From: Gracilibacillus oryzae
Lineage (GTDB): Bacteria > Bacillota > Bacilli > Bacillales > Amphibacillaceae
Length of the DNA: 62,004 bases
Assembly (NCBI RefSeq): GCF_009498735.1
Contig: NZ_ML762427.1
Coordinates: 201,594 to 263,597 of the forward strand
Reading direction: 5' to 3'
Both the position numbers and the translations under genes were made by a program. Under the pieces are notes generated by a model. That model had not been told where the DNA came from. It saw only the letters and a program-made list of their open reading frames with translations, and did no database searches. Each line of letters opens with the position of its first letter. Within the stretch, counting starts at the first letter, position 1. Shown here piece after piece: positions 1 through 62,004 of this stretch.

Positions 1-401
1 AATGAGAATCCTTTTACTTTCTTTTTGGCCACATCCTGCAAGCGGACAATTTCGAGCACTTCTTTTATTCTTGCTTTTGGTACACCAAGGATTTTCCTTA
101 ATGCTTCGAGATTTTCATATGCAGTTAAATGAGGATAGTAAGACGGATTCTCTACTAATGATCCTACTTTCTTTAAAATATTGATTCGCTCTTTTTTTAA
201 ATCCTGCTGGAAAATATGAATCGAGCCAGATGTCGGTCTCATTAATCCTAACAGCATCCGTATCGTTGTTGTTTTTCCTGCACCATTCGGTCCTAGAAAT
301 CCGTAAATTTCCCCTTTTGGTACTTTCATCTCAATTCCTGCAACTGCTTGTTCTTTGCCAAATCGTTTCGTTAAATTATTCGTTTCAATGATATATTCCA
401 T
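1..401 (-). CDS. ABC transporter ATP-binding protein, 3' part missing
   Basis: N-terminal ~133 residues of an ABC ATPase of the bacitracin/lantibiotic-resistance (BcrA-like) group; the C-terminus lies beyond the left edge. The start is ATG at 401, preceded by AGAGGTG. Visible are Walker A GPNGAGKTTT near residue 38, a Q-loop region with ENPSYYPHLTAYENL, and the beginning of the region leading to the signature motif. Such ATPases normally pair with an ABC-2 permease encoded downstream, presumably outside the window. The two-component genes at 1029-3034 on the same strand are the likely regulators, but a terminator and a repeat array separate the two units, so it probably has its own promoter (449-478). 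The substrate (antimicrobial peptide or other) is inferred from the family only. Confidence 0.9.
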   Translation of the reverse strand, partial: MEYIIETNNLTKRFGKEQAVAGIEMKVPKGEIYGFLGPNGAGKTTTIRMLLGLMRPTSGSIHIFQQDLKKERINILKKVGSLVENPSYYPHLTAYENLEALRKILGVPKARIKEVLEIVRLQDVAKKKVKGFS

Positions 402-448
402 TATTCATCACCTCTGTTATTAATCATAGAGGTTGAAGGTTAAAACAA

Positions 449-478
449 AGTATAGAAGAAGTTTAAATTTTGTTTAAA
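449..478 (-). promoter_or_regulatory. Candidate response-regulator box and promoter of the ABC gene
   Basis: Read on the minus strand there are two exact TTTAAAC direct repeats (478-472 and 467-461) with an 11-bp period, the usual arrangement for OmpR/PhoB-type regulators. TTAAAC (477-472) lies 17 bp from TATACT (454-449), so the repeats cover the -35 region. The OmpR-family regulator at 2366-3034 is the obvious candidate binder; this is inference. Confidence 0.5.
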
Positions 479-540
479 AAAAGCATAGGACGTAACTAAT
501 TCATTTGATAGTTAAATGGAATGAAGGAATTTGTTTAATG

Positions 541-900
541 ATTCATCTTATCAACAAGTCTCTATCTGACTTTCTTTACATTTGTGCTTTATCCCCATTT
601 TATTAACAAACCTCTTCTGCACTTCCCTACTTTTGTTCCTTATCCCCATTTTATTAACAATTCTCTACCTGCACTTCCTTACTTTTGTTCTTTATCCTCA
701 TTTTTATTAACAAATCTCTTCCTGCATTTCTTCACTTTTGTTCTTTATCCCCATTTTATTAACAATTCTCTTGCTGCATTTCCTTACTTTTGAGTTTTAT
801 CCTCAGTTTATTAACAAATCCCTTCCTGTATTTCCTCACCTTTGTCCTTTATCCTCAGCTTATCAACAATTCGCTTCCTGGCATGCGATACTTTTGGGGT
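541..900. repeat. Seven-unit 52-bp tandem repeat array (array 1)
   Basis: TTAACAA or TCAACAA landmarks fall at 551, 603, 654, 707, 759, 811 and 863, giving periods of 51-53 bp. The plus strand is pyrimidine-rich; each unit has the order AACAA, CTCTTCCTGCA, TTCCTTACTTTTGT, TTATCCCCAT. Units alternate between AACAAA (603, 707, 811) and AACAAT (654, 759, 863), suggesting a 104-bp higher-order period. The array lies between the histidine kinase terminator and the ABC gene promoter. No unique spacers are present, so it is not CRISPR. Because 52 is not a multiple of three, it is unlikely to encode a repeat protein. Confidence 0.85.
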
Positions 901-951
901 TAATCCGGAACAGATGACAGTAATCTTGTTTGTTAAACCAATGATAAGGAC

Positions 952-998
952 AAAAAAGAAGGAATTGCATCCGTTTGAATGAAAATCCCTTCTTTTTA
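952..998 (-). terminator. Terminator of the RR-HK operon
   Basis: On the minus strand AAAAAGAAGG (997-988) pairs with CCTTCTTTTTT (962-952), and the second arm itself forms the U-rich tail. It lies just after the kinase stop at 1029. Confidence 0.55.
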
Positions 999-1028
999 AA
1001 CCTTTTATAATTGTTCACTTAGATGTGT

Positions 1029-2369
1029 TTACAAGTCTGTCCCAGCTTTTTGCTTCAATCGTAACAGTGTAATTACGGTTCCGCGATCTGTTGAATGGAT
1101 CCTCCACTCAAGATTCATCCCTTTTACCATCATATCTACAATAGATAATCCAATTCCAGAACCTTTTTGATCAGAAATACCTTGCATTCCTTTTCCTTTA
1201 TCCATAATAAGAATGGCATCATATTGAGCTGTCGATTCTGTTTTTACCGCCACATATTTGCCGCTGGCAGCATGGCGCAGAACGTTTTGCAAGAGGTTAT
1301 CAAGAATGCGGCCATACCAAAGCGGATCAACCAGCCACTTACTTTGTTTAAATCCACTTAAATCCACTTCTATTTCAAAGCCCTCCTTTTCAAAGACAGG
1401 GTACCATGTTGCAAGAGACTCTCGGGTATGGCGAATAACGTCAATTTCCTGAAGATCCAATTTGTATTTACTTGCCATTAATAATGTGTAAGACATCAGG
1501 TTTTCAATTAATTTATCAATATCCTCAATGGATTTCTCCATTACAGTTAAGGACTGTTTCGCAGCACTCGGTAATTCCGTTTTGGCAAACTCATAAGTAT
1601 GGGCGTTCAATTTGGTTAGAGGTGTGCGCAGATCATGCGATAAATTGGCGATCAATTCTTTTCGTAATTGTTCTTCTTCTTGTTCACGCAATCTGCTTTC
1701 CTTTAATTCCTCTACCATTCGATTAAATGAATGCTGTAATCGACCGATTTCATCTTGCTTCTTTACTTCCACATGAATCGGTAATCCATCTACATCTCTC
1801 ATTTCCATCGCTTCTTGCAGTTGCAATAACCTTTTCCTTATCCCGCGAAAGAATAAAAATGACAGGAAAATAAACAAGAATATAAAAACTATTGTACCAA
1901 TCAGCAAAATAATGCCAAATCGGTCATAGGCAATTTGAACAGGGGTTTTGAATAACTCTCTTGAAATCTCAAACACAATAAAACCGTTGGAATCATTATT
2001 TCCGGGATACGCAATGACTGTAAAAGCTGTCCATTCATTGGGAATCTCTCTGTCTGCATCTGATTGTGTCATCAAATCACCATCTTGATTAACCCAGAAC
2101 ATTGATGCATCTTCATATTTCTCTTGCCATTCCTCGAAAAGCTGCTGTACCTCTGGAACAGAAACCTCTTCTAATTGAGCAGCACTTTTATGCCACTGTT
2201 CTTCTATCACATCATAATCTGCCTCATCTGATGTATATGGCCTGTCAATACCTTGTGATAGTCCAAAAATGAAGATGGCAAGGATAAGATAAACAATTTG
2301 CACTAAAGATATTGCTAATATAATGATCAGCATATATTTTGCCAATAAGGATTGGAAGAGCTTTTTCAT
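1029..2369 (-). CDS. Sensor histidine kinase, two membrane segments, HAMP
   Basis: 446-residue orthodox kinase. Membrane segments lie at about residues 14-36 and 152-174 and enclose a ~115-residue acidic extracellular sensor region. A HAMP linker follows, then the HisKA box NLSHDLRTPLT with phospho-accepting His-245, and an HATPase domain with N-box DNLLQNVLRH and G-box GSGIGLSIV. The large extracellular loop argues against the BceS type, which has almost none. It overlaps the upstream regulator gene by 4 bp, so the two proteins are translationally coupled. The nearby ABC ATPase gene suggests sensing of an antimicrobial compound or envelope stress; the signal is unknown. Confidence 0.93.
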   Translation of the reverse strand: MKKLFQSLLAKYMLIIILAISLVQIVYLILAIFIFGLSQGIDRPYTSDEADYDVIEEQWHKSAAQLEEVSVPEVQQLFEEWQEKYEDASMFWVNQDGDLMTQSDADREIPNEWTAFTVIAYPGNNDSNGFIVFEISRELFKTPVQIAYDRFGIILLIGTIVFIFLFIFLSFLFFRGIRKRLLQLQEAMEMRDVDGLPIHVEVKKQDEIGRLQHSFNRMVEELKESRLREQEEEQLRKELIANLSHDLRTPLTKLNAHTYEFAKTELPSAAKQSLTVMEKSIEDIDKLIENLMSYTLLMASKYKLDLQEIDVIRHTRESLATWYPVFEKEGFEIEVDLSGFKQSKWLVDPLWYGRILDNLLQNVLRHAASGKYVAVKTESTAQYDAILIMDKGKGMQGISDQKGSGIGLSIVDMMVKGMNLEWRIHSTDRGTVITLLRLKQKAGTDL

Positions 2370-3034
2370 GCTTTCACCCGATACCCAATCCCGCGAATTG
2401 TTTCAATAACAGCGGGTCTCGCCGGGTTCTCTTCAATCTTTTCACGCAAATAGCGAATATGAACCATAAGTGTTTTATCCCCTTCCATAAAGGCTTCTCC
2501 CCATACACCCTCATAGAGCTGTTCCTTTGTCAGGATCTGATTCAGGTGTCTGATAAAATACTGAAACAGCTGAAATTGCTTTCCTGTCAGCAGAATTTCC
2601 TTATCTGTAATTTTATCAACAATCAGCATTGATTTGGGATCAATTTTTAAATGACCAATTTCTAAAACAGTATCATTCTTTTGATATCTTCTCAGCAGCA
2701 CTTCTACTCTTGCCGCAAGTTCTTCCGGGTGAAATGGTTTTGTCAGATAGTCATCAGCAAAACCAAGTCCTTCGATCTTATCCTCTACTGCCGTACGGGC
2801 GGAAAGCATAAGAATGGGAAGGTCCCCCGCCTCCCTTTTTATCCGCTTGCCAATTGAAAATCCATCCAAGCCCGGTAACATAATATCTATAATAGCTAGA
2901 TCAATGTTTGCTGTATACTCTTCCAGATCTTCTCCAGATTTTAGCCAAATCACTTCATAACCTCTTGCTTTCAGATAATCTGTTACCCAGCTCCCTATTT
3001 CTATTTCATCTTCTATATATAAAATCCGTACCAT
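2366..3034 (-). CDS. OmpR/PhoB-family response regulator
   Basis: 222 residues. Receiver domain with acidic pocket EDE (8-10), phospho-acceptor Asp-50 in IIDIMLPG and LTKPFHP, followed by a C-terminal winged helix (about 125-222) with VWGEAFMEGDKTLMVHIRYLREKI and the closing RGIGYRVKA typical of OmpR proteins. The ATG start has GGGG seven bases upstream. It is transcribed divergently from the germination operon and is first in a two-gene operon with the kinase. Likely targets are its own promoter and the TTTAAAC repeats at 461-478. Confidence 0.95.
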   Translation of the reverse strand: MVRILYIEDEIEIGSWVTDYLKARGYEVIWLKSGEDLEEYTANIDLAIIDIMLPGLDGFSIGKRIKREAGDLPILMLSARTAVEDKIEGLGFADDYLTKPFHPEELAARVEVLLRRYQKNDTVLEIGHLKIDPKSMLIVDKITDKEILLTGKQFQLFQYFIRHLNQILTKEQLYEGVWGEAFMEGDKTLMVHIRYLREKIEENPARPAVIETIRGIGYRVKA

Positions 3035-3226
3035 TCTGTATCCCCTATCTTAATCTTGTTTACTTTTAATTGATTCAATTGTACATTATCCAAAAAACTT
3101 TTACTATGTATCAACATTAAAGGAAATAATACGAAAAATATACATATTTTCTAGATTATTAGTAAATATTATTCCAACAAGAGAATCTTCTCGCATCTAA
3201 AAAGATGAATTACTATAGAGGAAAAA

Positions 3227-4819
3227 TTGATAATTATGAGACAAAAATTTAAAAAAACATCTAGTACTAATAAAAGAGATATCACTAATATCTCTTCAGA
3301 ATATGAAGTGAACTTATCGAATGAACTTGAATCTAACAAGAAGGAGATCTATCGCCTTTTAGGTAATAGTTCAGATTTAGTAACACGTGAATTTCAGTTA
3401 GGCAAGATTAGACCAATCAATGCAAGGATTCTTTTTTTAGATGGGTTAATTGATAAGGAATTCATTCAAAATTATCTTTTGAATCCATTGATTAATGATC
3501 TAAGAGAATCGAAATCAGACGAAAAAGTACTAGATGTCCAGGAATTATACCAATTTATTAAGGACTTCACCATTACGACCGCTGAATTAGCAGAAATCAA
3601 AAATTTCAAAGGTTTACTGGAACATTTATTAGCCGGTGACACGATATTACTGATTGATGGGATTGCCAAAGGATTTGCTGTAGGGGCTAGGGGAGCAAAG
3701 GAACGTGGAGTGGAGGAACCAACAACACAAAAAGTTGTCCGTGGTCCCAAAGATTCATTTACAGAAACAATTAGTGTAAACATTGCATTAATTAGAAAGA
3801 GAATTAAAGACCCTAATTTATGGTTGGAGTCATTTGCTTATGGAAGAAAAACAAAGACAAAAGTAACGATTGCGTATATTCATGGTATTGTTAATCCAAG
3901 AATAGTTGATGAGGTAAAAGCCAGATTAGCTAAAATCGATATAGATGGGATCTTAGAGAGTGGATACATAGAGGAACTCATTGAAGATGAAACATACACC
4001 CCTTTTCCAACGATGTTTAATACAGAAAGACCTGATGCTGTCAGTGCAGCATTGTTAGAGGGGAAAGTAGCTATTTTAGTTGATGGTACTCCATTTGTTT
4101 TATTGGTCCCAGCACTTTTTGTCGATTTCTTTCAAGCAAGTGAAGATTATTATCAAAGAAGTGATATTTCCAGCTTAATTAGACTTTTACGCTATATTGC
4201 ATTTTTCTTAGCATTATTAACGCCGTCTGTATATATTGCTTTAACAACATTTCATCAGGAAATGATACCGACAACCCTGCTCGTCAGCTTAGCAGCACAG
4301 AGGGAAGGAATTCCATTTCCCGCATTTGTCGAGGCCCTTCTAATGGAGATCACCTTTGAATTATTAAGAGAAGCCGGGATCCGATTACCCACTCCGATTG
4401 GTTCAGCTATTTCTATTGTTGGAGCACTTGTTTTAGGACAAGCTGCGGTAGATGCAGGGATCGTGTCTGCAACAATGGTTATTGTAGTCTCATTAACTGC
4501 AATCAGCAGCTTTATCTTTCCTAGTTATAGCTTAGCCATCAGTGTCAGGATGCTGCGCTTTCCTTTTATGGTAATGGCAGCAACATTCGGCTTGTTCGGG
4601 ATATTTATTGGATTAATCATATTAACATTACATCTAACTAGTTTACGCTCTTTTGGAATTCCCTATCTATCACCATTCGCACCTTTTATTGCTGAAGATC
4701 AAAGAGATGCCGTTTTCCGCGCACCTAGGTGGGCACAAAAGAAAAGACCAAGACTTATTAACCAACGCAACACGAGACGGGAAAATGCTGGACAGCCACA
4801 GCCTGACAGAAAAGGATAA
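3227..4819 (+). CDS. Spore germinant receptor subunit A (GerA/GerKA family)
   Basis: 530 residues, the normal length for the GerAA family. The N-terminal soluble region (about 1-290) contains SSDLVTREFQLG and later KTKVTIAYIHGIVNPRIVDEVKARL, which are family hallmarks. Four or five membrane segments follow between residues 300 and 480, including the ALTTFHQEMIPTTLL stretch and GSAISIVGALVLGQAAVDAGIVSA-like sequence. A TTG start at 3227 has AGAGG five bases upstream; the in-frame ATG at 3236 is 14 bases away and less likely. The protein sits in the spore inner membrane and takes part in nutrient sensing and ion release. Gene order A-C-D-B resembles gerK operons. The germinant cannot be read from sequence. 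Confidence 0.95.
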   Translation: MIIMRQKFKKTSSTNKRDITNISSEYEVNLSNELESNKKEIYRLLGNSSDLVTREFQLGKIRPINARILFLDGLIDKEFIQNYLLNPLINDLRESKSDEKVLDVQELYQFIKDFTITTAELAEIKNFKGLLEHLLAGDTILLIDGIAKGFAVGARGAKERGVEEPTTQKVVRGPKDSFTETISVNIALIRKRIKDPNLWLESFAYGRKTKTKVTIAYIHGIVNPRIVDEVKARLAKIDIDGILESGYIEELIEDETYTPFPTMFNTERPDAVSAALLEGKVAILVDGTPFVLLVPALFVDFFQASEDYYQRSDISSLIRLLRYIAFFLALLTPSVYIALTTFHQEMIPTTLLVSLAAQREGIPFPAFVEALLMEITFELLREAGIRLPTPIGSAISIVGALVLGQAAVDAGIVSATMVIVVSLTAISSFIFPSYSLAISVRMLRFPFMVMAATFGLFGIFIGLIILTLHLTSLRSFGIPYLSPFAPFIAEDQRDAVFRAPRWAQKKRPRLINQRNTRRENAGQPQPDRKG

Positions 4820-4834
4820 AAGAGGGATGGCATC

Positions 4835-6049
4835 ATGAAAATTATACTCAGACTTTTTATCTCGTTAATTATTTGCCTTAGTTTAAGTGGTTGCTGGAGT
4901 GCGAAAGAGTTAACCGATATTACATTAGCAACAGCACTCGCTATTGATAAAGATGAAAATAATGAATATAAAGTAACCATACAAGTAGTAAATCCCAGTG
5001 AAGTTGCCGGGGACCAGATTTCATCCAGGTCTAGTGTGGCAACCTATTCAGCTACTGGCAGAACCATGTTTGAAGCAGTTAGAAAAATTACGAAAATATC
5101 TCCAAGAAAAGTGCATCTTAGCCATCTTCAAATCCTTGTATATGGAGAGGAATTCGCACGAGAAGGAATTGGTGAGACATTAGATTTCTTAATAAGAGAT
5201 CATGGATTTCGTACCGATTTCACAATAGCCATCGCCAAAGGCTTAACTGCAGAGGATTTAGTTAGCGTCTTAACACCTTTAGAAAAAATACCGGCACAGA
5301 AAATCGCCTCAAGCATCGAATCCTCCCAGGACAATTGGGCACCTTCTAAAGAAGTGTTATTAAATGAACTGATAGAATCAGTGTCCTCAGAAGGAAAAGA
5401 TGCTATTCTGACTGGCATATATGTTCAAGGAGATCCTGATGAAGGAAAGAGTATGCAAAATGTGGAAAGTGCAGACGCTCCTGCTAAAGTTCGCCTAGAT
5501 GCGATAGGTGTTTTTAGTGGCGATAAATTATTAGGCTGGTTAAACGAAGATCAGAGTAAAGGATTTAATTATATTACAAATAATATTAGCAGTACGGTAG
5601 GGTGGGTTAACTGCGGGGACGGTGACAGGACAATAACACTAGAAGTTATCAACAGTGAAACGAAAATAAAAGGATCGATCAAAAATGGGAAACCTGAAAT
5701 AAACCTGGATCTTAACATAGCAGTAAATGTGGCTGACGTTGAATGCTCGATAGACTTAACCAATACAGAAGAACGGAATGAGGTTGAAAAAAAACTCGAA
5801 CAAAAAACGGTGGACCTAATTAATGATAGTGTTAGTGCAGCTAAGGAATATGAGAGTGATATATTCGGATTTGGCGCCGCTATTCGCCGTTCCGATCCAC
5901 AAGAATGGAAAAATGTAAAAGATAATTGGGCAACATTGTTTCCAGAAACAGATGTAAAAGCAAATGTCACAGTACAAATTGAACAGTCGGGGATGATTAC
6001 TACACCAATCTATAATGACATAAAGAAAAAAACAAAAGAAGGGAATTAA
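4835..6049 (+). CDS. Spore germinant receptor subunit C, lipoprotein (Ger(x)C family)
   Basis: 404 residues. The N-terminal signal peptide ends in lipobox LSGC (Cys-20), giving the mature start CWSAKELTD; the CW and ELTDI motif is characteristic of GerAC/GerKC proteins. ISPRKVHLSHLQILVYGEEFAREG and the C-terminal KNVKDNWATLFPETDV are also family features. It is anchored on the outer face of the spore inner membrane, where it is required with A and B for receptor function; lipidation depends on Lgt. The start ATG follows AGAGGG. It is 15 bp after subunit A and 1 bp before the small D-like gene, so one operon. Confidence 0.95.
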   Translation: MKIILRLFISLIICLSLSGCWSAKELTDITLATALAIDKDENNEYKVTIQVVNPSEVAGDQISSRSSVATYSATGRTMFEAVRKITKISPRKVHLSHLQILVYGEEFAREGIGETLDFLIRDHGFRTDFTIAIAKGLTAEDLVSVLTPLEKIPAQKIASSIESSQDNWAPSKEVLLNELIESVSSEGKDAILTGIYVQGDPDEGKSMQNVESADAPAKVRLDAIGVFSGDKLLGWLNEDQSKGFNYITNNISSTVGWVNCGDGDRTITLEVINSETKIKGSIKNGKPEINLDLNIAVNVADVECSIDLTNTEERNEVEKKLEQKTVDLINDSVSAAKEYESDIFGFGAAIRRSDPQEWKNVKDNWATLFPETDVKANVTVQIEQSGMITTPIYNDIKKKTKEGN

Positions 6050-6050
6050 T

Positions 6051-6299
6051 ATGCTGAACGCTATATTATTTTGGTCAATAAGCTCTATCTTTTTCTATAA
6101 AGAAGGGAAGAGATTATGGAAATTAAAAGCAAAGAAAGATATGATTATATTCACCATTTTCATGTGTTTTGCTGTCACAATCATAACCTTGCATCTATTT
6201 GGAGTTCAATTCCCTTATTTAATTCATGTTTTAGATTTTATTACAAAGCCGATCTCAGAGCCATTAAGACAATGGTTGAATAGCTTCCATCATACCTAA
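6051..6299 (+). CDS. Small membrane protein of germinant receptor operon (D-subunit-like)
   Basis: 82 residues with two hydrophobic segments (about 4-18 and 31-52). It is preceded by AAGGGA seven bases before the ATG and starts immediately after the C-subunit stop. Small two-membrane-segment D proteins are encoded in some Bacillus ger operons (for example GerUD/GerKD types) and modulate receptor function. Position and size support that role here; direct homology cannot be proven by eye. Co-transcription with A, C and B is very likely because spacing is minimal. Confidence 0.75.
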   Translation: MLNAILFWSISSIFFYKEGKRLWKLKAKKDMIIFTIFMCFAVTIITLHLFGVQFPYLIHVLDFITKPISEPLRQWLNSFHHT

Positions 6300-6362
6300 T
6301 TCATAAAGCTATTCAAGATATCCCTTCATTTTTATAGTCCTTATTGAGGAGGAAATTCAGTG

Positions 6363-7454
6363 ATGGAAAAGATTGATGGTAAGCAATTTACCATACTAGT
6401 TATCATGAATACACTTGGGGCATCCATAATATTCATTCCTTCAATCGCTACTGGCTTTGGTAAGGAAAACGGTTGGCTGACTGTCCTCTTTTCCATTGCG
6501 TTTGGAATGTTGATTGTCTCTATGTATAGTGTGATTATTAAACAACAAGCAGAAAGGGATATTTTCTGTTTTATTGAAGACACTTTCGGCAAATGGTTCG
6601 GAGTTATTATCATTATCTTATTCAACGGTTACCTCTTCACAAATGCATCCGCCAATTTATGGGCAATTGGTGATTTTATGTCATTGCAAATTTTAATGGG
6701 TACACCTGAACAAGCAATTGAACTAATCATTATCGGTACAGCTCTAATCGCAATCAGACACGGTATTGAGGTGATTGGCCGTACCGCTGAGGTATTCTTC
6801 CCTTTTACGATGCTGTCTACATCGCTTTTAACATTACTTGTTATGGAAGAAGCAAATTGGCAAAATATCCAGCCTGTTTTTCAACTAAATCGATTGGATA
6901 CATTTGTTGGCACAATACCAATTATTGTTATCACTTTTTTGGAATTATTTATTCTTCTCGGCATTACACATAAAGTAAATCGTCCAAAAAGTGCCCAGAA
7001 AGGTTTACTCTTAGGCGGGTTTATTAGTGGAATGCTGCTCCTGGTCATTACTACTGCTTGTATTGTTGTGTTAGGTTTAAAAGCGACAACACATTATACT
7101 TATCCCATATACGCTTTAGGGCAAAGGATAAGTTTATTCAATTTTCTTGAACGGGTTGAGATCCTTGTTGCATTTATTTGGTTTTTCACTATTTTCTTTA
7201 AGATTAGTATCACCTTTTACATCTTATCAAACGGTATGAGTTATTTACTGAAATTAAAAAATCATAAAACATTATCTATTCCATTAGCATTGCTTTTATT
7301 TCTAGGTTCCGCCATTCTGATTCCTACCACATTTAATGTATTTACCTTTATCTATGGTCCCTATCTTGTCTTTTCGGTTCTATTCACTATCATTTTACCA
7401 ATCTGTATTTTGTTAATTAATTCGGTGAAAAGCAAACAGCAAAAAGGGTCATAA
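6363..7454 (+). CDS. Spore germinant receptor subunit B, APC-type permease (GerAB family)
   Basis: About 363 residues with ten hydrophobic segments and GerB-family features: the opening DGKQFTILVIMNTLGASIIFIP, GKWFGVIII and a helix with FFPFTMLS. GerB subunits belong to the amino acid-polyamine-organocation superfamily and form the ligand-binding or channel part of the receptor. GAGGAGG at 6346-6352 supports either GTG at 6360 or ATG at 6363; the ATG has a 10-base spacing and was chosen. It is the last gene of the operon, 63 bp after the D-like gene. A hairpin at 7465-7491 follows. Confidence 0.95.
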   Translation: MEKIDGKQFTILVIMNTLGASIIFIPSIATGFGKENGWLTVLFSIAFGMLIVSMYSVIIKQQAERDIFCFIEDTFGKWFGVIIIILFNGYLFTNASANLWAIGDFMSLQILMGTPEQAIELIIIGTALIAIRHGIEVIGRTAEVFFPFTMLSTSLLTLLVMEEANWQNIQPVFQLNRLDTFVGTIPIIVITFLELFILLGITHKVNRPKSAQKGLLLGGFISGMLLLVITTACIVVLGLKATTHYTYPIYALGQRISLFNFLERVEILVAFIWFFTIFFKISITFYILSNGMSYLLKLKNHKTLSIPLALLLFLGSAILIPTTFNVFTFIYGPYLVFSVLFTIILPICILLINSVKSKQQKGS

Positions 7455-7464
7455 GCATGGTAAA

Positions 7465-7491
7465 TACCCGCTAGAGAAAGCTCTGCGGGTA
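7465..7491. terminator. Hairpin between convergent genes
   Basis: TACCCGC (7465-7471) pairs with GCGGGTA (7485-7491), with an inner AGAG/CTCT stem. It lies between the stops of the germination operon and the sugar porter. There is no clear U-tract on either side, so termination strength is uncertain. Confidence 0.5.
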
Positions 7492-7509
7492 CTTAGAAGA
7501 TGTCAACTA

Positions 7510-8916
7510 CTATGCCATTTTTCCGTATGTTTTCTCTTTCTTTTTCTCAGCTTTAGAATTCCAGATCTCTCCGATTTCTTCTAGCGATTTATTCTTCGTT
7601 TCCGGCACAATCGTCATAACAAAGATAAAGCAGATAACGTTAATAACCGCAAACATCCAGAATGTAAAGGCACTGCCCATATTATTAATTAATACTGGTG
7701 TAAACTGTCCAATTGCCCAGTTTGCTCCCCATAAGAAGATAGTCGCAATTCCTACCGCTTTTGCGCGCAGGTGATTCGGAAAAATCTCCGGAATCATAAT
7801 CCACGGAATTGGTCCCATTGAAATACAGAAGGAAGCAGTAAAACCAGCAATAAACATAATTAAAAGTACACCTGAGTTTTCAGGAGAAAAATAAAATACA
7901 CTGCCGATTAACAGCATAAATACTGCCATTAAACTTGAACCGATAGCCATCAATTTCTTTCTTCCTAATTTATCAATAAGCAGAATCGCTACAATTGTAA
8001 AAGCTACTTGAACACTTCCAATAATGCTTGTTGCAAGAAACTCTGTATTATTCTCAAATCCTACACTTCGAAAAATATCCGGACCATAATATGTGACCGC
8101 ATTCATTCCGATCACCTGATTAAATAATGCAAGAAAAATACCTACACCCATTGCCATTCGTAATCCTGGCTTTAATAATTCTTTCGCTGAACTGCTCTGT
8201 TCCACTTTAATGGAAGCTTTGATCTCCTGCTCTTCTTTTTTCGCAATTTCTTCTCCATTAATACGCTTCAAAATCTGATAAGCTTCTTCATCTTTCCCTT
8301 TTTGAATCAGATATCTGGGACTCTCAGGAATAAAGAATAAGAGCACTAAGAAAATGATTCCCGGAATCGTACCATAACCTAACATCCAGCGCCAGCCAAT
8401 TTCGAGCCCCCAATCATACGTACCGCTATTCGCCACACCATAATTAATATAGAATGTTGCACAAATACCAAGTATTGTGAATAGTTGATACATCGAGCCT
8501 AAACGGCCGCGAATCGCAGGTGGTGCACACTCACTGATATACGTAACAGATAATGCAGAAGCAAAACCAATTCCAAAACCACCTAGAATTCTAGCAAGAA
8601 CTAATGTTGTTATATCAATCGCAAATGCTGAACCCAATGCAGAAATGATAAAAAATACTGCGGATAACATTAATATATTTTTCCGACCGAACCTGTCACT
8701 CAAGTAACCAGACAATGCCACACCGATGACCCCGCCAATCATAACACAAGATATTACCCAGCCTTCCATTGCCGGACTTAGATTATATAAATCTTGCAAA
8801 TAACCAATAGCTCCTGATATAACTGCTGTATCAAAACCATATAATAAACCTGCCATCCCAGCAGCTGCTGCGATTAAGATGACATACCATAAAGAGTGTT
8901 TCTTTGCCATATTCAT
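7510..8916 (-). CDS. MFS sugar porter (proton/sugar symporter)
   Basis: 468 residues with 12 predicted membrane helices and sugar-porter signatures: YGFDTAVISGAI in helix 1, DRFGRKN in loop 2-3, ESPRYLI between helices 6 and 7, DKLGRKK in loop 8-9, and VPETKNKSLEEI at the C-terminus. It resembles the XylT/AraE/CsbC group (xylose, arabinose or related sugar uptake in Gram-positives); the sugar cannot be chosen from sequence. The start may be ATG 8916 or ATG 8910, both after AAAGGTGAGGG. The sugar-sensing operon directly upstream (9276-13247) is the likely regulator, and an inverted repeat at 9018-9047 lies upstream of this gene. Confidence 0.93.
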   Translation of the reverse strand: MNMAKKHSLWYVILIAAAAGMAGLLYGFDTAVISGAIGYLQDLYNLSPAMEGWVISCVMIGGVIGVALSGYLSDRFGRKNILMLSAVFFIISALGSAFAIDITTLVLARILGGFGIGFASALSVTYISECAPPAIRGRLGSMYQLFTILGICATFYINYGVANSGTYDWGLEIGWRWMLGYGTIPGIIFLVLLFFIPESPRYLIQKGKDEEAYQILKRINGEEIAKKEEQEIKASIKVEQSSSAKELLKPGLRMAMGVGIFLALFNQVIGMNAVTYYGPDIFRSVGFENNTEFLATSIIGSVQVAFTIVAILLIDKLGRKKLMAIGSSLMAVFMLLIGSVFYFSPENSGVLLIMFIAGFTASFCISMGPIPWIMIPEIFPNHLRAKAVGIATIFLWGANWAIGQFTPVLINNMGSAFTFWMFAVINVICFIFVMTIVPETKNKSLEEIGEIWNSKAEKKKEKTYGKMA

Positions 8917-9017
8917 CCCTCACCTTTAGATTTTTTGATATCGCTTTCTTTTTAACTTTCAATATAAAGCAACTAATCAGCTTGTCGCTTGTATTTAATT
9001 TACCATGTATGCTCTTA

Positions 9018-9047
9018 CAAAATAGCGCATTCATCTTCACTATTTTG
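9018..9047 (-). promoter_or_regulatory. Inverted repeat upstream of sugar porter, candidate YesN operator
   Basis: CAAAATAG (9018-9025) and CTATTTTG (9040-9047) form a perfect 8-bp dyad with a 14-bp centre, about 100 bp upstream of the porter start. It is the only clear dyad in the non-repeat part of 8917-9065. Binding by the AraC-type regulator at 9276-10829 is inferred from position. Confidence 0.4.
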
Positions 9048-9087
9048 CTAAATACTAGACTTTTTTGTTCTGCAGATGTCCAGTAAG

Positions 9088-9208
9088 AAAAGCGCAAAGC
9101 GCCCGTTCTGCCCCGACAAGCTTAAGCGAAACTGCGACATGGCGATCTTTGCCAAATAGCAGGATCGCTTAAGAGCTCGAGGGGCAGGCGCTTGGAGCTA
9201 GACATCTC
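9088..9208. repeat. Dispersed palindromic intergenic repeat
   Basis: Long imperfect palindrome: CTTAAGCGA (9121-9129) pairs with TCGCTTAAG (9165-9173), with flanking CTGCCCCGA against TCGAGGGGCAG and outer AAGCGC arms. The composition is much more GC-rich than the surroundings. Similar GCGCTTG...GGGGC...GCTAGAC elements are, to my recollection, scattered through Bacillaceae genomes. It may act as a terminator or transcript-stabilising structure, or be a non-autonomous mobile relic. Confidence 0.6.
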
Positions 9209-9237
9209 CGTTTATGCTTTCTTACCCAGTAAAAAAA

Positions 9238-9259
9238 ACGCTCATACGAATATGAACGT
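9238..9259 (-). terminator. Intrinsic terminator of sugar-sensing operon
   Basis: On the minus strand ACGTTCAT (9259-9252) pairs with ATGAGCGT (9245-9238, one G-U pair) and is followed directly by a run of eight U (plus strand A's 9231-9238). It ends the operon of 9276-13247 before the porter gene. Confidence 0.85.
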
Positions 9260-9275
9260 GAACGTCTTTTGTGTT

Positions 9276-10829
9276 TTATTGATATTTATGCCGGAAATCA
9301 CTTGGACTCATACCCACTTCTTTTTTAAATACCCGACTAAAGTAGTTAGGGTCCCTGTAACCAATATTCAAAGCGATTTCTTTTAGCGGGGTAACGCCAT
9401 CCAAAAGATATGTTTTCGCTTTTTGTATCCTCAGTTCTGTTACATATTCCACAAATGTTACATCAAAATACTCCTTGAACAGCTTACTTAAATAATAGGA
9501 GCTTAAATTTACGTGAGCTGCCACTTCATCTAATGTAATTGCTTTTTGAAAGTGCTGATTGACATATTCTTTTGCTTGAATAAGCAGCCCCTCTACCCCA
9601 TTTGTTCTCCAATCAGCAATCTGCTCTATAACAGACAGAAGATGTGCTTTTGCTATTTCCTTGATCTGCATGTTTGTCTCATATTGGTGAAAAGATATAG
9701 CAAAATCCTGCTCTAAACCTAACTCCTGTGTTGTTCGCGTTAATATTATAAAGAAATTTTCAATTGCCTTTTGAACATTCTTTACACTGTAATCCGCTTG
9801 TTGCTGAATCCATTGAAAATACTGGTCAAATGCTGACAGACTTGTTTGCTGGTCTCCTTTTTGAACTGCTTCGAGCACCTCTTTTTCCAATTCATAAGGA
9901 ACAAATTCCTTTCTTCGAGCTTCCAGTTTCTCGCTGTATATCAAATAGCGTGCATTTGCATGATTTTGCAATAACGCAAGGGCATAGATTGCTTCTTCAT
10001 ATGATTTAGAGAACTGTTGGACACTTTCCACCACTGTTCCAACCCCGGCATTTACATTACAATCCTCTAAGAGATGTGACGATGAATGAATGACTGACTT
10101 GGTAAATTCTTCTCTTATATCTATTGCTTCTTCATCATCCAATTTTACAAATACAGGAACTTGGAAACTTGTTAACGGACCCACGAAACATTTCAATGTC
10201 TGTTCCTCTAAAGACTGCTTTAATAATTTGTACCATTCACTTTTCCTATTATGATCAGGGTTGAGATAATCGGAAGAGAATGAAAAAACGGAAACAAATC
10301 CCTTTGCATCTTCTATGTCAAGCCATTGTTTCCAATCACTGACGTCATGAACATGATCAAGCATCAGGGAAACAATGAATTCCATCTCCATTAAAGTGCT
10401 GGCTTGCTCTAATTTGCCCAAAATCACTTTATTCTCAAGCCTCTGTGTTTTTTCTTTGCGGACTTCTTCTGCCATTCGATCAAATGCTTCCAGTACTTCT
10501 TTTACTTTGCTGGGTTTGAGCAAATATTCCTTTACTCCGTATTTCATTGCCTCTTGTGCATATTGAAAAGTATCATAAGCAGAAACCATAATACACTTTG
10601 CTTCAGGTAACTGAGTGGAAATTTCTTTCACTGCTTCCAAGCCGTCAATCACCGGCATTTTAATATCCATAAAGATAATGTCAGGCTGATGGAGCTTGGC
10701 AAGTTCTATTGCCTTTTCTCCATTTTGCGCCTCTCCTGCAACCTCTATATCTGTTCGATTTCTTTCTAATATGAGGCGTAGTCCTTCTCTTTCAATTGCC
10801 TCATCATCCACTAGCAATACTTTGATCAT
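9276..10829 (-). CDS. YesN-type response regulator with AraC DNA-binding domain
   Basis: 517 residues. N-terminal receiver with VDDE and phospho-acceptor Asp-55 (FMDIKMPVIDG), a long central linker (about 130-400), and a C-terminal AraC/XylS domain with two helix-turn-helix motifs (HVNLSSYYLSKLFKEY and EIALNIGYRDPNYFSRVFKK). ATG at 10829 is chosen over upstream codons because the receiver begins MIKVLLVDDE there and AGGGGA lies eight bases upstream, within the end of the kinase gene. Such regulators usually activate sugar transport genes; the porter at 7510-8916 is the nearest candidate. Confidence 0.94.
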   Translation of the reverse strand: MIKVLLVDDEAIEREGLRLILERNRTDIEVAGEAQNGEKAIELAKLHQPDIIFMDIKMPVIDGLEAVKEISTQLPEAKCIMVSAYDTFQYAQEAMKYGVKEYLLKPSKVKEVLEAFDRMAEEVRKEKTQRLENKVILGKLEQASTLMEMEFIVSLMLDHVHDVSDWKQWLDIEDAKGFVSVFSFSSDYLNPDHNRKSEWYKLLKQSLEEQTLKCFVGPLTSFQVPVFVKLDDEEAIDIREEFTKSVIHSSSHLLEDCNVNAGVGTVVESVQQFSKSYEEAIYALALLQNHANARYLIYSEKLEARRKEFVPYELEKEVLEAVQKGDQQTSLSAFDQYFQWIQQQADYSVKNVQKAIENFFIILTRTTQELGLEQDFAISFHQYETNMQIKEIAKAHLLSVIEQIADWRTNGVEGLLIQAKEYVNQHFQKAITLDEVAAHVNLSSYYLSKLFKEYFDVTFVEYVTELRIQKAKTYLLDGVTPLKEIALNIGYRDPNYFSRVFKKEVGMSPSDFRHKYQ

Positions 10830-10830
10830 T

Positions 10831-12258
10831 TTACATTTCCCCTGTCCAGGATAATTGAATAAGAATAGTTGTCCCATTGCCTTGTTTTGAATCAATGAGA
10901 AATTCACTATGTTTATCAAACAGTTTTAATCGGCTGATTACATTTTTAAGGCCGATCCCTGTTGAATGGCCAGAATGACTTTCAACGGTCTGCTCATTTG
11001 TATCCTCTTCCTTGCTTAATATACGGTCAATTGTCTTTTGATCCATCCCTGTACCATTATCTTTGATTTCCATACAGACTTTTTGTTCACAAGGAAAGAT
11101 GTTCAGTTCTATTCTTGCCCCCTCTGCCATTCCTTCTATGCCATGGACAAAAGCATTTTCCACGATCGGCTGAAGTGTTAAACAGGGAATCGGCTGTGTC
11201 AGACATTCTTCCTCTATATCCACCAGAAATTCTACACGATCACCAAACCGGCTTTTTTGAATGAAAAAATATTCTTTAACTATTTCTACTTCATCCTTAA
11301 TTGTTGTGTCTCTGTCTATATTTCCAATATTGTAACGCAGTAAGGAAGAGATGCTTGTAATTAAATCACTTGTCCTGTCTGCTCCTTCAATATAAGCAGT
11401 CTTGGAAATAGTATTTAATGTATTAAATAAAAAATGTGGATTAATTTGATTTTGGAGACTTCTCAGCTCCATTTCCTTTAATAACTGTGCAAGTCTTGCC
11501 TTTTCCTTCACCTCATTAACAGAAGCTACAATACTGTGTTTCATTTCATTAAAGGTTTCCGTTAAAATCCAGAGTTCATCCTTTGTCGGGACTGCTACAT
11601 CCTTGCCATCATAATTTCCCGCAGATATTTCTTTTGCTGCATCCGTCAGTTTCGTAATCGTTCGTGTTATCCCATCTGAGAACCAGACAGCAAACAGAAT
11701 GCTGAAAATAATGATAGAAACAAATATTGCTGTGCCCATATTTTTCGTAAAGGTAATTCTCTTATCTTCTAAAGATATATAATGTTGATATGCTGTCAAT
11801 TCTTCATTTAAGAGTTCTAATGTCTTTTCGTGAATATAATCAGCTGTATGATCTGCTTCACTTAAGTTATAGGAGTATTTTTCCACATCTGTTTCATTTA
11901 CTCCCTGAACTGTCTGGTCACTATTTTTCAGAAAACTTGTCAGCATACTCAAATAGTTCTTCTTTTCTATTCCCTCTGTTGTTAACTGATCATACTCTTC
12001 TTGCAAACGCAATAACTGTTGTTTATGCTCCTGATAAAATATAAGATTTTCTTCGATTGGTTCATGGACATATATTTGCAATGACTGGAAGGTTTCATCT
12101 GTTTTGCTTGTCAATTCGTTTAAAAGCAAATAGTGGTCAGTACTATTATTGTGCAACTCGATCATTTTCTCTGTGTTCTGTTCTCTTACAAGAAACATTA
12201 TAATAACTAACATCAGAACAGAGACAAAATAGAGAAGTAATTTTGTCCGTATCTTCAT
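10831..12258 (-). CDS. YesM/LytS-type sensor histidine kinase
   Basis: 475 residues. Membrane segments at about 7-25 and 175-193 flank an extracellular helical region of ~150 residues. HAMP follows (about 195-245), then the His_kinase box NQINPHFLFNT with His-275, and an HATPase domain with VENAFVHGIEG and GIGLKNVISRL. Kinases of this class pair with YesN regulators. The gene overlaps the upstream sugar-binding protein gene by 4 bp (ATGA) and is 1 bp from the regulator gene, implying a three-part sensor in which the binding protein presents its ligand to the extracellular region of the kinase. Confidence 0.94.
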   Translation of the reverse strand: MKIRTKLLLYFVSVLMLVIIMFLVREQNTEKMIELHNNSTDHYLLLNELTSKTDETFQSLQIYVHEPIEENLIFYQEHKQQLLRLQEEYDQLTTEGIEKKNYLSMLTSFLKNSDQTVQGVNETDVEKYSYNLSEADHTADYIHEKTLELLNEELTAYQHYISLEDKRITFTKNMGTAIFVSIIIFSILFAVWFSDGITRTITKLTDAAKEISAGNYDGKDVAVPTKDELWILTETFNEMKHSIVASVNEVKEKARLAQLLKEMELRSLQNQINPHFLFNTLNTISKTAYIEGADRTSDLITSISSLLRYNIGNIDRDTTIKDEVEIVKEYFFIQKSRFGDRVEFLVDIEEECLTQPIPCLTLQPIVENAFVHGIEGMAEGARIELNIFPCEQKVCMEIKDNGTGMDQKTIDRILSKEEDTNEQTVESHSGHSTGIGLKNVISRLKLFDKHSEFLIDSKQGNGTTILIQLSWTGEM

Positions 12259-13247
12259 GGTGTATCACTCTTCTCTATTAAATCTTGTTCTCTGACAATA
12301 TTAACATCTGTATAATGAGTTTTTTCAATTGACTTGCCATTTAACATTCCCAGCATTAATTCAATACTGCGATAACCCATTTCATAAGGTTTTTGCCCAA
12401 TTAATACATCGATCATACCTTGTTTCATAAGCTCGATATTTTCTGGCAATGTATCAAAACCAATCACATACAAGTCATCTTTGGCTATATTTAAGGAAGC
12501 TGCCGCATGTGCTATACCGATCCCGTCTAACGCACTGGTTCCATACATCGCATCAATTTCCGGATGTTCCTGTAACATTTGATAAGCTTTTTCCTCTGCT
12601 GTTACTCTGGTAATGTTCGACTCTTCAATTGCAACAATTTCTATGTTTTGTTCTTCAGCTAAAGCTGCGCGGAAGCTCTGCACTCGCAATTGATGGTGCG
12701 CATTAGTGAAGCTGCCTGTAATAATGCCAATTGTTGCATTCCCGTTTGTGTCCTCAGCCAGAGTTTCTCCAGCAATTCTCCCCGCATTATAATTATCTGT
12801 CCCAATATATGTAGAGCGCATACTATCCGGCGCATCTGTATCGATCGTAATAACAGGAATACCCTCCCTGACCGCCTTATTTATCATCGGTAAAAAATCA
12901 TCGTTTAATGCTTGTACAATCAGTCCGTCTGGATTGGCCTTTATCGCAATATCCAATAATTCCAGCTGTTCATCCGGATTCGATCTTCTTGGTCCTTCAT
13001 ATTCCACATAAACATCATAGTGCTCTTCCGTATCTTTGGCACCTTCCCCTACTAACCGCCAATAATCATGATCCATTTCTTCCCCTATCAGGATAAAATG
13101 ATACTCAGGTAACTCCTGTGTTGTCTCCATACTCCGGTCTATTTGCTGATCATATTTCTGGGCTTGTATATAGTAATAAAATGAGAAACTGACCGATATG
13201 ATAAAACAAAATGATAGTGCTGTATAGATGATGGATTTCCGTTTCAT
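12255..13247 (-). CDS. Membrane-anchored periplasmic-type sugar-binding protein
   Basis: 330 residues of the Peripla_BP_4 (ribose/xylose-binding, LacI-like) fold: GLIVQALNDDFLPMINKA, PVITIDTDAPDS, YIGTDNYNAGRIAGE and TSALDGIGIAHAA are typical. The N-terminal segment (about 5-27) is hydrophobic but has no lipobox cysteine, so it is predicted to stay anchored by a transmembrane helix. No ABC permease or ATPase gene is adjacent, so it is probably a co-sensor for the kinase rather than an uptake component, as in XylFII-LytS-type systems of clostridia. Start ATG with AGGAGG upstream. Confidence 0.9.
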   Translation of the reverse strand: MKRKSIIYTALSFCFIISVSFSFYYYIQAQKYDQQIDRSMETTQELPEYHFILIGEEMDHDYWRLVGEGAKDTEEHYDVYVEYEGPRRSNPDEQLELLDIAIKANPDGLIVQALNDDFLPMINKAVREGIPVITIDTDAPDSMRSTYIGTDNYNAGRIAGETLAEDTNGNATIGIITGSFTNAHHQLRVQSFRAALAEEQNIEIVAIEESNITRVTAEEKAYQMLQEHPEIDAMYGTSALDGIGIAHAAASLNIAKDDLYVIGFDTLPENIELMKQGMIDVLIGQKPYEMGYRSIELMLGMLNGKSIEKTHYTDVNIVREQDLIEKSDTP

Positions 13248-13350
13248 AGCTTCCTCCTGCCTCTACGTGATACAGTCTCGCTTTTCTAGAATCCATTCTA
13301 TCTTAACCTTCACCTGGACTAAAAATCAAAAGCATGTATCTATAAATATA

Positions 13351-13382
13351 AAAAAGGGCACCTGCTACCATTGTGCCCTTGA
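13351..13382 (-). terminator. Terminator of deacetylase gene
   Basis: AAGGGCAC and GTGCCCTT form an 8-bp stem; on the minus strand it is followed by a U-run (CCCTTTTTT). It lies directly after the polysaccharide deacetylase stop. Confidence 0.85.
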
Positions 13383-13390
13383 CAGATAAA

Positions 13391-14206
13391 TTAATTATTC
13401 ACAAAATGTGTCCAGCTGATTTGCTCTCCACCTTTCACTTCGACATTGATACCATCGACGCATAACCAGACAGACATAGCTGATGGATTATAAACAAATT
13501 GACTGTCTGCTGAGAACTTCAGATTTTGAAAAGCATTCAAATAATCTACAATCTCCAGATTTGTTGCATACCATATATCCTCCCGCTTGCCGATATACAT
13601 ACAGAAATCGTTAATCAGGTCCCAGTTTTGATCATGATCAAATTCATAGCTGTGGCCCCAGACATATAGCATGTATAAGTATTGCTTTTTATGGAGCTGC
13701 ACAAAATCGCCTGCCAGCTTCATCAGATTCCTGTTATGATGACAAGTGGGATTCCATTCAAGCAAATCATCAGGCATCGCAAAACTCTCTGTACTGTTCA
13801 CCGTCCGGGCATATTCCATTCCTAAATGTGGCAGCAATTCTTTGATATATTGGTTGTAGGAGCCGTTTGGATAGGACATTCCTCTCACCGTTTTGCCTGC
13901 GATCCGTTCTAATCCTTTTCGGTCTTCTACTATTTCTTCAATCAGCTGTTCTTTCGGAGATCTGGCTATGGTAGGATGTGTGACAGTATGTGCGGATATC
14001 TCATGACCATGGTACAGTTCTGCTATTTCTTCCCCCGGTATACGATCTCCTTGCCCTACCAGTCCTGAATTAAGGTGAAAAGTACCCTTAATCCCATGAT
14101 TGTTGAAAATTTCTACAAGGCGGCGATCAGCTTCTTTTCCATCATCATAACTCATTGTAAGTACTTTATGTTTCCCTTGTGGAAACGTCATTGTAATTTG
14201 AGGCAT
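13391..14206 (-). CDS. Polysaccharide deacetylase family protein (NodB domain)
   Basis: 271 residues. Carbohydrate esterase family 4 motifs are present: SYDDG (metal Asp-21/22) and HEISAHTVTH (His-73 and His-77), followed by MSYPNGSYN. No signal peptide or membrane segment is seen, so the protein is probably cytoplasmic or non-classically placed, unlike peptidoglycan deacetylases. The C-terminal ~60 residues look like a small beta-rich domain. The substrate may be an acetylated or N-acyl sugar; this is inference. It is a single-gene unit between a terminator and the fluoride channel pair. Confidence 0.88.
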   Translation of the reverse strand: MPQITMTFPQGKHKVLTMSYDDGKEADRRLVEIFNNHGIKGTFHLNSGLVGQGDRIPGEEIAELYHGHEISAHTVTHPTIARSPKEQLIEEIVEDRKGLERIAGKTVRGMSYPNGSYNQYIKELLPHLGMEYARTVNSTESFAMPDDLLEWNPTCHHNRNLMKLAGDFVQLHKKQYLYMLYVWGHSYEFDHDQNWDLINDFCMYIGKREDIWYATNLEIVDYLNAFQNLKFSADSQFVYNPSAMSVWLCVDGINVEVKGGEQISWTHFVNN

Positions 14207-14264
14207 TCTTAGTCAGCTCCTTCGAATTATAAAGCGATTACATTCATTTTTTATTGGAGAACAG

Positions 14265-14295
14265 GACTTCTCGCCAAACAGAGCTGGCGAAAGTC
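14265..14295 (-). terminator. Hairpin downstream of fluoride channel genes
   Basis: GACTTCTCGCCA (14265-14276) and TGGCGAAAGTC (14285-14295) pair with one bulged base. It lies in the 165-bp gap between the second crcB stop and the deacetylase start. The U-tract is poor, so it may be a weak terminator. Confidence 0.4.
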
Positions 14296-14371
14296 TTAGC
14301 TTTGCTTTTCTATTATCCATTTTTATACTAATATAGTATAACAGAATGCCAAAGAGACACCTACTTTAAAC

Positions 14372-14740
14372 TTAAGTAAGATACTGTCCCAGCCCGATTC
14401 CCAAAAAGGCGAGGCAAATCCCCCCACCATAGCTAATTAGCTGATATATGATAAAGTCTCTTTTTCTTTTATTAAAATAAAGCTGGATTGCTTCTAACTT
14501 AAAGGTAGAAAAAGTAGTAAAAGCTCCCATAAACCCTGTCCCCAATAATAATGTGGAGCTATCACCCAAATTACTCCCAATAATCATCCCCAGCAGGAAG
14601 GAACCTGATAAATTCACCAAAAGTGTCGCAACAGGTAGATGGCACGCAAACTTTTTCTTAATCAATTGACTTACTGTATAACGGCCGATAGCTCCAAAGA
14701 AACCGCCGATCCCCACTAACAAAACAGAAACAAAACTCAT
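14372..14740 (-). CDS. crcB: Fluoride channel CrcB/Fluc, subunit 2
   Basis: 122 residues, four membrane helices, with the Fluc signature [10 protein letters not shown] near the N-terminus and FTTFSTF in helix 3, which lines the fluoride pore. It starts in an ATGA overlap with the stop of the partner gene. Two dissimilar adjacent crcB genes in Firmicutes encode a heterodimeric or paired Fluc channel that exports fluoride. The operon ends here. Confidence 0.95.
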
Positions 14741-15108
14741 GCCGCTTTCCCTTCTCTCTTAAATCCCAGCCTGCTAAGTGCTAATCCGCCAAACATACTT
14801 ATCACTATATAAATGAGAGCAAAGGAAATCTGGTTATTTTGTAATAATGTCACTGTTTCTACACTAAAAGTAGAAAACGTGGTAAAGGAACCGACAAGCC
14901 CTGTCCCGATTGCTGTCTGCAGCTGTTGGGATATAGGGAATTTTTTAAAAATAGCAGTGGTTACATATGCTAAAACAAAGCATCCGGTTAAATTTACGAT
15001 TAAGGTACCATAAGGAAAAGCAACACCCTCACTGCTAAAAGGGGCCGCAACAAGATATCTGAGGACTGCTCCAATAAAACCCGCCAATCCCACCATTACA
15101 TAAGTCAT
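14737..15108 (-). CDS. crcB: Fluoride channel CrcB/Fluc, subunit 1
   Basis: 123 residues with four membrane helices, [11 protein letters not shown] near the start and SFTTFSTFS in helix 3. ATG 15108 is preferred because AGGAAG lies seven bases upstream and family members begin close to this position; an in-frame ATG at 15141 would add 11 residues. It is the first gene of the two-gene fluoride export operon. I searched the 200 bp upstream for a fluoride riboswitch by eye and did not find the conserved elements. Confidence 0.93.
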
Positions 15109-15207
15109 TTGAACACTTCCTATCATAACTATTGCAGACACTTGTGAATTCTGTCCAAACTGACAGGAGTCCGGTCAGTAAAATGAATTGTGCTATGATT
15201 GTTCACA

Positions 15208-15276
15208 GCTGATAAGTTTTGCTACTGATTAGCTGGGAGAGTGTGCAAAAACCCACCCTAATCAAACACTCATCTT
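15208..15276. repeat. Dispersed hairpin repeat, copy 1
   Basis: CTGATAAGTTTTGCTACTGATTAG-type sequence with a stem of GATTAG/CTAATC and TGGG/CCCA. The same order (CTGATAAGTTT, GCTA, TGAT, GGG loop CCC, ATCAAA, CTC) recurs at 29479-29545, and the GATCAGTGGG hairpin at 61047-61092. It lies upstream of crcB and before the second repeat array. The rest of 15109-15386 has no gene. Confidence 0.6.
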
Positions 15277-15386
15277 ATTATACAGAACTTCTTTTGATGA
15301 AGAAAGAATGGGGGCGGGGAGGGAAACCAAGGAGAGAGGCTGTTTAACCCCTCCTCAATACATTGGCTATTCTTTTGCGCGGGACT

Positions 15387-16140
15387 CATGGCATTCAGAC
15401 TCCTTCCCAATTCCTTCGCTTGCTTTTTTTGATCGCTTATGGCATTCAGGCTACTTCTGAATACCTTCGCTTGCTTTTTTTAATCGCTCATGGTATTCAG
15501 ACTCCTTCTGAATACCTTCACTTGCTTTTTTTGATCGCTTATGGCATTCAGACTCCTTCTGAATACCTTCGCTTGCTTTTTCCGAAACGCTCATGGCATT
15601 CAGACTCCTTCCCAATTCCTTCGCTTGCTTTTTACGAAACGCTCATGGCATTCGGACTCCTTCTGAATACCTTCACTTGCTTTTTATGAGTCGCTCATGG
15701 CATTCAGGCTACTTCTGAATTCCTTCGCTTGCTTTTTCCGAAACGCTCATGGCATTCAGACCCCTTCCCAATTCCTTCGCTTGCTTTTTCCGAAAAGCTC
15801 ATGGCATTCAGGTACCTTCCGAATTCCTTCGCTTGCTTTTTCCGAAACGCTCATGGCATTCAGACTCCTTCCCAATTCCTTCGCTTGCTTTTTATGAGTC
15901 GCTCATGGCATTCAGACTCCTTCCGAATTCCTTCGCTTGCTTTTTTTGGAACGCTCATGGTATTCAGGCTCCTTCTGAATACCTTCGCTTGCTTTTTTCG
16001 AATCGCTCATGGCATTCAGGCTCCTTCCGAATTCCTTCGCTTGCTTTTTTGAATCGCTCATGGCATTCAGACTCCTTCCGAATTCCTTCGCTTGCTTTTT
16101 TCCATCGCTCATGGCATTCGGACCCAATCTGCATTATGAG
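15387..16140. repeat. Fifteen-unit 51-52-bp tandem repeat array (array 2)
   Basis: CATGGCATTCAG-type landmarks occur at 15387, 15438, 15489, 15540, 15592, 15644, 15696, 15748, 15800, 15852, 15904, 15956, 16008, 16059 and 16110: periods of exactly 51 or 52 bp. Each unit has GGYATTCAG, a CTCCTT loop, CYGAATWCC (inverted repeat) and TTCGCTTGCTTTTT. Units 15489 and 15956 have GGTATTCAG paired perfectly with CTGAATACC. Read on the minus strand each unit contains AAGGAG followed by ATG codons, which creates false open frames on both strands. The array starts 7 bp after the stop codon of the ABC gene at 16147. Confidence 0.92.
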
Positions 16141-16146
16141 TTTCAC

Positions 16147-16821
16147 TTAGTTTCTCCTAAAATAAAATTCCTTCACATCATCTGTTAAAGGGCGAAACTC
16201 ACCGTCTGATATGAAATATACTTCATCACATAATTCTTCAATATCCTGATAATGGTGACTTGTAAGCAAGATAGTTTTTCTCTCTTCTTTTAATGTGTGG
16301 ATGACTTCTTTTACATCATGATAAGTTTTATAGTCCAATCCATTAAATGGTTCATCCAGGATAAGGATATCCTGATTTTCCATTATTGCTTGAGCTAGAC
16401 CAAGCTTTTGTTTCATCCCTAAAGAATAATTTTTCACCTTTGTCTTATTTTCCGGATTAAGTCCAACCAGACTCCTTGTATGTTTTATTTGTTCATCCGT
16501 AATTTTATTTTTAATGGCAGCTAAAAACTTCAAATTTTTAAAACCATTGTAAATTTCGATATATCCAGGTGCATTGATAAAAATACCCACATTGTCCGGG
16601 AAGTCTAAATGCTTTCCTAATATCTCTTCACGAATTTTTACTGTACCTGTATCTGCACGAGTTAACCCACAAATGATCTTAAACAGAACCGATTTGCCGC
16701 TTCCATTTTTTCCTGCGATTCCAATAGTTTTGCCTTTTGCTACTTCCAGTTGGACATTTTTCAATATTACCTGTTTATCAAATACTTTTGTTACATTGTT
16801 AACCTCAATAATATTATTCAT
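16147..16821 (-). CDS. ABC transporter ATP-binding protein
   Basis: 224 residues: Walker A GKNGSGKS (about 38-45), signature YSLGMKQKLGLA, Walker B ILILDEPFNGLD and the switch His in LLTSHH. This is the short ATPase type used with ABC-2 or bacteriocin-immunity-like permeases. It is the last gene of a run with three permease genes (16834-19150), separated by 12 bp from the nearest. A role in export of, or protection against, a peptide is inferred from the arrangement. Its stop is followed at once by repeat array 2. Confidence 0.93.
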   Translation of the reverse strand: MNNIIEVNNVTKVFDKQVILKNVQLEVAKGKTIGIAGKNGSGKSVLFKIICGLTRADTGTVKIREEILGKHLDFPDNVGIFINAPGYIEIYNGFKNLKFLAAIKNKITDEQIKHTRSLVGLNPENKTKVKNYSLGMKQKLGLAQAIMENQDILILDEPFNGLDYKTYHDVKEVIHTLKEERKTILLTSHHYQDIEELCDEVYFISDGEFRPLTDDVKEFYFRRN

Positions 16822-16833
16822 AAATATAACCTC

Positions 16834-17595
16834 CTAACGGAAAATGCGTTCTAAAGATAAACGGATGAAGCTGGCAATGAGCAAAAGAAGTGATCCTAAT
16901 AAGGATAAAACATATATTGCAGGCATTTCTGTTTGCCCATTAAGCAGTACTAACCTGCTAAAGGTTACCATACCAGCAGGATTATAGATTAGAAAATCAA
17001 GTGGAAGTATATTCAGCATATGTAAAGACATAACAAGCAAAAAGCTAATGGTTGCATTTTCTGTCCAAATATAGAGCAATAACAGAAATAAATACAACAG
17101 CGAAAATTCTACTATCTTTAAGCAGAAAAAGATTATTTCAATGTTATTGTCTAAACATTCCCCTATTTGTAGTGCCGATACATTCCAAGACTTATTTGTC
17201 AGAATTCCGATGAACGTAATCGATAAAAAAGTAACCCCAACATAAAAGACTTGAAATCCTAACCCAGTTAACATCAATGCTCTTAGCCACTTTCTTTTTT
17301 GTTCACTTCTAATCAATATAGTGAAATGATTCCTGGAAAACCACTGACTTAAAAAAGCAGCAAGAAGCCAGAGCGGAGTTCCATAATAGATAAGTTGTTC
17401 CAGTAATGTCAGCAGATTAAATTCACCGATTTCCTGTCCGTAAAAAAAGCGCAGAAAATCATCCTGTAACGATTCTCCTTGGCCAATTCCTTTCCAAAAT
17501 GTTAAAACAAGTATTATCATGATTGCAGGAACTAGGTTATTCATTGTCCACATTATTCGAGAGTAAAAATAAAACAAACCCTTCGACAACTTCAT
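16834..17595 (-). CDS. ABC transporter membrane protein (third permease)
   Basis: About 253 residues with six predicted membrane segments and no recognisable family motif beyond general ABC-2 permease character. Start ATG 17595 forms an ATGA overlap with the stop of the preceding permease gene; an in-frame upstream codon at 17613 would overlap more and is less likely. Together with 17592-18344, 18413-19150 and the ATPase it forms a four-gene transporter operon under control of the LytTR/GHKL pair upstream. Confidence 0.8.
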   Translation of the reverse strand: MKLSKGLFYFYSRIMWTMNNLVPAIMIILVLTFWKGIGQGESLQDDFLRFFYGQEIGEFNLLTLLEQLIYYGTPLWLLAAFLSQWFSRNHFTILIRSEQKRKWLRALMLTGLGFQVFYVGVTFLSITFIGILTNKSWNVSALQIGECLDNNIEIIFFCLKIVEFSLLYLFLLLLYIWTENATISFLLVMSLHMLNILPLDFLIYNPAGMVTFSRLVLLNGQTEMPAIYVLSLLGSLLLLIASFIRLSLERIFR

Positions 17596-18344
17596 TTCCC
17601 TGTTTCCTTCCAATGCCAGGCCTTTTGAATAATTATACTCTGTATAAAAGTTAAGCTAATCATCCCTGTTATAGACCAGAGCACACCATTTGGCATAATT
17701 ATATTATGATGAAGAATAATATAGCGGTTCATTGTTATAAAAGGTAGATTGCCTATTGCCTCGATTTTAAGCCCAACAATCATGACTAAATATACGAACA
17801 TAATCAGTATTACTACAAAACGGCGATCAAAAAAATGATAAAGTGTAGTGATCGTTATCCCAACAAACGACAGTCCAGCCACCATATAAACACTGCTATA
17901 GATCAATGTTGCAAGCGGTGTAGAAAAACTATTTTTAAATGTTTGAAACAATGTGTCTGCAGCAGGAAGACTTTCTGAGAAATAGTTTCCTATAGGAAGA
18001 CCTATCCCAACCAGACAAACCGTGATAACTTGCAGTGCAACAAAAAATGCAGAAAACATAAAGATACCCAGCCATTTGGTATAAAAATAGGAAGCAAACT
18101 TGGTAAAGCGAATTAATACATATGATAAATCATCAGACAAATTTCTGTATATTGATAATAAGAACACAGGGATCATGCAAAAGATTAGCAGATGGTAATA
18201 TGTTAATACTCTTAAAAGATAGATTTCATAGGTTTCATTGGTTTCTTGACGTTCTGCATAGGAATATAGTAAGAAAATGATGATGAGAAAAATCAAGGGC
18301 GAACCTAGATATCCTTTCCATTCACGCTTTATTAATGAGATCAT
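17592..18344 (-). CDS. ABC transporter membrane protein (second permease)
   Basis: 250 residues, six predicted membrane helices; the start MISLIKREWKGYLGSPLIFL resembles ABC-2 permeases, which begin with a short cytoplasmic amphipathic helix. AGGAG at the start overlaps the probable original stop codon (18354-18356) of the upstream permease gene, which supports an ancestral tightly packed operon. Specific substrate not recognisable. Confidence 0.8.
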   Translation of the reverse strand: MISLIKREWKGYLGSPLIFLIIIFLLYSYAERQETNETYEIYLLRVLTYYHLLIFCMIPVFLLSIYRNLSDDLSYVLIRFTKFASYFYTKWLGIFMFSAFFVALQVITVCLVGIGLPIGNYFSESLPAADTLFQTFKNSFSTPLATLIYSSVYMVAGLSFVGITITTLYHFFDRRFVVILIMFVYLVMIVGLKIEAIGNLPFITMNRYIILHHNIIMPNGVLWSITGMISLTFIQSIIIQKAWHWKETGK

Positions 18345-18412
18345 TGGTTTCTCCTAAACAGTATAAACTGATTCTTTTTTGACTAATTTCTTGTACAGAG
18401 CATACAATCCTG

Positions 18413-19150
18413 TTATAACAAGGCTAGCATTGGACCAACCAGGAAAGAAAGTATACTGATATTTTCCACTAATTCACTTGTAGGCTCAAATGCGACATAT
18501 AACCTTAAAGCATCAAATGCCAGCATTTGCATAAGATAATTATCCAATAACATATAGATAAACGGGCCTGTCAAGATAACAAATAAGTTTCTGCTGAATA
18601 GACTGAAACCAAACCCCATTGTCGCAACTACTCCACATACGAGCCCTTTCCAAATACTTAACAGTAATCCATACAGAAGAGGTTTCTCTAAGAACAGTTC
18701 TGCGGCAAAATGAAAATGAATTAAACTAGGTGCAGGCTCATCAGTATCAGGAGATATCCATCCATATATTATCTCTATTGGCGGGATAATGTATAAAGCT
18801 GTAACTACACCTATAAATGATATACAAAACATAATCAGAGAGGCGCTGCCTGCAATGACAATCCATTTAGAGAATAAATATTTTCTTTTACTAGTCCTTG
18901 GCAGTGTATATTTCACAAACTCATTTTTCCGCTCAAAATACAGGAGCCAGCAAGTTGGCAATACGGCAACAAGTGGAAATGTGAAATTAAAGAATGTAAA
19001 GCCTACTTCCCACACCTCTAATTGATGCTCTAATGCGTAGGATTTATAGATAGTACTACAGAGAACAACAGAAGCAATCATGCCTAATATCAGAGTAAAT
19101 ATGATAGGAAATCTAAGTTTATGTAATTCTAATAAAATCAAATTCTTCAT
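18413..19150 (-). CDS. ABC transporter membrane protein (first permease), probable 3' frameshift
   Basis: 245 residues as read, with about six membrane segments and an ABC-2-like start (MKNLILLELHKLRFPIIF). The frame stops at 18413 in LALL, but the +1 frame continues as LVITGLYALYKKLVKK to a TAG at 18356-18354, 10 bp before the next start codon. Adding a single base near 18422-18424 would join the two. The gene therefore seems to have lost one base and with it about 20 C-terminal residues, or the sequence has an error there. The rest of the protein is intact, so it may still function. A good promoter lies at 19180-19208. Confidence 0.78.
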   Translation of the reverse strand: MKNLILLELHKLRFPIIFTLILGMIASVVLCSTIYKSYALEHQLEVWEVGFTFFNFTFPLVAVLPTCWLLYFERKNEFVKYTLPRTSKRKYLFSKWIVIAGSASLIMFCISFIGVVTALYIIPPIEIIYGWISPDTDEPAPSLIHFHFAAELFLEKPLLYGLLLSIWKGLVCGVVATMGFGFSLFSRNLFVILTGPFIYMLLDNYLMQMLAFDALRLYVAFEPTSELVENISILSFLVGPMLALL

Positions 19151-19179
19151 TTTATCCCTCCACTTTTGTTCTATGAAAA

Positions 19180-19208
19180 ACTATATTACGTCCATCTATA
19201 TACTGCAA
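19180..19208 (-). promoter_or_regulatory. Promoter of the permease-ATPase operon
   Basis: Minus-strand TTGCAG (19208-19203), 17-bp spacer, TATAGT (19185-19180), 30 bp before the first permease start; GGAGGG precedes the ATG. It lies between the terminator after the kinase gene and the transporter, so the transporter can be expressed separately. Confidence 0.6.
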
Positions 19209-19223
19209 CAGCTTAGAAACAAA

Positions 19224-19270
19224 CAGAGGTTTTAAAGGAATATAATTATTTCATTCCTCTAAAACCTCTG
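19224..19270 (-). terminator. Terminator-like hairpin after the GHKL kinase gene
   Basis: Two 18-bp arms (19224-19241 and 19253-19270) match at 17 of 18 positions, followed on the minus strand by a U-rich TTTGTTTCT. It separates the two-component genes from the transporter genes. Confidence 0.75.
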
Positions 19271-19278
19271 TTTATACT

Positions 19279-20547
19279 CTAAAACTGGACACCAATTGTG
19301 ACCATCATTTCACTCATTTGTTCGTTTCTTGCAATAACTTTTCCATTATATTGTTTAGCAATTTGCTGAACATTATATAGTCCATACCCTCTATCTTTTG
19401 AATAGGTTGATTTTGTTGAGTAACCTAGTTTAAAAAATTGCATAAACTGATCGTTTGAAATGTATTCACCAGGATTGCTAACTGTTAATTCATACCGAGC
19501 ATTCCTTTTGTGAAATTTAATAACAATGGATTCCCCGCCATAGCAGGCCTCAATTGCATTATCGACTAATATACCAAGTATTTCTATCAGGTCATAATCT
19601 TCACATGGCAAGGAATCGACCGGTACAGATCGGTCTATTTTTATCACTATGTTTGACTGCTCTGCTCGTTTCATTTTAGTGTACAAAAAGCCCGCAATTA
19701 CTTTGTGATCCATATTTAATAACTCATATTGCCCCTTTGTCAATTGCACATTTTCAATATATTTTTCTACTTCCAATCTGGCTTGGTCCATGTTTTCTGA
19801 AGAATGCAGGACACTGGATATTGCTAATAATTTATTGGAAAACTCATGTTGCCTTGACCTTACTTCTGCAACAAGGTCATCTATAATTGGAATATATTCT
19901 TCTATTACCTTCAATCGATTTCTCATTATCTGTGACTGCCTCTGTTCATAAACCATCCAGCAAAAAACAGCCAATAATACGATGACAATAAATGTGATTA
20001 AAGCTGGTGATATAATTAATTGCTGCTGATTAACGGATGTTAATACAATATAAAACAAGAGTCCAAATACACATACAATGATTATCTTAACAAAAGAAGT
20101 AAGCTCACTAATCAGATATTGCTTAAATGTGGTCATTTCCAATATGACGACTGTTAATGATATACCGACGGTTAATAAAGGCAGTAAAGTTTCGCTCCAC
20201 CCAGCAAAGTCTATCCACGTCATACTAGCCAGCCTGATTAGAAACCAGATAACATAAACAAATAATGTTAGAAAGACAATTTCGATATGAGAAGCTTTCA
20301 TTATAAAACTGTTAATGAATAAAATTAGAACGAACAATCCTGCTATAGCTGCCCTTGATTGCACTGGAAAAATAATGAAATTCTCTTGACCGATCCATTG
20401 AAGACTATCGAAATAGCAATAAAGCCATAGAAATAAAAACCATTTAAGCAAATGTAAATTTAAACTGATCTTGTCACGCCCAACTAAATAAATGATACAG
20501 AATATAGATAGAACGTCCAGCGAAATATTGATATATAATGGTATCAT
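19279..20547 (-). CDS. GHKL-type sensor kinase (AgrC-like)
   Basis: 422 residues. Six or seven membrane segments occupy residues 1-200 with little extracellular sequence. A helix with RSRQHEFSNKL (His-234 as likely phospho-acceptor, HEF-N box) follows, then an HATPase domain with N-box ILVDNAIEA and G-box DRGYGLYNV. This layout is that of AgrC and related peptide-sensing kinases, which pair with LytTR regulators, here encoded 3 bp upstream. No agrB or agrD-like gene was seen nearby, so the ligand is unknown. Confidence 0.92.
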   Translation of the reverse strand: MIPLYINISLDVLSIFCIIYLVGRDKISLNLHLLKWFLFLWLYCYFDSLQWIGQENFIIFPVQSRAAIAGLFVLILFINSFIMKASHIEIVFLTLFVYVIWFLIRLASMTWIDFAGWSETLLPLLTVGISLTVVILEMTTFKQYLISELTSFVKIIIVCVFGLLFYIVLTSVNQQQLIISPALITFIVIVLLAVFCWMVYEQRQSQIMRNRLKVIEEYIPIIDDLVAEVRSRQHEFSNKLLAISSVLHSSENMDQARLEVEKYIENVQLTKGQYELLNMDHKVIAGFLYTKMKRAEQSNIVIKIDRSVPVDSLPCEDYDLIEILGILVDNAIEACYGGESIVIKFHKRNARYELTVSNPGEYISNDQFMQFFKLGYSTKSTYSKDRGYGLYNVQQIAKQYNGKVIARNEQMSEMMVTIGVQF

Positions 20548-20550
20548 AAC

Positions 20551-21267
20551 CTACCCATTCCTTAAAACTTGCTCACGATATTTATTACCAATCGGGAGCT
20601 TCCCATTAAGATGACGTACTGTTACTTCATTATCTGCTTTATCAATCGAAATAATAAAGTCTGTATTCACAATATAACTTTTATGGCATTGCAGAAATGG
20701 TCCGTCTTGAACCATCTCTTTCATCCGCTTCAAAGAATATCCGGAGATTTTCTCTTGCTGATGCTTTCCGTCTATATACAAATGAATAACAAGCTTCTTA
20801 CCATAAGACTCGATAAATAAAATCTCATGATACTTATACTCAAAAATAAACTCCTTCTGCTCCACACGTAAAGATAAATCCTCTTTCCATGTATTCTGAA
20901 TATAACCGATTACATCTGTTATGACCTTTAATGCTTCATCCTTTGTATAAGGCTTGATTAAATAGTGATAAGATTTAAATTCTCTGTATGCTCTTAGTTC
21001 TTCTGTCACAATTGCTGTCTCGAAAATGATTGGAGTATATTTATAAGCCTCCATTGACCTTATTTGCTGAACAAGGTCTGTCCCTTTATAATCCACTAAT
21101 TGAATGTCCACTATAAGTAAGTCAAACGGTATCTCCTTTGCCATTTGAAAAGCTTCTGCGGCACTAACCGTAGTAGAAACCTGTATCTCATTCTCTAATT
21201 CATTAAATAATTTTGATAAGAATGTCTGGACTTGTTGATCATCTTCAATTATTAAAACTCGGATCAT
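20551..21267 (-). CDS. LytTR-family response regulator
   Basis: 238 residues. Receiver domain with IEDD (7-10) and Asp-54 in IVDIQL, Lys in LIKPYTKDEA, then a C-terminal LytTR DNA-binding domain (about 135-238) with EILFIESYGKKLVIH, FLQCHKSYIVN and LPIGNKYREQV. It is first in an operon with the GHKL kinase and probably controls the transporter operon promoter at 19180-19208. The ATG follows GAGG. Confidence 0.95.
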   Translation of the reverse strand: MIRVLIIEDDQQVQTFLSKLFNELENEIQVSTTVSAAEAFQMAKEIPFDLLIVDIQLVDYKGTDLVQQIRSMEAYKYTPIIFETAIVTEELRAYREFKSYHYLIKPYTKDEALKVITDVIGYIQNTWKEDLSLRVEQKEFIFEYKYHEILFIESYGKKLVIHLYIDGKHQQEKISGYSLKRMKEMVQDGPFLQCHKSYIVNTDFIISIDKADNEVTVRHLNGKLPIGNKYREQVLRNG

Positions 21268-21361
21268 ATAGTAAATACCTCATTTTTCCTAGAGTAACAG
21301 TTTCGACTTCTTCCAGTAGTTCACAATATCCCATGCAAAGCAGAAACATAAATGGATTTTC

Positions 21362-21967
21362 TCACTTCCCCGCATTAACAATCACTAAATTACTAGCAAA
21401 TGTATGTAAAATGTTAATCAGCTTAATCGAAATCTCTTCTGGTTTTAGATCATACCCGTTTCTTATCCAATCCATAATGACCCCTGAGGTCCCATGTGCC
21501 ATATATAATTTATGCTCAACTGAGTTAATCGTCTTTTCATCTTTGGCTGTAAATACAAAGTTATCTTTCAGTACCTCAAAAATAGCGTTTGGCAAATCCT
21601 GATACAATCCCGGGATAGTATCATTTATTAAGAACAAATTAAAATACCCTTTATTTTGATAGATAAAGTGAATCAGCTCAAAGGAATAGGCATCCATTTT
21701 TTCTATATTAATTCTCTGGCCTTTCATATAACGATTCATCGTTTTTTGTTTGATCATTTCATACATTTCCTTTTGCAATTCTTCTGTTAACTCTATTTTA
21801 TCGACATAGTAATGATAAAAGGTTGTTCGATTATATTGGGCTTTTTTCACGATATCGGTAATGGTCACATGAGAATACCCCTTCTCATGAATTAATGAGA
21901 TAAATGCCTGTTTCAAATGTTTCTTTGTACGAATACTTTGCTTGGACAGGTTCTCTGCTGTTGTCAT
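21362..21967 (-). CDS. TetR-family transcriptional regulator
   Basis: 201 residues. The N-terminal helix-turn-helix (about 12-58: SLIHEKGYSHVTITDIVKKA, NRTTFYHYYVDKIEL) is typical of TetR proteins, and the C-terminal ligand domain resembles the TetR_C_7 group. Strong AAGGAGGGG precedes the ATG. It is divergent from the SDR gene at 22137 with a 169-bp shared promoter region that contains TCGATTCGA (near 22010), a short palindrome and possible operator. It probably represses the SDR gene and itself. Confidence 0.92.
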   Translation of the reverse strand: MTTAENLSKQSIRTKKHLKQAFISLIHEKGYSHVTITDIVKKAQYNRTTFYHYYVDKIELTEELQKEMYEMIKQKTMNRYMKGQRINIEKMDAYSFELIHFIYQNKGYFNLFLINDTIPGLYQDLPNAIFEVLKDNFVFTAKDEKTINSVEHKLYMAHGTSGVIMDWIRNGYDLKPEEISIKLINILHTFASNLVIVNAGK

Positions 21968-22136
21968 AACATCCCCTCCTTAAAAGTCAACAAAAGATAG
22001 AAAAGTGTCGATTCGATCAACAAATAAAGTTTTTTTGCTGATTGAGAAATACTTTTTTATTCAGGTAAAATAAGTATAGATAGTATTTATTTTAGCATAT
22101 TAAATATGAAATTCAGCAGAAAAGGAGCAGATAGAA

Positions 22137-22919
22137 ATGAAACGATTTCAAGACAAGGTAGTCCTTATTACTGGTGGTGCTTCAGGTCTTGGTAAAGCAG
22201 CTGCACTGCAGGTTGCTAAAGAAGGCGCAACATTAGTACTTGTTGACCTTAACCAGGAAGGGTTAGAAGAAAGTAAGAAAGAAATTCTTGCGGAAGCTCC
22301 AAATGCAACGATTGAATTAATAGAGGCAAATGTAGCAAAAGAAGAAGAAGTAAAAGGTTATGTTGATACAACTTACAATAAGTTTGGTAAAATTGACGCA
22401 TTCTTCAATAATGCAGGAATTGAAGGAAAGCAAAACTTAACAGAGGATTTTGGGATTGATGAATTCCAGCGTGTTGTTGACATCAATTTAAACGGTGTAT
22501 TTTACGGAATGAAATATGTGTTAAAAATAATGAAAGAACAAGGATCTGGTTCCATTGTGAACACCGCATCTGTTGGCGGTATTCGCGGGGTTGGTAACCA
22601 ATCAGGTTATGCAGCGAGTAAACATGGGGTTGTCGGATTAACAAGAAACTCCGGAATTGAGTACGGTCAGTTTGGTGTCAGCATTAAAGCAATCGCTCCA
22701 GGTGCCATCATGACACCAATGGTAGAAGGTTCATTAAAACAAATTGGCGGTGAAAACTGGGAAGAAGCAGGCAAAGAATTCGTCAGCGTCAACCCAATGA
22801 AACGTTTTGGTAAACCAGAAGAAGTAGGTTACCTCGCTGCATTCCTGCTATCCAATCAAGCAGATTTTATTAACGCAACAGTTATTCCAATTGATGGTGG
22901 ACAATCTTATAAATATTAA
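22137..22919 (+). CDS. Short-chain dehydrogenase/reductase
   Basis: 260 residues. The N-terminal Rossmann motif GGASGLGK (13-20), Asp-37 after strand 2 (NAD preference), NNAG (91-94), catalytic Ser-145, Tyr-158 and Lys-162 (YAASK), and a C-terminal IPIDGGQSYKY make this a classical SDR. It is close to the levodione reductase or 3-oxoacyl reductase-like subgroup; the substrate is not determined. Regulated most likely by the divergent TetR protein, suggesting a role in detoxifying a small carbonyl or hydroxyl compound. A strong bidirectional terminator follows. Confidence 0.94.
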   Translation: MKRFQDKVVLITGGASGLGKAAALQVAKEGATLVLVDLNQEGLEESKKEILAEAPNATIELIEANVAKEEEVKGYVDTTYNKFGKIDAFFNNAGIEGKQNLTEDFGIDEFQRVVDINLNGVFYGMKYVLKIMKEQGSGSIVNTASVGGIRGVGNQSGYAASKHGVVGLTRNSGIEYGQFGVSIKAIAPGAIMTPMVEGSLKQIGGENWEEAGKEFVSVNPMKRFGKPEEVGYLAAFLLSNQADFINATVIPIDGGQSYKY

Positions 22920-22928
22920 AAGCAGGAA

Positions 22929-22965
22929 AAAACTTGGCGAAGAAGGATTTTCGCCAAGTTTTTTT
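22929..22965. terminator. Bidirectional terminator
   Basis: AACTTGGCGA (22931-22940) and TCGCCAAGTT (22951-22960) form a 10-bp perfect stem flanked by A and T runs. It serves the convergent SDR and quinone reductase genes. Confidence 0.95.
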
Positions 22966-23536
22966 ACTTCCCATAGTTAGCCCCTAAAGAATATGCTTTG
23001 GCTGACCATTCTTCCATGTATCCAGGCTCTACTTTTATCGTGTCATACAACATTTCAAAATGAGAGCTGGCGATCCCGCAATAATCAGCTAACCCAACAT
23101 TAAAATAGTGACGTATCATCTGATCATATTGCCTCTTTTCAAATCGTTCAACAGGGGCTCCTGCTAAACTTAACCATAATACATGCTGATGCTTTAGTTT
23201 TCCTGGTCCATATGCAAAGCCATAATTCCACACTCGGTCAATATAACCTTTCATTAAGGCTGGCATACTCCACCACCATAATGGGAAAATAAAAGCCAAG
23301 CCATCATACTTGCTCATTCGCTCCATTTCGCTTCGTACAGTTTGGGAAAAGTCTTGGTTGCTGGCATTCCAATCAGGCTCATCCTCCATTCCTAAAATCG
23401 GGTTAAATCCACTACGATATAAATCAAACACATCTGTTTCATGGCTTGCACTCTTTAACCCTTCCACAAACTGATCCGCAACCTTAAATGTTAATGAATC
23501 GATCCTTGGATGCACAACTGTTGTTAATACTTTCAT
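22964..23536 (-). CDS. Flavodoxin-fold NAD(P)H:quinone oxidoreductase
   Basis: 190 residues from ATG 23536, chosen because GGGGAG lies just upstream and the fold begins at MKVLTTVVHPR; an in-frame codon at 23566 is unlikely. The FIFPLWWWSMPALMKGYIDRVW stretch (shown here in part: PLWWWSMPAL) and FAYGPGKL are typical of the NQO1/MdaB/YwrO family that binds FMN or FAD and reduces quinones or nitro compounds with NAD(P)H. It is divergent from a LysR regulator at 23657, its probable activator. Confidence 0.93.
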   Translation of the reverse strand: MKVLTTVVHPRIDSLTFKVADQFVEGLKSASHETDVFDLYRSGFNPILGMEDEPDWNASNQDFSQTVRSEMERMSKYDGLAFIFPLWWWSMPALMKGYIDRVWNYGFAYGPGKLKHQHVLWLSLAGAPVERFEKRQYDQMIRHYFNVGLADYCGIASSHFEMLYDTIKVEPGYMEEWSAKAYSLGANYGK

Positions 23537-23592
23537 TTCAACCACTCCCCTGAATGAAGTCACCATAATTAAAGTGTATAGTAGATAGGGAG

Positions 23593-23628
23593 TTCAGTAA
23601 AATTGAAATAATAGATGATTTAGTTCAT
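23593..23628. promoter_or_regulatory. Candidate LysR-type binding sites
   Basis: Two dyads lie in the 120-bp divergent region: TTCA-N7-TGAA (23593-23607, containing T-N11-A) and ATGA-N6-TCAT (23615-23628). LysR regulators bind T-N11-A dyads near divergent promoters. Assignment to the regulator at 23657 is by position. Confidence 0.4.
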
Positions 23629-23656
23629 TAAAATCGATAAAAGGTGTGAACGAATA

Positions 23657-24523
23657 ATGGAGCTTCGGCATTTAATTACCTTTAAAACGATCGTTGATTT
23701 AGGAGGGTTTAACAAGGCAGCAGAACACTTAGGCTATGCACAATCTACCATTACCTCACATATAAAAGAGTTAGAAAAAGAGCTGGCATATCCTTTATTT
23801 GATCGATTAGGCAAAAAAGTCACACTAACTAATTCTGGAAGGTTATTCTATCCCTATGCCATTGAGATCATTAATTTGTACAAGAAATCAAAAGAAGTTA
23901 TTCAAGAATCTGATGAACCTTCAGGAGAATTGACGATAGGAGTTAGTGAATCTGTATTAGTTTATTGGATTCCTGAAATGATTAATGATTTTATGGAGAT
24001 GTTTCCTAAAATTGAATTAATAATAAAGTCGATTAATTACGCAAGACTTGAGGAGCAATTAAAGCATGGGGAAATTGATGTGGCCATTCTGGTCGAAAGA
24101 AATCACTGGCATTCCAAAGAACTAACTATCCAAAAAATTAAGGAAGAAGATTTATGCCTGGTACATTCAACAGACAGGACAAGGCAGATACCGAAGACAA
24201 TGCTTGTTACAGAATATTCATGCAGCTGGCGTCCTCTCATCGACAATTACATCAAAAACCAGAAAGATACAAAATATAAAAAGATTGAATTACCTGGAAT
24301 TGAAGCAATAAAAAAATGTATCACTCATGGATTAGGGGAAACTATGCTGCCATACTTTACGATAAAAAAAGAAACAGACACAAAGGAAACAATGACTATT
24401 GAACATGTTATTGAAAAACCTCTTGCGATTTATACCGCCCATCATAAGGATAAGTGGATTTCTGCTAACTTAGAGTCCTTTTTTCATGTTATGAAGAGGC
24501 ATTCAGGCAATGCTATTAGGTAA
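23657..24523 (+). CDS. LysR-family transcriptional regulator
   Basis: 288 residues. N-terminal winged helix (1-60: MELRHLITFKTIVDLGGF, AAEHLGYAQSTITSHIKELE) and a C-terminal substrate-binding fold (about 90-285) with LTIGVSESV. ATG start after AAGGTG. It is divergent from the quinone reductase gene, so it likely activates that gene in response to a quinone-like or electrophilic compound; the inducer is unknown. Confidence 0.94.
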   Translation: MELRHLITFKTIVDLGGFNKAAEHLGYAQSTITSHIKELEKELAYPLFDRLGKKVTLTNSGRLFYPYAIEIINLYKKSKEVIQESDEPSGELTIGVSESVLVYWIPEMINDFMEMFPKIELIIKSINYARLEEQLKHGEIDVAILVERNHWHSKELTIQKIKEEDLCLVHSTDRTRQIPKTMLVTEYSCSWRPLIDNYIKNQKDTKYKKIELPGIEAIKKCITHGLGETMLPYFTIKKETDTKETMTIEHVIEKPLAIYTAHHKDKWISANLESFFHVMKRHSGNAIR

Positions 24524-24552
24524 TTTCTATCCTTCTCGTTTGCATAAACTAA

Positions 24553-24587
24553 TAACCAGACCTCTACATTCAAAAAAGGTCTGGTTA
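24553..24587. terminator. Bidirectional terminator between lysR and marR genes
   Basis: TAACCAGACCT (24553-24563) and AGGTCTGGTTA (24577-24587) form a perfect 11-bp stem; followed by a T-rich tract on the plus side. Confidence 0.9.
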
Positions 24588-24590
24588 CTT

Positions 24591-25025
24591 TTATTTATTA
24601 TAAAACACGCGATCTTGTAATATGTTCATCGCTTCTTCTAACTTCTCCAGTTCTTCTTGAGACATATCTTCTATTCTCCATTGGAATTTCCGCTCGATAC
24701 ATTGAAATGTATCCTTCATCAATTTCGCCCCGTCCTCTGATAATTGAATGTACTGCTTTCTTTTATCATGCAGATCATCCTTTTTTACGATTAAATTCCT
24801 TTCACTTAACTTTCTCACTTCCCGACTGGCATTTGGCAAAGAAATACGAAGACAGTCACTGATCTCACTTAATGTCATCGGATCGCTCACTGCTATAATT
24901 TCGAGGATACTATATTGTATCGGTGTTATGCTGTCAGGTTTACAATCTTGTGTCATTTCATGCGTACCGCTATGTACACTTGTTGTAAAAATAAGAAATT
25001 TATCAAATAATGACCTTTGTTCCAA
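24591..25025 (-). CDS. MarR-family transcriptional regulator
   Basis: About 144 residues. The central winged helix includes ITPIQYSILEIIA, LSEISDCLRISLPNASREVRKL and the wing DLHDKRKQYIQLSEDG, which define the family. The start is uncertain: TTG 25025 has AGGTGA six bases upstream, whereas GTG 25034 lacks a good ribosome site, so 25025 is chosen. It is divergent from a quinone reductase gene whose promoter is flanked by two near-identical dyads, the likely operators. Confidence 0.92.
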   Translation of the reverse strand: MEQRSLFDKFLIFTTSVHSGTHEMTQDCKPDSITPIQYSILEIIAVSDPMTLSEISDCLRISLPNASREVRKLSERNLIVKKDDLHDKRKQYIQLSEDGAKLMKDTFQCIERKFQWRIEDMSQEELEKLEEAMNILQDRVFYNK

Positions 25026-25072
25026 TGCTATCACCTCATAATCAAGATAACAAAACAGTTAACAAATAACAA

Positions 25073-25123
25073 TTATCATTTGACAACTAAATGATTGCAT
25101 TGTATATTATTATCAAATGATAA
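25073..25123 (+). promoter_or_regulatory. Promoter of quinone reductase gene with two MarR operator dyads
   Basis: TTGACA (25080-25085), 17-bp spacer, TATATT (25103-25108). Dyad 1 TTATCATTTGACAA (25073-25086) overlaps the -35 and dyad 2 TTATCAAATGATAA (25110-25123) lies just after the -10, near the expected transcription start. The two dyads are versions of the same 14-bp palindrome. This arrangement predicts simple repression by the divergent MarR protein. Confidence 0.75.
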
Positions 25124-25141
25124 CTATTTGGAGGTGAATCG

Positions 25142-25729
25142 ATGAATGTATTAATTGTGTACACACATCCAAACCATAAGAGCTTGTGTGATGCTTTTTT
25201 ACAAGAGATTATTTCTGCCTGTGAACAAAACAATAATATTCAGGAATGGAAAGTAGTAGATCTTTATCAGGAAGATTTTAATCCTGTTCTTGTTTTTAAT
25301 GAAAGAAAAAGAAGGCGGGATATGCATACGGATCCCGACTATGAAAACTATCGCCAGCAAATAATCTGGGCTGACAAGATTGTCTTTATCTATCCGATTT
25401 GGTGGGGAAGACCTCCCGCAATGCTGCTTGGTTACTTTGATCAAGTATTCGCCGCTAACTTTGCCTATCGAGCGAAAGGGAAATATTTAGCTGAAGGATT
25501 ATTAGAAGGAAAAACTGCTGTTTGCATATCCACAATGAAAGGGCCGGCCTATTACCCATTGTTTTTGCTGAACAATGCTCATAAAATGCTGATGAAAAAG
25601 GCCGTATTGAATTTCGCCGGGATAAAGAAGGTAAAATTCTTTGAGTTTGGGAGCATGGAACTTCCAAATGGAAACCAGCAGCAAAAATTGAAGAAAATAT
25701 ATAGCTATTTTAAAAGATTACAACATTGA
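25142..25729 (+). CDS. Flavodoxin-fold NAD(P)H dehydrogenase (quinone)
   Basis: 195 residues: MNVLIVYTHPNHKSLCDAF at the start, IVFIYPIWWGRPPAMLLGYFDQVF-type sequence (WWGRPPAMLLGY visible) and FAYRAKGK. These are hallmarks of the NQO/KefF family. GGAGGTG precedes the ATG. It is a second, dissimilar quinone reductase gene within 2 kb of the first, each with its own type of regulator, suggesting a local set for coping with electrophiles or quinones. Confidence 0.93.
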   Translation: MNVLIVYTHPNHKSLCDAFLQEIISACEQNNNIQEWKVVDLYQEDFNPVLVFNERKRRRDMHTDPDYENYRQQIIWADKIVFIYPIWWGRPPAMLLGYFDQVFAANFAYRAKGKYLAEGLLEGKTAVCISTMKGPAYYPLFLLNNAHKMLMKKAVLNFAGIKKVKFFEFGSMELPNGNQQQKLKKIYSYFKRLQH

Positions 25730-25738
25730 ACGATAAAA

Positions 25739-25771
25739 CAGGCCGCATGTAAATGGCAGCCTGCTTTTTTT
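25739..25771 (+). terminator. Terminator of quinone reductase gene
   Basis: CAGGCCGC (25739-25746) pairs with GCAGCCTG (25756-25763, one mismatch), followed by a T7 run. Confidence 0.8.
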
Positions 25772-25773
25772 CC

Positions 25774-26283
25774 TTATAATATATCTTTTAACGTATTTTT
25801 AAAACTCTCATAAACATATGTCCACAGCTGAGGTTCATTGACATACCTCTCCTGCAATGCTGTAATCATTGCACGAAGATCATTGACAATCTGCTGTACT
25901 TCAGGTGCTCTTGGTCCCCATTTACCAATTAATTCACCCTCACCGCTTAAAATCAGAACAATCGGAATCGCACGGCCGCCATTTGTAAGGTGACGATCAA
26001 TTAAATCAGTATCTGCATCTCGTAATGTAACTCTTGTCTCCATATCAGCTGCTTCTGAAATTTTACGGATAACTGGATTGATCATCATCGCATCACCACA
26101 CCAATCTTCAGTGATCACTAAAAAACGTAATGATTGTTGTTTTAATGATGAGATAAAATCATCTTGAGGCAGTTCGAATTCATTATACACCTTCATACTT
26201 TCCTGTTTTAATTTACTCATTTCATCCATATATGCCTGGATTGACTTACCTTTTTCAAAATATTGCTGTTCTGTTTTCACCAT
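25774..26283 (-). CDS. Thioredoxin-family protein (Thioredoxin_9 type)
   Basis: 169 residues with a thioredoxin fold core: FLVITEDWCGDA in place of WCGPC, then VTLRDADTDLIDRHLTNGGRAIPIVLIL, where the cis-proline loop is RAIPI. Only the first cysteine of the active-site pair is kept, so disulfide reduction by the classical two-cysteine mechanism is not expected; a monothiol or bacillithiol-linked role is possible. No signal peptide. It is a single gene between terminators. Confidence 0.85.
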   Translation of the reverse strand: MVKTEQQYFEKGKSIQAYMDEMSKLKQESMKVYNEFELPQDDFISSLKQQSLRFLVITEDWCGDAMMINPVIRKISEAADMETRVTLRDADTDLIDRHLTNGGRAIPIVLILSGEGELIGKWGPRAPEVQQIVNDLRAMITALQERYVNEPQLWTYVYESFKNTLKDIL

Positions 26284-26368
26284 ATCACCTCTTTTCTTTC
26301 ATCATAATATTCTTTTATATAACTTGTAAAATACTCTGTTTTAATTGGAATGGTGTACAAACAAAAAA

Positions 26369-26401
26369 AAGAATAAGGGCATTAGAGTATCCCTCATTCT
26401 T
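26369..26401 (-). terminator. Terminator of sigma factor / decarboxylase-like operon
   Basis: On the minus strand AAGAATGAGGG (26401-26391) pairs with CCCTTATTCTT (26379-26369, one mismatch) and is followed by a run of U (TTTTTTTT), just after the stop at 26415. Confidence 0.85.
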
Positions 26402-26414
26402 CTGGTACCACTTA

Positions 26415-26852
26415 CTATTCTGGTACATTATTATTCGAAATGGCTAACCGGTTCCAGCAATTAATCGTGATAATCAATGCCACCAAATCCATATATTGCT
26501 TCTCATCAAAATGCTGACGTACTGTTTGATATACATTGTCAGGTACTCCATTGTCTGAAATTTTGGTAACAGCTTCTGTCAACTCCAGTACAGCTCTTTC
26601 TTGATCTGTATAAAAATTAGTTTCCCTCCATGCAGACAAACAGTAAATCCTCTGCTCTGTTTCTCCAAGTTTTCTTGCATCCTTTGTATGCATATTAATA
26701 CAAAAAGCACACTTATTAATCTGCGATGCCCGAATTTTTATTAATTCAATCAGTTTCTCATCAAAGCCAGTTTGTTTCTTGTACATTTCTAATTGCATTA
26801 ATTGTTTTACTAATTCCGGGGCAACTTCCATATAATGTATTCTTGGTTCCAT
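26415..26852 (-). CDS. Carboxymuconolactone decarboxylase / AhpD-family protein
   Basis: 145 residues from ATG 26852, which has AGGAGG at a seven-base spacing (the ATG at 26858 is only one base from it). The core contains KCAFCINMHTKDARKLGE, the CxxC-x3-H alkylhydroperoxidase motif, after ELIKIRASQIN. Such proteins are disulfide or peroxide reductases or decarboxylases. In many bacteria this type of gene is the main target of the adjacent ECF41 sigma factor, and a matching promoter lies at 26887-26913. Confidence 0.93.
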   Translation of the reverse strand: MEPRIHYMEVAPELVKQLMQLEMYKKQTGFDEKLIELIKIRASQINKCAFCINMHTKDARKLGETEQRIYCLSAWRETNFYTDQERAVLELTEAVTKISDNGVPDNVYQTVRQHFDEKQYMDLVALIITINCWNRLAISNNNVPE

Positions 26853-26886
26853 CTTCATTCCTCCTCAAATTGTCTTTCACTAATAA

Positions 26887-26913
26887 GACAATTCAGAAGG
26901 AGAATTTGTGACC
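26887..26913 (-). promoter_or_regulatory. Candidate ECF41-dependent promoter
   Basis: Minus-strand GGTCACA (26913-26907), 16-bp spacer, TGTC (26890-26887), close to the published ECF41 consensus TGTCACA / CGTC. It overlaps the 3' end of the sigma factor gene and precedes the AhpD-like gene. An inverted repeat TTGTCTT/AAGACAA (26871-26892) sits in the leader. Confidence 0.55.
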
Positions 26914-27762
26914 TATTTCCTTTAATTTATCCGGATTTATTACAACATAAATATTTTGTATCTCTCGATCATTATGGTCAAATATGATTAATTTAACAGG
27001 TGAACCTTGATTGCTTTGTAGAATGCCTATTTCTCCATTAACATTTACGATACGAAGTTCACCTTCAAATGTCCCGCGTTTATACACTCCCTGTAAAAAT
27101 GCAGACACACGCTGCTTGGAAAAAATAGGATAAATAGCTGCCCGGGCTTTACCGCCACCGTCAGTTATAAGCACAACATCTTCTGTCAGTTGATTAATAA
27201 AAGAATCAAAATTGCCTATCTCGATTGAGTGTAAAAACAGTTCAGCTAACTCATTAGCTTTACCCATATTTTTCTTATTGAATTGTTTTTTCTTCTCAAG
27301 CTTTTGCTTCGCTCTACTGTATACTTTGCGGCAGCTCTCTTCCGATCGATCAAGCATTTCTGCAATATTCTGATAGTCATAGGAAAGCACTTCCCGCAAT
27401 AAATATATACCTCTCTCTAAGTCTGTCAGCTGCTGTAAGAGAACAACGAAAGCATAAGACACAGATTCTTCTTTCAGGAGTTTATCCAGCGGCTCATTAG
27501 CATCAAGACTGACAATTGGCTCAGGAAGCCACTCTCCTGGATAAACTTCCCTTTGTTTACGAGCGGATTGAAGCAAATTCAGACTTTTATTTGTTACCAT
27601 TTTTATCAGGTAGGATTTCAGGTTTTCAATTTCTGTTAGATTTACAGACTCTAATTGGATAAAAACATCATGAACTATATCTTCCGCATCCTTAATCGAA
27701 CCTAGCATTCTGTAAGCGACAGTAAAAAGTAATGCTTTATATTCTTCATATAAATCTTTCAT
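26893..27762 (-). CDS. ECF41-type RNA polymerase sigma factor (SigJ-like)
   Basis: About 289 residues. Region 2 (about 1-75: AYRMLGSIKDAEDIVHDVFIQ) and region 4 (about 100-160: LLREVLSYDYQNIAEML, SEESCRKVYSRAKQKL) are followed by a SnoaL-like C-terminal domain (about 170-290). The three diagnostic ECF41 motifs are present: WLPEP in the linker (near residue 80), DGGGK (near 203) and NPDKL (near 278). ECF41 factors lack a classical anti-sigma factor; the C-terminal domain modulates activity. The start is ATG 27762 or GTG 27765. Target: the AhpD-like gene downstream. Confidence 0.93.
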   Translation of the reverse strand: MKDLYEEYKALLFTVAYRMLGSIKDAEDIVHDVFIQLESVNLTEIENLKSYLIKMVTNKSLNLLQSARKQREVYPGEWLPEPIVSLDANEPLDKLLKEESVSYAFVVLLQQLTDLERGIYLLREVLSYDYQNIAEMLDRSEESCRKVYSRAKQKLEKKKQFNKKNMGKANELAELFLHSIEIGNFDSFINQLTEDVVLITDGGGKARAAIYPIFSKQRVSAFLQGVYKRGTFEGELRIVNVNGEIGILQSNQGSPVKLIIFDHNDREIQNIYVVINPDKLKEIGHKFSF

Positions 27763-27794
27763 CACTTTACCAGCTTTCTTTTTATAGAATTAGA

Positions 27795-29327
27795 TTAATA
27801 ATACTTCCAGGCATTCTCATAAAGCGGCAACAACACAGGACGATTTAAGCTGTTAACAGGCAGTTCGAATGTTTCGCCATCCTCCACTATATCTTTATCT
27901 ATATCCTTCCCAAAAGAAAAGAGTGTCTCTGCTATTTCATTTGTTAAATACTGGGTCTCCACTTGAACATCAATATTTTGCGCATCGATTGGCTCTCTTG
28001 AAGCAAGGACAAAGCCCCAGTTACCAAAGCTTGGTACGTCCAAATGATAACTTTCTGCATGTAAACCTGTTGCTTTTACAGTATTGTTTATTGTCCAGAA
28101 CGCTTTTGTTGCAAAGAGCGGACTAGTAGACTGGATAGAAGCCATACCACCTGGCATCAGGTGGTTTCTAATAAGCGAATAAAATTCCTTTGTGTAAAGT
28201 TTATTTAATGCTTCATTATTAGGATCGGGCAAATCACCAATAATTACATTGTAAAATTCCTTTGTGTCCATTAAATAATTAAAAGCATCCTCATGTATGA
28301 TTTTCACCTTGTCACTGCTCATGGAATTTTCATTGAGTCTAAGTAAATCTGGATGCGTTCTGGCAAGCTCTGTCATCATAGGATCAAGATCCACGACTGT
28401 AATTTGTTCAACTTCATCATACTTAAGCAGCTCGCGAACAGCCAGTCCATCACCCGCACCTAGAATTAAAACTCTTTGTTTGTCTTCCGCAAGTGACATC
28501 GGAACATGAATTAATGCTTCATGGTATCTGAATTCATCACTTTCTGCAAACTGGAGCTGCCCGTTTAAAAATAAACGGACATCCTCCGGTTCTTTCGTCA
28601 TAATAATTTTTTGATATTCTGTTTCCTCTGAATAAATGATGGGATCAGAATAAAGTCTCTGTTCAAATGAATTAGCATATCCTTCACCGAATAAAAAGCC
28701 TGCTGTCAAAAAGATAATAAGAGCTCCACCAATTATTTTATGTAATAGAGGACGGTGTATTTCGCGTTGAAACTTGATAGAAACAACAAGTGCAACCACA
28801 GCATTAATTATCGCAATAAAAAATGCTGTTTTTATCAGGCCGAGCATTGGCCGGAGCAATAAAGCAAACCCGATCGATCCTATCAGACTTCCTGCATAAT
28901 CAAAAAACAAAACCCTTGCTGTACTTTTACTGATGTCTTCTCTAATATCCTCTACTCTTCTAATTAAAATCGGCAACTCTAACCCAGTAAAAAAGCCAGT
29001 AAGACTGATGACAATATATAAATACAACTGAGCTATACCAGCGTCAAAATATGCTATTATAAAAAATAACCCAAAAATAGAGAGCCCGCCAATTAAGGCA
29101 ATCATATACTCTGCCTGAATAAACCGTGCTACCAGGAAATCTTTAATTCGTTCACTGAGAGCCGCTCCAATCCCCATTGCCATCAAAAACAAACCGATAG
29201 TTATGCAATAAAATAACACACTATCACCAAACAAATAGCTGCCGGCAGCACCGTAAAGAACCTGATATACGATTCCGCATATCGAAACGATTCCAGAAGA
29301 AAAATACAAATAACGCTGTGTTGACAC
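27795..29327 (-). CDS. Membrane-bound spermidine synthase-like protein
   Basis: 510 residues. About seven membrane helices (1-215) are followed by a polyamine aminopropyltransferase domain (about 240-480) with VLILGAGDGLAVRELLKYDEV, TVVDLDPMMTELAR, HEDAFNYLMD and IGDLPDPNN, i.e. the methyl-thioadenosine/decarboxy-SAM binding elements. GTG start after AAGGGTGA. Fusions of this kind occur with DUF350 and DUF4247 proteins, as here. Whether it makes a polyamine, or uses the fold for another transfer at the membrane, is unknown. Confidence 0.88.
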   Translation of the reverse strand: MSTQRYLYFSSGIVSICGIVYQVLYGAAGSYLFGDSVLFYCITIGLFLMAMGIGAALSERIKDFLVARFIQAEYMIALIGGLSIFGLFFIIAYFDAGIAQLYLYIVISLTGFFTGLELPILIRRVEDIREDISKSTARVLFFDYAGSLIGSIGFALLLRPMLGLIKTAFFIAIINAVVALVVSIKFQREIHRPLLHKIIGGALIIFLTAGFLFGEGYANSFEQRLYSDPIIYSEETEYQKIIMTKEPEDVRLFLNGQLQFAESDEFRYHEALIHVPMSLAEDKQRVLILGAGDGLAVRELLKYDEVEQITVVDLDPMMTELARTHPDLLRLNENSMSSDKVKIIHEDAFNYLMDTKEFYNVIIGDLPDPNNEALNKLYTKEFYSLIRNHLMPGGMASIQSTSPLFATKAFWTINNTVKATGLHAESYHLDVPSFGNWGFVLASREPIDAQNIDVQVETQYLTNEIAETLFSFGKDIDKDIVEDGETFELPVNSLNRPVLLPLYENAWKYY

Positions 29328-29408
29328 AGACCGTCACCCTTTCCAATCTGTTGACCCGTTAAGGAAAGAGTTCAACAGCACATATTAGTTTTATCACAGC
29401 GCTAACCG

Positions 29409-29545
29409 TCTGTAATACCCTAAACGAAAAGTATCGTCTAACACGAAGATGGTAATTGGGGTATAACAGACGCTAAGCATCCTGATAAGTTTCGCTAATG
29501 ATCAGTGGGGGATATAAAAACCCCCCCTGATCAAAGTCTCACTTT
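29409..29545. repeat. Dispersed hairpin repeat, copy 2 (two stems)
   Basis: Stem 1: CGTCTGTAATACCC (from about 29409) against GGGTATAACAGACG (to 29473), 13 of 14 paired. Stem 2: GATCAGTGGGGG (29500-29511) against CCCCCCCTGATC (29521-29532). The right half matches copy 1 at 15208-15276. It lies between the DUF350 gene and the spermidine synthase-like gene and may attenuate read-through. Confidence 0.65.
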
Positions 29546-29963
29546 ATGTAATACTTCCCGCAACAACAAAGCCGATGAATATACTTACAGCTGCAGCAAC
29601 AATAGCCACTGCTATATTGTTACGTTTAATTTCCTCTTCTACACGAAAAGGGGTTACCCATTCAAATAAATAGTATCCTAGAATCATTATAACAAATCCA
29701 ATCAAGAACCATACCCCTGCTCCAATGAGATTAACATTATGTGTAATTGTTGCTTGGGTAATAATCCCCAGTCCGATCAATTTCCCCGCAAATTGAATCC
29801 CAACTGCTATATTGCCTTTTTTCAGTTCTTCTCTGTCATTATAAGGAGTTACCCATTCAAAAATGATCATACACAACCCTGCAAGCAAGAACATGATAAT
29901 CCAATAAGCTCCTGTCATAAGTAACTCATTCAAGTCCATTATCTCTGACCAATCTATATTCAT
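29544..29963 (-). CDS. DUF350-family membrane protein
   Basis: 139 residues with four membrane helices arranged as two related halves: FEWVTPYNDREELKKGNIAV in the first and FEWVTPFRVEEEIKRNNIAV in the second (each motif quoted in part: EWVTP and GNIAV/NNIAV). This internal duplication is characteristic of DUF350 (UPF0719/YjfL-like). GGAGTGAGG precedes the ATG. It is third in an operon with the lipoprotein gene and 30553-31194. Biochemical role not known; it is often linked with membrane-stress and spermidine-synthase-like genes. Confidence 0.9.
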   Translation of the reverse strand: MNIDWSEIMDLNELLMTGAYWIIMFLLAGLCMIIFEWVTPYNDREELKKGNIAVGIQFAGKLIGLGIITQATITHNVNLIGAGVWFLIGFVIMILGYYLFEWVTPFRVEEEIKRNNIAVAIVAAAVSIFIGFVVAGSIT

Positions 29964-29982
29964 TCTGCCTCACTCCTATATT

Positions 29983-30528
29983 TTATTTTCCTGAACCAGG
30001 CCCGCCACCTCGTACAGCATTACTTGGCGCTGTTGATCCGCGAACGGAGGGAGCACTGCCAGTATTTTTAACATAGCCATTTGTACCAACATAACCGGTA
30101 TAGACATGACTTCCGCCTGATGAATTCCCTTCATCAAAATCGAACTCATCAGCTGCTGCTTCACTTAATTCATATGTATCAAAAAAATCACTTGCATAAT
30201 TATTCTGTACGAATCCCTCTTCTGAGACTTCGATGAGTGTATCCTCTTCATTCTCAATGTCCGGGTAAACTTGCACTAAATAATCATCATATATGAGTAC
30301 AATTTTCTCGTTCGTTGTTTGATAATCTATTGGTTCTTCTTCCTCTATCAATCTATCGGTTACTTTATCTATTTTCGTATTATATGCTCGGAAAATTTCA
30401 GACTTGTTGCCATAATCATCATATACAATGTCCATCATGGGATAGGCTTCGTCCGCTACAGATTTAATCGAGCATCCTGTAATGAATAAAACGGTAAATA
30501 AGGCTAAGAACAATATGAAATTACGCAA
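29983..30528 (-). CDS. DUF4247-family lipoprotein
   Basis: 181 residues. The signal peptide has lipobox FITGC (Cys-19). The mature part is acidic, and the C-terminus is Gly/Ser-rich and unstructured (VRGGGPGSGK at the end). The Asn/Asp-rich core with IYDDYLVQVYPD and a YASDFFDTYEL segment fits DUF4247. TTG start, with AGGAGGTGA seven bases upstream. It ends 20 bp before the DUF350 gene start. It is exposed on the outer face of the membrane; function unknown. Confidence 0.8.
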   Translation of the reverse strand: MRNFILFLALFTVLFITGCSIKSVADEAYPMMDIVYDDYGNKSEIFRAYNTKIDKVTDRLIEEEEPIDYQTTNEKIVLIYDDYLVQVYPDIENEEDTLIEVSEEGFVQNNYASDFFDTYELSEAAADEFDFDEGNSSGGSHVYTGYVGTNGYVKNTGSAPSVRGSTAPSNAVRGGGPGSGK

Positions 30529-30552
30529 ACAATCACCTCCTAAAATTCTTTA

Positions 30553-31194
30553 TTATTCAGAAGTAGCAGTATCCAGTTTTTGGAACATTAATCCATTAAG
30601 TCGCCAATAAGTCTCTGATACATTATCTTGCCAAACCGGAGGATAATCACCAGTTACCAAAAACACATCCTTTTGTGTGCTGTCATCCTCCAGATGGATG
30701 ATTCTTGTCAGCTCAAATTGAAATTGCACCCATACATCATAAGGAAAAGTGGCCCATTCCACTCCATTTGATGAATTAGTTGAGATTGGATTTGTTTGAC
30801 TGCCTTCTTCCATATAGGCCGCATACTGCTTATCTCTCACAATATATTCTATTTCTGAAATATCGTCAGGATCAACATTTTCTGCTACATATGCCTTTCT
30901 TAATTCGGTTTCCAGTACTAACTCTGACGCAAAGTGGTCATCGACCTCTCCCCACTTGTGATGATCCAAATAATCGAGCACAGCCATTGTGTGACTTAAA
31001 AAATCTTTCTCCCCAGGCTCGTAATCTTCATCTGTTATATAATCAGAAGTAGCTAAGTCTACATTATCTCCTTCCGGGTTTTGCCCGATAACGGTGACCG
31101 GTCCAGGCAGGAGGAGCCCGATAATAACTAATAATGCAAAAATTACCACAACACTGATTCCAATGCCTTTAAATATTTTTTTTACCTTTTTCAT
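30553..31194 (-). CDS. Single-span membrane protein of the DUF350/DUF4247 operon
   Basis: 213 residues. An N-terminal membrane anchor (about 12-32) is followed by an acidic extracellular domain with MAVLDYLDHHKWGEV and a C-terminal PVWQDNVSETYWRLNG. I do not recognise the family. AAGGAGGTG precedes the ATG, the stop is 25 bp from the next gene, and it is the first gene of the operon. With the lipoprotein, the four-helix DUF350 protein and the spermidine-synthase-like protein it probably forms one envelope-located system. Confidence 0.75.
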   Translation of the reverse strand: MKKVKKIFKGIGISVVVIFALLVIIGLLLPGPVTVIGQNPEGDNVDLATSDYITDEDYEPGEKDFLSHTMAVLDYLDHHKWGEVDDHFASELVLETELRKAYVAENVDPDDISEIEYIVRDKQYAAYMEEGSQTNPISTNSSNGVEWATFPYDVWVQFQFELTRIIHLEDDSTQKDVFLVTGDYPPVWQDNVSETYWRLNGLMFQKLDTATSE

Positions 31195-31474
31195 ATAAAC
31201 ACCTCCTTACTTTCTATGGAATTTATGCTTGCTTCACCTGTTTCATTATAAAAAGTTAAAACTTCCACCAAAAGATTTTAACATAGATTTCCATTTTAAT
31301 TAATAGGTGATTTAGATTGATTCCCACTTCAAAAAACGGGTTAAATTACCTACATTTGATCACAACCTGGATTACCCCGATTACTATTCCATGATTAATA
31401 AAAGGTTTATAATAAGGATATAGACAATAGTTGATAAGGAAACTAAATTTACAAGATGGTGAGGGAAGAATAAA

Positions 31475-32896
31475 GTGAATAATAAACAATTATTAGAACT
31501 TGATGCATGCGGGCAAAAAGAGTTAATAGATCAAAAGTTTATTTCAAGTCTCGAATTAGTAGATTTTTATATCCATCGCATAGAAGAAATTAACCCACAA
31601 TTAAACGCCGTTATCCACCAAATGTTTGATGTGGCAAGAGAAGAGGCAAAAAACAGCAAGGTTGATCGAAGTCCAGTTGCAGGATTGCCTATTCTGATAA
31701 AAGATTTAAATGCAATAAAAGGACAGCCTTCCACCAGTGGTTCTGTTTTGCTGAAAGATTTTACAGCACCAGAAAATGATCAGATCGTTGATCGTCTAAA
31801 GAAAGCAGGACTCATCTTTTTAGGAAAAACTAATACGCCGGAAATGGGTTTTCTCCCAACTACTGAACCAGCATTATTCGGTCCAACAAAGAACCCTTGG
31901 GACTTGGATCGTTCACCAGGCGGATCAAGTGGCGGTGCAGCTGCAGCAGTAGCAGCAGGTTTAATCCCGTTTGCTCATGCAAGTGACGGTGGAGGGTCCA
32001 TCCGGATTCCTGCTTCTGCCTGTGGATTGTTTGGCTTTAAGCCTAGTCGAGGAAGAATGCCCTATTCCCCGTATGTTAATCATTTTTCGGTTAACCATGC
32101 ACTTACTCGATCTGTACGTGATAGTGCCGTTTTATTAGATATCCTTAATGGAAGTGATCATGCTCAGCTATATCCAGCATATGATAAACAGACGCATTTC
32201 CTTAGCAATTTGAACCAAACACCCCATAAGTTAAAGATTGCTGTTCAATATACTGAAGATAATCTTGTAGAATATGACCAGGCAACTCGGGAAAATTTTC
32301 AACGCTCCATTCAATTAATGAAAGATCTTGGCCATGAAGTGATAGAAACTATGCCATCATTTGACTATGAAGCACTGGCCCACCATTTTATTAATATATG
32401 GATGGCTACCGGTTCTGTTGTCATCAAACACATGGGACAGATGGCAGGTCAAAAACCGACCCTTGAAAATGTAGAAAAATTAACCTATGAGATCTTAAAA
32501 TATGGGGAGAAATTAACGGCACAGGAGTATGAGGAATCGCGAGTATTTGTGCAAATGGAAGCACAGAAAATAATCTCCTTCTTCGAGGAATATGATATCT
32601 GGATGACACCGACGTTAAATCAATTACCACTTAAAATTGGCGAAAGAGAAGGAAAAGATTTATCTGGATATAATGAAATGTTACAGAATATGCTCGATTA
32701 TAACCCGCTCATGCCAATTGCCAATGCCACAGGCCAGCCTGCAATGAGTGTGCCTGTTTCCTTGTCTAACGACGGTCTGCCAGTTGGGACACATTTCTTT
32801 GGCAAGCCTGGAAATGATATTTTATTGCTCCAGTTGGCTCAGCAAATCGAAACAGCCCAGCCATGGTTCCATCATTATCGAAAGATTAAATTATGA
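31475..32896 (+). CDS. Amidase (amidase signature family)
   Basis: 473 residues with the Ser-Ser-Lys catalytic set: Lys-76 in LIKDLN, cis-Ser-151/152 in [14 protein letters not shown], and nucleophile Ser-175 in [12 protein letters not shown]. It is longer than needed for GatA function and lacks GatB/GatC neighbours, so it is a stand-alone amide hydrolase of the 6-aminohexanoate-cyclic-dimer hydrolase/fatty-acid-amide-like group. GTG start with GAGGGA eight bases upstream. Substrate unknown. It is followed by a hairpin. Confidence 0.92.
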
Positions 32897-32908
32897 ATTC
32901 AAAAAGCA

Positions 32909-32938
32909 GGGGGAAATGTCGGCTATCCTCTTTCCCCC
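32909..32938. terminator. Hairpin terminator between amidase and GrpB-family genes
   Basis: GGGGGAAA (32909-32916) pairs with TTTCCCCC (32931-32938). It overlaps the end of the convergent GrpB-family gene. Confidence 0.7.
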
Positions 32939-33438
32939 TTCCACCAGGCAAGTGCCTTTTTCTCCATCTCAGCAACAAATCCTTTTTTAGCAGGGCTATA
33001 ATCTGAAGTATACTCATACTTTTTCGCTAACATCTCTTTATATTGAGTATATCGTTTCACTTCTTCCGGGTGGCTCAGGAGGTAATCACGAAATACTAAA
33101 TGTCTCCATATTTCTGGATTATCGTATTGATAGAAATGAATATGATGTGTTCGGTTTTCTCCGCCTTTGCGAAACAGACGTCTTCCTTCTATTCCCCATT
33201 CGCCAGCTACATCATAACCCTGCTTATTCATTTGCTTATTATATGTATCGATATTGTTAATGTCATTAACAATACACATCATATCAATGACAGGCTTGGC
33301 ACTCATCCCCGGCACAGCCGTACTGCCAAAATGCTCAATAGAAACTATTTCACCATTGAAGAGGTTCTTTAATAGGAATGCTTCTTCTTCAAACATACTT
33401 ATCCATATCGATGAATACTTGGTTAATCGGATTTTCAC
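32923..33438 (-). CDS. GrpB (UPF0157) family nucleotidyltransferase-fold protein
   Basis: 171 residues. EHFGSTAVPGMSAKPVIDM is the defining motif of the GrpB/UPF0157 group, which shares the nucleotidyltransferase fold (G-S pattern followed by acidic residues), and HIHFYQYDNPEIWRHLVFRDYL is the conserved second block (parts quoted). GTG start. Biochemical activity in bacteria is not settled. It is a single-gene unit. Confidence 0.9.
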   Translation of the reverse strand: MKIRLTKYSSIWISMFEEEAFLLKNLFNGEIVSIEHFGSTAVPGMSAKPVIDMMCIVNDINNIDTYNKQMNKQGYDVAGEWGIEGRRLFRKGGENRTHHIHFYQYDNPEIWRHLVFRDYLLSHPEEVKRYTQYKEMLAKKYEYTSDYSPAKKGFVAEMEKKALAWWKGERG

Positions 33439-33471
33439 CCCGCATACCTGCCTTCATTAGGATTTCCAGTG

Positions 33472-33945
33472 TTATTCAAATTCTGAAACTCTCTTAGCAG
33501 TTTGCCTTTCTTCATTTGTGATAACACCAGCAAAATGGTATACGATCGCACCGCCTTCTGTAACTTTAATTGTAATAATCCCGCGGTTAGCCCAATCATC
33601 CAATTTATTCTGAGCTTCGGTAACTGACAGTGTTGTATCCATCGCTAATTCTACTGCAGTTAAACTGCCGTTTCGTTTTTCGGCTACTTTTAATATTACA
33701 TTTTCTAATTCATCACCTGATAAAGGTTTCTGTTTCCTGCCAAAAAATGCCCATTTCCCCAAAAAAAAGGCAAGGATCATTGGAATAATGCCTACACATA
33801 TGACAAGAATAATCTCTGCAGGGAAACTTATACTTGATTCCTCTCCATCACCGATATTAGCAATAAAGCCAAGAAGCAATATAAATCCACCCAGAAATAA
33901 ACATATGCCCAAAATAAATACAACAATTCTTCCTGCTAACTTCAT
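33472..33945 (-). CDS. Two-span membrane protein with winged-helix-like C-terminus
   Basis: 157 residues. Two membrane segments (about 8-30 and 45-67) are followed by a cytoplasmic domain (about 78-140) with LENVILKVAEKRNGSLTAVELA and VTEAQNKLDDWANRGII, which resembles the helix-turn-helix seen in many small Bacillus membrane proteins. AGGAGGAAG precedes the ATG. No specific function recognised. Confidence 0.75.
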   Translation of the reverse strand: MKLAGRIVVFILGICLFLGGFILLLGFIANIGDGEESSISFPAEIILVICVGIIPMILAFFLGKWAFFGRKQKPLSGDELENVILKVAEKRNGSLTAVELAMDTTLSVTEAQNKLDDWANRGIITIKVTEGGAIVYHFAGVITNEERQTAKRVSEFE

Positions 33946-34312
33946 CGATTCTTCCTCCTAATGACACATTACGTCCATTGCCTCTATATTTATGCTAAGC
34001 AGTCTTTGTTTTTTACAAAGCTGATACATTTTTCCATTATATAATATCACAATATCAGCAATCTTTTACTAAAATATGCTATATAAGTTCCTAAACCCGG
34101 ATGGTAAGCTTAAATCTCTCAATAATATATCTTCTCCATGGCATTTTAGAACAGGTTCTAATGCTTTGAGCAGGATTCCTGCGCTCGTCTGTGATTAAAC
34201 TTTGTATATTTTATACTATCCTGGAGCAACAATAATCTGTTGGTATATTCAATTCCTATCTATTTTCCTGTATAATATACATTTCATCTTTAGAAAGTGA
34301 AGGTAAGTTTCA
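33946..34312. other. Intergenic region with MFS gene promoter
   Basis: 367 bp without a supported gene. The divergent transporter has a likely promoter TTCAAT (34248-34253), 17-bp spacer, TGTATAAT (-10 at 34271-34276). The rest is AT-rich, with no further strong structure seen. Confidence 0.6.
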
Positions 34313-35467
34313 ATGAAAAGACGTTTTTGGATTTTAGTAAGTATTGTGGCCGTCTCCGGCTTCAGTCAGGGCATGCTTTTGCCATTAATTGCTGTTATTT
34401 TTGAAAACAGTGGGGTGTCCTCCTTTCTTAATGGGTTAAACGCTACCGGCCTATATATAGGGATACTTTTGGCCTCTCCGTTTATGGAACAACCGTTAAG
34501 AAAATATGGATACAAGCCGCTTATTATTACTGGCGGTTTGTTTGTTATTCTTTCCCTTGCATTATTTCCGCTCTGGAAATCCTTTATCTTCTGGTTTTTC
34601 TTACGATTGCTAATCGGAATCGGGGACCATGCCTTAAATTTTGGTGCGCAGACGTGGATTACTGCTTTCTCACCAGAACATAAAAGAGGAAGAAATATTG
34701 CTATTTACGGATTATTCTTTGGAATTGGTTTTGCCGTCGGACCTTTGATGGTACCTTTAGTAAATATTAATGAAAGCCTGCCGTTTATTGTCTCTTCCAT
34801 TCTTAGTTTAATTGGCTGGTTGTTTTTATTTTCACTAAGAAATGAATGGCCAGAACAGGACTTTCACATGAGTTCCATGAGAGGTACCATTAAACGCTTT
34901 GCCACAGCATGGAAATATGCATGGATCGCTTTTTTGCCACCATTTGCTTATGGCTTTTTGGAAACCTCTCTAAATGGAAGCTTTCCTGTCTATGGATTAA
35001 GAGTGGGACTGGATGTCCATCAGGTTTCTACTTTACTTGTCGCCTTCGCGATCGGCGGGATTGTTTTTCAATTACCTTTGGGGATGTTAAGTGATAAATT
35101 GGGCAGAAGGAAAATCTTGAGAAGTGTTTTACTACTTGGGTTTATCGCCTTTACTATGGCTGGTTTTCTGGAACATTCCTATCTTGCCTTAAATATCTGT
35201 CTTTTTATTGCCGGAATGTTTGTCGGCTCCACATTCTCACTTGGTATATCTTATATGACAGATCTGATGCCGAAAAACCTTCTTCCGACAGGCAACTTAT
35301 TATGCGGTATTTTCTTCAGTTTTGGCAGTTTATCAGGACCGACAGTTGGCGGTTTGTTTATCCAGCTTTTTCAGTCCATTAGCTTTTTTACCATTATAAG
35401 TGGCCTTTATCTGCTGATATTCCTGTTAACATGGATTAAAACAACACCTGTTAATAATACAGCGTAA
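34313..35467 (+). CDS. MFS transporter (drug efflux type)
   Basis: 384 residues with 12 hydrophobic segments. Loop 2-3 lacks the full consensus, but DKLGRRKILR in loop 8-9 and LLIGIGDHALNFGAQTWITAF in helix 4-5 support the major facilitator superfamily, of the 12-helix DHA1-like group. Start ATG after GAAGGTAAG. No regulator gene is adjacent. Substrate unknown. Confidence 0.88.
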   Translation: MKRRFWILVSIVAVSGFSQGMLLPLIAVIFENSGVSSFLNGLNATGLYIGILLASPFMEQPLRKYGYKPLIITGGLFVILSLALFPLWKSFIFWFFLRLLIGIGDHALNFGAQTWITAFSPEHKRGRNIAIYGLFFGIGFAVGPLMVPLVNINESLPFIVSSILSLIGWLFLFSLRNEWPEQDFHMSSMRGTIKRFATAWKYAWIAFLPPFAYGFLETSLNGSFPVYGLRVGLDVHQVSTLLVAFAIGGIVFQLPLGMLSDKLGRRKILRSVLLLGFIAFTMAGFLEHSYLALNICLFIAGMFVGSTFSLGISYMTDLMPKNLLPTGNLLCGIFFSFGSLSGPTVGGLFIQLFQSISFFTIISGLYLLIFLLTWIKTTPVNNTA

Positions 35468-35522
35468 AAATTGTGAAAATCGTCCATCAATATCCCTTAA
35501 TATTGGTGGATTCTTTAATTGA

Positions 35523-35551
35523 TTGCATATATAAGCAAATCATTATATACT
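35523..35551 (+). promoter_or_regulatory. Promoter of the ars operon
   Basis: TTGCAT (35523-35528), 17-bp spacer, TATACT (35546-35551). An imperfect dyad (TATATAAGC...ATTATATA) covers the promoter and is a plausible ArsR operator. AAGGGGG precedes arsR. Confidence 0.6.
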
Positions 35552-35574
35552 AATATAGGTAAAGGGGGATTAGT

Positions 35575-35919
35575 ATGTCGGAAAATTTAGTTGCTGTTGA
35601 TAAGGCTGCAACCATTTTAAAGTTATTAGGAGACAAAACTCGGTTGATGATGGTGAAACTATTAGAAAACAATACTTGCTGCGTCTGCGAATTTGTTGAA
35701 ATATTCCAGACAAGTCAACCTGCGATCAGCCAACACCTCCGCAAATTAAGAGATATTGGTGTCGTTATGGAAGAAAGAAAGGGTCAGTGGATATTTTATT
35801 CTTTAAACAAAAATTATGATCACTATAGTTTGGTTGAGCAAATTCTTCAACAAGTACCAAATCAAGAACATAAGTTGAAAGAACTCGAAGAAAATGGCAC
35901 AAGAATCTCTTGTTGTTAA
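35575..35919 (+). CDS. arsR: ArsR-family arsenic-responsive repressor
   Basis: 114 residues with a winged helix (FVEIFQTSQPAISQHLRKLRDIGVV) and the metal-binding cluster CCVCE at residues 35-39 in the alpha-3 position, as in arsenite-sensing ArsR proteins. It is first in arsRBC, 15 bp before arsB, and presumably represses the operon until As(III) or Sb(III) binds. Confidence 0.95.
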   Translation: MSENLVAVDKAATILKLLGDKTRLMMVKLLENNTCCVCEFVEIFQTSQPAISQHLRKLRDIGVVMEERKGQWIFYSLNKNYDHYSLVEQILQQVPNQEHKLKELEENGTRISCC

Positions 35920-35934
35920 GATGGAGGGGATCAA

Positions 35935-37224
35935 TTGGCATTACTAGCTGTCCTTATTTTTCTAATTACCTTAATATTTGTAATATGGCAGCCAAAAGGG
36001 CTGTCGATCGGATGGTCTGCCTGTGGGGGAGCTGTCATTGCTCTCATTATTGGTGTAGTAAGTCTGGATGATGTCTTAGAGGTTACAGGTATTGTCTGGA
36101 ATGCGACACTTGCTTTCGTTGCTATCATTATTATTTCTTTAATTCTCGATGAAATCGGCTTTTTTGAATGGGCAGCATTACATATGGCCAGAGCTGCAAA
36201 AGGCAATGGCATCAGAATGTTTGTCTATATCAGCTTGCTTGGAGCCATCGTTGCCGCATTTTTTGCTAATGACGGGGCAGCGCTTATTCTCACACCGATT
36301 GTTTTAGCAATGGTTCGGAACCTGAATTTCACAGAAAAGATGGTTTTCCCATTTATTATGGCAAGTGGCTTTATTGCTGATACAACATCCCTACCCCTGA
36401 TCGTAAGTAACTTAGTAAACATTGTTTCAGCAGATTTTTTCGACATCGGTTTTGTTGAATATGCCTCACGCATGATTATTCCAAACTTTTTCTCACTTGC
36501 TGCAACGATTATTGTTTTACTGATTTACTTTAAGAAAAGTATTCCGGGAAATTATGAAATAACTAACTTAAAAAATCCATCGGAAGTCATTAAAGATGAT
36601 AAAATGTTTCGTCTGTCCTGGTATGTGCTGGCAATATTATTGGCAGGTTACTTTATCAGTGAATTTATTGAGATCCCTGTCTCCATTGTGGCAGGAATGA
36701 TTGCCATTCTCTTTTTAATTCTGGCCCGTAATAGCAAAGCGGTTCATACCAAATCTGTCATCAAAGGTGCACCATGGGAGATCGTCTTCTTCTCAATTGG
36801 GATGTATGTGGTAGTATTTGGACTTAGAAATGCCGGTTTAACGGACATTCTGGCAAGTGTTATTCAAGCAAGTGCTGAACAGGGGTTGTTTATTGCTACC
36901 ATTTCCATGGGCTTTATTGCCGCAATTTTGTCATCGATCATGAACAATATGCCAACTGTAATGATCGATGCTATCGCCATTGCAGAAACCAGTACATCAG
37001 GCGTTATCAGGGAAGCATTAATTTATGCAAATGTTATTGGTTCTGACCTTGGGCCAAAAATTACCCCAATTGGTTCTTTAGCGACTTTATTGTGGTTGCA
37101 TGTTTTATCACAAAAAGGGGTGAAGATCTCCTGGGGAACTTATTTTAAAACAGGTATTATCTTAACCATACCAATTCTGTTAATTACCCTGATTGGATTG
37201 TTTATCACACTTTCTCTATTATAA
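35935..37224 (+). CDS. arsB: Arsenite efflux permease ArsB
   Basis: 429 residues with about 11-12 membrane helices and ArsB/ion-transporter family motifs: [16 protein letters not shown] near residue 110 and a second copy-like [10 protein letters not shown] near 330. TTG start with GGAGGG six bases upstream. It exports arsenite, driven by the membrane potential, and is preceded by arsR and followed by arsC. Confidence 0.95.
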
Positions 37225-37242
37225 AAAAGGAGCTCGATAATA

Positions 37243-37662
37243 ATGTCAGAAAAAATTATTTATTTCTTATGTACAGGAAACTCATGCCGCAGTCAAATGG
37301 CGGAAGGCTGGGCGAAAAAACACTTAGGTAATGGTTGGAAAGTTTACAGTGCAGGTATTGAAGCACATGGCCTGAATCCTAATGCAGTGAAAGCTATGAA
37401 TGAAGTTGGGATTGATATTTCGAACCAAGAATCAGAGATTATTGATCCAGAGATTTTAAATAATGCGACACTAGCTGTCACTCTTTGTGGCGATGCTGCC
37501 GACAAATGTCCTGTAACACCTCCTAACGTAAAGCGGGAGCATTGGGGATTTGATGACCCTGCCAAAGCAGAAGGCACGGATGAGGAAAAGTGGGAGTTTT
37601 TCCAAAGAGTGCGTGATGAAATTGGTGAAAGAATAAAAAAGTTTGCGGAAACAGGTAAATAG
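37243..37662 (+). CDS. arsC: Arsenate reductase, thioredoxin-coupled
   Basis: 139 residues, low-molecular-weight phosphatase fold. The P-loop CTGNSCRSQ has Cys-10, and redox partners Cys-82 and Cys-89 lie in [16 protein letters not shown], the same spacing as plasmid pI258/Bacillus ArsC. It reduces arsenate to arsenite for export by ArsB, with thioredoxin as electron donor. AAGGAG precedes the ATG. Confidence 0.96.
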
Positions 37663-37672
37663 AGTTATTTGG

Positions 37673-37711
37673 GCGAGCCGCCTTTTGTAAAAAGTGGCTC
37701 GCTATTTTTTT
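37673..37711 (+). terminator. Terminator of the ars operon
   Basis: GCGAGCC (37673-37679) pairs with GGCTCGC (37696-37702), followed by TATTTTTTT. Confidence 0.9.
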
Positions 37712-38180
37712 ATAAAATAAGATCTTTGCCATAGTAAATCGTTACTACAGTCAGCAGCAAAAGAATTACTTTTTCCATTGACCCACCTGTTTTCATTGTA
37801 ACTGGAAATCGGAATGTCAGGTCTGCAGGATAGAGTAACTTTATTCCATTTTTCGTCATCGCATCTAATAATAGATGGCTTGCCATTCCCAACAGAAACC
37901 CAGTAATAATAGATTGATTATTGGTAAAAAAAGTCAAAACATAACCGATCAGCACAAGAAACAGCAAACTGTGTGTAAAAGTTCTGTGCCCAAACAGTTT
38001 GTTTACCATCTTAGATATCATCGGAAGTTTCCGGCCTATCTTGCTGCCACTATGGCATATATCTGGTATAAGTGATCCTATCGTTCCTGCTGCAATAAAA
38101 AATCCGGGGTCATATCCGGTAAACTGGACAGTAACAACAGAAGCTGCTATCCCTCCCATTAAATGTGTCTTTCCTGTCAT
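37710..38180 (-). CDS. YdjM-type metal-dependent hydrolase, membrane protein
   Basis: 156 residues. MTGKTHLMGGIAA at the start, GSLIPDICH, GHRTFTHSLLFL and ASHLLLDAMTKNGIKLLYP place it in the YdjM/YfhP (DUF457) group of membrane proteins with conserved His and Asp, related to phospholipase C/P1 nuclease folds. About four membrane segments. Its role in Bacillaceae is not established. A weak LexA-like sequence upstream was rejected (see rejected list). Confidence 0.88.
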   Translation of the reverse strand: MTGKTHLMGGIAASVVTVQFTGYDPGFFIAAGTIGSLIPDICHSGSKIGRKLPMISKMVNKLFGHRTFTHSLLFLVLIGYVLTFFTNNQSIITGFLLGMASHLLLDAMTKNGIKLLYPADLTFRFPVTMKTGGSMEKVILLLLTVVTIYYGKDLIL

Positions 38181-38715
38181 ATGTATTCTCCTCAGTTGTC
38201 TTTCCTTGATGTTTGATACCCAAACGAAACATCTGTTCCTATTTTATCATATTTTTGTTTGGATACCAGTCATTTTTGCCATTTTATCTGTATATCAGGT
38301 TTTACTACATACAAAAATATATCTTTTCCCAATTTCATCTATTTACAATCAATAGAAGACCTCCTACGCATTTATCATAAGATAAGTGTATAGGAGGTCG
38401 AGTTGTTATTAGAGATTTTTTGTTATCGGGCGCTTACTTTGTTGCTCTATCTAACTCCGCTTTTTCTTCGCTTGGTTCCTGATCAGAGTCTCCCTCATCC
38501 AAAGATCCGCGATAACCCAATTGGACATTATCTATAATCCGCTCTTAGCATCTGTACAAACTATATAAAATGCATAAGTACACATAATTCAATCTCTAAT
38601 TATAGTAGATTATTTTAATCTATCATAACAAGGTGGATTGTGTATAAACAATTCAATATATTCTATCTGTAAAGGAAATACTCTTATAATGTTTCAATTC
38701 TGTAAACTTAACTGA
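38181..38715. other. Long intergenic region with hairpin and possible gene remnant
   Basis: 535 bp. A 19-bp imperfect inverted repeat (38358-38376 and 38381-38399, 16 of 19 matching) contains CCTCCTA and TAGGAGG arms. On the minus strand 38434-38547 can be read as a charged C-terminal peptide ending ...KAELDRATK with no start codon and a stop just upstream, perhaps the 3' remnant of a lost gene. The rest (38550-38715) is AT-rich with nothing recognised. Confidence 0.4.
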
Positions 38716-39534
38716 TCAGGATTCTATTTCTTTGGACTGGACACTCTGAATGAATTCGCTAGGAGTTCGCCCTACATATTTGCGAAACTGTCGGGTAAAA
38801 TGGTTGTAATTTTGAAAACCTACGTCAAGGGCTGCTTCACTTGCATTCCGATTCGTATGGGCAAGGAGCAAGGCAGCTTGCTTAATACGAATTCGGTTTA
38901 GTGCTTCCACAATTGATTCACCAGTATTTTCTTTAAAAAGATGAGACAGTCTCGATGCGGAAATCCCCACACTGTGGGCCAGTTCCTCGACTCGCACCTT
39001 CTCTTTCATCCGGTGAGAAAGTAAATAAAGTGTTTCTTCTATCCTTGGATCCATGCGGCAGGATTGCTGCTTTGCGAGCAGCATCAGAATCTCCCGCAAT
39101 GCATTCAAGCAGAGCTCATGCCAATAGGCTCCTCGCTCCCTGGAATCGGAAAGAATTCGACAAAAGGAATTATAAATGCGGTCCCTCACCGCTTGCTGTT
39201 CAATTTGCCTTATAGTCAGCGCTTTAAATGGAAGTAAACTGGTGTCTATGAATCCAGTAGTAAAATGCGCCCACACAAAATCCCAATTCTTCCCTTCGGT
39301 CGTACCGTAACGATGGGGGACTCCAGGCTTCAAGAGTGTGACGTTACCGGTTGTTACACGCTGCTTGCGGCCGTCTGTCTCGAAGTAACCTTCACCGCCT
39401 AACGTGTAAGTGATTAGCCAGTCGCTCATGCCTTCTGGACGTAAGGTCGAATAATTATCGCTTTCATGGAAATGTCCGGCGATTACTATTCCGTAAGCCA
39501 ATCCATCATAGTTTGAGGGGCGGTCTAACTTCAT
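38716..39534 (-). CDS. AraC-family regulator with cupin-like sensor
   Basis: About 272 residues from ATG 39534, which has AAGGG nine bases upstream (ATG 39543 abuts it). An N-terminal AraC_binding-like beta domain (about 10-120, with LKPGVPHRYG) precedes a C-terminal pair of helix-turn-helix motifs: VGISASRLSHLFKENTG and AALDVGFQNYNHFTRQFRKYVGRTP (quoted in part). Divergent from the PhyH gene. By eye both genes are more GC-rich than their neighbours, and similar AraC/PhyH pairs occur in Paenibacillus-type bacteria, so transfer is suspected. Confidence 0.9.
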   Translation of the reverse strand: MKLDRPSNYDGLAYGIVIAGHFHESDNYSTLRPEGMSDWLITYTLGGEGYFETDGRKQRVTTGNVTLLKPGVPHRYGTTEGKNWDFVWAHFTTGFIDTSLLPFKALTIRQIEQQAVRDRIYNSFCRILSDSRERGAYWHELCLNALREILMLLAKQQSCRMDPRIEETLYLLSHRMKEKVRVEELAHSVGISASRLSHLFKENTGESIVEALNRIRIKQAALLLAHTNRNASEAALDVGFQNYNHFTRQFRKYVGRTPSEFIQSVQSKEIES

Positions 39535-39732
39535 ACTACTCATCCCTTCCAGTAATACTTTAACAAATTTAGTTTAGCTTAACTGATAGTGGTATACAAG
39601 TGTCCCATATTCAGAAATAGCAGAATCGTATGTGTTGTTAGCAAGATCGTTCCTTCTCATAACCATTATTGTAACTGTATAATTTAAATATATGAAATAT
39701 CAGCCATAGTATAAATAGAGGAGGAGAAACAA

Positions 39733-40542
39733 ATGACGTATAAGCAGCTGGTTTTAACGGATGAACAAAAGAAAGCGTTTCAAAAAGATGGTTATTTAAT
39801 AGTCAAAGGATTGTTTAAGGAGCAGCAATTGAAGGAGATTGACAAAACCTTTGAGGACATCAGCCATCAGGTAATCCCCGGACATTTTGAACCGGATTTG
39901 CAGCAAGAAACTGTCGACCCGCTCAAACGATATCCAAGGGTCATGCATCCGCACCGGTTTAATGAAACAGCCAAACGGTATATGTTACATCCACCGGTAA
40001 TGGACGTTCTTGCTGATTTATATGGGGAAGAACCATTGGCAGCCCAAAGCATGTTTTATTACAAACCACCGGGAGCACGGGGACAGGCGCTTCATCAGGA
40101 TAACTTTTACTTAAAGGTTGAGCCAGGAAACTGCATCGCAGCGTGGACAGCGATCGATTCAACTGATCAGGAGAATGGCGCACTTTTAGTTGTACCAAAG
40201 ACTAGTGAGCATGATATTGTATGTCCTGAATTGTCTGATCCCAAAGAATCATTCACTACACATTACGTGAAGCCACCGAAGGATCATAAGGCAATTCCCG
40301 TAGTGATGGATAGAGGAGATGTGCTCTTTTTTAATGGGAATCTGATTCATGGCTCGTACAGCAATAAGTCGAAAGATCGTTTCCGGCGTGCATTTATTTG
40401 CCACTATGCCAACAGTTCAGCAACTCGCATCTCCTCGCATTATCGTCCTCTGTTCCGAGCAGACGGCACGGCGGTGGATATTGAGACAAATCCGGATGGA
40501 GGTCCATGTGGCATTGAGTACGACATACCGTATATCCACTAA
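39733..40542 (+). CDS. Phytanoyl-CoA dioxygenase (PhyH) family protein
   Basis: 269 residues. The Fe(II)/2-oxoglutarate facial triad is visible as His-121, Asp-123 (LHQDNFYL) and His-206 (LIHGSYSNKS), with Arg-216 region RFRRAF for 2-oxoglutarate. GAGGAGG precedes the ATG. Enzymes of this family hydroxylate small molecules. With an AraC-type sugar-responsive-like regulator divergent to it, a role in catabolism of a compound imported elsewhere is possible. GC content looks raised compared with flanking genes. Confidence 0.92.
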   Translation: MTYKQLVLTDEQKKAFQKDGYLIVKGLFKEQQLKEIDKTFEDISHQVIPGHFEPDLQQETVDPLKRYPRVMHPHRFNETAKRYMLHPPVMDVLADLYGEEPLAAQSMFYYKPPGARGQALHQDNFYLKVEPGNCIAAWTAIDSTDQENGALLVVPKTSEHDIVCPELSDPKESFTTHYVKPPKDHKAIPVVMDRGDVLFFNGNLIHGSYSNKSKDRFRRAFICHYANSSATRISSHYRPLFRADGTAVDIETNPDGGPCGIEYDIPYIH

Positions 40543-40769
40543 GAGCCTCATTTTTTCCGGTATAGAAGGAAAAAATAAAAGTAAAATAAAATACAAATCC
40601 TACAATCATGCATTTTAATCATAAAGCACAATTAAAAAGGATAAAATAACTCCTTTATTTACAAAGATGCAGTTTCCCCCCATTTTTATCCGATCAGTTC
40701 TGTTTACTTAACTTCTTTACAGGGAAGATTTAAAATAGAAGTATAGTACAATTGGAAAGGATGAAAAGG

Positions 40770-41420
40770 ATGAAAGTATTAGTAATCGGCGCAAATGGGC
40801 AAATCGGAAAACATCTTGTCAAACTAATTCAGGATAATGATAAATTAGAAGCAAAAGCGATGATTCGCAAAGAGGAACAAGCTGACTTTTTTAAAGACTT
40901 AGGGGCAGATGTAGCTGTCGTCAACCTTGAGGGTGAAATTGACGATATAGCAAAAGCAGCTGATGACGTTGATGCGATTGTCTTCACTGCAGGATCTGGA
41001 CCGAACACTGGAAAAGATAAAACAATCATGGTCGACCTTGATGGGGCTGTGAAGACAATTGAAGCAGCCAAGCACGCTAATGTAAAACGCTATGTGATGA
41101 TCAGTTCATATGATACTACTCGTGAGGCTATTCAGGAATCACCAGAATCATTTGCACCATATGTTGTGGCAAAGCATTATGCGGATGAATGGTTACGAGC
41201 TGCTGATTTAGATTATACAATCATCCATCCTGGTATGCTGACAAATGATACAGGCAAAAATCAGGTAGAACTTGCGGAAAAAGTGGAAAGAGGAGAAGTA
41301 CCACGTGAGGATATCGCTCAAGTGATCTTAGAAAGTTTACTCAATGATTCTACGATTAAAAAAGAATTCCAGGTGGTATCTGGTAACAGCACGATAGAAG
41401 ATGCTATTAAATCTTTATAA
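40770..41420 (+). CDS. NAD(P)-binding atypical SDR (YhfK-like)
   Basis: 216 residues. Rossmann motif VIGANGQIGKH at the N-terminus, VFTAGSG, YVMISSYD and a YVVAKHYADE element place it with the NAD(P)-binding YhfK/YwnB group of atypical SDRs. ATG 40770 is chosen because AAAGG lies nine bases upstream; in-frame TTG 40752 and ATG 40761 are too close to that site. Flavin reductase-like or protective functions have been proposed for relatives; the substrate is unknown. Confidence 0.9.
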   Translation: MKVLVIGANGQIGKHLVKLIQDNDKLEAKAMIRKEEQADFFKDLGADVAVVNLEGEIDDIAKAADDVDAIVFTAGSGPNTGKDKTIMVDLDGAVKTIEAAKHANVKRYVMISSYDTTREAIQESPESFAPYVVAKHYADEWLRAADLDYTIIHPGMLTNDTGKNQVELAEKVERGEVPREDIAQVILESLLNDSTIKKEFQVVSGNSTIEDAIKSL

Positions 41421-41436
41421 TCTTCAGATGTCATTT

Positions 41437-41470
41437 GGCAAAAGACCAGTGTTAGCACTGGTCTTTTGCC
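41437..41470. terminator. Strong bidirectional terminator
   Basis: A perfect 15-bp stem (41437-41451 with 41456-41470) and a TTAG loop, with T-rich sequence on both sides. It terminates the YhfK-like gene and, from the other side, the phosphonate transport genes. Confidence 0.95.
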
Positions 41471-41471
41471 T

Positions 41472-42335
41472 TTAATTTTTTACTGTAGAAGGAAAATAAC
41501 GGTCCTTCAATTTAGTTGAGATAAATTCTAAGATGATCGCTATAATGAGAATAAGATAAGTAATTAACCCAACTTCCCGAAGGTCAAAATAGAAGCCTGA
41601 TGCCATAAATAATTCAAAACCTATCCCGCCCGCTCCTGCTGCTGCTCCCATTGCTACTGCAACAGAGAAGTTAATTTCAAAGCGCAGGAAGGTCCATGAT
41701 AATAAATAAGTAAAAGTAGATGGCAGCACTCCATGGACAACAATATGCCACCAGTTGGAGCCAGTTGCTCTTAATGCCTCAAGAATGCCTGGGTCCACTT
41801 CCTCGATTGATTCTGAAAATGCTTTTACTAAGTAAGCGACAGAGTGAAATAGCATTCCCAGAACAGCTGCTTCACTGCCTAATCCTGCTGCAATAGCAAA
41901 AATCAAAACCCACAGTACAGTTGGCACTGCACGAATAAATGCAACAAATATTCTTACTGTTTTTGATAACCATGGCTTTGATAGATTTTCCGCTGCCATT
42001 AATGCCAGGAAAAAGGCAATGATAGCACCAAAGATAGTGGCAAGCACTCCTAACCCTAATGTGACGGCAACTTGATAGAATGCTTCCGCCCAGCTAAAGT
42101 GGCTTAAAGCAGGTTCCAAAAACATTACTCTCAGATTATATAATGTCTCTGTGAATGCACGTTCTATTTGCAAACCGGTATAGTTAAAGAAGAAAAATGC
42201 TAAGATTGTTAACAAGGTTAATATCCAAAGTGTCCACTTTACAACAAGGTCAATTTTGTTTCCTGACTTAATATTAATTTTTCCACTTTTCGTCCGTTTG
42301 ATTACAGCTGGATTTATGCTTGTCTGTACTGCCAT
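41472..42335 (-). CDS. phnE: Phosphonate ABC transporter permease PhnE (second copy)
   Basis: 287 residues, six membrane helices, with the permease EAA-like loop EVDPGILEALRATGSNWW. The N-terminal extension (about 1-30) is cytoplasmic and basic. Start ATG overlaps the stop of the first phnE by one base (TAATG). Two phnE genes suggest a heterodimeric permease. It ends the 11-kb phosphonate cluster. Confidence 0.94.
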   Translation of the reverse strand: MAVQTSINPAVIKRTKSGKINIKSGNKIDLVVKWTLWILTLLTILAFFFFNYTGLQIERAFTETLYNLRVMFLEPALSHFSWAEAFYQVAVTLGLGVLATIFGAIIAFFLALMAAENLSKPWLSKTVRIFVAFIRAVPTVLWVLIFAIAAGLGSEAAVLGMLFHSVAYLVKAFSESIEEVDPGILEALRATGSNWWHIVVHGVLPSTFTYLLSWTFLRFEINFSVAVAMGAAAGAGGIGFELFMASGFYFDLREVGLITYLILIIAIILEFISTKLKDRYFPSTVKN

Positions 42336-43120
42336 TATAAAATCACCTTCCTAATCCTTGTAGATATTAACTCAATGGCAATAACAGCTACAACGATGGT
42401 CAATGTAATTAATGCGACAATATTATAGTTCAAATTTTTATAATATAAATCAAACATATAGCCAATCCCTGTTCCCGTCAGGATTCCAACTAATGTGGCG
42501 CTTCTGATATTAGTTTCAATCATAAACAATATCCAGCTGATCATTTGCGGCAGACTCTGCGGGATAACAGCCTTGCTCACAATCTGGAAATAAGTTGCAC
42601 CTGTCGCGGTTAAAGCCTCTACTGATTTTTGGTCCGCTTCATCAATGGATTCGATAAATGCTCTTGTCAAAAAACCAAGTGTAGCCACAAATAGTGCCAG
42701 AAAACCGGTAACGGAATTCTGTCCAAACGAAATTAATAAAATCAGTGACCATGCAACAACAGGAATGTTACGTGATAAAGATGCAACGAATCTGGCAATC
42801 ACACTAAGTATATTATTTGCTTTAGTCGTTTTAGAGCCCATCAGTGCCAGAAAAAGAGAAAACACAGCAGCAATCGTTGTTGCAGCAATAGACATAAAAA
42901 TCGTCTCATTTAATTTCTCCAGAATGTCAGGTAATCTTTCTAAAGCTTCTTGTGTAATGATTAAGTTCGAGAATATCCAGGCAAAAGCAGCGGGAATTGT
43001 TGCAACACTTTCAAACAGATTGTATTCTGTTACAGCGCTGGATAAATAAGTAGCAGCAATAATAATCAGGAAAACGAACGTCAGTTGCAGCTTTTTTTTA
43101 CGCATAATTTTTTCATTCAT
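42335..43120 (-). CDS. phnE: Phosphonate ABC transporter permease PhnE (first copy)
   Basis: 261 residues, six membrane helices; the EAA loop IDEADQKSVEALTATGATYF is clear (quoted in part: SVEALTATGA). It works with PhnC (ATPase) and PhnD (binding protein) to import phosphonates. Located 12 bp after phnC. Confidence 0.94.
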   Translation of the reverse strand: MNEKIMRKKKLQLTFVFLIIIAATYLSSAVTEYNLFESVATIPAAFAWIFSNLIITQEALERLPDILEKLNETIFMSIAATTIAAVFSLFLALMGSKTTKANNILSVIARFVASLSRNIPVVAWSLILLISFGQNSVTGFLALFVATLGFLTRAFIESIDEADQKSVEALTATGATYFQIVSKAVIPQSLPQMISWILFMIETNIRSATLVGILTGTGIGYMFDLYYKNLNYNIVALITLTIVVAVIAIELISTRIRKVIL

Positions 43121-43132
43121 CTGTTATACCCC

Positions 43133-43897
43133 TTATACGGTGATTAGCTCCCTTGTTTCCATCCCGTAAATATGTTCAATCTTATCTTGTGACAGCAATG
43201 GACTGGCACCATCAAACACCACTTCTCCTTGTTTAAGACCACTGATCCGATGTGCATAATCCTTTGCAACTTCTACTTGATGTAAATTCACAATACAGGT
43301 AATGCCAAGCTCTGTAGAAATCTGTTTAAGATGATCCATAATTATTTTGGAGGAGTTCGGATCAAGTGATGCAATCGGCTCATCACAAAGAATAAGTTTA
43401 GGTTCCTGGATTAAAGCACGGCAAATTCCTACTCTTTGCTGCTGACCTCCACTTAACTGATCACAACGTTTATAAGCCTGTTCCGCGATCCCTAACTTCT
43501 CCAGCAAATCAAAGGCACGCTGTTTTTCTTCTTCAGTAAAGAGTCCAAGCACCCCTCCAATTGTTGATTTATAACCAAAACGCCCATGTAATACATTTTC
43601 AATTACGGTTAAGCGGGGTACTAAATTATAGTGCTGAAATATCATCCCGATGTTTGTCCGCAATCTGCGCAAATCCTTTTTATTTTGCGCACCTACATCC
43701 TTACCATCAAAAAACACACAACCTGTCTCTATCTCGACCATCCGGTTAATACATCTTAACAAAGTAGATTTACCCGCACCTGATGGGCCGATAATGGAAA
43801 TAAATTCACCAGCACCGACACTGAATTCAATATTTTTCAATACTTGGATTTCTGAATTATAGGATTTGTTTAACTCTTTTACTTCTAACAAAGGCAT
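43133..43897 (-). CDS. phnC: Phosphonate ABC transporter ATP-binding protein PhnC
   Basis: 254 residues from ATG 43897 (GGAG ten bases upstream). Walker A GPSGAGKST, signature LSGGQQQRVGICRAL, Walker B LILCDEPIASLD and NLHQVEVAKDYAHRISGL at the C-terminal end fit PhnC. It powers phosphonate uptake together with PhnD and two PhnE. Confidence 0.96.
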   Translation of the reverse strand: MPLLEVKELNKSYNSEIQVLKNIEFSVGAGEFISIIGPSGAGKSTLLRCINRMVEIETGCVFFDGKDVGAQNKKDLRRLRTNIGMIFQHYNLVPRLTVIENVLHGRFGYKSTIGGVLGLFTEEEKQRAFDLLEKLGIAEQAYKRCDQLSGGQQQRVGICRALIQEPKLILCDEPIASLDPNSSKIIMDHLKQISTELGITCIVNLHQVEVAKDYAHRISGLKQGEVVFDGASPLLSQDKIEHIYGMETRELITV

Positions 43898-44006
43898 GTT
43901 CAGCGATCTCCTTTTTATCGTTTTGGATTTTGAGTAATGGATTGAACTTGCATGAATAAGCCATTTGGAGGATAACACTATTCCAAATGGCCTGTTAGAA
44001 TGCTAA

Positions 44007-45026
44007 TTAATTAGATAGCTCACGAATCGGGTCAAACCATGCATCTTCCACTTCTGCAAAACGTTCATCCGCTGATTTCGAGAATAAGCCGCCTTCTTCA
44101 GAATCCTCTGGTACAAAGATTCCCTCATTATTTGCCACTTCATCTGATACAAATGTTTCTTTAATTTTATTTAAATCTTCTTCACTTAATACTTCTGTGT
44201 TCGCAACAAAAGGAGCATTTAATACTGGTGTTACACTCATTAGCATAAATTCCTTGCCTGTTACTGTATTAAAAGGTTCCGCTGCATCGTCTTTTACACG
44301 ATAAACAGTTCCAGCTGTATTCTCTTCACCTTCTGCTACTTCAACATAATTATTTACACATGTATCACAAAATGCTGCCACATCTGCACTGCCGTTTAAT
44401 AAGTTAACTGCCGACCCTTGATGGGAACCACCGAATAAAACTTGTGAGAAAAGCGGTCCACCCTCCATTAAATCTTCTTCCGTTAATTCTTTGTCAGCAA
44501 AATGTCCGATAATTGTTGACGAGGGAACTACGAAACCTGAAGTTGAGCTGTTGGAAACAAACGAAAATTTCACACCTTCAAGTGTATCTAATGAAAATTC
44601 TCCATCCACCTTAAAATTGTCCTGTTGATCGACAGGCACTGCTAACCAGCTGTGATACATCGCATCATCTAATGTACCTGATGGACCAGTTGGCACTGCA
44701 ATTGGCTCAATAGCATCATTTCCATTTTTTGCTTCAATGTACCCTTGTGCTCCCATAAAAGCTAATTCAGCATTGTTATTCACAATTGTTTCAATTGCAA
44801 TGGCATAATCTGTTGTCAAGTGATGTTCTACTTCTTTTCCTGTTGCCTCAGCAACCATACTACCTATCGCTTCACGTGCACCTTTCAAGTCGTTACCTGA
44901 TTCATTTGGATACCAAACCATATCAATTACATCATCTCCACCTGACTCTTGTGCATTTCCACTATTACATGCACTTAACACCAACGCAACAACAACCAAA
45001 AGCATGAATCCCATTATTTTTTTCAT
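44007..45026 (-). CDS. phnD: Phosphonate-binding lipoprotein PhnD
   Basis: 339 residues. The signal peptide ends at lipobox LSAC (Cys-20); a type-2 periplasmic binding protein fold follows, with DMVWYPNESGNDLKGAREAI and FMGAQGYIEAKN (PhnD-like). The mature protein is strongly acidic, as is common in salt-tolerant bacteria. It lies 170 bp after the PHP gene, and TTGTGA-17-TACATA in that gap could be a separate promoter. Confidence 0.95.
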   Translation of the reverse strand: MKKIMGFMLLVVVALVLSACNSGNAQESGGDDVIDMVWYPNESGNDLKGAREAIGSMVAEATGKEVEHHLTTDYAIAIETIVNNNAELAFMGAQGYIEAKNGNDAIEPIAVPTGPSGTLDDAMYHSWLAVPVDQQDNFKVDGEFSLDTLEGVKFSFVSNSSTSGFVVPSSTIIGHFADKELTEEDLMEGGPLFSQVLFGGSHQGSAVNLLNGSADVAAFCDTCVNNYVEVAEGEENTAGTVYRVKDDAAEPFNTVTGKEFMLMSVTPVLNAPFVANTEVLSEEDLNKIKETFVSDEVANNEGIFVPEDSEEGGLFSKSADERFAEVEDAWFDPIRELSN

Positions 45027-45197
45027 TCTTGTTTCCCCTCTCCATATAAAATGATGGTTATAAAATAATGTCTGAATATGTATGCCAGTATTAATTAAAT
45101 CACAAATTGTAGAACTATATTACTTTTTTACCATTTCTTAACACTCATTTAAGAATATTTACAAATTTCATAAAAAGATATTTTCCTATATGGAAAA

Positions 45198-46007
45198 CTA
45201 TTTGTTTATTAATTGATTAGGTGGACTATTAACTTCTCCAATTGTAATAGCAGCACCAAATAGCCCATGATAATCTGTTCCGCCAGTTAGAATTAAGTTA
45301 TATTTTTCCGCAAGTGAATCAATTAACAGATGATCTTCTCTCGTATGATCAGGATGGTGTCGTTCCACCCCATCTAAACCCGCCTCTGCTAACTCTGGAA
45401 TCAGGTCATAGGAATCTAATTGTCCTGGATGCGCAATAACAGCTATTCCGTTATCCTGCTTAATTGCATGGACTGCCTTAAACACATCCACATATTCTAT
45501 ATCTCCTGATGCAACGCCATTTTGTTTAAATAAAGATTGATAGAGGTTCTGATAATTTTCCGATTCATAAGATGATGCTGTTAATTGCCGCATAATATGC
45601 TGTTTGTAGATAGCAGAACCTGGCACAATAGAAGCACTGATCTTTTCTAAACTAATATCATATCCTGCCAGTTGAATTTGTTCGATTTGCCAGAGAGAAT
45701 GATGATGCCTTCTTATTAGCAACGGATCACAAAGAGCTTTGATATTCTTAGCATCAAGATCATATTGATAACCAAGGATATGGACTTTCCTGTTTCGTTT
45801 AAAATCATATGCCGAGATTTCTATACCCGGGATGACGTTAATGTTATAGTGTTGCCCTATCCTAATCGCTTCCTCTTGTCCAGCCGCAGTATCATGATCA
45901 ACAAAGCTGATAGAAGAAATTTGCTGCTGCTTAGCTTGCTGCAAAACAGCTTCTATTGTGTCAAAACCGTCTGAATATTTACTGTGAACATGTAAATCAG
46001 CTTTCAT
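45198..46007 (-). CDS. PHP-domain phosphoesterase of the phosphonate operon
   Basis: About 269 residues. DLHVHSKYSDGFD (metal-binding His pair), SFVDHDTAAG, GIEISAYD, IAHPGQ and GGTDYHG are the PHP motifs. In several Bacillales C-P lyase operons a PHP-type enzyme takes the place of PhnP, hydrolysing the cyclic 1,2-ribose phosphate product. ATG 46007 is preferred, with GGTGG five bases upstream; ATG 46019 overlaps phnL. Specific activity inferred from context. Confidence 0.88.
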   Translation of the reverse strand: MKADLHVHSKYSDGFDTIEAVLQQAKQQQISSISFVDHDTAAGQEEAIRIGQHYNINVIPGIEISAYDFKRNRKVHILGYQYDLDAKNIKALCDPLLIRRHHHSLWQIEQIQLAGYDISLEKISASIVPGSAIYKQHIMRQLTASSYESENYQNLYQSLFKQNGVASGDIEYVDVFKAVHAIKQDNGIAVIAHPGQLDSYDLIPELAEAGLDGVERHHPDHTREDHLLIDSLAEKYNLILTGGTDYHGLFGAAITIGEVNSPPNQLINK

Positions 46008-46008
46008 A

Positions 46009-46716
46009 CTATCCACCATGGACTAATTCACAGCTTTTATTTTTCATATCAAAAACCTTATCACAAAGGTTCTCCATAAATTCAATATCATGAAAGATAC
46101 CGATTAATGTGGTTCCACTTGCTTTCAATTTTTCAATCACTTCACGCACTTTTACTTTCGACTGTTGATCAAGACTGGCAGTAGGTTCATCTAAAAGTAA
46201 CAATCTTGGTTCTTTTACTGTAGCAATCGCAATATTTAAGCGCAGTTTTTCCCCACCGGAAAAAGTGTTAGGGAAGGTATCCCATAATTGCGGGTCAAGA
46301 TCAAAATGTGTTAATGCTTGTTCTGCTCTTATTGCTGCTGTTTCCTTCACTGCTCCCATTTCCATTAATGCCTGTTCAACCAAATGTCTGGCAGTAGTGC
46401 GCGGCATCACATTTAAAAATTGTGAAACATATCCTATTTCATGTTTTCTTAAATAAATCATTTGTCTTTCGCTGGCTTTGAATAAATCGATAAACCCAAA
46501 TCTTTTGGAGTCAAAATAGATACTCCCTTCATCAGGTAAATATGTTCTGTAAATACTTTTTAAAATGGTCGATTTACCGCTGCCGCTTTTTCCGATAATC
46601 CCAATAAATTGGCCTTTATCTAAATCAAAATTAATATTTTCAACAGCCTGTCTCGTACTGCCAAGCTGGTGACTGGTAAAACTTTTCCCAAAATTCCTGA
46701 CTTCAAGAAATGTCAT
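46009..46716 (-). CDS. phnL: C-P lyase complex ABC-type protein PhnL
   Basis: 235 residues. Walker A GKSGSGKST, signature FSGGEKLRLNIA and LLLDEPTASLD. The start MTFLEVRNFGKSF and IGYVSQFLNVMPRT match PhnL. ATG 46716 is taken since GGAGGG lies eight bases upstream. PhnL acts with PhnK in the core complex that activates phosphonates for C-P bond cleavage; no membrane partner is needed. Confidence 0.95.
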   Translation of the reverse strand: MTFLEVRNFGKSFTSHQLGSTRQAVENINFDLDKGQFIGIIGKSGSGKSTILKSIYRTYLPDEGSIYFDSKRFGFIDLFKASERQMIYLRKHEIGYVSQFLNVMPRTTARHLVEQALMEMGAVKETAAIRAEQALTHFDLDPQLWDTFPNTFSGGEKLRLNIAIATVKEPRLLLLDEPTASLDQQSKVKVREVIEKLKASGTTLIGIFHDIEFMENLCDKVFDMKNKSCELVHGG

Positions 46717-46733
46717 TCCCACTTCCCTCCTTA

Positions 46734-47924
46734 TTAATTTGTCCGATAATTCGTTGTTGTGATAACCGTTCCATTAACCATCGTTAATGTCAGCATTGGA
46801 TAACCATCTTCCATTCTTTCGATAATTAACAGGTCAGCTTTTTTACCTGGCTTAATTGAACCAATTTCATCATCCATTTTTACCGCTCTTGCCGGATTTA
46901 AGGTAACTTTCATAAACATGTCATGTAAGTCATGCTGGTATTGTTCATTCATTTTAAAAATTGCGTGTAAAAGTGCTGCCGGATAATAGTCACTGCAAAG
47001 AATGTCTGCACATTTCTCTTTTATTGCTTCATTTGCTGACAGATTGCCTGAATGCGAGCCGCCAAGCATGATATTGGGAGCACCGACAACGGTAGCCAGC
47101 CCTAAAGCTGTTGCTTTTTTGGCTACTTCTAACGTAATCGGAAATTCACTAATCGTTGTACCAAAGGATTGAACTAACTCTACTTTTTTCAGGTCATCAT
47201 CATCATGGGAAGCTACTGCAATACCTTTTTCCCTAGCGATTTGTGTTACCTCCTGAATTTTTTCTATCGTGAGCTGTTCTCTGCTCTTTCTTTCAGCAAT
47301 AAGGACATTGACTTCATCATCTGTGATGTTTCGATATCCTTGCAATGTATCACGGAAAACTTCCAGATCACGGTACTGTCCCTGTCCAGGGGTATGATCC
47401 ATGAAAGATAGCAGATGCACTTTATTTTTTTCTATACTATCAATCAGAAATTCTACTTGGTCGATATTATCAATCTCAAAACGTGCATGATGGCGATGTC
47501 TTATCAAATGGAGACGGTCATGTGTGGCTGCAATTGCATTAACAAGACGCTCCACATTCTTAGGAAAACGCATTGGTTTATGTGAAAAAAGATCTTCTTT
47601 ATAAAAAGATAGAGAATGGAATATGGTTGTAATGCCATGACTAATTAAGATTTTTTCTACTTCTCTTAAACTAATATCAAAATCCATCAGGCTTGTCGGT
47701 CTTGGTGACACAATTGATTCAATATAATCGGAATGAATATCAATAAATCCAGGGGATATGAAACCACCATTTGCATTAATTAAATCAGCATCTGGATAAT
47801 CTGTTATTGCCGTATCTGTGATGATTTCTTCAATCCTTTCCCCATCAATAACAACAGCCAACCCTTGCGTAATTCTATCTTCTAATACTAATTTGCCATT
47901 ATAGATAATCTGCAATTGCAACAT
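46734..47924 (-). CDS. phnM: RPnTP hydrolase PhnM
   Basis: 396 residues, amidohydrolase superfamily: GGFISPGFIDIHSDYIE, LLSFMDHTPGQGQ, VASHDDDD and MLGGSHSGNLSANE (parts) are PhnM features, with metal-binding His and Asp. It cleaves pyrophosphate from the 5-triphosphoribose-1-phosphonate intermediate. AAGGAGGT is very close to ATG 47924; TTG 47915 is an alternative start. Confidence 0.95.
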   Translation of the reverse strand: MLQLQIIYNGKLVLEDRITQGLAVVIDGERIEEIITDTAITDYPDADLINANGGFISPGFIDIHSDYIESIVSPRPTSLMDFDISLREVEKILISHGITTIFHSLSFYKEDLFSHKPMRFPKNVERLVNAIAATHDRLHLIRHRHHARFEIDNIDQVEFLIDSIEKNKVHLLSFMDHTPGQGQYRDLEVFRDTLQGYRNITDDEVNVLIAERKSREQLTIEKIQEVTQIAREKGIAVASHDDDDLKKVELVQSFGTTISEFPITLEVAKKATALGLATVVGAPNIMLGGSHSGNLSANEAIKEKCADILCSDYYPAALLHAIFKMNEQYQHDLHDMFMKVTLNPARAVKMDDEIGSIKPGKKADLLIIERMEDGYPMLTLTMVNGTVITTTNYRTN

Positions 47925-47977
47925 ACCTCCTTATATTTTGTTTACAAAAAAGGGGATAAAATTATATTTGGAACATT

Positions 47978-48817
47978 TTACAGCATGCTATAAACTAATT
48001 GTTGTGTATAAGAATGAGCAGGATCTTCTAATATCTGATCTGTTAAGCCCTGTTCAATTACTTCCCCATTTAACATAACAAGTGTGCGATCTGCCAGCAT
48101 TCGGATGACTGCCAGATCATGTGAGACGACAATCATGCTAATTTGCAGTTCCCGCTGTATTAGTTTAATCAAATCAATCACAGCCGCTTGTACTGATAAA
48201 TCTAGTCCTGTTGTTACTTCATCAAGAAATAATATTGGTGGCTGATTTGATAAAGCTTTCGCAATTTGGACACGCTGCTGCATTCCGCCAGAGAAATTTC
48301 CCGGCGCTTCTTTCATTCGGAATAATGGGATATGGACCGTTTCTAATAGATCCTGACCGATTCTTTGCATTGCAGTTACATTCCGGTTTCCTGCCGCAAT
48401 CAGTTTCTCGGCAATATTTCCGATCGAAGAGAAATTCATTTTTAAGCCTTTGACAGGATTTTGATAAACCATCCCATATTTATGGTTGCGAACATAGCGT
48501 TTTTTCTGTGAGGATATTGTGAGTAAGTTCAGTCCTTCAAATTCCGGGTCATGCAAATAGACTTCACCTGCCGTCACTTCCTTATCAAAATACAGGCAGT
48601 GCATTACAGTAGATTTGCCACTGCCGCTTTCCCCGACAATACCGAGGATTTCACCAGGGTACACATCAAAGGAAACATTCCGGCAAGCGTAAATCGTTCC
48701 ACACTTCGGGCAATAATTTTTGATCAGATTAGCTTGTGCTGCATTGGTGCAATGACGGCATCCACTCCCAAATTGTTTATTTAAATGCTTTACTTGTAAA
48801 ATAGGCTGTTCATACAT
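47978..48817 (-). CDS. phnK: C-P lyase complex ABC-type protein PhnK with four-cysteine insertion
   Basis: 279 residues. Walker A GESGSGKST (about 62-70), signature FSGGMQQRVQIAKAL and LFLDEVTTGLD. Compared with E. coli PhnK (252 residues) it carries an N-terminal insertion with Cys-20, Cys-23, Cys-36, Cys-39 (CxxC-x12-CPKC) and Cys-45, resembling a zinc ribbon, between the first two strands of the nucleotide-binding domain. It binds on the core PhnGHIJ complex. The start overlaps the stop of phnJ by 8 bp. Confidence 0.95.
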   Translation of the reverse strand: MYEQPILQVKHLNKQFGSGCRHCTNAAQANLIKNYCPKCGTIYACRNVSFDVYPGEILGIVGESGSGKSTVMHCLYFDKEVTAGEVYLHDPEFEGLNLLTISSQKKRYVRNHKYGMVYQNPVKGLKMNFSSIGNIAEKLIAAGNRNVTAMQRIGQDLLETVHIPLFRMKEAPGNFSGGMQQRVQIAKALSNQPPILFLDEVTTGLDLSVQAAVIDLIKLIQRELQISMIVVSHDLAVIRMLADRTLVMLNGEVIEQGLTDQILEDPAHSYTQQLVYSML

Positions 48818-49676
48818 CTGCCAGCTCCACCTCTTTTCGCTCCTGCTGATTTAACCGGGCAATACAGTAGCTTGTATCATTACACTGAAAAATTGTTTGA
48901 CCGGATTCTTCATCAATAAGTTCATCTAAAAATACATCTGTTGCACCACATAAATGACAGCATTCCCCGCTAAAATCTTCGACGGTGAACGGGTAATCTT
49001 CAAAAGCTAGTGAAGCCACATCTGTATGTGGAGGAACAGCATAAATCTTTTTCTCTCTTCCAGCCCCGAGTAAAATCAATGCCTCTGAATCATGCAGCTT
49101 GGGGTTATCAAACCTTGGAATTGGACTTGGTGCCATCACATAACGGTCATTAACAAAAACAGGATGATCTGCTTGTGTCGCTGTTTTGCCAAACTTCATA
49201 ATTTGTTCAAACAACATTAACCAAACTCCGCTGTATTCATTTTCCGCATGAAGCTTTTTCGTTTCTTGTTCTTTTTTCTCATAATGACGGAGTGGCTCAG
49301 GCATAGGAACCTGCAGCACTAAAATCTGCTCCTTTGTTAAAGGTATCTCTGGAATACGGTGCCTTGATTGAATAATCGTTGCTGCTTCCGTTTGCTCTGT
49401 CAGCTCCACATCTGTTGTTGATTGGACAAGTTTTTTTATACTTACTGCATTAACTGATTCATCTGAGCCTTGATCGATCACTTTTAAAACATCTTCTTTT
49501 CCAATCAGGGAAAGGGTCAGTTGCAGCCCGCCAGTCCCCCAGCCTCTGGCTATCGGCATTTCCCTTGAAGCAAAAGGAACTTGATAACCTGGAATGGCGA
49601 CTGCTTTTAAGGAAGCTCTTCTTATTTCTTTTTTGGAACCTTCATCTAAAAAGGCAAAATGCTGATTAGGATTCAT
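48810..49676 (-). CDS. phnJ: C-P lyase radical SAM subunit PhnJ
   Basis: 288 residues. Cys-240, 243, 265 and 271 (CHLC and CNDTSYC) lie one position before the E. coli Cys-241, 244, 266 and 272 that hold the 4Fe-4S cluster, and Gly-30 in AIPGYQVPF matches the glycyl-radical Gly-32. It breaks the carbon-phosphorus bond of phosphonate-ribose adducts with S-adenosylmethionine. Overlaps phnI by 11 bp. Confidence 0.97.
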   Translation of the reverse strand: MNPNQHFAFLDEGSKKEIRRASLKAVAIPGYQVPFASREMPIARGWGTGGLQLTLSLIGKEDVLKVIDQGSDESVNAVSIKKLVQSTTDVELTEQTEAATIIQSRHRIPEIPLTKEQILVLQVPMPEPLRHYEKKEQETKKLHAENEYSGVWLMLFEQIMKFGKTATQADHPVFVNDRYVMAPSPIPRFDNPKLHDSEALILLGAGREKKIYAVPPHTDVASLAFEDYPFTVEDFSGECCHLCGATDVFLDELIDEESGQTIFQCNDTSYCIARLNQQERKEVELADV

Positions 49677-50781
49677 TTTCTGTTCCCCCTTGTTTTACTC
49701 TGCGGACACTGTCTAATTTCGACTGGAACGTAACGTAATGTGGCAGTTTTAAATGTGAAATAAAACCTGTAGATTCCACTGAATCGACATGCAGTAAAAC
49801 GAATTCTTCGTCATGTGTTGCGAACGATTCCTCCGGATGTTCCAAGCATTGATCAAGAATGCTCATCGCAATTGCTTTTGTTTCGTTTTGCCCATAACAA
49901 ACCCCATAACCAATCTCAAACTCTATCTCATGCTCATTTGTATTCTTCTTTTTGGTAACAGGGACAAATGATTCGACTTCGGTTACTTTGATCTCGCCTA
50001 GATAGTAGTCGTCTTCCGGATCAGTCATTTCACTATTCTCCAGCGATACATAGATTGGCAGTCTGCCGACACGAACCTCTCCAACTGTTGGGTGTACTTG
50101 GCCATAACCTCGTAATGAAGCATATCCCAATGAAGTGATTGCTCCTGTTTGCCCTCTTGTTAAAATCTGCAGCCTTTCACTCCGGGAAGCAGGAAATTGT
50201 AAGCTGTACTTTGTCACATCATCAGGTGAAGTATTATCTGCTTCATATGTTTCAAACAGCCCTTCTGCGCGCAGATATTCGACTACTTTTGGATAGTGGG
50301 TTATTTCATTTCGTGTTGCACGAGGTAACTTTTCTGCTGAATATTGTGCCAACCAATTCTCTAAATCTTGCTTTGTTTCACTTAATAATTGAAAATCTAA
50401 TAAACGGTGAGTATAGTCATGTGTCGCACCTAAGAGCTGCCCGCCGGGAATGTCTTTAAAACTTGCAGAAATTCTGCGTTCCACAAACATTTCATATGGA
50501 TCAACCGTCCGGCTGTAATAAAGACGAGGTAATGTAGAGCGATGTGCCCGCAGTAAAAATACCGCTTCTTCCATACTGCCTTCTGCCTGTTTAATTGCTA
50601 GTGCTGCCAGATAAGGTGAATAAAGGCTTGCTTCTGACATCACCTGATCTACCAGCAGTCTCATGGACGAGAGGATTGTCTCCACACTGACAACTTCCAT
50701 ATCTTTTATTCGCTCATATTTGATACGTTCGATTGATGCTTCAATCGCATTCGTTCCACCTTTTACTGCGACATAGCCCAA
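49666..50781 (-). CDS. phnI: C-P lyase core subunit PhnI
   Basis: 371 residues beginning MGYVAVKGGTNAIEAS, the conserved PhnI start; encoded by a TTG codon with GGGGGAAG upstream. It overlaps phnH by 19 bp. RLPRLYYSRTVDPYE-type sequence (LYYSRTVDPYE) and GYGVCYGQNETKAIAM fit PhnI. It is part of the PhnGHIJ core that forms the C1-phosphonate adduct on ATP ribose. Confidence 0.96.
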   Translation of the reverse strand: MGYVAVKGGTNAIEASIERIKYERIKDMEVVSVETILSSMRLLVDQVMSEASLYSPYLAALAIKQAEGSMEEAVFLLRAHRSTLPRLYYSRTVDPYEMFVERRISASFKDIPGGQLLGATHDYTHRLLDFQLLSETKQDLENWLAQYSAEKLPRATRNEITHYPKVVEYLRAEGLFETYEADNTSPDDVTKYSLQFPASRSERLQILTRGQTGAITSLGYASLRGYGQVHPTVGEVRVGRLPIYVSLENSEMTDPEDDYYLGEIKVTEVESFVPVTKKKNTNEHEIEFEIGYGVCYGQNETKAIAMSILDQCLEHPEESFATHDEEFVLLHVDSVESTGFISHLKLPHYVTFQSKLDSVRRVKQGGTENES

Positions 50782-51377
50782 TTCGCTTCCCCCTTTCTAT
50801 GAATAGAAGTTGTCCGCGGCAGGCAAACAATTTCCGCATTTTTTGTTGTAAAGATGAGGTCTATCCCTAAAGGGTGTTCATTCGTACGTCCTTTTCTTGC
50901 CTGTAAAAATTCCTCTGTTAGAAGCAAAGGTAGTTTGGTTTCTCCTTTAATACCCGGACCAGTTAATGACCATTGATCAGGATTCTGATTCAGCTTGTTT
51001 TCTATGATCCATGTTGCTGAAAGCTGCGGGTCCCGCAAATCACCAATCTTACATTGAGACAAATCATGAATGATCTCTGTCTCACTTGTATCTTCTAAGA
51101 CAAAAATATAATCGGCCTTTTCTATACTGGTGAATTGGGCAAATGTGTATGCTGATATTTTGCTGGTTACCTCTCCTTGAGGATCACCTAATATATGAAA
51201 GGTAACTTCTGCATCCAGCAGGGTCATTGCAATAAGCCATGTGGTTTTGTAACAGCCTTTGGCATCATCCATCTTACTGGTAATAGGTTGTAGTGATGCG
51301 ACGGAACCTGGTCTAGCCATGCTCTGTAACAACGTGCGGTAGACTTGCTGCATATCGTGTACAGTGTCGATTCGCAT
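50763..51377 (-). CDS. phnH: C-P lyase core subunit PhnH
   Basis: 204 residues from ATG 51377 (GGAG with eight-base spacing); the alternative 51401 would overlap phnG. DMQQVYRTLLQSMARPGSVA at the N-terminus, ATWIIENKL and LTGPGIKGETKLPLL (part) identify PhnH. It forms a homodimer-like unit in the core complex. Confidence 0.95.
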   Translation of the reverse strand: MRIDTVHDMQQVYRTLLQSMARPGSVASLQPITSKMDDAKGCYKTTWLIAMTLLDAEVTFHILGDPQGEVTSKISAYTFAQFTSIEKADYIFVLEDTSETEIIHDLSQCKIGDLRDPQLSATWIIENKLNQNPDQWSLTGPGIKGETKLPLLLTEEFLQARKGRTNEHPLGIDLIFTTKNAEIVCLPRTTSIHRKGEANWAMSQ

Positions 51378-51393
51378 GGATTCATCTCCTCTC

Positions 51394-51816
51394 TTATACA
51401 TCCATTGTTTCGAAGAGTACTTTTGTCTTTAAAAGTTCTTCCTGTTCCTGAATTTTTGCTTGTTTGATTCGCTGCTCTTCTTCCATTAACTTCTTTCCCC
51501 ATTCTTCCGTTTCTGGCAATGCCGCTTTATATGCCGCATCAATAATCGCTAATTGTTTCGCAAGCTCTTCCTTTATTCCAACAACAATTCCTGCTCCAAT
51601 GTGATCCATCACTTCTACTTTCGCTTCCGTGATCAGCACCTCGCCGATATAAAAGAGAGAATTTTTTGCTGTTTCACGCATCTTTACCATTGTCATTCCT
51701 TGTCTTGGCGCAACTAATTCTTTACAGCGGTATTTATGTAATATCATTTCTGATAGCTCTTTTGCTAGAGAAGGGTCACCTTCAATTAAAATTTCTGTCC
51801 TTCTTTTTCTTTTCAT
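51394..51816 (-). CDS. phnG: C-P lyase core subunit PhnG
   Basis: 140 residues. The N-terminal basic KRKRRTEILIEGD, APRQGMTMVKMRETA and FYIGEVLITEAKVEV match PhnG, including the conserved Gly and Met-Val-Lys region. First gene of the C-P lyase operon; AAGGAGGG precedes the ATG. Controlled by the Pho box and dyad at 51848-51897. Confidence 0.95.
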   Translation of the reverse strand: MKRKRRTEILIEGDPSLAKELSEMILHKYRCKELVAPRQGMTMVKMRETAKNSLFYIGEVLITEAKVEVMDHIGAGIVVGIKEELAKQLAIIDAAYKAALPETEEWGKKLMEEEQRIKQAKIQEQEELLKTKVLFETMDV

Positions 51817-51847
51817 TAATGCTTTCCCTCCTTTCCATTTTCATCCT

Positions 51848-51897
51848 AACTTGTCGCCAAGTTGCTGTGTGTAAAGATAAGGTAAATTATTTGTAAA
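51848..51897 (-). promoter_or_regulatory. Pho box and candidate PhnF operator of the phn operon
   Basis: Reading on the minus strand, TTTACA (51897-51892), TTTACC (51886-51881) and TTTACA (51875-51870) are three direct repeats exactly 11 bp apart, the form of a Bacillus PhoP box (TTWACA-N5). AACTTG-GCGA-CAAGTT (51863-51848) is a perfect 6-bp dyad between them and the phnG ribosome site, a good position for repression by the GntR-type PhnF. No clear -10 hexamer was settled on. Confidence 0.7.
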
Positions 51898-51907
51898 CAA
51901 GAAAAAA

Positions 51908-51939
51908 AAACGTACATTCTCGAGTGAGAGTGTACGTTT
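51908..51939 (-). terminator. Terminator of phnF
   Basis: The minus-strand stem AAACGTACACTCTC with its partner (51908-51921 against the arm ending at 51939) pairs at 13 of 14 positions and is followed by nine U. It separates phnF transcription from the phnG operon. Confidence 0.9.
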
Positions 51940-52651
51940 AGATGTCTGAAGTTATATCATATTTAAATTTATCGCTTCGATAGAGTATTCTCGTATATTC
52001 GAGGACATTGCCATTTTCTGCATTAATGCTGTCACTAACAATCTCGATGAGCGGCACCATGCTCCCGCAATGAAGCAGTTTCTGCTCTCTGGAGGTGGGA
52101 AAGGTGACATTTAATAATGATTTCCGGCTGGAGAATTGCTGGATGCCATGAGCGCGGTAATAACGAAACATAGATAATACAGCAGGACCATCGTCACCTA
52201 TTGAAGGAAACTGTGCTTCCTTTACATAAGAATAATGGATCGCAATTGGTTCGCCATTAATCAGCCTCAATCGGCCAATTTGATACACACTCTCTGATTT
52301 CTCAGCACTTAAAGTTTCATAAATCACAGGGTCATAGTCTATCGGAGTACAGCTGATATTTTGGGTACAATGGTCATAGCCAAGTGCATTCATTTTTTCG
52401 GTAAAACTGGTTTTGGATGATAAAGACATCTGTACAGAGACTGACTCTTCTTTTAGATAACGCCCCTTGCCTTGTTCAGAATAGATATATCCACGTTCTT
52501 CCAGCTTATTAAATGCTTCTCTAATCGTAAATCGCGGAACCTTATATTTATCTGCCAGCTGATTTTCAGACGGAAGCTTAGCTCCAGGCAGCAATTTCTT
52601 TGTTGTTATTTGTTCCATCAATTCATCAACAATCAATGCGACTTTACCCAC
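51938..52651 (-). CDS. phnF: GntR/HutC-family regulator PhnF
   Basis: About 237 residues. The N-terminal winged helix (LPSENQLADKYKVPRFTIREAFNKLEERGYI, quoted here in part: SENQLADKY and TIREAFNKLEE) is followed by a UTRA domain (about 95-235) with VYQIGRLRLINGEPIAIHYSY. GTG 52651 is favoured, with AGAAGG 11 bases upstream. It is adjacent to phnG, so it is the probable repressor of the phosphonate genes, as in mycobacterial PhnF. Confidence 0.9.
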   Translation of the reverse strand: MGKVALIVDELMEQITTKKLLPGAKLPSENQLADKYKVPRFTIREAFNKLEERGYIYSEQGKGRYLKEESVSVQMSLSSKTSFTEKMNALGYDHCTQNISCTPIDYDPVIYETLSAEKSESVYQIGRLRLINGEPIAIHYSYVKEAQFPSIGDDGPAVLSMFRYYRAHGIQQFSSRKSLLNVTFPTSREQKLLHCGSMVPLIEIVSDSINAENGNVLEYTRILYRSDKFKYDITSDI

Positions 52652-52772
52652 TAGAACTGCCACCTTCTTTACGTGTAAATTAGATGAGTTATCCTTCTAG
52701 TATTATACACTTGTTTAGGCAACACATCTATCGCTGCCAAGAATGGTTGATGTAAGACTGTTACAGATTCAG

Positions 52773-53198
52773 TTATAGTTTTTGCCGCCCATCTCTCTGT
52801 TGAATATTTCTGTTCATTGATTTCTCTATCTTTTTATAATACAAATAGTATCCCGTCCAAAAAATAGCGTATATAAACAAAAATATTAAACTAGTTAAAA
52901 GAATCGCTGGTATCTCCCATGGTGTCCAGCCCGCCGTTAAGGCAATAATTAAGTAGAAGGCAATGGAAAGAATAAAATGCAGAATCGTTTGCTTCAAAAT
53001 ACTCCACCCGTTATCTCCAAAAATAAATGAAGACAACCCAAAATAAATCCCTATTATAAAGGAGCAGAGCATATAAGACCAGATCTCTGTGGCAGAGGAT
53101 TCTGTGTCTGTAATGATGACTACCGTCAGAGCAATAAAAGTGATCATTCCTCCGAATGCTATGCCTGTAATGCTTCTTTTAATTGCTTCCATTATCAT
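52773..53198 (-). CDS. DUF3021 membrane protein
   Basis: 141 residues with four membrane helices and an acidic stretch; GGMITFIALTVVIITDTES and FGLSSFIFGD are typical of DUF3021 proteins, which are found with LytTR-domain regulators and modulate them. GGAGGGG lies six bases before the ATG. Overlaps the LytTR gene by 20 bp. Last gene of a four-gene operon with an ABC transporter. Confidence 0.88.
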   Translation of the reverse strand: MIMEAIKRSITGIAFGGMITFIALTVVIITDTESSATEIWSYMLCSFIIGIYFGLSSFIFGDNGWSILKQTILHFILSIAFYLIIALTAGWTPWEIPAILLTSLIFLFIYAIFWTGYYLYYKKIEKSMNRNIQQRDGRQKL

Positions 53199-53649
53199 CT
53201 GGTTCCCCTCCCATGTCCAACCTATTTTTTATCGGTACTACATATTTTCGAGAAATGTATTCTTTACATCCTGAATGGAAATAAACACAGAGATTGCCAT
53301 TAAAAGATAGCTCAAAGCAATCAATATGGTTAAGGTTACCAATGACAGATTTAGAGAAACGCATAAAATTATAAGGCGCTAGAATTACTTCTATTTCATA
53401 AAGTTTCATTTTTATTTCCACATTGCGACTTCCAATACATGCAAAGACCTTCCTCTTTTCTGAATAAACAAAATCAATATCATTAGGATCAAGCAGGACC
53501 GTTTGATCTGATTCTATGCCAAATAGGCGCTTTCGGTGTTTCCCTCTAATAATAGTAATAATTTCCTCTAATTCTTCTGTCCATTCATTTGTCTGAATCG
53601 TGATCGATGGTTCCGTATGCTCATCATTAATGTCGATATTTATCTTCAT
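53179..53649 (-). CDS. LytTR DNA-binding domain protein
   Basis: 156 residues. No receiver domain; the C-terminal LytTR domain (about 45-148) contains DIDFVYSEKRKVFACI, FMRFSKSVIGNLNHIDCF and YISRKYVVPIKNRL. Such stand-alone LytTR proteins with DUF3021 partners form membrane-tethered regulatory pairs that control their own operon and nearby transporter genes. Located 18 bp after the permease gene. Confidence 0.92.
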   Translation of the reverse strand: MKINIDINDEHTEPSITIQTNEWTEELEEIITIIRGKHRKRLFGIESDQTVLLDPNDIDFVYSEKRKVFACIGSRNVEIKMKLYEIEVILAPYNFMRFSKSVIGNLNHIDCFELSFNGNLCVYFHSGCKEYISRKYVVPIKNRLDMGGEPDDNGSN

Positions 53650-53667
53650 TTTATGCCCCCTAATCGA

Positions 53668-54414
53668 TTATCCCTTCGACCGCCTTAAAAAATTCGGATA
53701 TGCGAACAATGCAACAATAAACCCTAATAAACTGAACCCGATTAAAACGAATAATGTCTTAAATAGATCAGCAACCTGAAGCGTACCTGACATTGCATCC
53801 TGGAAAGCTTGATGCGCCCAATATTGTGGCAGGAAATTACTGATTTTCTGAAAAAATGCCGGCATTATATCGATCGGAATCCATAATCCACTCAGCACAG
53901 CTCCACCTAATGCAACAACTTGAGTCAGAGCAATACCCATATTAATTGATTTTACTAACAATGACAGTGCTAATCCTAATCCGGTAACCATAACAGTCAA
54001 GAAGATAAATAAAATAATTAAATAGAGTGGCTGTGTTAAAGGGATATCATAAATAACCTTTCCGAAAGTTGTTAATATCAATATTTGTATAATGACAATA
54101 TACATGTAAGAAATCCATTTGCCTAGCAGATAGAAAAGTGAGGGTAATGGGGTGCTTTCTATTCTGGTAACCATGCCAATATTCTGATCTTTTATAAATG
54201 AATCTGCCATTGATATCATGATAAAAAAGACAAACATAATGGTATAACCTGAGACAATGGAGACAATTACTTGCTGACGATCTGATCCGCTTAATCCCGA
54301 GGTAAATATAGAAATAAATATAACAGTGAAAATAATAGGCAGGATCAATGTCCAGAATAATAAACCCCTGTCTTGCAGACTCTTTTTCAATTCAAATCCG
54401 ATTATCGCAAACAT
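53668..54414 (-). CDS. ABC-2 type transporter permease
   Basis: 248 residues with six membrane helices. The start MFAIIGFELKKSLQDRGLLFW and the GGAVLSGLWIPIDIMPAFFQ region are typical ABC-2 permease features of drug exporter type. It partners the ATPase gene 22 bp upstream. Confidence 0.9.
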   Translation of the reverse strand: MFAIIGFELKKSLQDRGLLFWTLILPIIFTVIFISIFTSGLSGSDRQQVIVSIVSGYTIMFVFFIMISMADSFIKDQNIGMVTRIESTPLPSLFYLLGKWISYMYIVIIQILILTTFGKVIYDIPLTQPLYLIILFIFLTVMVTGLGLALSLLVKSINMGIALTQVVALGGAVLSGLWIPIDIMPAFFQKISNFLPQYWAHQAFQDAMSGTLQVADLFKTLFVLIGFSLLGFIVALFAYPNFLRRSKG

Positions 54415-54436
54415 TTAAGTCTCTCCTCTCGTTATA

Positions 54437-55315
54437 TCAGTCTCGCAGCTGGCTCCCTGTTAAGGAAAAGAATACATCCTCAAGTTTTGGTTTAACTAAC
54501 TCAAGACGTTCAATTTCTCCACTGTTTTCATTACAAAAATGAATCATTCTTTCCATCGCTGCTAATGGATTGTTTGCAGTGATTAAATAACCGCCATCTT
54601 TTCCTTTTGAACAGGTTTGGCTTAAATCATCAGGTACACACATCCTTCCCTTAACATAAATCGAAGGGACAGCATGTTTTTTCAGTAAGTGCTCAATTGA
54701 TCCATTTTCTACAACCTTGCCATGGTCCATAAATGCAGCTTCCTCACATAACTGCTCTATTTCTTCCATGTAGTGACTGGCATAAATTATTGTAAAACCA
54801 TTTGATTTAAATTTTTCGATCATGTTAAAAATATATCGTCGTGACTGCGGATCAATGCCAACTGTCGGTTCATCCATTATGATGAATCTTGGCTGATGGA
54901 TAATGGCACATCCTATATTTAATCTGCGTTTCATCCCTCCTGAAAAAGTCTTCACTTTTTCTTTTCCACGTTCTGTAAGTCCAATTTCCGATAAGACCTC
55001 TTCCGTGCGTTTTTGTAGTACAGCACCTTTTAAACCATAAAGTCTTCCAAAAAAGTGTAAATTATCTCTGGCAGACAGTGTCTCTTCTAATGCAATTTCC
55101 TGGGGAACATAACCGATTTGAATTTTGTTATTTGTAAACTGAACATTCCCGCTATAGTCCTGGATAACCGATGCAATAATTTTAATTAAAGTGGATTTGC
55201 CAGCTCCATTTGGCCCAATCAGACCGAAACAAATACCTTCAGATATATTTAAGGAAACATTTTTTAATGCAACATTGTTTTTATACGATTTACTTAAGTT
55301 CTTTAAGCTTAACAA
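54437..55315 (-). CDS. ABC transporter ATP-binding protein
   Basis: 292 residues: Walker A GPNGAGKST, signature FSGGMKRRLNIGCA, Walker B FIIMDEPTVGIDPQSR and the His switch YASHYMEEIE. DrrA/CcmA-like class used with ABC-2 exporters. TTG start with AGGGA upstream. First gene in the operon with the permease, LytTR and DUF3021 genes. Confidence 0.93.
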   Translation of the reverse strand: MLSLKNLSKSYKNNVALKNVSLNISEGICFGLIGPNGAGKSTLIKIIASVIQDYSGNVQFTNNKIQIGYVPQEIALEETLSARDNLHFFGRLYGLKGAVLQKRTEEVLSEIGLTERGKEKVKTFSGGMKRRLNIGCAIIHQPRFIIMDEPTVGIDPQSRRYIFNMIEKFKSNGFTIIYASHYMEEIEQLCEEAAFMDHGKVVENGSIEHLLKKHAVPSIYVKGRMCVPDDLSQTCSKGKDGGYLITANNPLAAMERMIHFCNENSGEIERLELVKPKLEDVFFSLTGSQLRD

Positions 55316-55550
55316 TCCAATCCCTGCCTTTCATTTTTATTCTATTATGACAATGTAATGCTTCGATTAGGTTACAAAATGACTAACATGCTGGATTTTA
55401 TGATTAAAATAACAGGAATTTTGTTTGTAAATTCATACGCTGAGGTTAAGGGGATATTTTATGAACTTTATCAAAATAAATGAGGAAATTCGGATGCTCG
55501 GAAAATGGTAAGTTTAAAGTCAAGCATGAAATATATTTCACAAAATAAAT

Positions 55551-55577
55551 AAAAGCACCCTAAAACAGGATGCTTTT
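55551..55577 (-). terminator. Terminator of manganese catalase gene
   Basis: AAAAGCACCCT (55551-55561) pairs with AGGATGCTTTT (55567-55577), with one mismatch. It lies just after the catalase stop. The rest of 55316-55550 holds no supported gene. Confidence 0.8.
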
Positions 55578-55593
55578 AAAACTTGATAATATT

Positions 55594-56412
55594 TTACTTC
55601 GGTGGTGTCCCATGCATATAGGATGGAGCAGGCTTTAATTCCTGTTTACCACCATGAGCTTCCGGTGTTTCCACATAGCCAAATTTGCCATGTCCATCAG
55701 GAGTCTTACCTGAAGCCCAACCTCCATCTCTACTTTCTTCTCCTGCAGAGAAATTCATTAAATCATAAGAAAAGTCAGTTGCTTCCCATTCTTCTGGTAC
55801 AGTTCCAGGAACAGTAGTACCATACTTTTCTTCCAGTTCTTTTAATGCGGCAATCCATTGATTCTGGTGCATAGTATCACGCGCCAGAAGGAATGAGAGC
55901 ATTTTCTTTACTCCGTTATCATTTGTCATTTCATACAATCTCGCCACTTGTAGTCTGCCTTGTGATTCGGCGTTTAAGTTCGCTCTGAAATCTGTGATTA
56001 AATTACCGCTGGCAACAATATACCCGGCATTCCACGGAACTCCTGTGCTATTTTCAGGCATTGCTCCAAGACCTGACACAATTGCATGGTGAGGATTCAT
56101 TCCACCAAGAGCTGCTTCAATTATCGGGTTTTCTGCCGCTTTTTCCTGTTCGTTAACAGGGGCATCATCTAATAATCTAGCAATCATTGTTGAAATCATT
56201 TCAATGTGCCCCAGTTCTTCTGTACCTGTGTCCATGATTAAATCTTTATACTTTTCTTCTCCTCGTGCATTCCAACCTTGAAATAAGTATTGCATGGCAA
56301 CAGACATTTCGCCATATTGTCCGCCTAATATTTCTTGAAGTTTCTTTGCATACACCGGATCTGGACGGTCGGGCTTAGCGTGATATTGCAATTCTTTTCT
56401 ATGAAAAAACAT
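55594..56412 (-). CDS. Manganese catalase
   Basis: 272 residues, ferritin-like four-helix bundle with metal ligands in YGEMSVAMQYLFQG, GTEELGHIEMISTM, NLNAESQGRLQVARL and DTMHQNQWIAAL. The C-terminal ~50 residues are a Gly/Pro-rich tail. It disproportionates hydrogen peroxide with a dinuclear Mn centre. Related to YdbD/CotJC of Bacillus. GGTGG lies upstream of the ATG. Confidence 0.95.
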   Translation of the reverse strand: MFFHRKELQYHAKPDRPDPVYAKKLQEILGGQYGEMSVAMQYLFQGWNARGEEKYKDLIMDTGTEELGHIEMISTMIARLLDDAPVNEQEKAAENPIIEAALGGMNPHHAIVSGLGAMPENSTGVPWNAGYIVASGNLITDFRANLNAESQGRLQVARLYEMTNDNGVKKMLSFLLARDTMHQNQWIAALKELEEKYGTTVPGTVPEEWEATDFSYDLMNFSAGEESRDGGWASGKTPDGHGKFGYVETPEAHGGKQELKPAPSYMHGTPPK

Positions 56413-56466
56413 AATTCAGACCACCTTTAATGAAGAATTCATTTCTTAATACTGGGCAAAATAATG

Positions 56467-56496
56467 CCCCCCTTTTCAAATTTAAAAGAGGGGCTT
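56467..56496 (-). terminator. Terminator of YjzC-like gene
   Basis: GCCCC(T)CTTTT and its partner AAAAGGGGGGC form a stem, read on the minus strand, just past the stop of the small gene at 56504. Confidence 0.7.
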
Positions 56497-56503
56497 GTGT
56501 ATC

Positions 56504-56686
56504 TTAAGAAGATTTTACCCAATATGCTGCCTCATGTTCTGATGGAGATGGAGGGAATTGATCTCCTGCGCTTAAATCGATTTCTGAATCGTCATTATGG
56601 TTATTTCCATTTAATAACTTATCTACTTTATACTTACCAGATTCAGGAGCTTTTTCTCCCGTTTTATATTGTTTATCATTTGCCAT
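56504..56686 (-). CDS. YjzC-like small protein
   Basis: 60 residues. FKPG/KTGEKAPESGKYKV near the start and the DLSAGDQFPPSPS motif resemble YjzC-type small Bacillus proteins (KAPxxG...AGDxFP). TAGGAGG precedes the ATG. Function unknown; presumably stress- or sporulation-linked like its neighbours. Confidence 0.7.
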   Translation of the reverse strand: MANDKQYKTGEKAPESGKYKVDKLLNGNNHNDDSEIDLSAGDQFPPSPSEHEAAYWVKSS

Positions 56687-56752
56687 TTATATCATCCTCC
56701 TATATAATTGACAATAGTTAATTAGTTTAATATTTATCTAATCGGTCGAAAT

Positions 56753-57271
56753 TTAAGAGTTGTTATTGTTTCTTCTTGAATTACGGCCGCCTTTTTTACC
56801 AATTTCTTCGTAATGATCTTCGCCATATTTATCGCTTGTTGTTTCTCCGCCTTTTTGACCGATTTCCTGGAAGTGCTCTGTATCATACTTGTCACTTGTT
56901 GTTTCTCCGCCTTTTTGGCCGATTTCCTGGAAGTGCTCTGTATCATACTTATCACTTGTTGCTTCTCCGCCTTTTTGGCCGATTTCCTGGAAGTGCTCTG
57001 TATCATATTTGTCACTTACTGCTTCTCCGCCTTGTTGACCGATTTCCTGGAAGTGCTCACTATCATATTTATCACTTACTGTTTGTCCACCTTTTTTCCC
57101 AATCTCTTGGTAAAAGTCCTGATCATGATTTTGGCTTGTTGTTTTTCCGCCTTTTTGCCCAATTTCCTGGAAGTGTTCTGTATCATATTTGTTGCTTACT
57201 GTTTCTCCACCTTTTTGGCCTGCTTGCTCTCTGCTCATTTTACCGTTATTATTATTGTTATTTTTCGCCAT
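56753..57271 (-). CDS. gsiB: General stress protein GsiB (KGG-repeat protein)
   Basis: 172 residues, highly hydrophilic, made of seven ~20-residue repeats with core EHFQEIGQKGGETTSDKYD (part), the KGG/plant LEA group-1-like unit. In B. subtilis GsiB is one of the strongest sigma-B-dependent general stress proteins. The DNA carries matching 60-bp repeats, so copy number may vary. A sigma-B-type promoter lies at 57330-57355, and AGGAGGT precedes the ATG. Confidence 0.95.
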   Translation of the reverse strand: MAKNNNNNNGKMSREQAGQKGGETVSNKYDTEHFQEIGQKGGKTTSQNHDQDFYQEIGKKGGQTVSDKYDSEHFQEIGQQGGEAVSDKYDTEHFQEIGQKGGEATSDKYDTEHFQEIGQKGGETTSDKYDTEHFQEIGQKGGETTSDKYGEDHYEEIGKKGGRNSRRNNNNS

Positions 57272-57329
57272 TTAAAACTACCTCCTGTAAATTAGTTATT
57301 TTTTTGTGATTATTTATCACATTTTTCTT

Positions 57330-57355
57330 ATACCTCTATAAACTTTTAAATAAAC
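57330..57355 (-). promoter_or_regulatory. Sigma-B-type promoter of gsiB
   Basis: Minus-strand GTTTAT (57355-57350), 14-bp spacer, AGGTAT (57335-57330), close to the sigma-B consensus GTTTAA / GGGTAT. Confidence 0.7.
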
Positions 57356-57400
57356 ATGTTTTCCATTATTTTTTATTTCTGTAATATAATTGTATAAATG

Positions 57401-58507
57401 TCACTTACTCGAAACAGATAGTTCCTTAATGTTGGCCACATCTATACTGATAAAGTCTTTCATAATTTCTACATATTCTCTGACAGAGTCTATATACACC
57501 ATTTCATTTTCCCCGTGCCAGTCTGCACCTACAGGGCCAAATTCAACTGCTGCACTTCCATACTTTGTGAAAAATTGGGCATCAGAAGACCCATGTTGAC
57601 CAAACACATTAACATCTTCCAATTGCGTCTCTCTCTTGATCGATCTTTTTAACATTTGCACATAAGGATCATCAGGCTCTGTTTTAACTGGGTCATTACA
57701 AATATGGATTTGGACATCTCCATCTGTAATATCTTTGATTTGCTGATAGATAACATTTGGATCCTGATTTGGCAGATAACGAATGTCTAATGCCATTTCA
57801 CAAACTTCTGGTACTTTGTTGTACACTGTTCCTCCAGATAACTTGGCAAGATTAATGGATGGTTTATCGTAAAACGGTGGTTCTATTTCTTCAGCAAATG
57901 GTAATCTTAATATATCTTCATATAGCTGATATGCTTTCATAACAGCATTTACCCCATCCCACGGCCTGCTGCCATGTGCAGGCTTGCCATAAATCTTAAA
58001 GTCAAGTTGTAATACCCCTTTAGATTGAACCGCAACGCCTAAATTTGTCGGTTCACCACAAATCATAAAGTCGCCTCGGTAACCTTGATCAGCTAAAAAC
58101 TTACTTCCATTCCTGCCACCTGTCTCCTCATCCGGGACAATCTGCAGCATTACTTTTGCCGGCAATACGTGGTCTTTCAACTGTGCAACAGTTTCCATCA
58201 TCGCCGCAACACCAGCTTTCATATCAACCGAGCCGCGACCATACATTTTACCGTCTTTTATAAAAGGCTGAAACTGCTCTTTTTCCCCTTCAATTACATC
58301 AACATGACCATTTAACACAATCGTCTGCTCGCCCTCACCAATTTCACAAACTAAAGACTGATAACCACTATTACTGATTTTGTTTACCAGAAGGCCTCTT
58401 CCTTCCAGCCAATCAGCACAGAAGTCAACCGCTCTGTTTGCTCCATCTTTAGTTGAGCTGTCTATTTCAATTAATTCTTTTAAGAGAGAAACTAATTGTT
58501 CTCTCAT
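57401..58507 (-). CDS. M20-family zinc peptidase/deacylase (ArgE/DapE type)
   Basis: 368 residues. Metal and catalytic motifs: GHVDV (His-68, Asp-70), GRGSVDMKAG (Asp-95), PDEETGG (Glu-127/128), GEPT and a C-terminal FGQHGSSDAQFF plus HGENEMV. A lid domain (about 180-290) starts at GKPAHGSRPWDG. GGAGGG precedes the ATG. It begins 15 bp after the ATP-grasp gene stop, so the two are one operon; the pair may make or recycle an N-acyl or dipeptide-like compound. Confidence 0.92.
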   Translation of the reverse strand: MREQLVSLLKELIEIDSSTKDGANRAVDFCADWLEGRGLLVNKISNSGYQSLVCEIGEGEQTIVLNGHVDVIEGEKEQFQPFIKDGKMYGRGSVDMKAGVAAMMETVAQLKDHVLPAKVMLQIVPDEETGGRNGSKFLADQGYRGDFMICGEPTNLGVAVQSKGVLQLDFKIYGKPAHGSRPWDGVNAVMKAYQLYEDILRLPFAEEIEPPFYDKPSINLAKLSGGTVYNKVPEVCEMALDIRYLPNQDPNVIYQQIKDITDGDVQIHICNDPVKTEPDDPYVQMLKRSIKRETQLEDVNVFGQHGSSDAQFFTKYGSAAVEFGPVGADWHGENEMVYIDSVREYVEIMKDFISIDVANIKELSVSSK

Positions 58508-58522
58508 TCTATCCCTCCTTTA

Positions 58523-59569
58523 TTATCTGTTCATTACTGTCGGTTTTTCTTTATCAATCGCCACTACTGTATCATGACGTGCTAAATCTAAACCTGCCTG
58601 CTGAGTGAGCCAATCTTCATCTACCTTTTCACCCCTGGTAATGTTAATTATTGCTGCAGGTATATTTGCACCAGCTCTGTGTGAGAATGCATAACCTCCG
58701 CCAAATCGAGGATTGATATCAATCACATAATAATTTTTCCCATCATAATAGACGTCTGTGTTGATATAACCCGCATGTTTTAAGTTTGAGCCTATTTTTT
58801 CCCCGATTTCCAGTAATTCCTCTGAATTTTCTGTAACACATTTGTCGATGTCCCCACCACGCATAGCGAATTGCCTGCGCACAAGTGATGTGACATAATT
58901 TCCATCCAGATCATTAAAGATATCCAGACTAAACTTATCTCCTTCTATTACTTCCTGAATAATGACATTCTCTTCGGCACTCTTCGATGTTGCATCATCT
59001 AACGGAGATTCCTTTATTTCCCTTACAGCACAATCATACGCATGCTGTAACTCTTCTACGTTATATGCGAATTCCACACCCATGGAGGCAGATCCATTAC
59101 GAGGTTTGATGATTAATGGATAATCCACTTCTCCACTTTCCAATCCTTTTTCAGCATCAGTTACATTCAAATAAGAAAATGGCGCTTTTACTTCAAAAGG
59201 TTGTAAAAGTTCTCTGTACTTCCCTTTGTCTCTCACTTTCTCCACAACCGATTCGTCCGGAACAAAAAGCTTTATATCTTTTTCAACAAATTTATGCTTT
59301 GCTGCAGCTAACTTTGGGACCTCCCAGTCATTTAATGGCACTATACAATTAACATGCTCTTTTGTACAAATATTAAATATAGCGTCCAGATAACCTGGGG
59401 CAGTCTGATGGGGGATCATATAGTTTTTGTCCCCTGCTTGCAAGGATGGCGCATTATATTCTGGATCAGCTGTAATAACATTTCCTTCTATGCCCAGACT
59501 TTTTAATGCATCCTTAAAAAAGCCAACAAAATCTATCCTTCTTGCGCTTGAAGTTATTAAAATATTCAT
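58523..59569 (-). CDS. ATP-grasp ligase (carbamoyl-phosphate-synthase-like)
   Basis: 348 residues. N-terminal Rossmann-like pre-ATP-grasp domain (NILITSSARRIDFVGFFKDAL), central ATP-grasp (about 115-305) with PLIIKPRNGSASMGVEF, NVIIQEVIEGDKFSLDIF and the metal-binding YVIDINPRFGGG. ATG 59569 is chosen (AAGGAG ten bases upstream) over TTG 59572. It resembles CarB-type/PylC-like ligases joining a carboxylate and an amine, but the substrates cannot be named. Operon with the M20 gene. Confidence 0.9.
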   Translation of the reverse strand: MNILITSSARRIDFVGFFKDALKSLGIEGNVITADPEYNAPSLQAGDKNYMIPHQTAPGYLDAIFNICTKEHVNCIVPLNDWEVPKLAAAKHKFVEKDIKLFVPDESVVEKVRDKGKYRELLQPFEVKAPFSYLNVTDAEKGLESGEVDYPLIIKPRNGSASMGVEFAYNVEELQHAYDCAVREIKESPLDDATSKSAEENVIIQEVIEGDKFSLDIFNDLDGNYVTSLVRRQFAMRGGDIDKCVTENSEELLEIGEKIGSNLKHAGYINTDVYYDGKNYYVIDINPRFGGGYAFSHRAGANIPAAIINITRGEKVDEDWLTQQAGLDLARHDTVVAIDKEKPTVMNR

Positions 59570-59755
59570 CAATAGTCATCTCCTTTTGCTATAGTTGTAT
59601 TGCTTATACCCCCGCTTTCTTGTATAAAACACGATAATTAAATTTTACACACGAATTTAAAGCAGTTGTAATATATCAGCAAACGCCATACCTTTGAAGG
59701 AGATAACCCAAAAATCCGACATACTTTTATGCCTGTATTTCAGCTTTTCATTTTG

Positions 59756-59953
59756 CTAAAATCCTGCTTCACTGCTTTTCTCATCTAATTGCCTTACGTC
59801 TACTTCCACTGTCTTATCAGAATTTTCCCGATATCGAACGAGAGCTTTTTTGGATTCTTCATCTACTGACAGGATATAGACCTTTTCACCTAAATACTCC
59901 ACATCTTTCATATTTGGATCCTGAGTAATTTCTTTTGCTCGTATAATGTTCAT
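59756..59953 (-). CDS. sspH: Small acid-soluble spore protein, H type
   Basis: 65 residues: MNIIRAKEITQDPNM and VEYLGEKVYILSVDEESKKALVR fit the SspH family (MDIxRAxEI..., V-Y-G-x-V-Y-I). These minor SASPs are made in the forespore under sigma-G. AGGAGGGA precedes the ATG. The upstream region was checked for a sigma-G promoter without a firm match. Confidence 0.88.
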   Translation of the reverse strand: MNIIRAKEITQDPNMKDVEYLGEKVYILSVDEESKKALVRYRENSDKTVEVDVRQLDEKSSEAGF

Positions 59954-60114
59954 TTATTTCCCTCCTTTATATTCTTTTCCTAGTTTTTTCATACCTTTTT
60001 ATTCACTGGATCAAACATTGGACTTGTTCTTCTAGAAAATTATTGATGTAAAGTGTATGAACAGCAAAATAGAGTACATATTAAAATTGATGATATTTCA
60101 AGGAGGTTTTTAGA

Positions 60115-60366
60115 ATGGCTCGAATTGGAGTGGAACAATCGTTAACAAACGTTCAACAAATGCTGCAGGCGGAAGGTCATGAAGTGGTCGTATTAAGACA
60201 AGAAGAGGACGCTAATGGCTGTGATTGCTGCGTGATCTCCGGTCTGGATGAAAATATGATGGGGATGCAAGACGCCGCGATCCAAGGTTCTGTCATTAGT
60301 GCTAGCGGGCTTAGTGCAAATGATATTAGTCAGCAAGTAAATCAAAAAATACAGGGACTGCAATAA
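60115..60366 (+). CDS. ykuS: YkuS/UPF0180-family protein
   Basis: 83 residues: [48 protein letters not shown] (quoted in part: GCDCCVISG) match YkuS. Strong AAGGAGG precedes the ATG. Function unknown. A terminator follows at 60373. Confidence 0.92.
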
Positions 60367-60372
60367 ATTTAA

Positions 60373-60397
60373 CCCGGATCTAAGTTTTAGATCCGGG
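60373..60397 (+). terminator. Terminator of ykuS
   Basis: CCCGGATCTAA (60373-60383) pairs with TTAGATCCGGG (60387-60397), a perfect stem, followed by a weakly T-rich stretch. Confidence 0.8.
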
Positions 60398-60401
60398 CTG
60401 A

Positions 60402-60467
60402 TTAATGTGTATAACAGTAATCCCTATTGTAACTTACATTCTCAAAATTTATTAATTTCAAATCCAT
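60402..60467 (-). CDS. Possible 21-residue peptide with strong ribosome site
   Basis: ATG at 60467 is preceded by GGAGGAGG at seven bases; the frame gives 21 residues (MDLKLINFENVSY... ending DYCYTH) and stops at 60402, next to the ykuS terminator. It resembles the first residues of an ABC ATPase, so it could be the remnant of one, or a true small peptide. The remaining gap 60468-60777 has no supported gene. Confidence 0.3.
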   Translation of the reverse strand: MDLKLINFENVSYNRDYCYTH

Positions 60468-60777
60468 TTAGCTACCTCCTCCATCTCCCCACATCATTCC
60501 CTTATTGTATTCAGAGTCAATATGTCATAACAAAATGGGATGATCCCGATCCTTCTGCCCATCCTCTCCAGGGTCTGTCTGAGTGAAATAAGCGTATCTG
60601 CCATTTAAATTCTCAAAAAATGATAAAATCCCTCTTTTCACCCCCCTAAGGAATATATTGTAAATGAATTATTAAAAATCAGTGAAATTATGATATCCCA
60701 GGAGGTACTTACAGATGAGTTAGTACCAGGAAAGAAAATGGAAGCATCCGAGAAAAACCCTTATCATAAAAACCTTT

Positions 60778-60803
60778 GTTTCAGAAAATGATGAGCCGGG
60801 TAT
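60778..60803 (+). promoter_or_regulatory. Sigma-B promoter of csbD
   Basis: GTTTCA (60778-60783), 14-bp spacer, GGGTAT (60798-60803): a close match to the sigma-B consensus, 36 bp before the csbD start. Confidence 0.85.
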
Positions 60804-60838
60804 AAAGTTTATATAATATTACAAAGGAGTGTTTTTAG

Positions 60839-61036
60839 ATGGCTGATAAAAAAGGACTTGGAGATAAAGTAAAAGGTGCAGTAAATAATGTAAAAGGCGA
60901 AGCTAAGGATCAAATCGGCAATGCTACTGACAATCCTGAACTACAGGCAAAAGGCAAAAAGGACAAACTAAAAGGTAGCATGCAAAATGATATTGGTGAA
61001 GCAAAGGACGAACAAGACAACCGCTATAACCGATAA
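60839..61036 (+). CDS. csbD: CsbD-family general stress protein
   Basis: 65 residues, lysine/aspartate-rich with the CsbD pattern KVKGAVNNVKGEAKDQIG and ...KLKGSMQNDIGEAKDE. In B. subtilis csbD is sigma-B-controlled, in agreement with the promoter at 60778. AAAGGAG precedes the ATG. Role in stress tolerance not defined. Confidence 0.93.
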   Translation: MADKKGLGDKVKGAVNNVKGEAKDQIGNATDNPELQAKGKKDKLKGSMQNDIGEAKDEQDNRYNR

Positions 61037-61046
61037 TATACGGAAA

Positions 61047-61092
61047 AGTGAGACTATGATCAGTGGGACGTTGCTCCACTGATAATTGGTGT
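61047..61092 (+). repeat. Dispersed hairpin repeat, copy 3
   Basis: AAGTGAGACTATGATCAGTGGG with ATCAGTGG / CCACTGAT stem (61058-61082). The reverse complement of the right part of copy 2 begins AAGTGAGACTTTGATCAG, so the two share over 17 bp. It lies 10 bp after csbD and may serve as its terminator. Confidence 0.6.
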
Positions 61093-61194
61093 GATCTATC
61101 AGGAAATAGACATCTCTAATCTTCAGGGTAACATCCTTATGTTTGAATTGAATCTAATAGAAAATTAGCACATTAATAAAACGAACAGATGATA

Positions 61195-61280
61195 TATAAT
61201 GCACGGAAATTTATAGTGTTTTGAATAGATGTTCTGCTCTCCTTTCTAAGGAAGAAGCATTTATTCAAAACTTTTTTTGT
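61195..61280 (+). ncRNA. Candidate small RNA: orphan promoter, long hairpin and T-run
   Basis: TTAATA (61173-61178), 16-bp spacer and TATAAT (61195-61200) are followed by arms GTTTTGAATAGATG (61218-61231) and CATTTATTCAAAAC (61258-61271; 13 of 14 pair), then T7 (61272-61278). No gene lies between promoter and terminator. The hairpin interior contains CTCTCCTTTCT, which can pair with Shine-Dalgarno sequences, and its own AAGGA partner. It may be a small regulatory RNA or a stray terminator. Confidence 0.35.
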
Positions 61281-61364
61281 GTGCACATTTTTTTTAAAAA
61301 GTTTCTATCCTTAAAATACAATGATATGGAGGGATTTTCACACATTCCCTTGGATTTTAGCCCA

Positions 61365-61411
61365 AAACACGAACAATAATTATTTACATTATACGAAAGT
61401 TCGTTTATAAT
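61365..61411 (+). promoter_or_regulatory. guaC promoter with tandem PurBoxes
   Basis: PurBox 1 AAACACGAACAAT (61365-61377) and inverted PurBox 2 (61396-61408, reading ATAAACGAACTTT on the minus strand) match the Bacillus PurR box with CGAAC cores facing each other. The promoter TTTACA (61383-61388), 17-bp spacer, TATAAT (61406-61411) lies within the boxes. guaC is a known member of the B. subtilis PurR regulon. Confidence 0.85.
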
Positions 61412-61442
61412 AATTATGGTTCGAAATTAAATCTTAAAAAAA

Positions 61443-61550
61443 CATTCGTATATTCTTAGAAAAATGGTCTAAGAGTCTCTACTGGGAGCCGAGAAATCCT
61501 AACTACGAATGGGTAGTATGACTCTACCCATTTTTAGTTGGGATTTTTTT
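61443..61550 (+). promoter_or_regulatory. Purine (guanine-type) riboswitch with overlapping terminator
   Basis: Aptamer: P1 CATTCGTA (61443-61450) with TACGAATG (61504-61511); P2 CTTAGA with TCTAAG and loop AAAATGG; J2/3 AGTCTCTACT; P3 TGGGA with TCCTA and loop CCGAGAA, whose CC pairs with GG of loop 2. The specificity base before P1 is C (61503), as in guanine-binding members. A terminator stem of about 20 bp (61496-61544) followed by six T uses the 3' strands of P3 and P1, so aptamer and terminator are mutually exclusive. Confidence 0.88.
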
Positions 61551-61617
61551 CTGCCAAGTTTATGCGTTGATTATTTATATCAAACTAATGATGAAGTAAA
61601 AATAAGGAGTGTATATG

Positions 61618-62004
61618 ATGGAAAATATATTTGATTATGAAGATATTCAGTTAATTCCCGCTAAGTGTATCGTGAACAGCCGCTCTGAATGTAACACCAC
61701 TGTGACACTGGGAGGCCGTCAATTTAAGCTTCCGGTTGTACCTGCTAATATGCAGACAATCATTGATGAGAAAGTGGCTCTTTATCTTGCTGAGAACAAT
61801 TACTTTTATATTATGCACCGGTTTGAGCCAGAGAAACGCTTGTCCTTTATAAAGGAAATGCAGGCAAAAGATCTTTACGCTTCGATTAGTGTTGGAGTAA
61901 AAGAAGAAGAATATCAATTTGTTGAACAGCTTGCTGAAGCAGAGCTTGTCCCTGAATATATCACGATTGATATCGCACATGGTCATTCCAATGCTGTTAT
62001 CAAT
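61618..62004 (+). CDS. guaC: GMP reductase, 5' part (cut by window end)
   Basis: First 129 codons of GuaC. It begins [19 protein letters not shown], continues with [29 protein letters not shown] and [13 protein letters not shown], closely matching the B. subtilis enzyme. The catalytic Cys loop is outside the window. GMP reductase deaminates GMP to IMP with NADPH, returning guanine nucleotides to the IMP pool. ATG 61618 is chosen, with AAGGAG eight bases upstream; ATG 61615 is an alternative. Control by PurR and by the riboswitch is described above. Confidence 0.97.

Follow-up and report, generated by a model that had tools for sequence, protein, structure and literature searches.

Guanine-I riboswitches, such as those of the xpt, purE, guaA and permease leaders, share a canonical three-way-junction core with C at position 74. 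In the accessible parts of the sources, guanine riboswitches are described as OFF switches (PMC5912903, PMC11477304), including one that precedes nupR (PMC9430930). ON logic is assigned to glycine, adenine and lysine switches in the available portion of a 2007 survey (PMC2258182). Herein, the adenine riboswitch pbuE of Bacillus subtilis is the reference: as far as the consulted part of the study goes, it contains a P4 hairpin followed by six U in both states, yet is activated by its ligand (PMC7707468). The leader of guaC described in the following combines features of both groups and is very likely a guanine-sensing transcriptional ON switch that would act kinetically and be AND-gated with PurR.

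The window—the whole stretch of DNA analyzed—comprises 62,004 nt of Gracilibacillus oryzae (GCF_009498735.1, contig NZ_ML762427.1, 201,594–263,597, forward strand). It ends within guaC, whose product is identified as GMP reductase by a profile match to TIGR01306 (E 6.6e-67 across the 129 aa present). The score lies under the full-length cut-off because the contig sequence gives way to N where the window stops: the gene is cut at 62004, and ten N come next (2080–2089 of the extended locus L004). GMP reductase is a consumer of guanine nucleotides, converting GMP to IMP, toward AMP synthesis. The end of P1 and the start codon of guaC (61618) are 106 nt apart. Elsewhere in the window, at 56753–57271, a minus-strand ORF encodes repeated EIGQKGG units, amid other small ORFs. 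The features of the leader are as follows.

61365–61408, plus strand: putative PurR operator pair, two 14-bp PurBoxes with a 16-bp spacer (CGAA core 61370–61373, TTCG core 61400–61403, 30 nt apart)
61383–61411, plus strand: sigma-A-type promoter, TTTACA-17-TATAAT, 11 of 12 consensus letters
61443–61511, plus strand: purine riboswitch aptamer, RF00167 match (P1 61443–61450/61504–61511, P2 61454–61460/61468–61474, P3 61483–61487/61497–61501)
61494–61550, plus strand: intrinsic terminator (arms 61494–61516 and 61524–61546, U7 61544–61550), which excludes P1 and P3
61503, plus strand: specificity base C, from the sequence and the Rfam alignment, which also pairs with G61537 in the terminator
61512–61528, plus strand: short hairpin (P4 equivalent), formable in both states (61512–61516/61524–61528, then U5 61531–61535), from the bound-state fold
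61604–61609, plus strand: Shine-Dalgarno sequence AAGGAG of guaC, from the sequence
61618–62004, plus strand: guaC, GMP reductase, first 129 aa (TIGR01306, NF003966)

The aptamer is the sole RNA in the whole window at Rfam gathering level. The covariance search proposed in the first-pass annotation returns RF00167 Purine at 61426–61525 of the plus strand with 75.9 bits against a cut-off of 37 (E 9.7e-12). The three-way junction is kept, with the conserved letters of J1/2, J2/3 and J3/1 and the GG/CC letters of L2 and L3, both in the Rfam alignment and in 12 aligned guaC leaders. The annotation had read C61503, which we take to be position 74 in xpt numbering, as a guanine-type specificity base, and the sequence and the RF00167 alignment agree. 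The window also has the U51 and the canonical J2/3 length of guanine-I (GUCUCUAC, 61475–61482). U22, U47, U51 and C74—presumably the xpt-type numbers of these positions in the guaC aptamer—and the J2/3 length are canonical in 12 of 12 aligned leaders. The one-nucleotide J2-3 insertion of guanine-II is absent from the Rfam alignment of the window and from the 12-leader alignment, and the guaC leaders likewise lack the J2-3 insertion characteristic of xanthine-II. This canonical pocket argues against an ON switch for another purine, that is, hypoxanthine, xanthine or a nucleoside. Variants of the fold do bind xanthine or 2'-deoxyguanosine, and even the canonical guanine pocket is only about ten-fold selective against hypoxanthine and xanthine according to the part of PMC9295807 at hand; still, such a ligand appears quite unlikely.

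Guanine as the predicted ligand leads to the direction of the response, which depends on the terminator. Its 5' arm begins 17 nt before the end of P1 and holds the P3 3' strand, J3/1 with C61503 and the entire P1 3' strand. The stem consists of 23 positions with one mismatch (C61506/U61534) and folds alone with −29.0 kcal/mol. Hence, the first-pass annotation had placed the stem correctly and had rightly built it from the 3' strands of P3 and P1, as arm coordinates and folding confirm; only its extent, given as 61496–61544, has to be enlarged slightly to 61494–61546. With the specificity base and both 3' strands inside the terminator, the bound aptamer and the terminator are mutually exclusive. 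In the folding test, in which the terminator probability with P1 forced is compared with that upon blocking the P1 5' strand, the guaC leader (L004) gives 0.00 and 0.99, respectively. The earlier proposals that ligand binding prevents termination and that the arrangement is pbuE-like are thereby supported computationally, with the direction itself predicted: L006, a pbuE-like switch of adenine type in this genome, exhibits the same pattern (0.00 and 0.99). An antiterminator that competes with P1, which the annotation had named as the contrary finding, is seen in guaA leaders of the genus and not in the guaC leader. The region 61430–61560 folds with −47.8 kcal/mol, compared with a shuffle mean of −24 (sd 3.2, z −7.5), and 0 of 200 dinucleotide shuffles fold as low. 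A simple terminator scan lists no site at the guaC leader, probably due to the C/U mismatch interrupting the stem; folding and conservation are here taken as the better evidence. A terminator compatible with the formed aptamer, as is usual for guanine-I OFF switches, is not found in the guaC leader. Instead, the terminator 5' arm stems from the P3 and P1 3' strands as in the pbuE-type platform, with C61503 in place of the U74 that confers adenine specificity. The guaC switch would therefore work like pbuE, yet not as an adenine switch.

Transcription would start at about 61418, as judged from the −10 box. The aptamer would fold once 61511 is made, followed by the P4-like hairpin. In the growing transcript, the mean P1 probability is 0.97 at 61511–61516, 0.72 at 61520 and 0.44 at 61526, and recovers to 0.98 at 61528 upon closure of the short hairpin. 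It then declines to 0.77 at 61530, 0.47 at 61532, 0.14 at 61534 and 0.00 at 61538. Without guanine, the terminator 3' arm would invade P1, pass the specificity base and P3, and complete the 23-position stem, with termination at 61544–61550. With guanine bound, the three-way junction would delay the invasion of P1 until the polymerase has passed, and guaC would be made. At 61550, the free ensemble lies 16.8 kcal/mol below the aptamer-forced ensemble, in energies that take in neither tertiary contacts nor the ligand. The ligand would thus probably lose at equilibrium, so that control would have to be kinetic, as described for pbuE (PMC7707468, in part). Several details of the stem recur across the leaders. 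The base of L3 carries a mismatch in the window (G61488/A61496) and a purine–purine opposition in 25 of 29 distinct guaC leaders. Opposite the equivalent of C61506, in the P1-derived part of the terminator, 25 of 28 readable leaders have a mismatch (U 14, A 10, C 1) and three have G. The neighboring pair G61507–U61533 is a wobble in 12 of 12 aligned leaders. Mismatch and wobble may slow the invasion through two G–C pairs of P1. The first-pass annotation is right on the sequence and, judging from sequence and folding models, very probably right on the direction.

The short hairpin could also be read as the terminator of an ordinary OFF guanine switch, with the bound-state stem 61511–61516/61524–61529 followed by U5 at 61531–61535. 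In its 6-bp version, which adds G61511 and C61529, the hairpin reaches −7.8 kcal/mol and is followed in the window by AUUUUUAG. However, only five to six pairs are left to it when P1 is formed, and the U stretch varies in length: among the 29 distinct guaC leaders, it comprises five U in 14, four in 1, three in 13 and one in 1, that is, at most three U in 14. An equivalent hairpin is part of the ligand-activated pbuE, and a far stronger terminator (−29 kcal/mol), whose stem requires the aptamer strand, reaches its U7 8 nt downstream. OFF behavior is thus very unlikely, and the ON switch remains the preferred reading.

A riboswitch leader precedes guaC at 36 loci with 29 distinct leaders, some species being present twice. 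P1 excludes the terminator in the window and at 25 of 25 guaC loci scored by the folding test, a set that includes L249 and leaves out the 10 riboswitch-bearing loci of named GuaC proteins. The latter were found by a genome-contig scan among the best 80 of 585 GuaC loci, three loci being too short upstream to judge; they belong to Peribacillus, Priestia, Sutcliffiella, Ectobacillus, three Bacillus, an uncultured member of the Bacillaceae and two Paenibacillus. Within the window's own family, 129 of 159 genomes have GuaC at the cut-off used, and only three of the 159 match the guaC-leader model strongly (E up to 1e-12), two of them at guaC (the window and G016, of the same genus) and one at a permease gene (G031, L250). 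The model was further applied to 397 genomes at order level and 398 at class level, two sets that overlap in part. In a quick tree of 116 GuaC proteins, which has a midpoint root only and few strongly supported branches, 29 of 30 switch-bearing rows, including the window, fall into one group (SH-aLRT 94). This group spans several families, and Ectobacillus (L072) is placed elsewhere. The switch label changes twice on the tree, compared with 26.8 times on average in shuffles; guaC and its switch have therefore mostly travelled as a unit, by descent or by transfer. Priestia abyssalis carries guaC twice, with the switch at L038 and without it at L068.

The alignment of guaC leaders for which the annotation had called retains the aptamer junction and C74 in its 12 rows, and 95.1% of 264 terminator cells are paired. 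The P3-derived part of the terminator is mismatched in 4 of the 12 leaders (one mismatch in 1, two adjacent ones in 3). As the strand hardly varies in this alignment, covariation is limited to one double change, which 36 of 500 shuffles match, and is too sparse to count as evidence. Evidence of covariation hence comes from the terminator pairing of the specificity base across ON-type leaders. A decayed or constitutive attenuator without ligand response, as might be read from an equilibrium fold that favors the terminator by ~17 kcal/mol, is scarcely credible given that both exclusive structures are kept in 29 distinct leaders of several families, including Paenibacillaceae, and that changes of the specificity base are matched by its terminator partner in those ON-type leaders.

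The guanine-responsive attenuator would not act alone, since a putative PurR operator pair overlaps the promoter. The window has the motif CGAA-N26/27-TTCG, as do all 29 switch-bearing guaC leaders tested; among leaders that lack the switch it occurs in 72 of 86. Single-letter shuffled sequences contain it in 0.7% and 0.8% of cases, respectively. TTTAC...TATAAT accompanies the boxes in 27 of the 29 switch-bearing leaders. A further CGAACATT motif, resembling half a PurBox, lies between terminator and start codon in L037, L038, L040, L041 and others, not in the window. For B. subtilis, the available part of PMC8789054 defines PurBoxes as 14-bp boxes with a spacer of 16–17 bp and lists guaC as a PurR target. 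The two PurBoxes expected of a PurR-regulated promoter are predicted in the window (cores at 61370 and 61400). PurR is released by PRPP. The operator pair and a guanine-ON attenuator therefore suggest, as an inference from the parts, an AND gate that requires enough PRPP and surplus guanine. In this arrangement, guaC would be expressed when PRPP is high, meaning that adenylates are short, and guanine is plentiful, returning GMP to IMP for AMP synthesis.

The purine riboswitches of the genus serve as controls, comprising all 83 sites in 17 genomes (L193 unparsed). The U74 sites are ON in 10 of 10 by the hairpin-position test, all before pbuE-like transporters, and in the folding test P1 excludes the terminator in 10 of 10. 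For the 72 C74 sites, hairpin position yields 57 OFF, 9 without hairpin, 3 ambiguous and 3 ON; compared with guaC, these guanine-I switches mostly place the hairpin at least 15 nt after P1. The three ON sites are the window (−29.0), the guaC leader of G016 (−26.7) and L003 before guaA (−14.1). By folding, the 72 split into 52 compatible with P1, 12 without hairpin in range, 3 mixed (L017, L020, L186) and 5 that exclude the terminator, namely the two guaC leaders, L003, L179 and L181. Within the genome of the window, the U-type L006 is ON, the C-type L001 and L005 are compatible with P1 and L002 has no hairpin in range. Among the 72 C-type switches, the two guaC leaders are thus ON by sequence and model, and the three others flagged by the script look different on reading. 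In the guaA leaders L003, L017, L020, L179 and L186, the P1 3' strand (GAAGGC or similar) can pair with GCCTTTC, the 5' arm of a separate downstream terminator, which corresponds to an OFF plan. The ON scores of L003 and L179 and the mixed scores of L017, L020 and L186 were obtained because a short U stretch follows that arm. They are read as antiterminators, and the ON flag of L003, from the same genome as the window, is hence taken as wrong. L181, before an adenine deaminase gene, owes its flag to a weak hairpin of −9.1 kcal/mol with no terminator after it. No terminator was found in the C-type adenine deaminase leaders L030, L168, L170, L176, L177, L181 and L182. A CCUCCAUAUAG-like stretch upstream of the gene offers their P1 3' strand an alternative partner, and their sequences suggest that they use another expression platform.

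In a wider set, 96 loci matched by the guaC-leader model were examined, consisting of the best-scoring ones and 39 picked down the list; the duplicate L254 and many weaker matches were left out. Because the model was built from guaC leaders together with their terminator sequence, its hits favor ON leaders and do not measure how frequent these are. In 95 of these ON-enriched loci (L249 is counted with the genus), formed P1 excludes the terminator in 70 of 76 C-type and 18 of 18 U-type leaders. The exceptions are L227, L241 and L260 (mixed) and L284, L288 and L289 (compatible), with L277 unparsed; L272, once scored OFF, is ON by folding, and as its sequence contains the overlapping hairpin, the OFF score is taken as an artefact. 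The C-type ON leaders precede Xan_ur_permease-type transporters (14 of 17; Pfam PF00860 was checked on L217 only), an FAD-dependent oxidoreductase (10 of 12 by motif, four more by eye) and amidohydrolases (2 of 2: L290 above the NF005557 cut-off for 5'-deoxyadenosine deaminase, L271 by likeness only). Those before pbuE-like transporters, named so from leader and likeness, are ON in 2 of 2 cases (L242, L243). The U-type leaders precede pbuE-like transporters and, in three cases, adenosine deaminase.

Some of these loci deserve a mention of their own. L242 and L243 carry C74 in place of U74, which predicts guanine-activated efflux; the 282-aa transporter of L242 matches no NCBIfam model at cut-off among the 25 shown of 54. 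The FAD-dependent oxidoreductase stands behind mostly ON guanine-type leaders (L225, L227–L232, L234–L237, L241, L244–L247). It received no NCBIfam name in the one member scanned and may act in purine metabolism. Twelve ON-type guanine aptamers end J2/3 with CUAG for CUAC, a one-letter change at equal length (L233, L253, L255–L259, L261, L264, L265, L273, L275), before Xan_ur_permease-type (5) and FAD oxidoreductase (7) genes. They are possibly a variant with altered specificity.

The pairing of the specificity base was followed in 103 distinct hairpins from 106 leaders (the 96 and ten pbuE-like ones of the genus). The hairpins were sought close to this base, which favors ON leaders, and the rows are related by descent, so the numbers are counts, not events. 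Position 74 pairs as C–G in 72 of 75 C-type hairpins (3 unpaired) and as U–A in 28 of 28 U-type hairpins, without any wobble. Position 74−2 is G–C in 42, A–U in 40, G–U in 8 and unpaired in 13. Position 74+7 occurs as U–A, A–U, C–G and G–C, and its P1 partner often changes too. The P3 motif AGGA...TCCT is common to adenine and guanine leaders. P1 reads ATTCGTA or GTTCGTA in most C-type leaders and TTCGTA in those of adenosine deaminase, and differs in pbuE-like leaders. These patterns point to one lineage, in which the ligand would have been changed by paired mutation in one direction or the other; a shared constraint may also account for them. As the specificity base is locked into the terminator, it must change together with its partner. 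On balance, we favor the existence of a Bacillota ON lineage of purine riboswitches, in which this base would be both ligand contact and terminator pair, and a change between adenine and guanine would require a paired change (U74–A or C74–G). Its guanine branch would control guaC, Xan_ur_permease-type transporters, the FAD-dependent oxidoreductase, 5'-deoxyadenosine deaminase and a pbuE-like exporter. At guaC, the AND gate with PurR would open the path from GMP to IMP only under high guanine and low adenylates. One aptamer fold would thus be re-wired in direction and ligand.

Compared with the described systems, the guaC leader most resembles pbuE in its platform. Both have a terminator derived from the P3 and P1 3' strands, a P4-like hairpin, a U stretch, a mismatch at the base of L3 and strand exchange, as far as the available part of PMC7707468 describes them. 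The P3 motif is also alike in both. They differ in the specificity base (U for adenine in pbuE, C in guaC), in P1 (CTGTA or TTGTA versus ATTCGTA) and in the gene controlled (an exporter versus GMP reductase). Guanine-II, xanthine-II and the 2'-dG/guanosine-binding variant have the same fold and are ON switches according to their authors' predictions; U22, U51 and C74 are retained in guanine-II. These variants carry J2-3 insertions (one nucleotide in guanine-II), whereas J2/3 of guaC is canonical. They precede genes other than guaC, guanine-II most often phosphoribosyltransferase genes (all from the accessible part of PMC9295807). In the PurR regulon of B. subtilis, guaC is a target with no riboswitch named before it in the portion of PMC8789054 seen, and the guaC locus of Bacillus halotolerans (L101) has no match to the riboswitch search motif. 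In the consulted parts of PMC9430930, PMC4448311, PMC8789054, PMC4223553, PMC2311275 and PMC9367096, no riboswitch is described ahead of guaC. The open-access literature, to which most subscription journals do not belong, yielded no account of a guanine riboswitch at this position. The novelty would hence be a canonical guanine aptamer with reversed logic at a new gene, ON logic having already been predicted for variants of the fold (PMC9295807, in part). If true, the canonical aptamer would here form a natural guanine-activated switch, and for GMP reductase such activation is metabolically reasonable. Its nearest counterparts are the engineered xpt/pbuE chimeras, in which the xpt guanine/hypoxanthine aptamer was placed on the pbuE platform with mixed success, reaching ~14-fold induction in one case in E. 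coli (PMC7707468, available part). These chimeras are man-made, whereas the guaC leader is natural and would offer a guanine-ON part of natural origin.
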